Positions 1 to 41,907 of a stretch of DNA of 41,907 bases are shown piece by piece. Under the pieces are notes generated by a model. It was not told the origin of the DNA. It made no database searches and saw nothing but the letters and a program-made list of their open reading frames with translations. Every line of letters starts with the position of its first letter. Within the stretch, counting starts at the first letter, position 1. Made by a program: the position numbers and the translations under genes. Source of the stretch: Longimicrobiales bacterium (GTDB taxonomy: Bacteria; Gemmatimonadota; Gemmatimonadetes; Longimicrobiales; RSA9); assembly GCA_035461765.1 (NCBI GenBank), contig DATHUY010000015.1, positions 1 to 41,907 of the forward strand, written 5' to 3'.

Positions 1-937
1 GCCGTCGAGCACCTGCGGCATCAGGGAAGCGTCGAACGCGTCGCCCTCGTAGAGCATCTTCGCCCAGCGGGCGAGGTCCTCGGCGGTGCTGGCGTATCCG
101 CCGCCCGCCCACTCGAAGCCGGGGTTGAAGGCGAATCGTCCGTCGCCGAGGAGCACGGCGTCCGCGCCGCCGAACGGGTTGTTGCTGCCGGCATAGCCCT
201 GCACGACGCCGGGGATGTCCGGCGACGACGACGGCACGGTGTTGAAGAGGCCGAGCGGCTCGAGCACGCGCGTGCGGATCATGTCCACCGCATCTTCGCC
301 GGTCACCTTCTCCATGACCATCGCCAGCAGGATGTAGTTCGTGTCGGAATAGTCCCAGCCCTCGCCGGCCGCGAACGGCGGCTCGGTGTCCAGCACGAAC
401 GCGATCTGCTCCTCCGGCTTCCACACGCGATACGGGTCCTTCGTGACCTCCGCCATGAACGCGGGGTTGAACTCGTAGCGGACAATGCCGCTGGTGTGGT
501 TCATCAGCATACGCAGCGTGATGTCGTCACCGTTCGGGAGTCGCGTGCGACCCGCGGCATCCGTCCACCAGGGCTCGGACCCGAGATACTTCGAGAGCGG
601 GTCGTCGAGCGCGATGCGGCCCTCGTGCGCGAGCTGGAGCGCGACGGCGCCGAAGAAAGTCTTGCCGACGCTTCCCGCGAGCATCCGGTCCGCCGGCTTC
701 ATGGGCAGGTGCAGGACACTGTCCGACTGTCCGACGGCGAAGCCGTAGCTCGTGCCATCCGCGAGCACGATGCCGGCTGTCGCGCCGGCGAAGCGGCCGT
801 TCGCATGCAGTGAGTCCAGCACCGCCTGCACGCGCGCTACGACGTCCGCAGGAACAGGCGCGTCCTGAGCGGCGGCCGGCGACACGACGACGGCGGCGGA
901 AAGCACGATAGGCACGAGACGAGATGCGATGTTCATG
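1..937 (-). CDS. Serine hydrolase, beta-lactamase/class C family, C-terminus beyond the window
   Basis: Exported serine hydrolase of the beta-lactamase/DD-peptidase (Pfam Beta-lactamase, class C-like) fold. I translated it from the minus strand. It starts at ATG 937, seven bases after a GGAG ribosome site, with a signal peptide ending in AAAQ near residue 24. The catalytic SxxK is S89-V-G-K92, the second motif reads YSD at residues 196-198, and HTSG lies near 147-150, a landmark of this family. The reading frame is still open at base 1, so about 312 residues are seen and the end, including the HxG/KTG-type third motif, is missing. Such proteins may be esterases, peptidases or penicillin-binding enzymes; the substrate cannot be read from the sequence. 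A second, complete member of the family lies at 13373-14785. Confidence 0.88.
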
Positions 938-1170
938 GCTGCTCCGGGGGAGTCACTGGTTCCGGCAACGATTCTAAGCTGTCGGGGGTACATCCGGCAG
1001 GCTGGCCGCAGGTCGCTCGTCACCGGCAGGCGGCCGCTGATCCCATGGCCGGCTCACGGCGCGGGCATCCGACTCCACACCGGCCGGAGCGCCTTTCGTC
1101 CCGGCCGGGTTGCCGGCGTGCCGCGCTTGCCGCTCAATTCCGTCCTTCACCACTCAACGAGAGGTCATTC

Positions 1171-1656
1171 ATGCGGAGACTGCAGTACTCTCTGATCGGC
1201 GCGATCATGCTCGCCACACTGGCGGCGCCCGCGGCAGCTCAGCAGGACACACAGACGGACGAGCAGGCGGTGCGCGCCGTCGTCGACAGGCTGTTCGACG
1301 GGATGCGCTCACGCGACACGACGATGATGCGTTCGGTGTTCGCGGACGAGGCACAGTTCTACCGCCTGGACGGCGAGGGTAAGGTCCACATCAGTACGCC
1401 GTCGGAGTTCATCACCAGCATTTCGCGCGCGCCCGCGGGTCTGCTGCTCGACGAGGTGCTGGCCGACGTGGAGATCCGCATCGATGGGCCGCTCGCCTCG
1501 GTCTGGACGTATTACGACTTCTTTGCCGGTGACGACTTCTCGCACTGCGGCTACGACGCGTTCCAGATGCTGAAGGTGCAGGGCGAGTGGAAGATCGTCG
1601 CGCTCGCGGATTCGCGGCGCCAGGAAGACTGCAGGAAGCAGCGCAGCGGCGGCTGA
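1171..1656 (+). CDS. Secreted NTF2-like protein (Lumazine_bd_2/DUF4440 type)
   Basis: A 161-residue exported protein. The N-terminus is a signal peptide (MRRLQYSL to APAAAQ, cleavage near residue 24). The rest has the pattern of the small NTF2-like fold: an opening helix (EQAVRAVVDRLFDGM), a segment of metal- or ligand-pocket type (FADEAQFY), and a C-terminal strand pair with FQMLKVQGEWKIVALA. The ATG at 1171 is chosen because it starts the signal peptide and follows GAGAGGT; a longer upstream extension would bury it. It is divergent from the serine hydrolase at 1-937. Members of this family bind small ligands or have lost enzymatic activity; no function can be assigned. Confidence 0.85.
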   Translation: MRRLQYSLIGAIMLATLAAPAAAQQDTQTDEQAVRAVVDRLFDGMRSRDTTMMRSVFADEAQFYRLDGEGKVHISTPSEFITSISRAPAGLLLDEVLADVEIRIDGPLASVWTYYDFFAGDDFSHCGYDAFQMLKVQGEWKIVALADSRRQEDCRKQRSGG

Positions 1657-1731
1657 GGTTCGCGGTGCACCGGCAGCGCGGCTGCGGAGCGGCGGCTTCG
1701 CGAGCAGCAGTGCGGGCCGCGCTGCAGTAAA

Positions 1732-2283
1732 TCAGTCCGCGGCGGGCGGGCGATGGTGCCACGCGAACCATCCGCCCGCCGCCAGCGCCGTCCAGAAGAT
1801 CAGCTCCCCCACCCTCATGACGTACCAGCCGATCGTCGTGTCGGCATCCAGCATCCCCATCTCGATCAGCAGGAACGTCCAGTCGTGGTTCGAGCGCTCA
1901 CCGCCGAGCAGCGGGAGCTCGCCCGCGCGCGCATCGGCGATGTAGATGGCCACGCCGGCGAAGCTCGCTGCCAGGTAGAGTCCCGCGAACGCGGTCGCGT
2001 ACCAGTCGCGCCGGCGCGCGAAGTACGCGGCGAAGAAAGCGGGCACCATGAGCTGGAACAGGGATCCGCCCAGCACCATCATGAACTCGCCGAACGGCAT
2101 GAACAGCACGTGACCGGCTTCGTGGAAGATCAGGAGCGAGCCGTGCAGCAGCGGCTCGGTCTCGCGCATGTAGCGCCAGACCCAGAACGCGAACGCGAGG
2201 AGCGCGGCTACGCGTACATAACGCGTGACGCTCGATGCATGCGCGGCGCTCTCCCCGACGGCGGGGCTGGAGTAGGAATGCAC
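1732..2283 (-). CDS. Membrane protein with HEAGH motif (putative M50-like metallopeptidase)
   Basis: About 183 residues with four or five hydrophobic segments. It carries FHEAGHVLF at the edge of a membrane segment, a match to the HExxH zinc motif, and a later SNHDW that could supply another metal ligand. This layout resembles small integral-membrane metallopeptidase-like proteins (site-2 protease style), but activity is unproven. The open frame runs back to 2376 and would overlap the end of the upstream ligD-like gene. I favour the GTG at 2283, which removes the overlap, although no strong ribosome site is visible, so the start is uncertain. It probably follows the ligD-like gene in one transcript. 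Confidence 0.7.
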   Translation of the reverse strand: MHSYSSPAVGESAAHASSVTRYVRVAALLAFAFWVWRYMRETEPLLHGSLLIFHEAGHVLFMPFGEFMMVLGGSLFQLMVPAFFAAYFARRRDWYATAFAGLYLAASFAGVAIYIADARAGELPLLGGERSNHDWTFLLIEMGMLDADTTIGWYVMRVGELIFWTALAAGGWFAWHHRPPAAD

Positions 2284-2326
2284 GCCTGAAAGCTGAAGCC
2301 GGCACGCGGTCGCGTCAACGCAGTCG

Positions 2327-3643
2327 TCAGTGCACCGCCACGCGCAGCAGCGCATCGCTGCGCGTGCCGGGCTCATACGACGCGTCGCGCTTCCGTGCCA
2401 GGATGCCGGGCCAGCCCTGCTTTTCGGCGCGGCGCAGCATTGCCTTGGAATCGTCGCTCACCGGCTGGATCGCCACCTCCTTCAGCCGACGCCGACGGAA
2501 CAGCGTCTCGAGCGCGCTCCGCCGGTCCGTCCACGGCTCCTCCATGAGCACGTCATCGCCGTCGAGCAGCAGGTCGGCAGCGTGCAGGACGGCGCGGTCG
2601 TCTGCCGCCGTTGTGGCACGGCCCGACTTCGCAGCACGACCGGATCCGCGAGACGCGCCGGAGCCGCTCTTCTCATCGCCATCCGCGATCTCGCCATCCA
2701 GGACGAAAGGCCGCTTCACGCGCTTCGCGAGCGAGACCAGCTCGTCCGCGATGCTGCGATGCCGCTTCGTCACATCCCGGCCGCGCTCGTCCATCAGCAC
2801 CGCGGTGTCACCGGTGACGTACGCGAGCACGCGCTCGCCGCCGCGCCACGGCTCCGCCGTCCACTTCCCCTTCGACGGCACGCTCTCCGCCGGCTTCGGC
2901 CGCATGGGCGCGATCATGCCCGCGGCCGCCTGCGCCGGCGCCTTTCCGGCCTCCTCGCCGCCGGCCTCACCGCCGCGATCCGAGCGCCAGACACGCTCGT
3001 TCTCAGCGGCGATCTCCTCCATCGTGCGGCCGCTCGCAACCGAAGTCTGCACCACGTCCGTGATCTCGGCGTCCTCGCTCGCCGTGTCATCGCGATGCTT
3101 GATCAGCAGCCACTTCGGCTTCTCGCCGCGCTCCGTGCGCACGAGCGCGAACGAGCCGTTCAGACGCTCGCCGTCGAACGTGAAGCTCAGCTTCCCGGAC
3201 GCGAGCCCGCGGCGCACCGCGCTCGCGGCGTCCTCGCCTTTCTTCGGCTCATCCGGCACGTACGTCCCCCGGTCCCACAGCATGACCGTGCCGCCGCCAT
3301 ACTCGCCCTGCGGGATCGTGCCCTCGAACGTGTTGTACTCGATCGGGTGATCCTCGACCTGCATCGCGAGCCGCTTCACCGACGGGTCCAGCGATGGTCC
3401 CTTCGGCACCGCCCAGCTCTTCATCACGCCGTCGAGCTCGAGACGCAGGTCGTAGTGCAGACTCGAGGCTGCATGCTTCTGGATGACGAACTGGAGGCCG
3501 CGGCGCCGGGATTTCGTCGCGCCGCCCGCGGGCTCGCGCGTCTTCTCGAAGTCGCGCTTGCGCCGGTACTCCTCGAGGGGTGCCTTCGCGCGGCCGCCGG
3601 ACTGGCGGCGCTTCGCAGTGCTGCCCCGCTTCGACTGCGCCAT
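2327..3643 (-). CDS. LigD-type 3'-phosphoesterase with degenerate ATP-ligase domain
   Basis: 438 residues. After a basic N-terminus, residues about 45-165 form the phosphoesterase (PE) domain of bacterial DNA ligase D, which trims 3'-phosphate or ribonucleotide ends in break repair. Residues matching the known PE active site are present: H57, H63, D65, R67, H99 and Y103. Residues about 245-438 align with the nucleotidyltransferase domain of LigD, but the ExKxDG motif is replaced by E264-PWRGGER, so the lysine that takes AMP is gone. The final WLKVK-type motif reads LLRVAVH. LDGE near 315-318 remains. There is no OB-fold domain, no polymerase domain and no Ku gene nearby. The ATG at 3643 has AAGGAGGAG just upstream, overruling a longer start. 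Confidence 0.88.
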   Translation of the reverse strand: MAQSKRGSTAKRRQSGGRAKAPLEEYRRKRDFEKTREPAGGATKSRRRGLQFVIQKHAASSLHYDLRLELDGVMKSWAVPKGPSLDPSVKRLAMQVEDHPIEYNTFEGTIPQGEYGGGTVMLWDRGTYVPDEPKKGEDAASAVRRGLASGKLSFTFDGERLNGSFALVRTERGEKPKWLLIKHRDDTASEDAEITDVVQTSVASGRTMEEIAAENERVWRSDRGGEAGGEEAGKAPAQAAAGMIAPMRPKPAESVPSKGKWTAEPWRGGERVLAYVTGDTAVLMDERGRDVTKRHRSIADELVSLAKRVKRPFVLDGEIADGDEKSGSGASRGSGRAAKSGRATTAADDRAVLHAADLLLDGDDVLMEEPWTDRRSALETLFRRRRLKEVAIQPVSDDSKAMLRRAEKQGWPGILARKRDASYEPGTRSDALLRVAVH

Positions 3644-3784
3644 CTGCTGCTCCTCCTTCGTCACGGCCGGGGATCGTTCCGTCCCGGTACTGGTGCAAGA
3701 ACCGCACACATGGACGAATGTGGATCAGTCTCCGGATGGGCCGGTCGGCGTGTCGATTCGCTGCGGGAATCAGGAGGAAGCAGA

Positions 3785-6472
3785 ATGATCCGGACTGCGG
3801 TGTGGCTTCTGCTGAGTGCGGGTGCCGGCGCGACGTACGCACAGACGCCGACGTCGGCACAGGTGGAGCGGCCGGCCGTCGCAGCGGTTGCCCGGACGGG
3901 TCACGTCGAGCTCGACGGCAGTCTCGCCGACAGCGCCTGGCTGGCGGCACCGGAGGCGACCGACTTCCTGCAGCACGAGCCGCAGGAAGGCGAGCCGGCC
4001 ACGCAAAGGACATCCGTCCGGTTCCTGTACGACGACGAGGCGCTGTACATCGGCGCGCGCATGTATGACGAGCTGGCGGCGGCGGGTGTGCGCACGCGGC
4101 TCGGGCGTCGCGACGAATCGGTCGAGGGCGACTACATCATGTTCGTCTTCGATACGTTCCACGACCATACCGGCCGGACGATTCTGCAGATCAATCCGTC
4201 GGGAGTGAAGAACGACGCGGGTCAGGCGGCGGCGTTCGCCGACCCATCGTGGGATCCGGTGTGGCAGGCTGCTACCCGCATCGATTCGCTGGGCTGGACT
4301 GCGGAGCTGCGCATCCCGTTCTCGCAGATGCGCTTCCCGGCGGCGAACGAACAGACGTGGGGCCTCCAGATCTGGCGCTATACCGAGCGTCTCGCGGAGC
4401 TGTCGATGTGGGCGTTCTGGGGCAGGAACGAGTCGGGCGGCGCGGCGCTGTTCGGCCATCTGGAAGATCTGCGCATGCCGTCGCACGGGCTCGGAATCGA
4501 GCTGCTGCCCTATGTCGTCGCGCGCGCGGAGCGCGTCACGCCGCTCCAACCCGGCAGCCCGTTCGACGACGGTGACACGAACAGCTGGCGGCTCGGCGGC
4601 GACGTCAAGGCGATCCTCGGCTCCGCCGTGACACTGGACGCGACGATCAATCCCGACTTCGGCCAGGTCGAGGTCGACCCGGCCGTCGTCAACCTGTCCG
4701 CATTCGAGACCTTCTTCGAGGAGAAGCGGCCGTTCTTCGTGGAAGGCAGCGGCCTCTTCGGCTTCGGCAGCCTGAACTGCTACTTCTGCAGCAACGTGTC
4801 GTCGCTGTCACTGTTCTACTCGCGCCGCATCGGCCGGCGTCCCCAGGGCGCCGTGCAGGAGCCTGCCGAGTTCGTGTCGTCGCCCGAGAACACGACGATC
4901 CTCGGGGCGGCGAAGGTCACGGCCCGGACCGGAGCCGGATGGCAGGTCGGAGCGCTCAATGCCGTGACCGCAGCGGAGCGGGCCGATGCCCAGCGGCTCG
5001 ACGGCACGCGCTTCGACGAGGAGGTCGAGCCGCTCACGAACTACTTCGTCGGCCGGCTGCGCCGCAACTTCCGCGATGGCAACCTCCAGCTGGGTGTCAT
5101 CGGAACGTCGGTGGCGCGCCGCTTCGACAGCGACGCGTTGCGCCGGTCCCTGACCGGCCACGCCGAGGCCGTGGGCTTCGACTGGCAGGCGTTCTGGAAG
5201 GACCGCACGTACAGCTGGATGGGGCAGGTCGCATTCACGAACGTCGCGGGTGACAGCCTGGCGATCCGCAGGATCCAGCACGCGCCAGCACGCTATTTCC
5301 AGCGTCCGGACCGCGACGCGCACGACAACGGTTTTCTCACGAACGGCTATGATCCATCGCTCGAGTCGATGCGCGGAATCGGCGCGTACTCGCGCATCGC
5401 GAAGCAGGCGGGTGACTGGCAGTTCGAAGCGCAGACGAATGTCCGGACACCCGGCTTCGAGGCCAACGATGCCGCGTTCCTGACGCGCGCCGACTATGTC
5501 TGGGGCAACGCCAACGTGCGCTGGCAGCAGAATCAGCCGACCCGCTTTTCGCGCTTCCTGTCCCTCACAGCCGGCGCCCAGCGCCAGTACAACTTCGACG
5601 GCGACATGAACGACGCACAGGTGCACGGCAGCGTCTTCTACCAGCTTCTCAACTACTGGAGCATCGGTGCGTTCGCGATCCGGTTCCCGGAGCGCGCCGA
5701 TGAGCGGGCCACGCGCGGCGGGCCGGTCGTGCACCGTACGCCCGGCACGTTCATGTCGGCGAACCTGGGATCCGACTCCCGCCGGGCCATCGTTCTGCAA
5801 TTCAACGGCGGCGGGTTCAGGGGCGCGGACGGCACGCGCGAGTACAACGTGAACGGCACGGTCCGGTTCAAGCCGGCCACCAGCGTGGCTGTGTCGGTCG
5901 GGCCCTCACTGAACGGCGGTCAGTCGAAGGCGCAATTCGTCACGCGTTTCGATGACGCATCGGCTGACCATTTCTTCGGCCAGCGGGTGGTGTTCTCCGA
6001 CCTCGATTATCGCACGCTCTCGATGGACACACGCCTGAGCGCGACGTTCTCGCCCACGCTCACGCTCGAGGTGTTCGCGCAGCCGTATATCTCGAGCGGG
6101 AACTACAGCAGGTTCAAGGAATACACGGCGCCGCGCACGACGGATCGCAGGGTATTCGACGCGACCCAGCTGTCGGCCGTGCAATCGGCGAGTGGCCGCG
6201 ACAGCGTCTACGTGCTCGATGCGGACAGGGACGCCGGCACACCCAGCTTCACGTTCCGCAATCCGGATTTCAATTTCCGCTCACTGCGCGGCAACGCCGT
6301 TCTGCGCTGGGAGTACCGGCCGGGCTCGACGCTGTTCCTGGTGTGGCAGCAGCAGCGGTCGGGAAGTCAGCCGTACGGAGACTTCAGCTTCTCCCGCGAC
6401 GCGGAAGCCGTGTTCGAGGCCCGGCCGGACAACATCTTTCTCCTGAAGGTGAGTTACTGGTTCGGCAGGTGA
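3785..6472 (+). CDS. DUF5916 / CBM9-like outer-membrane protein
   Basis: 895 residues, exported (signal peptide ends near residue 20, ATYAQ). Residues about 40-215 form a carbohydrate-binding family 9-like domain (starting at GHVELDGSLADSAW). The remainder is the DUF5916 region, which carries the conserved stretch NPDFGQVEVDPAVVNLSAFE followed by FFEEKRPFFVEG. It is rich in alternating beta strands and ends in VSYWFGR, an aromatic C-terminus typical of outer-membrane barrels. The family is common in Bacteroidota and Gemmatimonadota and often sits near peptidases; its substrate is not known. The start at ATG 3785 has AGGAGGAAG upstream. The frame is open far upstream across the antisense of the ligD-like gene, which is not coding. 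Confidence 0.9.
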   Translation: MIRTAVWLLLSAGAGATYAQTPTSAQVERPAVAAVARTGHVELDGSLADSAWLAAPEATDFLQHEPQEGEPATQRTSVRFLYDDEALYIGARMYDELAAAGVRTRLGRRDESVEGDYIMFVFDTFHDHTGRTILQINPSGVKNDAGQAAAFADPSWDPVWQAATRIDSLGWTAELRIPFSQMRFPAANEQTWGLQIWRYTERLAELSMWAFWGRNESGGAALFGHLEDLRMPSHGLGIELLPYVVARAERVTPLQPGSPFDDGDTNSWRLGGDVKAILGSAVTLDATINPDFGQVEVDPAVVNLSAFETFFEEKRPFFVEGSGLFGFGSLNCYFCSNVSSLSLFYSRRIGRRPQGAVQEPAEFVSSPENTTILGAAKVTARTGAGWQVGALNAVTAAERADAQRLDGTRFDEEVEPLTNYFVGRLRRNFRDGNLQLGVIGTSVARRFDSDALRRSLTGHAEAVGFDWQAFWKDRTYSWMGQVAFTNVAGDSLAIRRIQHAPARYFQRPDRDAHDNGFLTNGYDPSLESMRGIGAYSRIAKQAGDWQFEAQTNVRTPGFEANDAAFLTRADYVWGNANVRWQQNQPTRFSRFLSLTAGAQRQYNFDGDMNDAQVHGSVFYQLLNYWSIGAFAIRFPERADERATRGGPVVHRTPGTFMSANLGSDSRRAIVLQFNGGGFRGADGTREYNVNGTVRFKPATSVAVSVGPSLNGGQSKAQFVTRFDDASADHFFGQRVVFSDLDYRTLSMDTRLSATFSPTLTLEVFAQPYISSGNYSRFKEYTAPRTTDRRVFDATQLSAVQSASGRDSVYVLDADRDAGTPSFTFRNPDFNFRSLRGNAVLRWEYRPGSTLFLVWQQQRSGSQPYGDFSFSRDAEAVFEARPDNIFLLKVSYWFGR

Positions 6473-6476
6473 GGGC

Positions 6477-6502
6477 GGTCCGGTTCGCACACGAGCCGGA
6501 CC
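6477..6502 (+). terminator. Hairpin after the DUF5916 gene
   Basis: An 11-bp stem (6477-6487 with 6492-6502, one G-T pair) closes a 4-base CACA loop five bases after the stop codon. The following bases (GATCATACTTG) are only weakly T-rich, so this is terminator-like rather than a textbook intrinsic terminator. Confidence 0.5.
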
Positions 6503-6742
6503 GATCATACTTGCCGCGGGCACGAACGCCGGACATCTTGGCCCCACCGGCCACATTTCCCACAGACATCATGTGGTCTGAAACTGCCGCCAGCGCCGCG
6601 TGACGGCCCTTGCCGCGCGCGGCAGGCCGCCGACCGCCCGCCGACGAATGGAGCGCCTCTGGGAACCGACGAACCGATCAGCACGGAGCAGGAACGTGGG
6701 GACGGCATCCGTCGCCGCGCACTCGCGTCGGGCCCCGACGGT

Positions 6743-7753
6743 GTGCGGCCGCTGTCGCTGGAGGAGGCGGTGGCGCGCATCCGCCGCGGCACAGCTGCGA
6801 CCGCGGCTACGAGCAGGGATATCGGCGCGGAGGACACCGGGCCGACCCTCAACCATGCGCCGGAGCACGGGCCCGAGCAGGGCATCGTATGGATCGATAT
6901 CGTGCGGCCGACGGAGGCGGACGCCACCATGCTGCGGAAGGATCTCGGCTTCCATCCGCTCGCCGTGGAGGACGCACTCTACGGAAAACAGGTTCCCAAG
7001 CTCGAGCGATACCCCGGCTACTTCTTTCTCGTGCTGTACGCCGCACGCATCAACCCGGAGCGCAACCGACCCGCGTTCTATGAGCTGCACTGCTTCCTCG
7101 GCGCTCACTACATAGTGACGGTCCGAAACGAGAGCGTGCGCGAGGTGCGCGAGGTGATGGCGCGCTGGCGCGCGGGGCCGCACCACTATCCGACGGTCGG
7201 GCACCTCGCCCACGGCGTCGCCGACGCACTGGTGGACAGCTATTTCCCGATGATCGACCACTTCGGTACGCGCGTCGCCGCCACGGAGACCGAGGCCTAC
7301 GAGAAGCCAGGCGATGCGATGCAGCACATCATGAGTCTCCGTCGCGAGCTGCTCCGCTTCCGCGGCGTCGTCAGCCCGACGCGCGACGTGTTCAGCTCCC
7401 TGCTGCGACGCGACCTGCCGTTCCTGAATCCGGAGCTCACACCGTACTTCCAGGACGTGCGTGACCACTCGGTGCACGTGACGGAGGAGATCGACATGCT
7501 GCGGGATTTGCTTTCGACAGCCGTCGATGCGCAGTTCACGGTGACATCGAATCAGCTCAACCAGACCGTCCGCATGATGACGGCCTGGTCGATCATCCTG
7601 ATGTCCATGGCCCTCATCACCGGCGTCTATGGAATGAACTTCGTTCACATGCCGGAGGTCGACTGGCGCTACGGATACTTCGGCGCGCTGCTGCTGATGG
7701 CGATCGTCGGCGGCTCCCTCGTCACATTCTTCCGGCGGAGGAACTGGCTGTGA
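6743..7753 (+). CDS. corA: CorA-family magnesium/divalent cation transporter
   Basis: 336 residues. The long N-terminal part is the cytoplasmic domain with the stalk helix. The C-terminus has the two membrane helices of CorA: the first (near 275-296) leads directly into the pore motif G297-M-N299, preceded by Tyr and followed by Phe. The second (near 310-330) ends in the basic tail RRRNW. CorA proteins are pentameric channels that import Mg2+ (some Co2+ or Ni2+). The GTG at 6743 has no clear ribosome site; GTG 6770, which follows GGAGGAGGCG, is an alternative. The last bases overlap the start of the next gene (GTGA), so the two are likely translated together. Confidence 0.92.
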   Translation: MRPLSLEEAVARIRRGTAATAATSRDIGAEDTGPTLNHAPEHGPEQGIVWIDIVRPTEADATMLRKDLGFHPLAVEDALYGKQVPKLERYPGYFFLVLYAARINPERNRPAFYELHCFLGAHYIVTVRNESVREVREVMARWRAGPHHYPTVGHLAHGVADALVDSYFPMIDHFGTRVAATETEAYEKPGDAMQHIMSLRRELLRFRGVVSPTRDVFSSLLRRDLPFLNPELTPYFQDVRDHSVHVTEEIDMLRDLLSTAVDAQFTVTSNQLNQTVRMMTAWSIILMSMALITGVYGMNFVHMPEVDWRYGYFGALLLMAIVGGSLVTFFRRRNWL

Positions 7754-8700
7754 GACAACTCCGGATTGCGCTCGCAGCAGCGCTGCTCGTCGCGGGCGGC
7801 TGTACCGCCTCATCGAACAACGGGCTCACGCCCGAGACCGCGCCGCGTGCCGAAGCGATGTCACTGCTGGGCCAGCCGCTCTTCGCGCCCGTCATCCCCG
7901 ACGAAGCGCGCGCACGCATGGAAGAGCAGCTGGCCGAGGCGCGGGCTCGCTATGAGCGCAGTCCCGATGACGCCGACGCCATCATATGGCTCGGCCGACG
8001 TCTCGCCTACCTGGGATACTACCGCGACGCGATCCGGATCTTCGGCGAGGGGATCCGCAAGCATCCGGACGACGCACGCATGTATCGGCACCGCGGCCAT
8101 CGCTACATCACTACCCGCCAGATGTCGCGCGCGGTGGCCGACCTCGAGACCGCCGCCCGGCTCATGGCCGACCGGCCGGACCAGGTGGAGCCGGACGGCC
8201 AGCCGAACAGCTACAACATTCCGACCAGCACACTCAAGTCCAACATCTGGTACCACCTCGCCCTCGCGCACTACCTGCGACACGATTTCGAGAGTGCACT
8301 GAGCGCGTGGCGCAATGCAGTCGATGTGGCGGAGAACGATGACATGCTCGTGGCGAGCGCGGACTGGCTCTACATGACGCTGCGGCGTCTCGGTCAGGAA
8401 GAAGCGGCGGCGGCCGTACTCGAGCGGATCACGCAGGACATGCGCATCCTGGAGAACGACGCGTATCACCGGCGTCTGCTCATGTACAAGGGCCTGATCC
8501 CGCCGGACTCCCTGATGCCCGTCGACACGCGGGATCCCGTGCAGATCGCGACCTACGGGTACGGCATCGCGAACTGGCACCTGTACAACGGCGATCGCTA
8601 CACCGCCGAAACGCTGTTCCGCCGGATCCTGGACGGGCCGAACTGGGCCGCATTCGGCTATATTGCGGCGGAGGCCGAGGTCGCCGGCGGTGCGCGCTGA
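7750..8700 (+). CDS. TPR lipoprotein
   Basis: 316 residues. The N-terminus is a lipoprotein signal ending in LLVAGGC, so it is probably anchored in the periplasm or at a membrane. The middle carries tetratricopeptide-like helix pairs, for example WLGRRLAYLGYYRDAIRIFG, a following HPDDARMYRHRGHRY pair, and another near AHYLRHDFESALSAWRNAV. TPRs serve as protein-binding scaffolds; no enzymatic motif is visible. The GTG start overlaps the corA stop by four bases, pointing to coupled translation and perhaps to a partner role for the transporter, but that is inference. Confidence 0.85.
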   Translation: MRQLRIALAAALLVAGGCTASSNNGLTPETAPRAEAMSLLGQPLFAPVIPDEARARMEEQLAEARARYERSPDDADAIIWLGRRLAYLGYYRDAIRIFGEGIRKHPDDARMYRHRGHRYITTRQMSRAVADLETAARLMADRPDQVEPDGQPNSYNIPTSTLKSNIWYHLALAHYLRHDFESALSAWRNAVDVAENDDMLVASADWLYMTLRRLGQEEAAAAVLERITQDMRILENDAYHRRLLMYKGLIPPDSLMPVDTRDPVQIATYGYGIANWHLYNGDRYTAETLFRRILDGPNWAAFGYIAAEAEVAGGAR

Positions 8701-8772
8701 GCGCGCTGCCGCGTGACCGCGTGACATGAGGACCGGCGCCGCCGTGCGCAGGCAGACATATGGAGCAGTGCA

Positions 8773-10215
8773 ATGATTCTGAAGCGCTATTACGACGAAA
8801 AGCTCGCGCAGGCGAGTTATCTGCTGGGCTGCGCGGCCACGGGCGAGGCGCTCGTGGTGGACCCGAACCGCGATGTGAAGCAGTACATCGAGGCCGCCGC
8901 GGCCGAGGGGCTGCGGCTCACGCACGTGACCGAGACGCACATCCACGCCGATTTCGTGAGCGGAACCAACGAGCTTGTGGCCGCGACCGGTGCGCGCGCG
9001 TACCTGAGCGATGAGGGCGGGCCGGACTGGCAGTATGGCTTCGCCGACAGCATCGGGGCCGTGCTGCTGAAGGACGGCTCGGAGTTCAGTGTCGGCAACA
9101 TCCGTGTGAAGGCGGTGCATACGCCCGGCCACACGCCCGAGCACTTGAGCTTCGTCGTCACGGATACGGCGGGGGCGGACAAGCCGATGGGCGTGTTCAC
9201 CGGCGACTTCGTGTTCGTCGGCGATGTCGGGCGTCCGGACCTGCTCGAGAAGGCGGCCGGTGTCGCCGGCACCATGGAAGCGGGCGCGCGTCAGCTGTTC
9301 GCATCCGTTCAGCGCATACGCGAGCTGCCGGACTGGATCCAGCTGTGGCCGGGTCATGGTGCCGGATCGGCGTGCGGCAAGTCGCTCGGCGCCGTGCCGT
9401 CGACCACGCTCGGCTACGAGAAGCTGTTCAACTGGGCGTTCTCGATCGCATCGGAGGATGAGTTCGTCGAGGCGGTGCTCGCCGGCCAGCCGGAACCGCC
9501 GAAATACTTCGCGGAGATGAAGCGCATCAATCGCGAAGGCCCGCGCGTGCTCGGCAAGCTGACGGCGCCGCCGCGGCAGGCGCCGGAATCGCTCGCGAAG
9601 GTGCTCGAAGAAGGCCGGCTCGTCGTCGATGCACGCAGGTGGAAGGCGTATCGCGCGGGATACGCGCCCGGCACACTCAACATCCCGTTCAACCGGTCGT
9701 TCACGACGTGGGCGGGCTGGCTCATCCCGTACGATCGCGACGTGTACCTGCTGTTCGCTGCGAAGGATGAGGCGTCGGTCGAAGCCGCCACGCGGGACCT
9801 GGCCATGATCGGCCTCGATCGCGTCGCCGGCTATTTCACGGACGACGCGCTGCGCGCGTATGCGGACGCGGGCGGCGAGCTGCACACGCTCGATGAGATC
9901 ACGGCAGAGGAGCTGCGCGAACGCTATGACGACGGCGATGTGACGCTGATCGACGTGCGCGGCGCGGGTGAATGGCAGTCGCAGCACATCCCCGGCGTCC
10001 CGAACATTCCGCTCGGGTACCTGCCCGAGCGCCTGGACGAAGTGCCGCGCGACCGGCCCATCGTGGTGCACTGCGAGACCGGCAGCCGGTCCGCCATCGC
10101 CGCGTCGCTGCTCGCCGCGAACGGTTATGACGATGTCATGAACTTCGGTGGCGGATTCACGGAATGGTCGCGCGCGGGACACCCGACGAACGAAGCATCG
10201 TCGGCCGCCGTGTAA
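8773..10215 (+). CDS. Persulfide dioxygenase-rhodanese fusion (CstB-like)
   Basis: 480 residues in three parts. Residues 1-240 are a metallo-beta-lactamase fold of the ETHE1 persulfide dioxygenase type, with H56-I-H58-A-D60, H116 within HTPGH, D145 and the DVGRPDL signature. Residues about 255-360 form a rhodanese-like domain with no cysteine in the expected loop (LLFAAKDE), so it is probably inactive. Residues about 375-475 form a true rhodanese domain with the loop C434-ETGSR. This arrangement matches CstB, which oxidises persulfides and makes thiosulfate during sulfide detoxification. The likely substrate is a low-molecular-weight or protein persulfide in the cytoplasm. The ATG follows a GGAG site. 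No sulfide sensor gene is adjacent. Confidence 0.92.
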   Translation: MILKRYYDEKLAQASYLLGCAATGEALVVDPNRDVKQYIEAAAAEGLRLTHVTETHIHADFVSGTNELVAATGARAYLSDEGGPDWQYGFADSIGAVLLKDGSEFSVGNIRVKAVHTPGHTPEHLSFVVTDTAGADKPMGVFTGDFVFVGDVGRPDLLEKAAGVAGTMEAGARQLFASVQRIRELPDWIQLWPGHGAGSACGKSLGAVPSTTLGYEKLFNWAFSIASEDEFVEAVLAGQPEPPKYFAEMKRINREGPRVLGKLTAPPRQAPESLAKVLEEGRLVVDARRWKAYRAGYAPGTLNIPFNRSFTTWAGWLIPYDRDVYLLFAAKDEASVEAATRDLAMIGLDRVAGYFTDDALRAYADAGGELHTLDEITAEELRERYDDGDVTLIDVRGAGEWQSQHIPGVPNIPLGYLPERLDEVPRDRPIVVHCETGSRSAIAASLLAANGYDDVMNFGGGFTEWSRAGHPTNEASSAAV

Positions 10216-10316
10216 GACGGGCGTCGGCCGGTGTATAAGACGCGCGCCGCCAGGCTATGACGCGCGCCGCCAGGGTGAGATGTGCGCCGCCAGGGTAAGA
10301 CGCGCGTCGGCCGCCA
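10214..10316. repeat. Degenerate 20-bp tandem repeat
   Basis: Four consecutive 20-bp units occupy 10237-10256, 10257-10276, 10277-10296 and 10297-10316, preceded by a partly matching 23-bp unit from 10214. The shared core is AGACGCGCGCCGCCAGGGT. Units two and three differ from it by two or three bases, and the outer units diverge more. The array begins at the stop codon of the persulfide dioxygenase gene. No adjacent cas-like gene or spacer pattern is seen. Confidence 0.75.
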
Positions 10317-10686
10317 TTGCAGCTTCTGATCGCCCTGCTGCGGCTTACCCGGATGGCGTCAAAGTGACCCCACGGGCCCGGATCTGGAGGCTGGTATGCC
10401 TTTGCCAGCGCTGGGCGCCGTCAACGTTGCACCAGCAGCTCATTCGGCGCGATCAGGGTAAGCTGGACGGCACATAGAGACGGCAGGTGAGCACCAGGCT
10501 CTGGAAAGCCGCTGGCGGTGTCACTTTCACGTACTGCCTCGCACCAATGTCGCGTTCCGCGTCACCCCGATCAGGTATCAATCCGCGTCAGCCCGCCGCC
10601 CGCGCAGGGGCGCCCCCCGCCGAACCCGCCCGTTACCGCCCACGTCCCCCGCGCCGCTTTACCCCCGGCCACGGACCATAGCTTTG
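10216..10686. other. Gene-free stretch between convergent genes
   Basis: The 471 bases between the persulfide dioxygenase stop and the DinB stop hold no convincing coding frame. The left part is a 20-bp tandem repeat, the middle is bounded by an imperfect inverted repeat, and the right part (about 10580-10686) is C-rich on the plus strand with no obvious hairpin terminator. Confidence 0.75.
10357..10531. repeat. Imperfect 17-bp inverted repeat, possible mobile-element remnant
   Basis: The bases at 10357-10373 (CGTCAAAGTGACCCCAC) match the reverse complement of 10515-10531 at 14 of 17 positions. They enclose about 140 bp without a gene. The AAAGTGAC core and the layout look like the ends of a small non-autonomous or decayed insertion sequence. 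I see no target-site duplication and no transposase, so the identity is a guess. Confidence 0.4.
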
Positions 10687-11226
10687 TCAGCGTCCCGTTG
10701 CCGACGTCGCCAGGTATCGCTGCATCAGGATCTGGCGGTGATGCAGCTCGTGACCGGCCGCGATCCACGCCAATCCCCGAACACTCACCGGGAATCCGCT
10801 CGCGGTGCCGCGGCGCTCCCAGGCGTTGGCGGGGAGGCCGGCGAGGAGGGCAACCGTGGCGCGTCGGACGGTGGTGAGCTCCGAGATCAGGCTCGCGAGC
10901 GGTCGCGCGTTGAACTCACCCGCGGGCGTATACTTATTCTCGTCGAACGACGGCAGCGGTGTGTCGTCACCGCGGCCGAAGCGCATCGCGCGATGCATGA
11001 AGACGCGTTCCGCATCCATGACGTGGCCGATGACTTCCTTGATCGTCCACTTCCCCGGCGCGTACGCATGGAGCGCCTGCTCCTCCGACAGATCGCGCAG
11101 CAGCGCGACGGTGTCATCGAGCTGAACGGTGAGGAGCGCAATGATGTCGCCGGCCGGAACGAGCGCGACGTACTTGTCGTAGTAGTTGTTGTATTCGCCC
11201 GGGTCCGGGCGCGTATCGTAGGCCAT
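10687..11226 (-). CDS. DinB-family protein
   Basis: 179 residues forming the four-helix DinB/YfiT-like fold. The His residues expected for metal binding are in IGHVMDAERVF (helix 2) and in the C-terminal GHELHHRQIL. Family members include thiol-S-transferases that use bacillithiol or mycothiol, and many of unknown activity; the substrate here is unknown. The ATG at 11226 is preceded by AGGAGAT. The frame stays open further upstream but lacks a better ribosome site. It is convergent with the persulfide dioxygenase gene across the gene-free stretch. Confidence 0.88.
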   Translation of the reverse strand: MAYDTRPDPGEYNNYYDKYVALVPAGDIIALLTVQLDDTVALLRDLSEEQALHAYAPGKWTIKEVIGHVMDAERVFMHRAMRFGRGDDTPLPSFDENKYTPAGEFNARPLASLISELTTVRRATVALLAGLPANAWERRGTASGFPVSVRGLAWIAAGHELHHRQILMQRYLATSATGR

Positions 11227-11360
11227 GGCATCTCCTGGGCTCGTTGCTTCCATCGAGCGTAGCGCCGCGGCCGCGCCGTGACAAGAAGGCGCGTCCACGC
11301 ATGTCGCGCACACCCTGCCGGCGTTACCTTCCAGAAACCGCTCACCGCAGAACCGAAGTC

Positions 11361-11654
11361 ATGAAGCGTGACCGCCGTACACCGGAAGAACCCGGATTCG
11401 AGCAGTACCAGGACGACATCAACTGGACCGCGGGCGTCGGCCGGCCGGCTGGCATATTCTGGCTCGGCGGACGCTGTGTGATGGCCGCGCACGAGACGGC
11501 CGCGGAGGAGCACCTGCTGGCGCTCGGGGCGGTACTCATCGGCACGCTGCGCTTCGATGCCGATCCGGTCGAGACCGTGCACCGCAGCGGTCGCGTCGAG
11601 CGCATGTCCGCGACGCGCGTCAGCCGCGAGTACCTGCTGTCGGGGACCAGCTGA
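11361..11654 (+). CDS. Small unknown protein upstream of recQ
   Basis: 97 residues, not recognised. It starts at ATG 11361 ([16 protein letters not shown]) and has strongly G/C-biased third codon positions, like its neighbours. A central segment ([20 protein letters not shown]) is followed by an alternating strand-like tail. There is no signal peptide or membrane helix. The stop lies two bases before the recQ GTG start, so it is probably the first gene of a two-gene operon with recQ and may work with it. Confidence 0.7.
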
Positions 11655-11656
11655 GC

Positions 11657-13192
11657 GTGGCGGACACCATCCACGACAGCAGACTCGACGCCGCGCACAG
11701 CGTCCTCCAGGACGTTTTCGGCTATAGCACGTTCCGTCCGGGCCAGGCGGAGGTCATCGCGGCCGTGCTCGACGGTCGCGACTGCATTGCAGTCATGCCG
11801 ACGGGCGCCGGCAAGTCCCTGACGTTCCAGATCCCGGCCCGCGTCATGGGCGGCACGGTCCTCGTGATCTCTCCGCTCATCTCGCTGATGAAGGACCAGG
11901 TCGATGCGCTGCTGGCGCTCGGGTTCCGCGCCACGTCCATCAATTCCGCGATCGACTTCGAGGAGCGACGCCGCCGTCTGGCGGAGCTGCGGCGCGGCGA
12001 GCTGGAGCTGGTGTACCTGGCGCCGGAGGCGCTGGACGGCTCGCTGCGCGAGTTCGTGCGCGGCTGCCCGCTGTCGCTGCTCGTCGTCGACGAGGCCCAC
12101 TGCATCAGCCAGTGGGGCCACGATTTCCGGCCGTCGTACCGCCGGCTCGAGGGCCTGTGCGAGGAGCTGGACGTACCCGTCCTCGCGCTCACGGCCACCG
12201 CGACGCGGCCGGTCGCGCGCGACATCGTGCGTCAGCTGGGCATGGTGAAGCCCGCGGGCTACAAGGGATCGTTCTTCCGGTCCAACCTGCGGGTGCGGGT
12301 GCGCAAGAAGGGCCAGGGCGGCAACACGCGTGCGGAGATGCTCGCACTCGTGCGCGAGCACCAGGGCGAGAGCGGCATCATCTACTGCCTGTCCCGCAAG
12401 GCGGTCGAGCAGACCTGCGACTTCCTGTGCACGCAGGGCGTGCGCGCGCTGCCGTATCATGCCGGCCTGCCGGACGAGGAGCGTGTCCGCAACCAGGACG
12501 CGTTCGCACGCGATGACTGCGATGTGGTAGTCGCGACGATCGCGTTCGGGATGGGCATCGACAAGTCGAACGTGCGCTTCGTCATCCATCGCGACATGCC
12601 GAAGGACATCGAGTCCTGGTACCAGGAAATCGGTCGCGCGGGCCGCGACGGACTGCCGTCCGACTGCTGGCTCTTCTACTCGTGGGCGGACGCGAAGATG
12701 CACGAGCGCTTCCTCGACGGCATTCCCGATCCGGCCGTGCGCAACGGGCGCTGGCGCGCCACGGTGTCGCTGTTCGATCAGCTCGAGAAGAACCACTGCC
12801 GTCACAGCATGATCCTGCGCTATTTCGACGAGGAGCTGGACGCGTGCGGTGCCTCGTGCGATGTGTGCACCGGTGAGACCATCGAGTCGATTGCCGCCGC
12901 CGCCGCTGCCGCTGGCCGCGTCTCCCGCACCCGTACGCGCACGCGCCGCACCGTCATCGGCGATGACGCGTCGATCGTCGATGTCGAACTGTTCGAGCGG
13001 CTGCGCACACTGCGCAAACGGCTGGCGGACGAGGCGGGCGTCCCGGCGTACATCGTGTTCAGCGATGCGACGCTCAAGGCCATAGCCGAGATGCGCCCCG
13101 CGAGCGAGGCGGACCTGCTGAGCGTGCCCGGCGTCGGCCCCGCCAAGCTGGAACGCTACGGCGGCGCGTTCCTCGCCGAGCTGGCGGGGTAG
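11657..13192 (+). CDS. recQ: RecQ-family DNA helicase, short form without winged helix
   Basis: 511 residues. The superfamily 2 helicase motifs are complete: Walker A with K53 (MPTGAGKS), D145-EAH box, the RecQ-specific QWGHDFR, TATAT, and motif [11 protein letters not shown]. The zinc-binding module follows with C381, C397, C401 and C404. It then passes through an Ala/Arg-rich linker (about 410-433) straight to an HRDC domain (about 441-511). The winged-helix (RQC) domain found between zinc and HRDC in E. coli RecQ is missing, which is seen in a subset of bacterial RecQs. It unwinds DNA 3'-5' in recombination and repair. The GTG start lies two bases after the stop of the small upstream gene. 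Confidence 0.94.
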
Positions 13193-13372
13193 ACCCTTCG
13201 CGCGCGACCGCGGGCGTCGCCCGGGCGGCCCGCCGCTCCGCCCCGGCGACCCGCGAGAGCGTCGCGCCGCGACCTGCAGAACGCCGCGCCGCGACCTTGA
13301 CCCCGCCGGATCGCGCGCGCACCTTGCCGGAAGCACGACCCTCCCCTGTGCAACCCGGTCCGGAGTCCCGCC

Positions 13373-14785
13373 ATGTCGATGTTCCGCACGACTCTCACTG
13401 CCGTAGTGATCACGCTGCCGCTGCCGGCGCTCGCGCAGCAGCCCGACGCCATGACCGCCCCCGTCGATGCCATCTTCGCACAATGGGACTCGACCGGCTC
13501 GGCCGGCTGTGCGGTCGGCGTGGCGCGTGATGGCAGGACGGTGCTGGCGCGCGCCTACGGCATGGCCGATCTGGAGCACGGCATCCGCAACACGCCCGCG
13601 ACAATCTTCGAGTCCGGGTCCCTCGCGAAGCAGTTCACGGCGGCGGCCATCGCGCTGCTCGCGCTGGACGGCAAGCTTTCGCTGGACGATGACGTGCGCC
13701 GCTACGTGTCCGAGCTGCCGGACTACGGCCAGACGATCACGATCCGGCACCTCCTCACCCACACGAGCGGGCTGCGGGACTGGGGCAGTGTCGCCGCGAT
13801 CGCCGGCTGGGGGCGCGACGTGCGCACCCACACGCACGACCACGTCCTCGACATCCTCAGCCGTCAGCGCACACTGAACTTCACGCCGGGCACCGAGTAC
13901 TCGTACAGCAACTCCGGCTACAACCTGCTCGCCATCATCGTCGACCGCGTGAGCGGGATGCCGTTCGCGGAGTTCTCACGCACGCGCATCTTCGAGCCGC
14001 TCGGTCTCGAGAACACGCAGTGGCGCGACGACTATCGCCGCATCGTGCCCGGCCGCTCGTCCGCGTACGCCATGCGCGGCGGCACATGGGTGATCGACCG
14101 GCCGATCGAGAACGTGCACGGCAACGGCGGCCTCCTCACCACCATCGAGGACCTGCTCACGTGGAACGAGGCGCTCGCGACCGGCACGCTCGGCGGTCCA
14201 GCGTTCGTGCAGATGATGCATCAGCGCGGGGTACTCAACAACGGCCGCTCGATCGATTACGCGGCCGGCCTCTTCGTGACATCGCTCGATGATGTGCCCG
14301 AAGTCAGCCACACCGGCTCCACCGCCGGCTACCGTGCGTTCCTCGCCCGCTACCCCGATCAGCACCTCGACGTGGCCGTACTGTGCAATGCCGGCAACGT
14401 CAATCCCGGTCGGGTCGGCCGCGACGTCGCGCGCATCGCGCTCGACCGCCCGAGCTCCGTGGTCCGGACCGCCGCACCCGCTCCATCCAGCCCGGGGGCT
14501 GCACCGCGCCCGCCCGCGCTCACGGCGGAGATGCTCCAGGCTTACGCCGGCGAGTATTACAGCCCCGATGCCGAGACAACGCTCGCCGTGACGGTGGACG
14601 GTGCCAGCCTCGTGATCCAGCGCCGGCCCGCCGCGCGCATGCCGCTCCGCGCGCTCGAGGAGGACCTGTTCACTGCGGGTCAGCTCGGCCGCGTCCGGTT
14701 CATCCGCGATGACACGGGCACAGTGACGCACCTCAGCGTGCAGCAGGCCCGCGTCTACGACCTCCGCTTCGAGCGGGTACAGTGA
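13373..14785 (+). CDS. Exported serine hydrolase (beta-lactamase family) with C-terminal DUF3471-like domain
   Basis: 470 residues with a signal peptide (to ALAQQ, about residue 22). The catalytic motifs are S83-L-A-K86, Y178-S-N180 and HTG in SHTGSTAGYRAF. HTSG near 130-133 is another family landmark. After a Pro/Ala-rich linker, residues about 390-470 look like the small beta domain (DUF3471 type) that often follows such hydrolases. The family includes DD-peptidases, esterases and D-aminopeptidases; the substrate is unknown. The ATG at 13373 is preceded by CGGAG. Confidence 0.92.
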   Translation: MSMFRTTLTAVVITLPLPALAQQPDAMTAPVDAIFAQWDSTGSAGCAVGVARDGRTVLARAYGMADLEHGIRNTPATIFESGSLAKQFTAAAIALLALDGKLSLDDDVRRYVSELPDYGQTITIRHLLTHTSGLRDWGSVAAIAGWGRDVRTHTHDHVLDILSRQRTLNFTPGTEYSYSNSGYNLLAIIVDRVSGMPFAEFSRTRIFEPLGLENTQWRDDYRRIVPGRSSAYAMRGGTWVIDRPIENVHGNGGLLTTIEDLLTWNEALATGTLGGPAFVQMMHQRGVLNNGRSIDYAAGLFVTSLDDVPEVSHTGSTAGYRAFLARYPDQHLDVAVLCNAGNVNPGRVGRDVARIALDRPSSVVRTAAPAPSSPGAAPRPPALTAEMLQAYAGEYYSPDAETTLAVTVDGASLVIQRRPAARMPLRALEEDLFTAGQLGRVRFIRDDTGTVTHLSVQQARVYDLRFERVQ

Positions 14786-14917
14786 CCGCGCTCCTCCAGT
14801 TGCGGCCCGCGCTCGGGTGCCGACCCGCGCGTGCCGGCCGAGCGGCGCTGAGGCGCTCTGGAGGCCAGCTGGCGGAACTGTCGTCATCTGGACCACCGCA
14901 CGACCGACTGCACCCGC

Positions 14918-14945
14918 GGAACTGATTCCGAACGGGCGCCCTGAA
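14918..14945 (+). promoter_or_regulatory. Possible ECF/sigmaE-like promoter
   Basis: GGAACTG (14918-14924), then 15 bases, then CCTGAA (14940-14945). This resembles the E. coli sigmaE pattern GGAACTT-N15/16-TCTGA. It would transcribe the membrane protein gene at 15035. Sigma specificity in this organism is unknown, so this is a weak call. Confidence 0.25.
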
Positions 14946-14977
14946 ACGGCTGCGGCAGCAGCAATTTCCCCGTCGCA

Positions 14978-15015
14978 GGTCGCGATCTTGCGACCGTCTG
15001 TCTGAATAACAGACA
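14978..15015 (+). promoter_or_regulatory. Two tandem hairpins in the leader of the membrane protein gene
   Basis: First hairpin: GGTCGC 14978-14983 with GCGACC 14990-14995, loop GATCTT. Second: TGTCTG 14999-15004 with CAGACA 15010-15015, loop AATAA. They end 19 bases before the ATG, just upstream of a GAGGGGG ribosome site. They could be a leader RNA structure or an operator; nothing identifies the ligand or protein. Confidence 0.4.
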
Positions 15016-15034
15016 CTGAAGACGAGGGGGAACG

Positions 15035-15970
15035 ATGAGTGAACCGGGAATCGCGAGAGGTCCGGAAACGCGGGACCCGTTGGTGGAGCAGACGGGGTTC
15101 AGGCTCAGCTGGGGTGCGATCGTGGCGGGGATGCTGGTCGCGACGGCACTGCACGTGGTCATGGCGCTGCTCGGTGTGGCCATCGGGCTCGACACGTGGG
15201 AGCCGGGGGAACGGCTGGATACGCTTGGCGGTGTGCTGGGCATATGGGTGGTGGTTTCGGGTGTCGTCGCTCTGTTCGTGGGTGGACTCACGACGGGTCG
15301 ACTCGCCGGCATCCTCACGCGCGGCGATGGCGCGCTGCACGGCATGGTGTTGTGGAGCCTGTCGACCCTGCTGGCCGCATGGCTGGTGGCGAGCGGATTG
15401 ACGACGGTGGTCGGAGGCGCGTTCGGGCTCGTGGGGCGCACAACCGCGGCGGCAGCGGGCGGGCTCACGTCGACACTCGGGCAGGCCGGGTCTGCTGCGC
15501 TGTCGGGAATCACTGGAATGGACATGGCCGAGGTGCAGGGCGAGGTGGAGCGGCTGCTGGAGCAGACGGGTGATCCGGCATTGCGGCCGGACACGCTGGC
15601 AGCGGACATCGAAGCAGTGGGCGAGCGTGCGACGGGCCCGGCGAACAATCAGGATGTCGCGCGCGAGATCATCGCGACGATCACGGAGAGGGGCGGCGAA
15701 GTGGATCGCGAGGCGGTGATCAATGTGATCACTGCGCGAACGGACATGAGCCGACCCGAAGCGGAACGCGTGGCGACGCGGGTGGAGACGCTGGTACAGA
15801 ACGCGATGGCGCAGGTCAGTACGGCCGCAGACACGATCGGACGGAGGGCCGAGGATCTGGCGGGCGATGCGAGCGAGGCAGTGGCAGCCGCGTCATGGTG
15901 GGCGTTGCTGGCGCTCGGGCTGTCTTTCGGTGCGGCCGTGGGTGGTACTGTAATCAAGGCGCGGGAATAG
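15035..15970 (+). CDS. Four-helix membrane protein with long extramembrane domain
   Basis: 311 residues. Three membrane segments cluster near the N-terminus (about 25-52, 68-94, 101-127) and a fourth lies at the C-terminus (about 286-305). Between them is a polar helical region of about 150 residues. The opening FRLSWGAIVAGMLVATALH resembles the YrzE/TIGR04086-like proteins found widely in bacteria, whose function is unknown. The ATG at 15035 follows GAGGGGG. It is followed after 22 bases by the HEAT-cyclophilin gene on the same strand, so both may be one transcript. Two hairpins in the leader suggest specific regulation. Confidence 0.8.
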   Translation: MSEPGIARGPETRDPLVEQTGFRLSWGAIVAGMLVATALHVVMALLGVAIGLDTWEPGERLDTLGGVLGIWVVVSGVVALFVGGLTTGRLAGILTRGDGALHGMVLWSLSTLLAAWLVASGLTTVVGGAFGLVGRTTAAAAGGLTSTLGQAGSAALSGITGMDMAEVQGEVERLLEQTGDPALRPDTLAADIEAVGERATGPANNQDVAREIIATITERGGEVDREAVINVITARTDMSRPEAERVATRVETLVQNAMAQVSTAADTIGRRAEDLAGDASEAVAAASWWALLALGLSFGAAVGGTVIKARE

Positions 15971-15992
15971 ACCGACGAATGCGAGATCCTGC

Positions 15993-18068
15993 ATGACAGT
16001 CCGGGGCACGCTGCTGGCCGCGCTCGTCTGTGGGGCGCTCGGCTGCACGGCGTCAATGCCGCCCGCGCAGGATCAGCAGCCTGCGCGCGCCGTGCAGCCG
16101 GGACAGGAATACGGGCCCGCGCCGTCCATGGCAGCGGAATGGGAGCGGCTGATCGCAGCCGACGACGCGCGCGTCCGGTCCGCGGAGCACCGCGCGGTGG
16201 TGGGGAGCGCTCTCACCTCCTCCGACGATGCGTTGCGCGCGAGCGCGGTGCGCGCGCTCGGGCGCACGGAGCGCAATGAGTTCGCCGCGACGATCGCGCC
16301 GCTCCTGGAGGATCCTGCGGCGAGTGTCGGCGCCGCCGCAGCACACGCGCTCGTCGAGACCACGGGCGACAGCGCCGGGGCCTTCCTGAGTCGTGAGATC
16401 CTGCTGAGCGCTCTGGCGCGCAACGGACCGGCGGTGGCCGCGATCGCGGAGAGTCTGGGGCGGCTGCCGGCGGACGCGAACGCAGCACAGCACGTCGCGG
16501 AACGCATTATCCCGCTGCTGCGACGCACGGACGGCGCACGCCTGGGCGCCCTCCGCGGCCTGTACTTCCTCGCGCGGCAGCCCGCAGGCCGCACGGCTGT
16601 GCGAACGGTGGCCGCGGAGGCGCTGGGCGCAGCTGCACGGCACGCGGATACGCCGCGTGAGCGGGCTCTGGCCGTGGCGACGCTCGCCGCAGCGGGTGCC
16701 GCCGATTCCGCGATACTCGGCGCGGCACTCCGCGATGTGGATCCGCAGGTCCGCCGCGAGGCGGCGGGAGCGTTGCAGGGCGATCAGTCGCGTGCGTTGC
16801 TGGACGCTGCGCTCTCCGATCCGCACCCCGCGGTTCGATACGCGGCACTCTCCAGACTGGCACCCCTCGTCTCCGATGCCGCCGATCCGGACTGTGCAGC
16901 CCTGGCTCGCGTCGCGCGGGACCCGAGCGTTCATGTCGCGCAAACCGCGATACTGCTGCTCGGCGCCAAATGCGCATCGCCCGCACATGTGCAACTCTTC
17001 GATTCGATTGCGAGCGCGCTGCCCGCAGGCCGCGACGGCTGGCACCGCGCCGCGCAGGCGACGATCGCACTCGCCGTGAACGACGCGGCACGCGCGCGAC
17101 CGCACGTGCAGGCGCTCGCCCGCCACGCCAATCCGTTCGCGCGCGTGTACGCGGCTCCCGCCGCGCGCCACATCACCGACACGGACGTGCTCTACCGGCT
17201 GGCCGCGGACAGCAGCGTGAACGTGCGCACGGCTGCCGTGAGCCAGCTCGCCGAAACAGTCGGCCACGCCGCTGACTCCGTCTATCTCGCGCAGCTCGAC
17301 AGCAACGAGAGCGAGCTCCTGATGGCCGCCACGGAGGCGCTGATGGGCACTACTCACCAGCAGGCGCTGCCGCGCCTGCTGGACGCGCTCGACCGCGTGA
17401 GCGCACTCCAGCGCGAGACATCGCGCGACGGTCGCCAGGCATTGCTCCGACTCATTGCGGAGCTCGGCGACGCCCGGATCGGCGATCGCATCCGTCCCTA
17501 TCTGAATGATTTCGATCACACCATCGTGGCGCGCGCCGTCAACATGCTCGACGAGTGGACCGGCACGCGGCCGCAGGGCGAAACCCGACCCCTCCCGCGC
17601 CTGCCGCTGCCCACGTACGCCGAAGCTGTTCAGCTCGCGCGCACCGGGTTCGTCATCGAGATGCAGGATGGCGGCGCGGTGACGTTGCGGCTGCTGCCGT
17701 TCGACGCGCCGACGAATGCGGCGCGCTTCGCGCGCCTCGCGCGCAGTGGCTACTTCGACGGCCTCACGTTCCATCGTGTCGTCACCAACTTCGTCGTCCA
17801 GGGCGGCAGCCCCGGCGCGAACGAGTACAGCGGTGACGGGCCGTTCACGCGCGACGAGCTCGGTGTGCCGAACTGGCGCGGCACCGTCGGGCTGTCAACG
17901 CGCGGTCGCGATACCGGTGACGGCCAGATCTACATCAACCTCGTCGACAATGTCAGGCTCGATCACGAGTACACAGTGTTCGCGGTGGTAACCGCCGGAA
18001 TGGATGTCGTCGATCGACTGCTGGAGGGCGCGGTGATCCGCCGGGTGGTCGAGCGGTCGCCGGACTGA
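15993..18068 (+). CDS. HEAT-repeat lipoprotein fused to cyclophilin-type peptidyl-prolyl isomerase
   Basis: 691 residues. The N-terminus is a lipoprotein signal (LVCGALGC, Cys18). Residues about 60-520 are a long run of HEAT-like helix pairs; examples are RASAVRALGRTERNEFAATI, DPQVRREAAGALQGD and HPAVRYAALSRLAPL. Residues about 545-690 form a cyclophilin domain with FHRVVTNFVVQGGSPG, matching the family's catalytic Arg and Gln, then a DGQIYINL strand and HEYTVFAVV. Cyclophilins catalyse cis-trans prolyl isomerisation and help fold proteins. The HEAT solenoid probably binds client or partner proteins in the periplasm. The fusion is unusual but complete, with no frameshift. Confidence 0.92.
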   Translation: MTVRGTLLAALVCGALGCTASMPPAQDQQPARAVQPGQEYGPAPSMAAEWERLIAADDARVRSAEHRAVVGSALTSSDDALRASAVRALGRTERNEFAATIAPLLEDPAASVGAAAAHALVETTGDSAGAFLSREILLSALARNGPAVAAIAESLGRLPADANAAQHVAERIIPLLRRTDGARLGALRGLYFLARQPAGRTAVRTVAAEALGAAARHADTPRERALAVATLAAAGAADSAILGAALRDVDPQVRREAAGALQGDQSRALLDAALSDPHPAVRYAALSRLAPLVSDAADPDCAALARVARDPSVHVAQTAILLLGAKCASPAHVQLFDSIASALPAGRDGWHRAAQATIALAVNDAARARPHVQALARHANPFARVYAAPAARHITDTDVLYRLAADSSVNVRTAAVSQLAETVGHAADSVYLAQLDSNESELLMAATEALMGTTHQQALPRLLDALDRVSALQRETSRDGRQALLRLIAELGDARIGDRIRPYLNDFDHTIVARAVNMLDEWTGTRPQGETRPLPRLPLPTYAEAVQLARTGFVIEMQDGGAVTLRLLPFDAPTNAARFARLARSGYFDGLTFHRVVTNFVVQGGSPGANEYSGDGPFTRDELGVPNWRGTVGLSTRGRDTGDGQIYINLVDNVRLDHEYTVFAVVTAGMDVVDRLLEGAVIRRVVERSPD

Positions 18069-18152
18069 ATCGTTACGCCGCGCGGACTGCCAATCTCAGG
18101 CGAGCAGATCTACATCGAACGCACGCGGTGCGGCCGACCGTCACGGCCGGCT

Positions 18153-18632
18153 TCACTGGAGCGCCCAGCCGATGTAGATCCGGCGCACCGTATCCGCCTG
18201 GATGACGGCGTCGATGACGTGCAGTGCGGAGTCGCCCGCATACGTGTACGTCCAGCTGGGCTCGCTGCGTGTCGTCGGGTCGCCGTACAGCCGGCGCAGC
18301 CGTTCGGCCGGATCCCCTACCTCCACGCCGCGCGCGGTGCTCTCGCCCGGTGCGTCGATCATGTAGCCGATCGGCGTGGCGCCCCCGCCGAACCGGATCT
18401 CGAAGCCATCATAGAGCCACGTGACAAGCGGCGTGCTGTCGTCGAACGGGTTGCGCGATTCGACCGTCGAGTCCGGATCGCCGAACGTCAGGCGGAGCTC
18501 CGCCGAGTCGGCGTCGACCGGCACGCCGCGCAGTGTGAAGTCGTCCGGCTCCAGCGGCAGGGCCGGCGGCGCGGGCGGCGGTCCGCACGAGATCACGAGC
18601 AGCAGACTGAACAACCGGCTCCGCGACGTCAC
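18153..18632 (-). CDS. Small lipoprotein of unknown function
   Basis: 159 residues. The first 16 residues form a lipoprotein signal ending LLLVISC. The mature part is Pro-rich at first, then mixed strand and turn. It contains [20 protein letters not shown], and a later [20 protein letters not shown] that reads like a small repeated fold. It starts with GTG, overlapping the stop of the VOC dioxygenase gene by four bases (GTGA). No family is recognised. Confidence 0.75.
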
Positions 18633-19579
18633 TCGATCGGCTGGAGGTTGGCGACGATCTTCTCGCGATGCGGCTCCAGGAACGGCGGCAGCGCGATCCG
18701 CTCGCCGAGCGTGGCCTCGTCCTCATCCACGGCGAAGCCGGGCTCGTCCGTCGCGATCTCGAAGAGGATGCCGTTCGGCTCGCGGAAATAGAGACTGCGG
18801 AAGTAGTAGCGATCGATCGGTCCGCTGTTCGGCACACCCATCTGGCCGAGCCGACCGACCCATCGGTCGTATTCCGAGTACGTCGGCGTGCGGAACGCGA
18901 CGTGGTGAACGCCGCCCGCGCCCTGTCGCGCAATCGGGAGATCCGGCTGAATCGACACGTGCAGCTCCGCACCAGCACCGCCCGGGCCCATCTCGAACAC
19001 GTGCACGCGATTCAGCGAGGTCGCGGGGTGTGAGTACTCACGCACCCCCCTCATGTTCAGCACTTCCGTGAGGATCGCCGCCGTGGGAGCCAGGTCGGGC
19101 ACGCTCATGACGATCGGGCCGAGCCCGCGGATCTGATGCTCGACGGGCACGGAGCTGCGCTCCCATGGGACCGCAGCGTCGCCCGTGCCATGGTCGTCGA
19201 CGAGCGACAGGCGCTGACCCTCGGCATCCTCGAAGTCGATCACAGCCCTGCCATCCCGCTCGATGATGCCCGTCGTCTCAACGTTCTCATCGGACAGATG
19301 CCGGGCCCACCACTCGAGCGAGTCGCCGCTCACGCGCAGCTGTGTGCGCACGATGCTGTGCGTGCCACGGCGCTCGGCCGGCATGTTCCAGTCGAAGAAC
19401 GTGATGTCCGTACCGGGACTCCCCGCACCGTCGGCATAGAACAGATGGTACGCACTCACGTCATCCTGGTTGACGCTGCGCTTCACCAGCCGCAGGCCCA
19501 GCACACGCGTGAAGAATCGGTAGTTGTCGCGGACGCGCCCCGTTATGGCCGTCAGATGATGTATGCCGCCCAGCTCCAT
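18629..19579 (-). CDS. VOC-family ring-cleaving dioxygenase (MhqO-like)
   Basis: 316 residues with two glyoxalase/VOC modules. The N-terminal module opens with [20 protein letters not shown] (first metal His). The C-terminal module has [19 protein letters not shown] and later [14 protein letters not shown], where the Glu is the expected third ligand. Proteins of this arrangement (MhqO, MhqA) are hydroquinone-type ring-cleaving dioxygenases and may take part in quinone detoxification. The substrate is inferred from the family only. The ATG follows GGAGGGG. It is coupled to the downstream lipoprotein gene. Confidence 0.9.
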
Positions 19580-19623
19580 GACCCCTCCTCATTCGACGGA
19601 ACATCCCGCATCAATCGATGCAA

Positions 19624-20427
19624 CTACGGCGCCTCGCCGTACAGCTCACTCGGGTCCGTAGCCGCCAGCTCCACCAGGAAGGATGCGATCCGTTCAGTCA
19701 CGGCCCTGAAGAACGCTTCACCCCGGTCCGCTGTCGCGGCGCGCGGGTCGCCGACACCGGTATCCTCCGTTACCTGCGTCCATTCCCGTTGTGTCCACGC
19801 CCAGCCCTCGCGGAACGCGGCCACGCGGAACGGTCGCGCGGCGCCCGTCCCCGCCTGGTCGAGCGGCAGCACGAGGTGGGGCGCGAGATACATGACGACG
19901 CTGGTCTCGAGCTCGCCCGCGTGGTCGCCCGGCTCACTGAAGAACTGCGTCGCATCGACACTGGTCCACCAGTTCAGCGTGCACAGCAGCAGGCGCGTGT
20001 GCGGCTGAAGCTCGCGGAGCAGGGTCTTGAAGTCGTTGCCGCCGTGGCCGTTCAGCACCACCAGTGCGCGGATGCCGTGCGGCTCGAGCGACGTTGTGAT
20101 ATCGCGCAGCACGGCTGCCTGCGTGGACGGGTTCATGTTGATGCAGAACGGTATGTCGAGCTGGCCCGTCTGCACGCCGAACGGTATGGCGGGCAGCACC
20201 ATGACGCGCGCACCATCGTCCGCGGCGATGCGTGCAGCTTCCGCAGCCACGGCCGCCGCCTGAAGAGTGTCGGTCCCATACGGCATATGAAGGTTGTGTG
20301 CCTCCGTCGCGCCCCAGGGCAGGAGCGCGATATCGACGCGCGCGTCGCGCACGTTCCTCCAGTTCGATTCCTCCAGCATCCAGCGTCGTCGCACGGTCAC
20401 GGCGGCCTCGGAGTTGGGGTGGTTCAT
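19624..20427 (-). CDS. Creatininase-family amidohydrolase
   Basis: 267 residues. Metal ligands typical of the creatininase fold are visible: E42, H44 and D53 (TEAHNLHMPYGTDT), the NGHGGN stretch, and Glu in DHAGELETS. Creatininase and its relatives open cyclic amides or act on amide/lactam substrates with a two-metal centre. The ATG at 20427 overlaps the stop of the Nramp-like gene (ATGA), making it the last of the six-gene operon with pxpB, pxpC and pxpA. The context suggests a lactam or amide related to 5-oxoproline, but the substrate is unproven. Confidence 0.9.
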   Translation of the reverse strand: MNHPNSEAAVTVRRRWMLEESNWRNVRDARVDIALLPWGATEAHNLHMPYGTDTLQAAAVAAEAARIAADDGARVMVLPAIPFGVQTGQLDIPFCINMNPSTQAAVLRDITTSLEPHGIRALVVLNGHGGNDFKTLLRELQPHTRLLLCTLNWWTSVDATQFFSEPGDHAGELETSVVMYLAPHLVLPLDQAGTGAARPFRVAAFREGWAWTQREWTQVTEDTGVGDPRAATADRGEAFFRAVTERIASFLVELAATDPSELYGEAP

Positions 20428-21629
20428 GCGAAGAGGCGCGGCAGCTCGCGCACGAGCGTCCAGGCGCCCAGCGCGCCCATGAGCACGGCCGTGAGAATGC
20501 CGGCGAGCGTCAGCAATCGCGGATGGCGGTAATCGCCGACAACGGCGGTGCGGTGTGCCGCCACGAGCATCACGCCCAGCGCCAGGGGCAGGATCATGCC
20601 ATTGACCGCGCCGGCGAGGATCAGCAGCCGGACGGGCCGGCCGATCGTGAGAAAGATGGCGGTCGAGAGCAGTATGAAGGCGATGGTCGCGGTGCGCGGG
20701 CGGCGGTCGATGATGGGCACGGACGAACGCAGGAACGACACGGACGTGTAGGACGCGCCGACCACGGACGTGATCGCGGCCGCCCACATCACGACGCCGA
20801 ATACGCGACGTCCGATCGCGCCGGCGGCAGCCTCGAACACGGCCGCGGGCGGGTTGGCCGCGCCCAGGATGTCCGCGCGTGCCACGACACCGAGTGCGGC
20901 CAGGAATAGCGCGACGCGGACGAACGACGCGACGCCGATCCCCGTCAGCGCGCTGCGCTGCACCTGCCGCAGCGCGCCGGCACCCTTCACACCGGCGTCG
21001 AGCAGACGGTGGCCGCCCGCGAACGTGATGTAGCCGCCGACCGTGCCGCCGACGAGCGTGACGATCTCGAGAATGCCGATCTGCTCGGGCCACACGCTCC
21101 GCAGCGCTGCCTCCCCCAGCGGTGGCGCGGACGTGATCATCACGTATGCCATCAGCGCAATCATGACGACGCCCAGCACCTGCGTGAAGCGGTCCATCGC
21201 ACGGCCGGCCTCGCGCACGACGAAGATCGATATCGCGACCACCGCGCTGGCCGCGGCACCGGCGCGCGGATCGACATCGAGCAGCGCGTTCGCGCCCAGG
21301 CCGGTCCCCGCGATGTTACCGACATTGAACGCGAGTCCGCCAATGGCGATGAAGCCGGCGAGGACGTGACCGAGACCGGGGAGTACGATGTTCGCGATGT
21401 CCTGCGCGCGCCGCTCGCCCACGGCGATCACGCGCCAGATGTTGAGCTGAGCGGCCAGGTCGAGCAGCACGGACATCAGGATCGCGAAGCCGAAGCTTGC
21501 TCCGAGCCGCGCGGTGAAGACGGTGGTCTGCGTGAGGAAGCCGGGCCCCACCGCTGACGTGGCCATCAGGAACGCCGCGCCCGTGATCGCCGCACTGCGC
21601 GCGCGGAGCGTCGCTGTCTCGCCGGTCAT
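20424..21629 (-). CDS. Nramp-fold transporter lacking the metal-binding motifs (YcsG-like)
   Basis: 401 residues with about eleven membrane helices. The first helix reads SAVGPGFLTQTTVFT; canonical metal-transporting Nramp proteins have DPGN at this point. In helix 6 the usual MPH motif is replaced by GGYITFAGGHRLLDAG. This is the pattern of the YcsG branch, whose genes sit beside pxpABC. It may therefore move an organic solute such as 5-oxoproline rather than a metal; that is inference from sequence and neighbourhood. Its ATG overlaps the pxpA stop, and its stop overlaps the creatininase start. Confidence 0.85.
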   Translation of the reverse strand: MTGETATLRARSAAITGAAFLMATSAVGPGFLTQTTVFTARLGASFGFAILMSVLLDLAAQLNIWRVIAVGERRAQDIANIVLPGLGHVLAGFIAIGGLAFNVGNIAGTGLGANALLDVDPRAGAAASAVVAISIFVVREAGRAMDRFTQVLGVVMIALMAYVMITSAPPLGEAALRSVWPEQIGILEIVTLVGGTVGGYITFAGGHRLLDAGVKGAGALRQVQRSALTGIGVASFVRVALFLAALGVVARADILGAANPPAAVFEAAAGAIGRRVFGVVMWAAAITSVVGASYTSVSFLRSSVPIIDRRPRTATIAFILLSTAIFLTIGRPVRLLILAGAVNGMILPLALGVMLVAAHRTAVVGDYRHPRLLTLAGILTAVLMGALGAWTLVRELPRLFA

Positions 21630-22381
21630 GGTGCTCCCGGCGGCGCCACGCGCACGGGGGCGTCGTTCAGCACGGCGCGCACTCTTCGCGCGATGTCCAC
21701 TGCATGGGCGCCGTCTCCATGAATGCAGATCGTCTCCGCGCGCACGCGCATGTCGCTCCCCGCGGTAGTGGTGACGGTCCGATCGACAACCATGCGCAGC
21801 ACGCGCGCAGCGGCCGTGTCGGGGTCCTCGATCAGTGCGCCGGCCGCGCCGCGCGGCGTCAGAGTGCCATCGGTCTCATAGGCACGGTCGGCGAAGGCTT
21901 CGGCGATCGGGCGCAGTCCGATCAGCTCCGCCTCGGTGATGAGCGTACTGCCCGCGAGACCGTACAGCAGCAGGTTCGGATCCGTGTCCAGGACCGCGCG
22001 GACGACCGCGCGGGCGATATGCGCGTCCACGGCGGCATCGTTGTACAGCGCGCCGTGCGGCTTCACATGCGTGATCGGTGTCCCTGTCTCGCGCGCGACA
22101 TCGCGCAGGTCCGCAATCTGGCTGGATACCGCATTATAGATCTCGGCGGGCGTCAGCTCCATGCGGCGCCGGCCGAATCCTTCCCGGTCCGGATAGCCCG
22201 GATGGGCGCCGGCCGCAGTGCGATGGCGGGCAGCGAGCAGCAGCGTCTCGCGCATAGTGTGCGCATCGCCTGCATGTCCGCCGCAGGCAATGTTCGCGGA
22301 CGAGATGTGCGGCATCAGCTCCGCGTCGTGACCGGCGCCCTCGCCCATGTCGCAGTTCAGGTCGATTCGCAGCATGCTCAT
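21626..22381 (-). CDS. pxpA: 5-oxoprolinase subunit A (LamB/YcsF family)
   Basis: 251 residues. The LamB/YcsF signature is intact: DLNCDMGEG, then SANIACGGHAGD, GAHPGYPDREGFGR and THVKPHGALYND, which line the active site in this family. PxpA acts with PxpB and PxpC to hydrolyse 5-oxoproline to glutamate using ATP. The three-subunit enzyme is the common bacterial alternative to the eukaryotic single-chain 5-oxoprolinase. The ATG overlaps the pxpC stop and the stop overlaps the Nramp-like start. Confidence 0.96.
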   Translation of the reverse strand: MSMLRIDLNCDMGEGAGHDAELMPHISSANIACGGHAGDAHTMRETLLLAARHRTAAGAHPGYPDREGFGRRRMELTPAEIYNAVSSQIADLRDVARETGTPITHVKPHGALYNDAAVDAHIARAVVRAVLDTDPNLLLYGLAGSTLITEAELIGLRPIAEAFADRAYETDGTLTPRGAAGALIEDPDTAAARVLRMVVDRTVTTTAGSDMRVRAETICIHGDGAHAVDIARRVRAVLNDAPVRVAPPGAP

Positions 22382-23364
22382 GCAGTGTGCAGAACGTGGA
22401 GCCCCGTGGCAAACATCCGCAGATCGTGCTCCCGCCGGAGATACAGTGTCTGTGCGTCGGCCAGGCTCACCTCGCGAAAGCGGACGCGCGCGCCCGGCGC
22501 CGCCTGCGCCAGCAGCGGCAGGTCCACCGTGATGACGGACGCGATGCGCGGGTAGCCGCCAATGGTCTGATGATCGGCCATCAGCACGATCGGGTCGCCC
22601 GACGGCGGCACCTGAACGGTGCCCATGGTGACGGGCGAGGAATGAAGATCATACAGTCCCGAGAGCGACAGCGATGGGCCCCTCAGGCGGAGACCCATGC
22701 GGTTCGACTGCGGCGTCACCTCGAACTCACCCGCCACGAGCAGCTGGCGCGATGCAGGCGAGAAGCGATCGTGCTCGGGGCCGCGGATGATGCGCACCAC
22801 GGGAGCGGCACTGTAACGCGGGATCAGGCTGCGTCCGGCGCGCGGCGCGCGATCGGGCGCGGCCAGCAGCCGGTCGCGCATGCGGTCAGCGGCTCCGCCA
22901 GGCGTACCGGTCGGCAACTCATCGCCCGGTGCGAGCGCACGACCCTCGTGGCCGCCGATCGAGGCGATCAGGTCGGTGGCACGACTGCCGAGCACGAGCG
23001 GGACGTCGATGCCGCCCGCGACGCCAATGCAGGCGCGGCAGCCGGTGCGCGGTTCGGTGAACGAGAGGACACTGCCGGCCGGCACAATGAAGGGGGTCCA
23101 CAGCGGCACGGTGCGGCCTTCCAGCGTGGCGCCGAGGTCACCGCCGCCGAGCGCGACCACGCTCTCCTCCACGAACTCCAGGGCGGGTCCCAGGAGCGTG
23201 CACTCCAGTGCGGCGGCAGTGTCGGCGTTGCCGACGAGCAGGTTCGCGATCCGATGCGCGAGCGCGTCCATTGCCCCGCCGCGCGATATGCCGTGCTGCT
23301 GCATGCCGCGCCGTCCGAGGTCCTGCACCGTCGTGAGCAGGCCGGCGCGCCTGACGCGGATCAC
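22378..23364 (-). CDS. pxpC: 5-oxoprolinase subunit C (biotin-dependent carboxyltransferase family)
   Basis: 328 residues, the KipA/AHS2-like fold (related to the C-terminal part of urea amidolyase carboxyltransferase). Landmarks are [20 protein letters not shown] near the N-terminus, [20 protein letters not shown] in the middle and [10 protein letters not shown] near 240. It is the partner of PxpB. It starts with GTG, overlapping the pxpB stop by four bases (GTGA), so the two subunits are probably made in equal amounts. Confidence 0.95.
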
Positions 23365-24035
23365 GCGTCGCTCGCGTCGACGAAACGCACGCGGTCGCCG
23401 ATGCGCAGCAGTGTGGGCGGGTCCAGCTCGGGCCGGAAAAGCCGCTCATCCGTGCGTCCGATGATCTGCCAGCCGCCCGGCGTGCGCAGCGGATAGATCC
23501 CCGTCTGCTTCCCCGCGATGCCGACCGATCCCGCCCGCACCGAGGCCCGCGGCGACGAGCGCCGCGGCGTCGCCAGCCGCTCCGGCAGGCCGCCGAGATA
23601 CGCAAAGCCCGGCGTGAAGCCGACCATGAACACCGTGTACTCCGCGCCCGCATGCTGCGCGACCACTTCCGCGACCGACAGGCCGGCATGCCGCGCCACG
23701 AACTCCAGGTCAGGGCCGTCCTCGCCGCCGTACCGCACCGCGATCTCCACGGTACGCCCGGGCGGGACGACCTCGGCCGGCACGTCCTCCAGCGTCGTCA
23801 CGACCGTGCGTCGCATCGTTTCGTATGGACTGCCATCGCGTTCGCTGCGCGCCACGGGCACCGGGTCGTAATGCACGGCAATACCGGTGTACGCGGGCAC
23901 GATGTCGGTGACGCCGGGAATGGCCGCCGCGGAGAGCGCGTCGAACGCCGCGCGCACGCGTGCGTGCGTCGCGGCATCGATCACATGACCGAGCTCGATG
24001 AGGAGGGCGGCGTCACCGAGCGGCTGCACGCGCAT
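23361..24035 (-). CDS. pxpB: 5-oxoprolinase subunit B (KipI/AHS1 family)
   Basis: 224 residues with the KipI/AHS1 fold. Landmarks are [12 protein letters not shown] at the start, [18 protein letters not shown] in the middle, then [17 protein letters not shown] and [12 protein letters not shown]. In Bacillus, KipI also inhibits the sporulation kinase KinA, but there is no sign of that role here. The ATG lies only three bases after the stop of the beta-propeller gene. The order pxpB-pxpC-pxpA is the same as in E. coli ybgJKL. Confidence 0.95.
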
Positions 24036-24038
24036 CGA

Positions 24039-25322
24039 CTAGTCCCGGGCGGGCAGCGTGAAGCGCGCGATGTGCTCGACATCCATGTCGTCACGCAGGA
24101 CACCGTACATCGACCGCTGCGCGGCACTCATGGGCCGGAACGCGGCGGGCAGTCTCGCTGTCACGAGGAACCGGCCCTCGTGATCGAACACGTCCCAGAA
24201 CGTGTCCTGTCGCGTGCCCTCCCGTGACCATTCCAGCCGCACGGGATCCGGCGCCAGGTCCGGCCGGTTCGCCCACAGCACGCCTTCAGCGGCAACGAGC
24301 AGCCGCCCCAGCGCGGGCAGCGTCTCGTTCACCGGCAGGTCCGCACGCCCCTGTTCCGCCGCGACCGTGATGGGCCATTCACCGTGACGGTTCGATGAGG
24401 TGTCGAGATAGGTGTTCACCTTGTCCCAGTACCGGTCGTTCAGATCGCCCGCGGCCGGCACCGGTGTGTGGTCCCGGGTGATGCTGCGCCACCGCACGCC
24501 GTCCGCGTCGAACACGTCGATGCGATAGGGTGCGCCATGCGCCACGTAGATGTTGCCCGAGCCGTCCACCGCGTGGGACGGTGACGGCTCCCACAACGGC
24601 GAGTTGGCCGTCATGCCGCTGCGGCCGTTCATCTCGTAGTGGATGCCGAACGTCCGTCCAGTCTCGTATTCCACGACCGGCCGGAAGCCGGGCGTTTCCG
24701 CACCGTCGTCGTTGCCGGCGTCCGGCGGCGCGAGCTGCGTCAGATCGGCGAACAGCACGCGGGCCGTATCCCGCCGCGCCTTGCCGATCTCCAGGTTCCA
24801 GCCCGGTGTGACCCGCTGAACCAGCCAGCCGCCGTTCGCGCGAGCGGTCGGAAAGACGATCGTGCGTTCCTGTCGCAGCGGGATCGTGCCGAGCACGGCA
24901 CCGTCGGCATCGAACTCCGTGATGCGGTAGAGTCCCACATCCACGATGGCCGTGGTGTCGCCGTAAAGGTGAATGGCGGACGGCCGCTGGAACTCGCCCG
25001 GCCCGGCGCCGCGGCTGCCGAACCGACGCACGAACGCCCCGGCGGAATCGAAGTGCCGGATGGTGCCGGACCCGTCGCCGACCAGGACGCCACCGTCCGG
25101 CGTGACGGCGAGCGCGGAAACACGAAAGAACTGAAGCTCCTCCGGCCCGTCCACCGTGCCGATCGTGAGGTCGGGCTCGAGCGTGACCGTGTCGACCTGG
25201 CCGCCGTTGCGCACGAGCTGGACGCCCGCGCTGTCGACAACCTCGGTGCGGCTCGCGCGCTCGCTCGCGCCGCCGCACGCGACGCAGAGCATGAGCGGCA
25301 GAACGGCTGCGGATCGGAGCAT
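24039..25322 (-). CDS. Six-bladed beta-propeller lipoprotein
   Basis: 427 residues. A lipoprotein signal ends LCVAC (Cys16). The mature part has repeats typical of NHL/6-bladed beta-propellers: ALAVTPDGGVLVGDGSG, GSRGAGPGEFQRPSAIHLYG and HAVDGSGNIYVAHG. Such lipoproteins are common in Gemmatimonadota-like genomes as ligand-binding or scaffold proteins; no enzymatic residues are seen. It is the first gene of the pxp operon, so it might be a binding protein for the peptide or lactam that the operon degrades. That is inference. The upstream region is shared with the M14 peptidase on the other strand. Confidence 0.88.
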   Translation of the reverse strand: MLRSAAVLPLMLCVACGGASERASRTEVVDSAGVQLVRNGGQVDTVTLEPDLTIGTVDGPEELQFFRVSALAVTPDGGVLVGDGSGTIRHFDSAGAFVRRFGSRGAGPGEFQRPSAIHLYGDTTAIVDVGLYRITEFDADGAVLGTIPLRQERTIVFPTARANGGWLVQRVTPGWNLEIGKARRDTARVLFADLTQLAPPDAGNDDGAETPGFRPVVEYETGRTFGIHYEMNGRSGMTANSPLWEPSPSHAVDGSGNIYVAHGAPYRIDVFDADGVRWRSITRDHTPVPAAGDLNDRYWDKVNTYLDTSSNRHGEWPITVAAEQGRADLPVNETLPALGRLLVAAEGVLWANRPDLAPDPVRLEWSREGTRQDTFWDVFDHEGRFLVTARLPAAFRPMSAAQRSMYGVLRDDMDVEHIARFTLPARD

Positions 25323-25412
25323 GGTCTCGGCGCCCTGTCGGAGAACACGGGGATGCTGCGTCCAAGATGTCTCCGCGGGTCGCTGAAAATCAACGAAAAC
25401 CGACGCATCTGC

Positions 25413-25440
25413 TTGACACTGCCGCGGTTCGCCCCATTAT
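25413..25440 (+). promoter_or_regulatory. Sigma70-type promoter of the M14 peptidase gene
   Basis: A perfect -35 box TTGACA (25413-25418), a 16-base spacer and CATTAT (25435-25440, four of six matches to TATAAT). Transcription would start about 33 bases before the ATG at 25480. The flanking region is visibly A/T-richer than the surrounding DNA. This is the most convincing promoter in the window. The leftward promoter of the pxp operon must lie in the same gap, but I cannot place it. Confidence 0.65.
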
Positions 25441-25479
25441 GCGACGTCCCCACCCTTCCAGGCACGCACGGAGAACTCA

Positions 25480-27402
25480 ATGTCGAGGTCGAGGAATGTC
25501 GCGGCGATCGCGCTGGCATCACTGCTCGCGGCCGCGCCGGCCGCCGCGCAGACACGCGAGACAGTGCCACCCGAGGCGGAACGCAGCGACGAATGGTTCC
25601 AGCTGAACCCGGAACGCCACGGCGTCAGCTACTTCGCGCGGCACCGCCATCCGCAGGTGCAGTACGAGGCCGGGGATGTGCTGGCGTTCGACCGGTACCA
25701 CACGGTGGACGTCATGTACACCTGGCTCCGCCGCTGGGCGGAGCAGCATCCCGGAATTGTCGAGCTGTACGAGGTGGGGCGGAGCTACGAGGGTCGGCCG
25801 ATCCTTCAGATGACGCTGACGAACAAGTCGACCGGCCCGAAGGAGGAGAAGCCCGCGGCGTACTTCGAGGGCGGCCGCCACAGTGGCGAGATCACGTCAT
25901 CGGAGTCGGTACTGTGGCTGGCGAAGCACCTGATCGAGAACTACGGCCGTGACCCTCAGATCACGCACCTGCTCGACACGAAGGCCGTGACACTGCGGCC
26001 GCAGAACAACCCGGACGGGTCGAACATGTACCTGCACACCGCGGTCATGAACCGCAGCACGGTACGCCCGGTCGACAACGACAATGATGGCCTGTTCGAC
26101 GAGGATGAGGCCGACGACATCGATGGCGACGGCGTCATCTACACCATGCGCTGGAAGCCGACGATGACCGGCGCCGATACGGTTGCGCCGACGATGGTGC
26201 TCGACGAGAAAGACCCGAGCGGCCGGCTGATGCGCCGCGCGCGCGACGGCGAGACCGCGATCTGGCGCACCATGAGCGAAGGGATCGACAACGACGGGGA
26301 CGGCCGTTTCAACGAGGATGGCATCGGCGGCCTGGACCTGCACCGCAACTACCCGGAGAACTGGCGTCCGGATCGCGGCGGCGATGCGACGGGGCGCGGC
26401 TACACGCAGGGCGGCGCGGGCGAGTTCCCGCTGAGTGAGCCGGAGACTCGCAGCGTGGTCCTGTGGCTGCTGTCGAATCCGAACATCTCGGTGGTGAACT
26501 CGATGGACACGCGGGTACCGATGCATCTGCGGCCGCCATCGACGTCGAAGTCCGAAGAGCGGATGTACCCCGAGGACCTCCGCTACTATCAGCACTTCGA
26601 CACGGTCGGACTGCGCATCACGGAGTATCCGTGGGCGGGCGATGTCTATCACACCTACGCGACGCGCAACAATCCGGAAGGGAATCCGAGTCCGCTGTTC
26701 GGGCACGGTCCGGACTTCGGATACTTCTACTACGGCTCGATCTGGTACGGCGATGAGCTGTGGAACGGCGGGATCATGCGCGACGAGAACGACGATGGCG
26801 AGCGCGACCAGCTGGACGCGCTGATCTGGGATGACCGCGAGAACGGCGGCGCCAACTTCAAGCCGTGGACGCCCGCGCACCATCCGGTATTTGGCGACGT
26901 GGAAGTCGGCGGCTTCCATCCCAAGTTCTTCTCGCAGAACGGACCGCCGAACGTGCTGGAGCGCTGGGCGAGCCGGCAGGCGCTGTTCAACCTGGAGATG
27001 GCGTACGCACTGCCGGAGCTGGCCTGGCAGGACGTGCGGGTCCGTCGTGTGCAGCAGCATGGCGCCGACAGCGCGACGCACGAGGTGCGCGTGCAGTGGA
27101 AGAACAACGGGCGGCTGCCGACGGCACTGAAGCAGGCGCAGCTGGTGAAGATCGTGCAGGAGGACCGGTTGAACCTGTCGTTCGTGAGGGACACGGCGGC
27201 GGAGTCGCGCGCTCCGCGCGTCGTGGAGCCGGATCTGCGTGGCGGTGCCGTGTGGAGCGGCTGGACCGAGCCGGGTCAGACGAAGACGGTGACATACCGC
27301 GTCCGGACGTACGGCGCCGAACCCGTGCGCGCTACCCTGAGGCTGGACTCCACGCGCGGCGGTGTGCTGCGACGGGAGATCGACATCGTACCGGGCGGCT
27401 GA
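25480..27402 (+). CDS. Exported M14 carboxypeptidase with unusual zinc site
   Basis: 640 residues, with a signal peptide to about residue 24 (AAAQ). The catalytic core, about residues 70-435, has the first two zinc ligands in H134-S-G-E137 and a candidate catalytic E426 in GDELWNGG. The third ligand is normally the His of an HT motif upstream of LRPP. Here the aligned residue is D343 (NSMDTRVPMHLRPPSTS). Two Asp-rich stretches (about 199-218 and 268-281) look like thrombospondin type-3 calcium loops. A beta-rich tail of about 130 residues follows. M14 enzymes remove C-terminal amino acids from peptides; activity here depends on the Asp ligand. It is divergent from the pxp operon. Confidence 0.9.
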   Translation: MSRSRNVAAIALASLLAAAPAAAQTRETVPPEAERSDEWFQLNPERHGVSYFARHRHPQVQYEAGDVLAFDRYHTVDVMYTWLRRWAEQHPGIVELYEVGRSYEGRPILQMTLTNKSTGPKEEKPAAYFEGGRHSGEITSSESVLWLAKHLIENYGRDPQITHLLDTKAVTLRPQNNPDGSNMYLHTAVMNRSTVRPVDNDNDGLFDEDEADDIDGDGVIYTMRWKPTMTGADTVAPTMVLDEKDPSGRLMRRARDGETAIWRTMSEGIDNDGDGRFNEDGIGGLDLHRNYPENWRPDRGGDATGRGYTQGGAGEFPLSEPETRSVVLWLLSNPNISVVNSMDTRVPMHLRPPSTSKSEERMYPEDLRYYQHFDTVGLRITEYPWAGDVYHTYATRNNPEGNPSPLFGHGPDFGYFYYGSIWYGDELWNGGIMRDENDDGERDQLDALIWDDRENGGANFKPWTPAHHPVFGDVEVGGFHPKFFSQNGPPNVLERWASRQALFNLEMAYALPELAWQDVRVRRVQQHGADSATHEVRVQWKNNGRLPTALKQAQLVKIVQEDRLNLSFVRDTAAESRAPRVVEPDLRGGAVWSGWTEPGQTKTVTYRVRTYGAEPVRATLRLDSTRGGVLRREIDIVPGG

Positions 27403-27443
27403 GCGCCCCGGTCACACAGAGCCGCCATTGAGCGGCGAATCGC

Positions 27444-27449
27444 GGGAGG
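27444..27449 (+). promoter_or_regulatory. Ribosome site deciding the YbjQ start
   Basis: GGGAGG lies seven bases before ATG 27457 but only one base before ATG 27451. The spacing therefore favours the second ATG. Confidence 0.6.
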
Positions 27450-27456
27450 CATGCAG

Positions 27457-27783
27457 ATGCTGGTGGTGACGACACCGAACGTTCCGGGTCGCGAGATCGC
27501 GGAGACCCTCGGCATGGTGAGCGGCGAGGCGATCCTCGGCGCGAACATCTTCAAGGACCTGTTTGCGAGCATTCGCGACATCGTGGGCGGCCGCTCGGCC
27601 GCATACGAGAAGGAGCTGCGCAAGGCGAAGGAGATCGCGATCCAGGAGATGGAGAACGAGTGCTCGGCGCTCGGCGGCGATGCCGTGGTCGCCATGGATC
27701 TCGATTACGAGAGTCTCCAGATCGGGCAGGGCGGCAACATGCTGATGGTCAGCGCCAACGGCACTGCCGTGCGACTCAGGTGA
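27457..27783 (+). CDS. YbjQ-family protein
   Basis: 108 residues. The sequence [20 protein letters not shown] at the start, then [33 protein letters not shown] and [13 protein letters not shown], is the signature of the small YbjQ (DUF74) family. These form pentamers similar to heavy-metal-binding proteins; their function is unsettled. It is the first of seven closely spaced genes reaching to 31750. The stop overlaps the next gene (GTGA). Confidence 0.9.
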
Positions 27784-28127
27784 GCGGGACGCCGCCCCGC
27801 GTGGGGAGCCGCACTGCCGCGCTCACCGTGCCGTGTCACGTGAGTGACCGCTGGCTGCGGTTCGAGGAGCGCGAGCAGTTCGAGGTCCTCGACGAGGATC
27901 TGATCCAGGTCGACGTGATGACGCGCGATGATGACGGCGAGCCGTACAAGCTCTGCGAGCTGGTCCTCGCCCGCGGCGATCTGCTGCGGGCCATCGCGGC
28001 CTATGGCGATCCGCCGTTCCGCACCGCTCCCGTGCGCAAGACGCCGCCGGCCGCACAGGCCGAGGCGCCGCGGCCGCGCAAGCGGGGCAGGGCGGTGCCG
28101 GAGCAGCCCACACTGGACGAGCAGTGA
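27780..28127 (+). CDS. Small unknown protein
   Basis: 115 residues if read from GTG 27780, which overlaps the ybjQ stop; GTG 27840 would give 95 residues and is also possible. The conserved-looking part begins at [20 protein letters not shown]. It is followed by a mixed acidic and hydrophobic section and a basic, Pro/Ala-rich tail ([13 protein letters not shown]). No signal peptide or membrane helix is seen. The stop overlaps the next start (GTGA). I do not recognise a family. Confidence 0.6.
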
Positions 28128-28570
28128 CGGAGCTCGTGTCGCTTGCGACACCGGCGCTGAAGGCCTCGCTCGAGCAGTGCGGCCTCAGCGAGAGCGCGGC
28201 CAGCGACGTGCTGGAGCACGGGCCGTTCGAGAACGACGACCAGCTGTGCAGGGCCGTCGATGCCGTGATGCTGGGACTGGACGAAGCGGAGCTGCGGACA
28301 CTGCTCGAGGCAGTGCCGCCACCTGCGGTCGAGCACGGCCATCCGGACGTCCGGGACGCCGCGCTTCTCGCCATCAGGCTGTACCGTGACCGTTTCGGCT
28401 TCCCGTTCGTCTCCGCCATCGCGACACCTACCGCCGACGAGCTGCTCATGCGCGTGCGGATCCGGCTCGGTAACGAGCCCGAGCCGGAGGGGCGCGCGGC
28501 GCGCGAACATCTGCGGCGCGTGGTCCGCCGCAGGATGCAGGATCTCCGGGAAACGGATGCGGCCGGCTAG
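28124..28570 (+). CDS. OHCU decarboxylase-like protein, shortened
   Basis: 148 residues. The C-terminal part, LYRDRFGFPFVSAIATPTAD and then RIRLGNEPEPEGRAAREHLR, matches OHCU decarboxylase (UraD, last step of uric acid breakdown to allantoin). The N-terminal helices fit the fold. The His of the HPDV stretch (H73) could correspond to the catalytic His of the HPxL motif. However, the EQ-containing segment that should follow is absent, and the protein is shorter than the usual 160-170 residues. It is probably not a functional decarboxylase. No other ureide-pathway gene is nearby. It starts with GTG overlapping the previous stop. Confidence 0.6.
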   Translation: MTELVSLATPALKASLEQCGLSESAASDVLEHGPFENDDQLCRAVDAVMLGLDEAELRTLLEAVPPPAVEHGHPDVRDAALLAIRLYRDRFGFPFVSAIATPTADELLMRVRIRLGNEPEPEGRAAREHLRRVVRRRMQDLRETDAAG

Positions 28571-28632
28571 CCGCGGGCCGGTACGGCGCGAGGTGTGCAC
28601 GGCGCCGATGCCGGGCTTCAGCTGAGGAGGAA

Positions 28633-30114
28633 ATGGCGCGCCGCATCGAAATCGACCCGCTGACGACGCTCGTCGAGCACGCAGAGTACGCACACCTGTC
28701 GCCTTCCGTGGCAGCACTGAAGGAGGAGGCAGGGCCCGTCGTGCGGGCCATGCACGGCCGCACGCTCTGGATGATCAACTCCACCGCGCGCGGCGGCGGT
28801 GTCTCGGAGATGCTGCCCGGCATGATCGCGCACCTGCGCGAGCTCGGCATACGGACCGAGTGGGTGGTGATCGAATCCGACGATGACGAGTTCTTCCAGC
28901 TGACGAAGCGCATCCACAACATGATCCACGGCGATGGGCCCGCCGGTCTGACGGAAGAAGACCGGCGGCTGCTCGAGCGCGTGAACCGCGAGAACGCGGA
29001 GTCGCTCCGCCACGAGATCCGGCGCGGCGATGTCGTCGTGGTGCATGATCCGCAGCCCATTCCGATCGCCGGCATGCTGCGCGAAAGCACGGACATCACC
29101 GCCGTCTGGCGCTGTCACATCGGCCTCGATGCCGACAACGCCGCCACTGCCGACGCCTGGCGCTTCCTGCAGCCGTACGCCGCACAGTACGACCACGCGG
29201 TGTTCTCCGCGCCGGAGTATGCGCCGCCCTACTTCGAGGGGCGCAGCAGCATCATCTATCCCGCACTCGACCCGCTCACGCCGAAGAACCGGCCGCTGCA
29301 CGTGCAGGCAGTGATCGCCGTGCTCGAGCGCGCGGCGCTGCTCCGCCTGCCGGAGCACGCACTGGAGCCTCCGTTCGACAAACCCGGACGGCGCTACCAG
29401 CCGGACGGCTCGTGGCAGCCCGCGTTCCGTCCGTCCGACATCGGCCTGCTCACGCGTCCCATCATTACGCAGGTGTCGCGCTGGGACCGTCTGAAAGGCT
29501 TCCTGCCGCTCATGCAGGGCTTCGCACGCTTCAAGCAGCGCCTGTCTCAGGACACCGCTCACGATGACCGCGTACTGAGGCGGCTGACGCAGTCACGCCT
29601 CGTGCTCGCGGGTCCCGATCCGGACTCGATCGCAGACGATCCGGAGGGGCGGGAGGTGCTCGAGGAGCTGTGCGCGGCGTACCTTGCCTGCAACGCCGAT
29701 GTGCGCGCCGAGGTCGCACTGCTCGCCCTGCCCATGGACGACCCTGCCGTCAACGCGCTCATCGTGAACGCGCTCCAGCGCGTTTCCACGATCGTGGTGC
29801 AGAACTCGCTGCGGGAAGGATTCGGTCTCACGATCACGGAGGCGATGTGGAAGGGCGTGCCCGTGCTGTCCAACTCGCGCGCGTGCGGCCCGCGCCAGCA
29901 GGTGCGTGACGGCGTGGACGGCCGGCTGATCGGCGATCCCGAGAATGTCGGCGAGATCGCCGATGCGCTGCATGCGATGCTAGCGTCGGACCAGCTCGAG
30001 ACGTGGGCACAGAACGCGCAGCAGCGCGTCCAGGAGCATTTCCTGATCTACTCACAGCTGCGTCACTGGGTGCGCCTGCTGGCCACGCTCACGGGAGCCG
30101 TGAAGGCGGCATGA
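28633..30114 (+). CDS. GT4 glycosyltransferase, TreT-type trehalose synthase
   Basis: 493 residues with the GT-B fold of glycosyltransferase family 4. Distinctive for TreT-like trehalose glycosyltransferring synthases are STARGGGVSEMLPG near the N-terminus and VWRCHIGLDADN in the middle. The donor-binding half has QVSRWDRLKGF and then VVQNSLREGFGLTITEAMWK, with EGFGLTITEA as the GT4 E-x7-E signature. TreT makes trehalose from glucose and a nucleotide-diphosphate glucose, a compatible-solute and storage route. The ATG follows AGGAGGAA. Its stop overlaps csaA. Confidence 0.9.
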   Translation: MARRIEIDPLTTLVEHAEYAHLSPSVAALKEEAGPVVRAMHGRTLWMINSTARGGGVSEMLPGMIAHLRELGIRTEWVVIESDDDEFFQLTKRIHNMIHGDGPAGLTEEDRRLLERVNRENAESLRHEIRRGDVVVVHDPQPIPIAGMLRESTDITAVWRCHIGLDADNAATADAWRFLQPYAAQYDHAVFSAPEYAPPYFEGRSSIIYPALDPLTPKNRPLHVQAVIAVLERAALLRLPEHALEPPFDKPGRRYQPDGSWQPAFRPSDIGLLTRPIITQVSRWDRLKGFLPLMQGFARFKQRLSQDTAHDDRVLRRLTQSRLVLAGPDPDSIADDPEGREVLEELCAAYLACNADVRAEVALLALPMDDPAVNALIVNALQRVSTIVVQNSLREGFGLTITEAMWKGVPVLSNSRACGPRQQVRDGVDGRLIGDPENVGEIADALHAMLASDQLETWAQNAQQRVQEHFLIYSQLRHWVRLLATLTGAVKAA

Positions 30115-30446
30115 CCATCGGATACGACGATTTCAGACGCGTGGAGATCCACGTGGGTCGCGTGCAGCGGGCGGAGCCGCTTGCCGGTGCACGCCGGCCG
30201 GCGCTGAAGCTGTGGATCGATTTTGGCGCGGAGATCGGTGTACGGAAGACGAGTGCGCAGATCACGCGGCATTACACGCCGGAGGATCTTCCCGGCCGCC
30301 TGGTGGTGGCGGTAACGAACTTCCCGCCGAAGCAGATCGGCAGCTTCATGAGCGAGGTGCTGGTCCTCGGGGTGCCGGACGAGGACGGCGAGGTGGTGCT
30401 GCTGGAGCCCGATCGGGACGTGCCGCCCGGCGGACGGATGTTCTAG
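30111..30446 (+). CDS. csaA: CsaA-like tRNA-binding protein
   Basis: 111 residues, a single OB-fold tRNA-binding domain. Landmarks are FRRVEIHVGRVQRAEPLAGA at the start and KTSAQITRHYTPEDLPGRLV, then VAVTNFPPKQIGSFMSEVLV. This is the pattern of CsaA and the C-terminal domain of methionyl-tRNA synthetase. CsaA has chaperone-like roles in Bacillus secretion. The start is ATG overlapping the glycosyltransferase stop (ATGA). Confidence 0.93.
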   Translation: MTIGYDDFRRVEIHVGRVQRAEPLAGARRPALKLWIDFGAEIGVRKTSAQITRHYTPEDLPGRLVVAVTNFPPKQIGSFMSEVLVLGVPDEDGEVVLLEPDRDVPPGGRMF

Positions 30447-30451
30447 GGTGT

Positions 30452-30459
30452 GGAGGAGG
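30452..30459 (+). promoter_or_regulatory. Ribosome site deciding the response-regulator start
   Basis: GGAGGAGG lies five bases before GTG 30465. The upstream GTG at 30450 would place it inside the coding region, so the shorter protein (121 residues, beginning MASVLIIDDD) is preferred. Confidence 0.6.
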
Positions 30460-30464
30460 CGTTC

Positions 30465-30830
30465 GTGGCATCCGTACTGATCATCGACGATGACACCGGC
30501 GTCCGTCGCGTCGTGCGTGGCGCGCTGGAGAAAGCCGGGTATAGGATCGAGGAAGCGTCCAATGGCGCGGAGGGCATGCAGCGTTATCGGACGGCGCCCG
30601 CGGACCTGGTGATCACGGACGTGTTCATGCCGGACCAGGACGGTATCGAGACCATACAGCAGCTGCGTGAGGAATTTCCGGAGTCGCGCATCCTGGCCAT
30701 CTCCGGCGGTAGTGTCGGTGGTACGAGCGGGACGCTGACGGATGCGATGCTGTTCGGCGCGGACGCGACACTCGCGAAGCCGTTCACGATCCAGGAGCTG
30801 ACGACGGCGGTTGCCGGGCTGCTGGCATGA
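30465..30830 (+). CDS. Single-domain response regulator (receiver only)
   Basis: 121 residues. Receiver residues are present: acidic D8 to D10, phosphoacceptor D52 in LVITDVFMP, S80 in ILAIS, and K105 in LAKPF. There is no output domain, so it works through protein contact or as a phosphate shuttle. No sensor kinase is in the window. Its stop overlaps the phosphatidylserine decarboxylase start (ATGA), and csaA ends 18 bases upstream. Confidence 0.92.
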   Translation: MASVLIIDDDTGVRRVVRGALEKAGYRIEEASNGAEGMQRYRTAPADLVITDVFMPDQDGIETIQQLREEFPESRILAISGGSVGGTSGTLTDAMLFGADATLAKPFTIQELTTAVAGLLA

Positions 30831-31750
30831 GTTCACCGGATGGCATGGTGCCGGATGTTTCTCCGGACCTGCCGGGTCGCCACTGGCGAGCGACGATCGC
30901 GCTGCTGCGGCGTCTGCCGCAGGCCGCGCTCTCGCGCGGGTTCGGTCGGCTGGCCGACATGCCGCTGCCGCGACCACTGCGGCGCCGTGTGCTCGGCACG
31001 TTCGCGCGTGCGGTCGGCATCGACGTGTCGGAAGCCGAGCTGCCGCTCGAGGAGTACGGCTCCATCAACGCCTTTTTCGTGCGGCGTCTGCGCGCTGGCG
31101 CGCGCTCATGGCCGCGCGATGACGCGACGATCGCGTCACCCGTAGATGGCGTCGCGGGCCGGAGCGGTGGCATCCGGGACGGCGTGCTGATCCAGGCGAA
31201 GGGCCGGCACTACTCGGCAGCCGCGCTGCTCGACAGTGAGCCGGATGCCGCTGTGTTCGAGGGCGGCGCGTTCCTCACGATCTATCTGAGCCCGCGCCAC
31301 TACCACCGCATCCACGCGCCCTGCGGCGGCGCGATACCAATGGCGCGACACGTGCCCGGTGCGCTGCTGCCCGTCAACGAGCCCAGCGTGATGCATGTCG
31401 CCGATCTCTTCCCGCGCAATGAACGCGTGATCTGCATGATCGACGGGCCGATGGGCAGGGTCGCGGTCGTGGCCGTGGGGGCGTACAACGTGGGCCGCAT
31501 CTCCACGGCGTTCGACGCCGACTGGGCCGGGCCGGGCGGCTCCGTGGCGAACCGCGGCGCCACCGTCGCAGAGACCCGCCGCTACGACCCGCCGCGACGC
31601 GTGAGCCAGGGTGATGAGATCATGGCGTTTCATCTCGGCTCGACGATCGTCGCGCTGTTCGAGCCGGGCGCGCGTCTCGAGGCACCACCGCCGGGCAGCG
31701 ATGTACGGCTGGGCGACGTACTGCTGCGGGCGGCGCCGCGCATCGTCTGA
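30827..31750 (+). CDS. psd: Phosphatidylserine decarboxylase
   Basis: 307 residues. The self-cleavage site is L270-G-S272-T. Cleavage before S272 makes the pyruvoyl cofactor. The Asp in SPVDG and His in YHRIHAP complete the conserved Asp-His-Ser set. FFVRRL is also a PSD landmark. The enzyme turns phosphatidylserine into phosphatidylethanolamine at the inner membrane, consistent with a diderm envelope. No pssA lies next to it. It is the last gene of the plus-strand array, and its stop directly abuts the stop of the RidA gene on the other strand. Confidence 0.95.
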   Translation: MSSPDGMVPDVSPDLPGRHWRATIALLRRLPQAALSRGFGRLADMPLPRPLRRRVLGTFARAVGIDVSEAELPLEEYGSINAFFVRRLRAGARSWPRDDATIASPVDGVAGRSGGIRDGVLIQAKGRHYSAAALLDSEPDAAVFEGGAFLTIYLSPRHYHRIHAPCGGAIPMARHVPGALLPVNEPSVMHVADLFPRNERVICMIDGPMGRVAVVAVGAYNVGRISTAFDADWAGPGGSVANRGATVAETRRYDPPRRVSQGDEIMAFHLGSTIVALFEPGARLEAPPPGSDVRLGDVLLRAAPRIV

Positions 31751-32143
31751 TCAGCGCGCCACGGCGATGAGGCTCAGCTCGACGAGGAACCCGTGCAGGT
31801 CCACGCCGACCGTGGTGCGTGTCGGATAGGGCGGCCGCAGGATCTCGCGATACACGGCGTCGAAGTCGCCCCAGTGCTCCATGTTCGAGAGGTATGCCGT
31901 GACCGACACGACGTCGCCCAGCGTCGCGCCGGCTGCCGTCAGCGCGCGTTCGGCGTTCTCCAGCGCCTGCCGCGTCTGTTCGCCCACGTCCTCGCCGACG
32001 ATCGCACCCGTGCGCGGGTCCTTCGGCACCTGACCGGACACGAACACGAGATTGCCCGCGCGTACCGCCGGACTGTAGGCGCCGACGGGCGGCGGGAACT
32101 CCTCGTCCAGCTGTATGGGTGTCCAGTTCTTCGAGCCTTTCAT
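31751..32143 (-). CDS. RidA-family deaminase
   Basis: 130 residues with the YjgF/RidA fold. Landmarks are PVGAYSPAVRAGNLVFVSGQ near the start and YPTRTTVGVDL near the end, where the Arg binds the substrate carboxylate. RidA removes reactive enamine and imine products of PLP enzymes. The ATG overlaps the stop of the phosphopantetheinyl transferase gene. There is no intergenic space before the psd stop. Confidence 0.95.
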   Translation of the reverse strand: MKGSKNWTPIQLDEEFPPPVGAYSPAVRAGNLVFVSGQVPKDPRTGAIVGEDVGEQTRQALENAERALTAAGATLGDVVSVTAYLSNMEHWGDFDAVYREILRPPYPTRTTVGVDLHGFLVELSLIAVAR

Positions 32144-32886
32144 TCTTCGCCCTCCTCAGGGGTGTCGTTCCAGTCCATGATCTGAATGCGGCTGAGTGTA
32201 CCCGGCGCGGCCAGTGCAGCGCGCGTGGACGCATACGGCTGAAAGCGGGCGACGCTCCAGCGGGCGCCGTCCGTGCGCGACACCACGGCGTGCACGGTGG
32301 CGTCATGCGGCTGACTCGGATCGAACGGCAGCTCGTCGGCGGTGCGGAACAGGCCGCCGCCCACCGCCTTCACATGAGCTTCCCTCTGCGTCCACGCGTC
32401 CAGGAACGTGGCTGCGAAATCCGGCCGGGGCAGTGCTTCGAGCAGCGCCACGGTGTCCGGGTGCAGCACTCTGCGGGCGATGGCGGTCGCGCGCGGCACT
32501 CGACGGACGCGCTCCACATCGATGCCGATCGCACAGTCCGCGACGGCGATCAGAGCCACTCCACCCGTGTGGCTGAGGCTGAAGAACGGGCGCTCGGCAC
32601 CCTGCACGAAGGGTCGGCCGCCCGCCTCGCGCGCCAGAGGGATGTCCGCCGCGGGTGCGCCGTGGTAGCGGGCGAGCACGTCCCGCAGCACGATGCGCGA
32701 GAGGATGAAGCGTCGCTGCTCCAGAGGCGCCGCGAACTGCGTGGAGCGTTCGATCTCGTCGTGGGACAGGCACGCCGCAGCGCGCTCCACAGAGGGAGAA
32801 AGGCGGTCGAGCACGACTCGCCACACGTGCACTTCACGCTCCTGCAGCACCCCGTTCATCGACCCGGACGGCAGCCCGTGAATCAT
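32140..32886 (-). CDS. Sfp-type 4'-phosphopantetheinyl transferase
   Basis: 248 residues. The Sfp motifs are FSLSHTGGVALIAVA, IGIDVERVRR (metal Asp and Glu) and WTQREAHVKAVGGG. It moves phosphopantetheine from CoA to a carrier-protein Ser. Polyketide, peptide-synthetase or fatty-acid carrier genes are not in the window, so the target is unknown. The ATG at 32886 has no strong ribosome site; an ATG at 32859 is a possible alternative. It is transcribed into the RidA gene with a four-base overlap. Confidence 0.92.
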   Translation of the reverse strand: MIHGLPSGSMNGVLQEREVHVWRVVLDRLSPSVERAAACLSHDEIERSTQFAAPLEQRRFILSRIVLRDVLARYHGAPAADIPLAREAGGRPFVQGAERPFFSLSHTGGVALIAVADCAIGIDVERVRRVPRATAIARRVLHPDTVALLEALPRPDFAATFLDAWTQREAHVKAVGGGLFRTADELPFDPSQPHDATVHAVVSRTDGARWSVARFQPYASTRAALAAPGTLSRIQIMDWNDTPEEGEE

Positions 32887-33073
32887 CCGTGGAAGGCCTT
32901 TCGCGACTTCTCCAGAGGAGCTCTACGGTGTCCAGCGGGGATCACCGTAAGCAAAGTCATCATCTCCGCGCAAATTTTCTTGTTGCGTATACAGGGTGAG
33001 CGATTCATTTTGGTGCGCACCGGAAAGGTGCTTGATACGCCTGACCAGAGATACCCTTTGACGGAGACCGTCT

Positions 33074-33634
33074 ATGGCACGCGCGAAGAAGTCCGGCAAG
33101 AAGGCGGCGGCGAGGAAGCCGGCTGCGAAGAAGGCGGCGCCGAAGAGGGCCGCGAAGAAGGCACCGGCCAAGAAGTCGGCAGCCAGGAAGTCGGCCGCTC
33201 GTAAGAGCCCGGCCAAGAAGGCCGCGAAGAAGACAATGAAGAAGTCCGCGGCGAAGAAGTCGACAGCGAAGAAGACGACCGCGAAGAAGTCGACTGCGAA
33301 GAAGGCCGCAAAGAAGACCACCGCGAAGAAGACGACTGCAAAGAAGGCCACGAAGAAGGCAGCCAAGCGGACGGGCGCGAAGCGCGCTCCGAACCCCGCA
33401 TTCATGAAGGCCATGCAGCCGGATGCAGATCTGGCGGCCGTCGTGGGCGGCACGCCGCAGCCCCGTACGGAAGTCACGAAGAAGATCTGGGCGTACATCA
33501 AGAAGAACAACCTGCAGGATGCCAAGGAGCGTCGGATGATCAACGCCGATGACAAGCTCCGCAAGGTGTTCGGCGGGAAGTCACGCGTCTCGATGTTCGA
33601 GATGACGAAGCTGGTGAACAACCACCTGAAGTAG
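33074..33634 (+). CDS. SWIB/MDM2 protein with Lys/Ala-rich histone H1-like tail
   Basis: 186 residues. Residues 1 to about 105 are almost only Lys, Ala, Arg, Ser and Thr, with repeated KKTTAKK and KSAARK units, like eukaryotic linker-histone tails. Residues about 108-186 form the SWIB domain ([17 protein letters not shown], then [17 protein letters not shown]). SWIB domains are otherwise seen in eukaryotic remodelling complexes and in chlamydiae. The tail very probably binds DNA, making this a nucleoid-associated candidate. The ATG follows GGAG. It ends at a strong intrinsic terminator. Confidence 0.92.
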
Positions 33635-33653
33635 ACGGTCGCCGGTCTGAGAG

Positions 33654-33689
33654 GGAGGGCGCGTCCATGCGGGCGCGCCCTCCTTTTTT
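33654..33689 (+). terminator. Intrinsic terminator after the SWIB gene
   Basis: A perfect 10-bp G+C-rich stem (33654-33663 with 33674-33683), a 10-base loop, and six T residues immediately after (33684-33689). It lies 19 bases after the stop codon and is a textbook Rho-independent terminator. Confidence 0.92.
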
Positions 33690-33764
33690 GTGGCATGCTA
33701 CGTGACGGATGGAGCGCCGACCGTACACTGTCGGACGACAGCGAAACAGAATACTGGAGGGGCG

Positions 33765-34718
33765 GTGAAGGCAGGCAGCGCCAGCGAGCAGCTGGAGGCA
33801 CTCGGCGGACGACTGGACGCGACGCGTATCGAGCGCGACGTGCCGCTCGCACCCTACACGACGTTCCGCATCGGCGGTTCCGCGGACCTGCTGTACCGTG
33901 CGCGCACGCCCGACGAGCTCGCCGCCGCCGTCACGGCCGCGCGTGAGCTGGGTGTGCCCTGGTTCCTGCTCGGGCTCGGTGCAAACATCCTGGTAGCCGA
34001 CAGCGGCTTCCGCGGGCTCGTCATCAGGAGCGAGGTGGACGCCATCGAGTTCCTCGACGACCGGCGGGTTCGTGCGGGTGCGGGTGTGCAGACGTTCATG
34101 ACGCTCATCAACGCCACCGTCTCACGCGGCCTCGGCGGGCTGCATCACTACGTCGGCATCCCGAGCACGGTCGGCGGCGCGGTCTGGCAGAATCTGCACT
34201 TCCTGTCACCGCCGCCCGAGCGTGAACGCACGTGCTTCATCGAGGAGGTGGTGGAGTCGGCGGAGATCCTCACACAGGAGGGTGAGCGGAAGACAGTGGA
34301 TCGGGACTACTTCCGGTTCGGCTATGACTACAGCATCCTGCACGACCGCGATGACATCGTCCTCTCCGTCACGTTTCGACTCGACCCGCAGCCGGAGCCC
34401 GATCTGCGGTTCGTGATGCGCGAGAACCTGAAGTGGCGCGACGACCGGCATCCCGATCTGTGGCTGTACCCGTCGGCGGGGTCGATCTTCAAGAAGATCG
34501 AGAACGTAGGAGCGGGACGGCTCATCGATCAGTGCGGCCTCAAGGGTCACATCCTCGGCAACGCACAGTTCTTTCACAGGCACGCCAACATCATCGTGAA
34601 TCTCGGAGGCGCGACGGCGGCCGATGTGCGCGGCCTGATCACGCTGGCGCAGGAGACCGTGCAGCGGGAGCTCGGCTACGCGCTGACCACCGAGATCGGC
34701 ATGGTGGGGACCGACTGA
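33765..34718 (+). CDS. murB: UDP-N-acetylmuramate dehydrogenase, divergent
   Basis: 317 residues with the MurB FAD-binding fold. YTTFRIGGSADLL and FLLGLGANILV line the flavin site. YPSAGSIFKKIEN carries the Ser expected to protonate the substrate, and TTEIGMVG the C-terminal Glu. The usual NAGAYG part of the GIPGTVGGA motif is replaced by GIPSTVGGAVWQNLHF, an unusual variant. MurB reduces UDP-GlcNAc-enolpyruvate in peptidoglycan synthesis. No mur cluster is adjacent. GTG 33765, just after GGAGGGG, is chosen; the open frame further upstream runs into the terminator. Confidence 0.88.
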   Translation: MKAGSASEQLEALGGRLDATRIERDVPLAPYTTFRIGGSADLLYRARTPDELAAAVTAARELGVPWFLLGLGANILVADSGFRGLVIRSEVDAIEFLDDRRVRAGAGVQTFMTLINATVSRGLGGLHHYVGIPSTVGGAVWQNLHFLSPPPERERTCFIEEVVESAEILTQEGERKTVDRDYFRFGYDYSILHDRDDIVLSVTFRLDPQPEPDLRFVMRENLKWRDDRHPDLWLYPSAGSIFKKIENVGAGRLIDQCGLKGHILGNAQFFHRHANIIVNLGGATAADVRGLITLAQETVQRELGYALTTEIGMVGTD

Positions 34719-34722
34719 GGAG

Positions 34723-35181
34723 TTACGCCACGATCGCGACCAGCTCGATCTCGAACACGATCGTCGTGATCGGTGGTATGGACCTGTACCCGTTCGGCCA
34801 CGCCAGCTCCGGCCGGATGACGAGCTTGCGAACGCCGCCCGGCCGCATCCCGGTGATGCCCTCGGCCACTCCGGGGATCAGCACCAGCACCTTCTCCTGA
34901 AACGCCGCGCCACCGCGGCTGGTCTCGACGTTCGTGCCGTCGGGCAGCCAGATCGTGTAGTGGAAGCGTACCTCGTCGTCGAGCGAGACGGCCGGGCCGG
35001 ACACGTTGCCTGCTTCGACGTCCATCCAGTACAGACCGGAATCCGTACGATTCATCAGGTCAAGGTCGATGCCGAGGGCGGGTGCGAAATCGATCTCCTC
35101 CGGCACGGCCCAGCGGTCGTCGGGCTCCGACGGGCTGTCGCAGGCGGCGAGGAGGAAGAGGGCTGCGAGTATGATGCGCAT
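34723..35181 (-). CDS. FKBP-type peptidyl-prolyl isomerase lipoprotein
   Basis: 152 residues. The lipobox is perfect (LLAAC, Cys14). After a short linker the FKBP fold follows: VRFHYTIWLPDGTNVETSRG, then VLIPGVAEGITGMRPGGVRK and PPITTIVFEIELV. Such lipoproteins assist folding in the periplasm. ATG 35181 starts the lipoprotein signal and follows AAGG. It is convergent with murB, with four bases between the stops. A second exported isomerase is fused to HEAT repeats at 15993. Confidence 0.93.
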   Translation of the reverse strand: MRIILAALFLLAACDSPSEPDDRWAVPEEIDFAPALGIDLDLMNRTDSGLYWMDVEAGNVSGPAVSLDDEVRFHYTIWLPDGTNVETSRGGAAFQEKVLVLIPGVAEGITGMRPGGVRKLVIRPELAWPNGYRSIPPITTIVFEIELVAIVA

Positions 35182-35264
35182 GGTATGACCTTCGGTGGCG
35201 GATCTGCTGCTGCCGCGCTCTGCGGTTCTGCTCTCAATCAACGAGCGAACAGGCATTGATGTTA

Positions 35265-35298
35265 CATGGCCCGGCATCGCGAGCGATACCGGGCCATG
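35265..35298. terminator. 34-bp near-perfect palindrome between two minus-strand genes
   Basis: A 10-bp perfect outer stem (35265-35274 with 35289-35298) and a 5-bp inner stem (35276-35280 with 35283-35287) enclose a GA turn. It lies 15 bases after the stop of the small GlsB-type gene and upstream of the FKBP gene. It may stop transcription, although no T-run follows in either direction, or be a repeated palindromic element. Confidence 0.5.
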
Positions 35299-35313
35299 CA
35301 GAACTGGCGTCGA

Positions 35314-35571
35314 CTAGGGGGTGTGGGCCCGCCTGCCGACGACCATGCGGTAGATCCAGAGTAGCAGGATCGCGCCGAGAATGGCGCCGATCAGATTAAC
35401 TATCCAGCCGCCACCGAGGCCGAGCAGACCGAACAGGAATCCGCCGACAATGCCGCCCAGGATACCGAGAATGATCGTGACAATGATGCCGCCCGGATCG
35501 TCGCCCGGCATGATCAGCTTGGCGATGGCACCGACGATACCGCCGATGATGATCATCCACAGAAATTCCAT
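35314..35571 (-). CDS. GlsB/YeaQ/YmgE-family small membrane protein
   Basis: 85 residues, almost entirely hydrophobic with three Gly-rich membrane segments. MIIIGGIVGAIAKLIMPG near the start and GGWIVNLIGAILGAILLLW at the end are typical of the GlsB/YeaQ/YmgE (transglycosylase-associated) family, linked to stress. The ATG follows GGGGGAG. The next minus-strand gene upstream (35655) is also a tiny membrane protein, so the two may be co-transcribed. Confidence 0.93.
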   Translation of the reverse strand: MEFLWMIIIGGIVGAIAKLIMPGDDPGGIIVTIILGILGGIVGGFLFGLLGLGGGWIVNLIGAILGAILLLWIYRMVVGRRAHTP

Positions 35572-35654
35572 AGCTCTCCCCCTTGAGAGGTACCGCGGCG
35601 CCCACCAGGCGCCGCCTGCCCCTCCCGGTGCAAGGGGAGTGCCGCGGACGCCCG

Positions 35655-35870
35655 CTAGTCGTAGGCGGGCTTGTCCGCCTTGTCCGCCTTCAGATATCTG
35701 ATCGCCTTCATCCCCAGCCAGACGATCAACACGATCGGCAGCACCTTGAAGATCAGAAATCCGAACAGCGCCATGAATCCGAGAAACAGCGCGCTCAGGA
35801 CCTTGAGGGTGATGAGACCGATCACCGCGAGGAAACTGCCCGTAACTACCTTGCCGCCGAAGCTGGACAT
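35655..35870 (-). CDS. Small membrane protein of unknown function
   Basis: 71 residues with two membrane segments (about 8-30 and 33-54) and a charged C-terminal tail (KADKADKPAYD). The ATG follows a strong AAGGAGT site. It lies 83 bases upstream of the GlsB-type gene on the same strand. No known family is recognised. Confidence 0.8.
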   Translation of the reverse strand: MSSFGGKVVTGSFLAVIGLITLKVLSALFLGFMALFGFLIFKVLPIVLIVWLGMKAIRYLKADKADKPAYD

Positions 35871-36002
35871 AACTGACTCCTTGGAGTGTTCGTTTCCCTG
35901 CCCTACGCGCCCCGCCCGTGCCGGGTTTCGAGGTCGCGCGCCCGGAGCTGGCGGCCCGATCCCACGCAGCGGACCCCACGGGCGTCGGTGACAGCGGCAG
36001 GC

Positions 36003-37493
36003 TCAGGCGCTGCGGTTCTCGGACTCGCGCTTGCGGCGCTGCACAAGCCCCGTGATCCACTCCTCGAGCGGCTCGGCGGATTCCTCGTCCAGGTCCCAGG
36101 ACTCCTCGTCGATATCGTCCGGCGTTGTCCCGCCCGCTGCGCTGGCCACGTTCTCGGCCGTCTGCTTCCAGGTGCGCGTCTGGGCCGCAGTACCGATGAT
36201 GGCCATGGATATCTGGTCCAGGCGAGTTGCCGGCCGCTCCACGACATCGATCGTGAAGCGGATGGAACCGTTGTCGCGGTCCTGGAAACGGAAGCGCACG
36301 ATCCCGGCGAGAGGGTGACCCTCGATCGTGGCGAGGGTGATGCTCTGCTCGTCGATCGATTCCACCCGTACCTGCACGTGGCCGCGTGCCGGCAGCTCCA
36401 GCGTCAGCGTAGCGCTCTCGCGCAGCCGCGTCGGTGTGCCGGGCTCCGCGGCAGCCTCGAACGGCACGATGTCGGCAAAGCCGTCGGCGAAGCGCTGCAA
36501 CAGCTCTCGAGCCGAGATGCCCGAACCGTGAATATCGACCCGGAAGCGCCGGCGCTGCAGCCTGCCCACGCCCTCGTCCGGCGTCTGCTCCGGCAGGTCG
36601 TCGACCAGCTCGACCAGGCGGTTGCGGGTGGGCAGCGGGCGGGCGCCGAGCAGACCCGTGAGATCGTTCGGCTCATCAGCGCGCAGGTAGTTGCCCTCCA
36701 GGAGCATCTGCACCGTTGCTGCGCTGACCGGCGTATCGACGCCCGCGGCCGCGGCGACGGAGCTGCCGGCGCGCGCGATGAACGACGGGAGCGGTATGCG
36801 CAGCGGTGAACGGTCCGTGATCGCGCTGAACAGGTCGAGCACCTCGCTGACCGTGACGACATCGGGCCCTGCGAGACGAAGCGTCCTGCCGGAGACGTCA
36901 TCACGTTCCAGGCACTCGGCGAGAGCCCACGCCAGGTCCTCATGCCACATCGGCTGGAACTGCTGGTCGCCGCTGCCGATCGTCGGCACGGCCGGGAGCG
37001 TGCGCACCATGCGGAGCAGCACCGATACCGTCTCATCGCCGGTGCCCATGACCGCACCAATGCGCGCGATCGTCCAGCTCAGCGATGACGCGCGCACGAT
37101 CGCCTCACCCGCGAGCTTCGAACGGTGGTAGTCGGAGTCCCCGCGTTCCGCGCCAAGCGACGAGACGAAGATGAACCGCCGCACACCGGCGCGCTCCGCC
37201 TCGCGGATGACGTTCTCCGTGCCGTGCACATTGATGCGTTCGAATGTGGCTTCGGGCGGGGACTCATTGACGATGCCGGTGATGTGGATCACCGCGGCAC
37301 ACCCCTCTGCCGCGCCGTGGATGCTTTCCGGATCGCCGATGTCGCCAGCGAACGGCTCCACGGAGCTCTCCCACTCTTCGTGGGCCTCGTCCGCACCGCG
37401 CGACAGCAGCCGCACCTGGTGGCCGCGGCCGATCAGCTCCGTCAACGTCGCGGTGCCGACCACACCGGTTCCGCCTGTCACAAGAATCTTCAC
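36003..37493 (-). CDS. Atypical SDR fused to a DUF1990-like domain
   Basis: 496 residues. The N-terminal half is an atypical short-chain dehydrogenase of the complex I 39-kDa type: TGGTGVVGTA nucleotide-binding loop, then IHITGIVNESPP and RRFIFVSSLGAERGDSDYHR, with YHRSK as the active Tyr/Lys pair. The C-terminal part (about 310-496) looks like DUF1990 (SRPBCC fold): GHVQVRVESIDEQSITLATI, then GHPLAGIVRFRFQDR and VVERPATRLDQ. The last 60 residues are acidic and helical. The fusion is intact with no frameshift. Reaction and substrate are unknown. Confidence 0.85.
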   Translation of the reverse strand: MKILVTGGTGVVGTATLTELIGRGHQVRLLSRGADEAHEEWESSVEPFAGDIGDPESIHGAAEGCAAVIHITGIVNESPPEATFERINVHGTENVIREAERAGVRRFIFVSSLGAERGDSDYHRSKLAGEAIVRASSLSWTIARIGAVMGTGDETVSVLLRMVRTLPAVPTIGSGDQQFQPMWHEDLAWALAECLERDDVSGRTLRLAGPDVVTVSEVLDLFSAITDRSPLRIPLPSFIARAGSSVAAAAGVDTPVSAATVQMLLEGNYLRADEPNDLTGLLGARPLPTRNRLVELVDDLPEQTPDEGVGRLQRRRFRVDIHGSGISARELLQRFADGFADIVPFEAAAEPGTPTRLRESATLTLELPARGHVQVRVESIDEQSITLATIEGHPLAGIVRFRFQDRDNGSIRFTIDVVERPATRLDQISMAIIGTAAQTRTWKQTAENVASAAGGTTPDDIDEESWDLDEESAEPLEEWITGLVQRRKRESENRSA

Positions 37494-37690
37494 TTGTACC
37501 TCCTTCGATCACACCGGAGAGTGCAGAAAGAATGCCGCATCCGTTCGCGTTCGACGTCCGGCGCCGTGTCCGACTGGGCCGGTGCCAGTGCTCGCGTGGA
37601 CGCGTCCTGCGCGTGAGCCTGAGCGCTCCCGCGTTTGCCGGCGGGCGGTCGGCCGCCCATTCTTCCGCGAACCCGCTACATGGAGGCTGG

Positions 37691-39847
37691 ATGCGGCTGC
37701 GGCATCACATGGTTCTGATCGTTCTTCTGCTGCCTGCCGGCTGTGCGACGGTGGGCGGTCTGCTGCCGGGCGCGACGCCGAACGCGGCGAACCTGGCAGA
37801 GGAGGTCACCATCGCGCGCGACGAGTGGGGCGTTCCTCACATCTTCGGTCCGGACGATGCTGCCGTCCTGTTCGGGCTGGGTTATGCGCAGGCGGAGGAC
37901 GACTTCCAACAGCTCGAGGAGGACTACCTGCACGCGCTCGGTCGCGCATCGCACTGGTACGGCGACCGGTACCTCGCGTCGGATCTCGTGCGCGCGGCAT
38001 TCGAGGTCGAGCGCCTGGCGCGCGAGGAGTACGGACGCGAGCCCGGTGAGCGGCGCGCGCTGTGGGACGCATTCGCCGCAGGGATCAACTACTACATCGG
38101 CACGTCCGGCGTGCGGCCGCGACTGCTCACGCACTTCGAGCCCTGGATGCCGTTCGCGCTCGCTCGCGTGATCCCGACGGGTGACGTTGTCGACGGCGTG
38201 CTGCTGGGTCGGTTAACAGAAGACAACGTCCATGGCACGCTCGTCGGGACCTGGGTCGGCCCCACGGAGTGGCAGGGCGGCGGAAGCACTCTCCTGGCTG
38301 TGGCGCCGTCGCGCACGGCGGACGGGCTCCCGCTGCTGCTCCACCAGGACGCAGGCAGCTTCTCCGGCAGCGGGCGGCCGTACGAGATGATGCTGGAGAG
38401 CGAGGCGGGGTGGCACGTGCGCGGTCACGCCCGGTTGGGCCTGCCCGTGCCGGCGGCCGGCCACAACGCTCGCATCGCCTGGGCGCACATCGGATCGGAC
38501 GCGGACGCTGCGGATCTGTTCGAGATGACGTTCGATCATCCGTCCGATCCACTCATGTATCGCCATGACGGCGGATGGCAGACGGCCGTGGAATGGGAGG
38601 ACACGCTGCTCGTCAACTCGCCGACGGGCGTGACGCAGCGCGTTTTCAGGCTCCGCCGGACGCTGCACGGTCCGGTGGTGGCGGTGCACGAGGGCCGCGC
38701 ACTCGCGATGCGTATCGCGCGCATGGAGGAGGGCGGGTCGCTTCAGCAGCTGCACGACGAGTCGCGCGCCGCGAGCCTGGATCAGTTCCGTGCCGCGCTC
38801 GATCAGCGCGCGCTCGCCGGCAACGCGATGTACGCGGATGCTGAGGGCACCATCTACTACCTGCACGGCGGCGCAGTGCCCATACGGGATGACGCACTGG
38901 ACTGGAATGCACCGGTCGACGGCAGCACGTCAGAAACGGCATGGACCGGTTATCACAGCATCGCCGATCTGCCGGAGATCCTGAACCCGCCCGGCGGCTG
39001 GCTGCAGAGCACGGGAGCTGATTTCGCGGGTGCGGCCGCACCGGGTGACGCGCCCGATCCCGCGCGCTTTCCGCGCTACATGACGACCCGTCCGGAAAGC
39101 CCGCGTGCGGAGGCCGCGCGGCGCGTCGCCGTAGCGGACTCAGCGTGGACACTCGATGCGCTGGCTGCGGCATCGTTCGACGCGTGGATTCCGGGCGTGG
39201 ACGATGCGATTCCGCTGCTGATTGCGGAGTGGGAGCAGGTGGGCGGCCAGAACGCGCCACGCGCCCGGTCGCTCGACGCGGCGATCGACGTGCTGCGCTC
39301 CTGGGACCATGTCGCCGGCGCGGAGTCCGAGGCGGCCACGCTGTACATCCTGTGGCAGGAGCGGCTGCGGTCAGGTGCCTACACGGGCGAGTACGCGCGC
39401 TTCCGCGCGATGGAGGCCGTGATCGCGCAGCTGCAGCGCGATCATGGCAGCGCGGCAGTCGCGTGGGGCGAGCTGAACCGCCTGCAGAGGATCGACGACC
39501 CGGATGCCGGGTCCAGCGAAGATCGGGTCGGTCTGTCCCTCGGCGGTTCGCCGGTCTGGGCCGGTACGCTCTTCGTCGTTGACGCCCGCTCCAGCGATGA
39601 TGCCGGCGGGCGGCACACCGTGGGCGGCACGCGCTGGATCGCCGTGACGAGGCCGGGTCCGGAGCTGACGCTCCGTTCGATCGTGCCGTTCGGCCAGAGC
39701 GGCGATTCTGCATCGGCACACGGGTTCGATCAGGCCGCGCTGTTCGCGCGCGGCGAGCTCAAGGCCGGCCTCTTCGGCCGGACTGAGGTGCTGGCCGCGG
39801 CGCGCCGGGTGTACCGTCCGGGCGAGCCCGGCGCAGCGGTGCGTTAG
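37691..39847 (+). CDS. Penicillin acylase-family lipoprotein
   Basis: 718 residues. A lipoprotein signal ends LLPAGC (Cys18). The Ntn-hydrolase fold is split, as in the family, into a short alpha part and a longer beta part, which should start at S199 of GGGST (the family norm is GSN, here GST). The conserved AVAPSRTADGLPLLLHQDAG and AGHNARIAWAHIGSDADAAD follow; the usual DPH is altered to HQD. These enzymes remove acyl side chains from amides such as penicillin or acyl-homoserine lactones; the substrate cannot be read. ATG 37691, after GGAGG, is the chosen start. Confidence 0.88.
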   Translation: MRLRHHMVLIVLLLPAGCATVGGLLPGATPNAANLAEEVTIARDEWGVPHIFGPDDAAVLFGLGYAQAEDDFQQLEEDYLHALGRASHWYGDRYLASDLVRAAFEVERLAREEYGREPGERRALWDAFAAGINYYIGTSGVRPRLLTHFEPWMPFALARVIPTGDVVDGVLLGRLTEDNVHGTLVGTWVGPTEWQGGGSTLLAVAPSRTADGLPLLLHQDAGSFSGSGRPYEMMLESEAGWHVRGHARLGLPVPAAGHNARIAWAHIGSDADAADLFEMTFDHPSDPLMYRHDGGWQTAVEWEDTLLVNSPTGVTQRVFRLRRTLHGPVVAVHEGRALAMRIARMEEGGSLQQLHDESRAASLDQFRAALDQRALAGNAMYADAEGTIYYLHGGAVPIRDDALDWNAPVDGSTSETAWTGYHSIADLPEILNPPGGWLQSTGADFAGAAAPGDAPDPARFPRYMTTRPESPRAEAARRVAVADSAWTLDALAAASFDAWIPGVDDAIPLLIAEWEQVGGQNAPRARSLDAAIDVLRSWDHVAGAESEAATLYILWQERLRSGAYTGEYARFRAMEAVIAQLQRDHGSAAVAWGELNRLQRIDDPDAGSSEDRVGLSLGGSPVWAGTLFVVDARSSDDAGGRHTVGGTRWIAVTRPGPELTLRSIVPFGQSGDSASAHGFDQAALFARGELKAGLFGRTEVLAAARRVYRPGEPGAAVR

Positions 39848-39930
39848 TTGCTGCTCTGAAACGCAGGTGTACCGCATCCGTAGGGAAGGTCACCGGAAGT
39901 CATGTGCTGAACTGGCGACAGGAGGGGCAG

Positions 39931-40374
39931 GTGGACGATCAGAGTGGAACGACGGGCGGCGGCGGCAGCCGCAGGGACCCGGTTAAGGATCTGCAGACGC
40001 GGCTGGAGGCCGCGATCGACGAGGTACGGCCGAAGATCCGCAAGGCACTCGACGAGCTGGACGCGCGTGTGGATGAGGCGGTCGCCGACATTCGGCCACG
40101 TGCACAGAACGCCATGAACGAGGTGCGGCCGAAGGTCGATCAGTTCGTCGCGGACGTGCAGCCGCGCCTGGACTCGCTGCTCGACCGGCTCCAGCAGCGC
40201 ATTGAAGAGCTCAGGAAGGAGCTCGATACGCGCGCAGCGCGGACGGGTCGTCCTGCCGGTGAGATCGGTGCGGGAGAGGGCGCAGCGGGTGGAGATGCCG
40301 GTGCCAGGCCGGGCTATGGCCCGGATGCGACCACCGAGCCGCGCGGGCCGGGCGCGGACGAGAGCATTCCATAG
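39931..40374 (+). CDS. 11-residue-repeat amphipathic helical protein
   Basis: 147 residues. Residues 20-96 are seven exact 11-residue blocks, such as DLQTRLEAAID, EVRPKIRKALD, DIRPRAQNAMN, EVRPKVDQFVA and DVQPRLDSLLD. Each starts with an acid, and most have Pro at position four. A period of 11 (three helix turns) is that of apolipoproteins and LEA proteins, which lie along membranes or form right-handed coils. The C-terminus is Gly/Ala-rich and disordered. GTG 39931 follows GGAGGGG; a GTG at 39904 is less likely. No known family is recognised. Confidence 0.75.
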   Translation: MDDQSGTTGGGGSRRDPVKDLQTRLEAAIDEVRPKIRKALDELDARVDEAVADIRPRAQNAMNEVRPKVDQFVADVQPRLDSLLDRLQQRIEELRKELDTRAARTGRPAGEIGAGEGAAGGDAGARPGYGPDATTEPRGPGADESIP

Positions 40375-40383
40375 CGGCGTAAC

Positions 40384-40419
40384 AGTGGGAGTGAATGCCG
40401 CAGGCACTTCACTCCCACT
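40384..40419. terminator. Strong hairpin between convergent genes
   Basis: A perfect 12-bp stem (40384-40395 with 40408-40419) with a further TGCC/GGCA pair inside the loop. It sits 9 bases after the 11-residue-repeat gene and 14 bases beyond the rmuC stop. The shape suits a two-way terminator, but no T-tract follows in either direction. Confidence 0.65.
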
Positions 40420-40433
40420 CGCCGTATTCTTCC

Positions 40434-41834
40434 CTACAGCTCCGTCTGGATCGCGCGCACCGGAGGCGCCGGCTCCTCATCCTTGCCGATCAGACCCGCC
40501 AGCTCCGGGGCCTGAATCGAGCGCGCCTGCTGGTCGACGCTTTCCAGCTGCGGAATCTCGTCGGTGGTCACTGCGCCCAGGTCCCGGAACTTCCGGGCGG
40601 AGGGCAGTACACGCGCTTCGAGCGAGCTCACGGCCTTGTTGTAGGACGTGACAGTACGGTCGAGCGCGCGCCGCATGTCCGAGAAGTGATGGGCCATCAC
40701 GCGGACGCGCATGTAGAGCTCCTTGCCCAGCGCGCTGATGTGCTGAGCCTCGCGCGTGATCGTCTCCTGCCGCCAGCCGTATGAGATCGCGCGCAGCAGT
40801 GCGATCAGCGTCGTCGGTGTGGCCAGGACAACCTGCTTCTGGACGCCGCTCTCGATCAGCGACGGGTCCATCTCCAGGGCCGCGCTGTAGAACGACTCAC
40901 CCGGCAGGAACAGCACGACGAGGTCGGGCGCATCCTCGAGCTGATCCCAGTACGCCTTCTCGCTGAGCTTGCGGATGTGCGCACGGATCTGAAGCGCGTG
41001 CTGGCGCAGGCGGTCGGCGCGGACTGTGTCATCCGTCGCCTCCACGGCTTCCAGGTATGCCTGAAGCGGCGCCTTCGCATCGACGACGATGCGTCGATCG
41101 TTCGGCAGGCGGACGATCATGTCGGGTCGCAGCCTGCCATCCTCCCCTTCCACCGTCTCCTGCTGGATGAAGTCGCAGTACTCGATCATGCCGGCCATCT
41201 CGACGACGCGCTTGAGCTGGATCTCGCCCCAGCGGCCGCGCACCTGCGGCGCGCGCAGCGCACGCACCAGGTTCTGGGTCTCCAGCTGAAGCGACTGCTG
41301 CGTCTGCGCGAGGGAACGCACCTGCTCTGTCAGGGTGCCGTACGCCTCCGCCCGCACCTTCTCCAGTGCGCCGATCTTGCCATCGACCTTGTCGAGGGAT
41401 TCCCGCAGCGGCTTCACCAGTGTGTCGATCTCACGCGCCCGTGCTTCGAGCTCACCCTTCGCGAGCTGGTGCTGCTGGCCGAGCGCGTTGCGCGCGATCT
41501 CGAGGAACGCTTCGTTGTTGCGGGTGAGTGCGTCGGCGGACAACGCGCGGAATGCATCGCTCAGCTTACGCTGCGCATCATCGACCAGCGCCAGCTTCTC
41601 ACCGGCGGCGCGCCGCTCCTGATCGAGTCGCTCGGCGAGCGTACCGGCGGAGATACGCGACTCCGTGAGCTCGTTCTGCACCTCGACCAGGCGGCGATCG
41701 CGTTCCTGAAGCTCACGCTGAAGCTCTGCGGCCCGCAGCGCATGAGCGCGCGCGGCGACGAGCTGGCTGCGCAGCCAGAGGCCGACGATCAGCCCGCCGA
41801 CCACCGCGCCGACGATTCCCCAGATCAGTGACAT
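40434..41834 (-). CDS. rmuC: RmuC-family protein, DNA recombination
   Basis: 466 residues. A membrane helix (about 4-22) is followed by a long coiled coil (about 30-195). The RmuC domain then has [38 protein letters not shown] (a PD-(D/E)xK-like strand with D and K), and [20 protein letters not shown]. RmuC limits inversions at short repeats in E. coli. The ATG at 41834 lies 73 bases from the right edge of the window, and no good ribosome site is seen. Confidence 0.95.
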
Positions 41835-41907
41835 TACAGCAGTCGCAGGAGGGACAAGATATGATCCTGCACCAATATAGCATGGCGCGGCGTCGCACTG
41901 TAGCTCC

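What the first reader, a model, noticed from the sequence alone, without database searches (positions are those of the whole stretch)
19624..27402. Pyroglutamate/peptide scavenging locus: pxpBCA operon with creatininase, Nramp-like carrier, propeller lipoprotein and divergent M14 peptidase
Six minus-strand genes follow each other with 4-base overlaps (3 bases between propeller and pxpB). PxpABC as 5-oxoprolinase is established. A creatininase-type lactam/amide hydrolase and a carrier lacking metal motifs in the same operon suggest a pathway for a cyclic amide beyond plain 5-oxoproline. The lipoprotein and the M14 peptidase could supply the substrate outside the inner membrane. The combination is my inference.
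Basis: partly seen in the sequence, partly recalled or inferred. Interest (0 to 1): 0.6.

Follow-up and report, generated by a model that had tools for sequence, protein, structure and literature searches.

The report
Ordinary 5-oxoproline operon, accidental neighbours
This bacterium carries a standard gene set for taking up and opening 5-oxoproline (pyroglutamate); the extra genes beside it (a creatininase-like enzyme, a propeller lipoprotein and a peptidase) are next to it only in this one genus and look like chance neighbours, not parts of a new pathway.

Summary
Six minus-strand genes (creatininase-family, Nramp-like carrier, pxpA, pxpC, pxpB, propeller lipoprotein) are joined by four 4-base overlaps and one 3-base gap, with a divergent M14 peptidase. 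The core, pxpB-pxpC-pxpA plus the Nramp-like carrier, is a member of a known kind: ATP-dependent 5-oxoprolinase with its YcsG/PxpT carrier. The carrier lacks both metal motifs, as do its relatives from three other phyla. Of 394 Gemmatimonadota genomes, 91 have pxpA, 167 have this creatininase and 41 have both (38.6 expected). The two genes lie on one contig only in the window's genome and its single congener. None of 79 other named creatininase orthologue loci has pxp genes nearby. The propeller is absent from the congener's operon. The M14 orthologue occurs in 55 genomes and shares only 7 with pxpA (12.7 expected). The genome has no recognisable C15 pyroglutamyl peptidase. The most likely reading is an ordinary 5-oxoproline uptake and ring-opening operon with unrelated neighbours. 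A side observation of interest: this M14 subfamily has Asp in place of the third zinc-binding His.

The parts
23361..24035 (-). pxpB, 5-oxoprolinase subunit (CT_C_D)
   Evidence: PF02682 E 8.8e-74; TIGR00370 216 bits against cut-off 145.6
22378..23364 (-). pxpC, 5-oxoprolinase subunit (CT_A_B)
   Evidence: PF02626 E 6.8e-93; TIGR00724 290 bits against cut-off 230; below the narrow NF045499 cut-off
21626..22381 (-). pxpA, 5-oxoprolinase subunit (LamB/YcsF)
   Evidence: PF03746 E 3.6e-93; NF003814 314 bits against cut-off 226; YbgL structure 1xw8 E 2.7e-68
20424..21629 (-). pxpT/ycsG-type Nramp-like carrier, probable 5-oxoproline uptake; TM1 and TM6 metal motifs absent
   Evidence: PF01566; 51-60% identical to pxp-linked carriers of Deinococcus, Bacillus badius and Thioclava; motif columns replaced and invariant
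19624..20427 (-). creatininase-family metal-dependent amidohydrolase of the 3LUB type; in the operon only in this genus, probably not part of 5-oxoproline use
   Evidence: PF02633 E 7e-60; 3lub E 1e-63; below all creatininase-family equivalog cut-offs; 2 of 41 genomes with both genes have them linked
24039..25322 (-). propeller lipoprotein, first gene of the run, present in the operon only in this species; one of about 13 relatives in the genome
   Evidence: absent from the congener's operon, whose best match is 37% and elsewhere
25480..27402 (+). divergent exported M14 peptidase, HxxE...D variant; not linked to pxp outside the genus
   Evidence: PF00246 E 1e-36; orthologues in 55 of 394 genomes, linked to pxp only in the genus; Asp343 in 30 of 30
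25323..25479 (.). divergent intergenic region; sigma-70-like TTGACA-16-CATTAT on + strand, -10 part conserved in the congener
18629..19579 (-). two-domain glyoxalase/VOC protein continuing the minus-strand run
   Evidence: PF00903 two stretches, E 5.6e-20; 81% identical and syntenic in the congener
18153..18632 (-). small protein with N-terminal hydrophobic segment and Cys, last of the run, GTGA overlap with the VOC gene
   Evidence: no Pfam match; 61% identical in the congener

Best explanation
An ordinary 5-oxoproline utilisation operon. The Nramp-like carrier (PxpT/YcsG type) most likely brings 5-oxoproline across the inner membrane, and PxpA-PxpB-PxpC open the lactam ring with ATP to give glutamate. 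The conserved functional unit is pxpB-pxpC-pxpA-pxpT only. The creatininase-family amidohydrolase is a single-copy gene common in the phylum that happens to lie beside this operon in one genus and is probably co-transcribed there without being part of the pathway. The propeller lipoprotein is most simply a species-level insertion between the divergent promoter region and pxpB. The M14 peptidase is a neighbour with its own promoter. Shown: gene identities, gene order, absence of metal motifs, absence of conserved linkage. Inferred from homologues: substrate and reaction. Inferred from overlaps: co-transcription.
For: Family identities. The pxpB-C-A-T order is kept in family members G143, G284 and G286 and in family f3, and pxpT lies beside pxp genes in Deinococcus, Bacillus badius and Thioclava. 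In Corynebacterium glutamicum pxpT and pxpABC are both required for growth on 5-oxoproline (PMC13274462), and B. subtilis ycsG is required for 5-oxoproline use (cited there). PxpT lacks DPGN and MPH in all eight homologues aligned. Creatininase linkage: 41 genomes have both genes, same contig only in G000 and G147, co-occurrence 41 against 38.6 expected, p 0.32; 79 named orthologue loci in several phyla have no pxp gene nearby. M14: 7 shared genomes against 12.7 expected. The congener has the operon without the propeller. No C15 peptidase in the genome.
Against: Four ATGA/GTGA overlaps tie the genes tightly together in this species, one of them joining creatininase to carrier, and the creatininase has stayed there in both members of the genus at 71-72% identity, so a genus-level function is not excluded. 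Only two genomes of the genus are held, and their whole 20 kb is syntenic, so persistence within the genus is weak evidence either way. B. subtilis YcsG has been reported as a Mn2+ importer (PMC10448178), and MumT of A. baumannii, in a related-looking operon, likewise (PMC5050338), so the carrier's substrate is not settled. PxpC scores below the narrow equivalog cut-off.
Confidence: 0.85

Rival explanations
1. One reading: one pathway in which propeller lipoprotein and M14 peptidase release a substrate outside the inner membrane, the carrier imports it, and creatininase plus PxpABC open a cyclic amide other than plain 5-oxoproline.
For: Tight overlaps in this species; creatininase, M14 and pxp adjacent in both genomes of the genus.
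Against: No linkage or positive co-occurrence of creatininase or M14 with pxp elsewhere in the phylum; propeller absent from the congener's operon and a member of a large paralogous set; no C15 pyroglutamyl peptidase in the genome; the divergent M14 gene has its own promoter-like site.
Confidence: 0.05
2. Genus-level recruitment: the creatininase-family enzyme has become an accessory of the operon in this genus, feeding a 5-oxoproline- or glutamate-type product from an amide substrate, while propeller and M14 are unrelated.
For: ATGA overlap in the window and conserved order in both congeners; the family's metal-binding and HAGExET positions are kept, so the enzyme is probably active.
Against: Orthologues of the same subfamily are kept in 126 phylum genomes without pxpA (167 with the gene, 41 of them with pxpA) and in other phyla with no common neighbour, so its usual job is independent of 5-oxoproline.
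Confidence: 0.08
3. The carrier is a Mn2+ (or other metal) importer and the operon couples metal supply to 5-oxoprolinase or creatininase, which are metal enzymes.
For: YcsG overexpression raises cellular Mn in B. subtilis (PMC10448178); MumT, a carrier in a related-looking operon of A. baumannii, raises Mn (PMC5050338); Pfam Nramp match.
Against: Both metal-binding motifs are absent and their replacements are invariant from Gemmatimonadota to Bacillus and Deinococcus; pxpT deletion abolishes growth on 5-oxoproline in C. glutamicum (PMC13274462).
Confidence: 0.1

Closest known systems
pxpTABC operon of Corynebacterium glutamicum (PMC13274462)
   Same: Nramp-like APC-superfamily carrier with PxpA, PxpB and PxpC encoded together
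   Different: Gene order B-C-A-T here; no pxpR regulator beside it; extra creatininase, propeller and VOC genes in the run
pxpA-ycsG-ycsI-kipI-kipA (pxpBC) operon of Bacillus subtilis
   Same: Same four core functions, YcsG-type carrier
   Different: B. subtilis has ycsI and kipR (own knowledge; a similar arrangement with a 'putative hydro-lyase' was seen in B. badius); neither is in the window run
3LUB, Bacteroides fragilis 'putative creatinine amidohydrolase' (function not assigned)
   Same: Creatininase-family subgroup, phmmer E 1e-63, aligned nearly end to end with the window enzyme
   Different: Not known as a pxp neighbour; no tested substrate known to me
Carboxypeptidase A (M14)
   Same: HxxE motif, Arg and general-base Glu positions kept
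   Different: Third zinc ligand His replaced by Asp in all 30 sequences aligned; extra insert regions and C-terminal part

Membership tests
PxpABC 5-oxoprolinase | PxpA subunit of the LamB/YcsF family over a curated cut-off | tested here: met
   NF003814 313.9 against 226; 1xw8 (YbgL) E 2.7e-68
PxpABC 5-oxoprolinase | PxpB subunit over the curated cut-off | tested here: met
   TIGR00370 216.2 against 145.6
PxpABC 5-oxoprolinase | PxpC subunit over the curated cut-off | tested here: inconclusive
   Broad TIGR00724 met (289.6 against 230.2); narrow equivalog NF045499 not reached (258.9 against 500)
PxpABC 5-oxoprolinase | ATP-dependent hydrolysis of 5-oxoproline to glutamate | not testable with these tools
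   needs enzyme assay
PxpT/YcsG carrier | Encoded beside pxpABC and close in sequence to pxp-linked carriers of other phyla | tested here: met
   51-60% identity to carriers beside pxp genes in Deinococcus, Bacillus badius, Thioclava
Canonical Nramp metal transporter (SLC11/MntH) | DPGN in TM1 and A/CxxMPH in TM6 | tested here: not met
   TM1 reads GPGFLTQT with the metal segment missing against 7QIA; TM6 reads GGYITFAGGHR; invariant or nearly so in eight homologues
Creatininase (creatinine amidohydrolase) | Equivalog score over the curated cut-off | tested here: not met
   TIGR04448 71.6 against 235
MftE peptidase / IolN hydrolase (creatininase superfamily) | Equivalog score over the curated cut-off | tested here: not met
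   TIGR03964 86.8 against 172; NF041098 37.3 against 245
Creatininase-like superfamily (PF02633) | Family profile and ExH...D...H...HAGE positions | tested here: met
   PF02633 202.8 bits against 31.3; E42, H44, D53, H128, H169, E172, E174 invariant in six orthologues; the metal roles are recalled, not tested
Pyroglutamyl-peptide scavenging system | Pyroglutamyl peptidase (family C15) in the genome | tested here: not met
   PF01470 absent from the 99% complete genome, found in 4 of 14 controls
Conserved creatininase-pxp gene neighbourhood | Linkage across related genomes | tested here: not met
   2 of 41 genomes, both of one genus; 1 of 80 named orthologue loci

The most novel reading that the evidence does not exclude
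In this genus a creatininase-family amidohydrolase has been recruited into the 5-oxoproline operon, so that a second cyclic or amide compound (for example a hydantoin- or imide-type relative of 5-oxoproline) taken up by the same metal-motif-free carrier is opened and fed into glutamate.
Probability: 0.07. Interest if true: 0.4.

Novelty: new member of a known kind. Interest (0 to 1): 0.15.

Why it matters
Mostly as a correction. Tight 4-base overlaps in one genome suggested a new pathway, but comparison over 394 genomes of the phylum shows that only pxpBCA and the carrier form a conserved unit. It also adds a comparative argument to an open dispute: the YcsG/PxpT carriers, described both as 5-oxoproline and as Mn2+ importers, lack the metal-binding motifs across four phyla, which fits the organic substrate better.

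Tried and rejected
Creatininase neighbours in about 83 orthologue loci were clustered to look for a common partner: none recurs widely; in Arenibacter-type Bacteroidota it lies near sialidase-, epimerase- and kelch-like genes, in Gemmatimonadota neighbours vary. The propeller as a glutaminyl cyclase that makes pyroglutamate: no match to such a family, only a marginal 6-bladed propeller match. AlphaFold model of the M14 peptidase: mean pLDDT 38 with a four-row alignment, so not used. PxpA tree: window and congener group together (99/97) but not with the other family members; this hints at a separate origin of the operon in the genus, but the deeper forks are weak and the bootstrap had not settled, so no claim is made. 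Paper searches for the creatininase subgroup and for its metal ligands gave nothing useful.
Full report
What is there. Pfam and NCBIfam give creatininase family, Nramp, PxpA, PxpC, PxpB, a marginal 6-bladed propeller, and on the other strand Peptidase_M14. The junctions read ATGA, ATGA, ATGA and GTGA, with three bases between propeller and pxpB. Four such overlaps in a row are the usual mark of co-transcribed, translationally coupled genes, though no transcript data exist.

Relatives of the whole locus. The window's genome (G000, 4.68 Mb, 99% complete) has one pxpA. Of 394 Gemmatimonadota genomes 91 have pxpA. Stretches round pxpA were fetched for all of them, up to 16-18 kb where the contig allowed and about 3.7 kb for a few. 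Around the 90 from other genomes, pxpB and pxpC are nearly always present, the Nramp-like carrier is near in 8, and creatininase, M14 and the VOC gene are near in one only: G147, the single other genome of the genus. G147, named in the public collection as Gemmatimonadetes bacterium SH-MAG3, is syntenic with the window over its whole fetched 20 kb, so adjacency there says little about function. It lacks the propeller: pxpB lies 156 bp from the M14 start. The divergent intergenic stretch, including the CATTAT box in front of M14, aligns between the two species. The propeller was therefore most simply inserted between that region and pxpB in the window's lineage, although loss in G147 is possible. 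The window genome holds 13 matches to this propeller protein and relatives hold up to 15; the congener's best match is 37% identical and elsewhere.

Creatininase. The orthologue is single-copy and common: 167 of 394 genomes. Forty-one genomes have both it and pxpA, 38.6 expected by chance (p 0.32), and the two are on one contig only in G000 and G147. In the same family, G143, G284 and G286 have pxpB-C-A-T with the creatininase on another contig, and G006, G187 and G385 have the creatininase without pxpA. A scan of named genomes returned 80 orthologue loci at about 50-73% identity in Gemmatimonadota, Bacteroidota, Planctomycetota, Spirochaetota and other groups; only the congener has pxp genes in the fetched flanks. 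Short contigs limit some single cases, but many of the genomes are assembled in a few dozen contigs, and direct adjacency would have been seen. The protein is far below the cut-offs for creatininase, MftE and IolN and closest to 3LUB, a Bacteroides fragilis structure. It keeps the family's metal-binding and active-site positions as far as I recall them, so it is probably an active amide hydrolase with an unknown substrate.

The carrier. Its nearest relatives on plasmids sit beside pxp genes in Deinococcus, Bacillus badius and Thioclava. In an alignment of eight such proteins TM1 reads GPGFxTQT and TM6 reads GGYITxAGxHR; against the magnesium transporter 7QIA the profile lacks the segment that carries the TM1 metal residues. 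The canonical motifs are DPGN and A/CxxM (PMC10115441). For that group there is genetic evidence for 5-oxoproline uptake in C. glutamicum (PMC13274462) and a contrary claim of Mn2+ import in B. subtilis (PMC10448178), with a similar claim for MumT of A. baumannii (PMC5050338). The missing motifs favour an organic substrate; they do not prove it.

M14 peptidase. Orthologues at 52-89% identity occur in 55 of 394 genomes; 7 of these also have pxpA, fewer than the 12.7 expected, and linkage is seen only in the genus. M14 enzymes are carboxypeptidases; none known to me frees N-terminal pyroglutamate, and the genome has no C15 pyroglutamyl peptidase. It is therefore not a supplier of 5-oxoproline in any way that can be argued from these data.

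How it most likely works. 5-Oxoproline enters through the PxpT-type carrier, and PxpA, PxpB and PxpC hydrolyse it with ATP to glutamate. Identity and gene order are shown; substrate and reaction are transferred from experimentally studied homologues; co-transcription is inferred from the overlaps. The creatininase-family enzyme and the VOC protein may share the transcript without sharing the pathway.

Verdict. A sound observation, an already known core system, and an over-extended interpretation. The genus-level recruitment of the creatininase cannot be excluded with two genomes and is given 7-8%.

Noticed in passing
25480-27402 (+), residues 134, 137, 343, 426; loci L132-L134, L233-L258: The M14 peptidase belongs to a subfamily in which the third zinc ligand (His196 of carboxypeptidase A) is Asp343. 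HxxE, Arg289, Asp343 and Glu426 are invariant in 30 of 30 aligned sequences, while M14 paralogues of the same genomes keep His. This looks like a distinct, probably active variant.
   Followed up: partly
L067-L085 and related pxp loci: In other Gemmatimonadota families pxpABC recurs beside a membrane-dipeptidase-like gene (10 loci, 8 of these genes within 200 bp) and an APC-type amino acid permease (11 loci), named from sequence by eye. Peptidase linkage may be real there, with other genes than those in the window.
   Followed up: no
L178, L191, L194, L195, L210, L232 (Arenibacter): The creatininase-family orthologue lies in a cluster with sialidase-like, epimerase-like and kelch-type genes and a FadR/GntR-type regulator in several of these, a possible clue to its substrate in Bacteroidota (gene names by eye).
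   Followed up: no
L002, L010, L039, window 21626-22381: The genus's PxpA does not group with PxpA of other members of its family; the pxp block may have entered the genus separately. Deep forks are weak.
   Followed up: partly
G286, L089 1731-2470: pxpA of G286 is split into two pieces in different frames, either a sequencing or assembly error or a broken gene.
   Followed up: no
L149 3211-5762: In Deinococcus wulumuqiensis plasmid pDrdI two annotated transposases lie between pxpB and the Nramp-like carrier.
   Followed up: no
28124-28570 (+): Protein with a partial OHCU decarboxylase match (54 bits, two stretches) beside the YbjQ-like and trehalose-synthase-like genes; identity not examined.
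   Followed up: no
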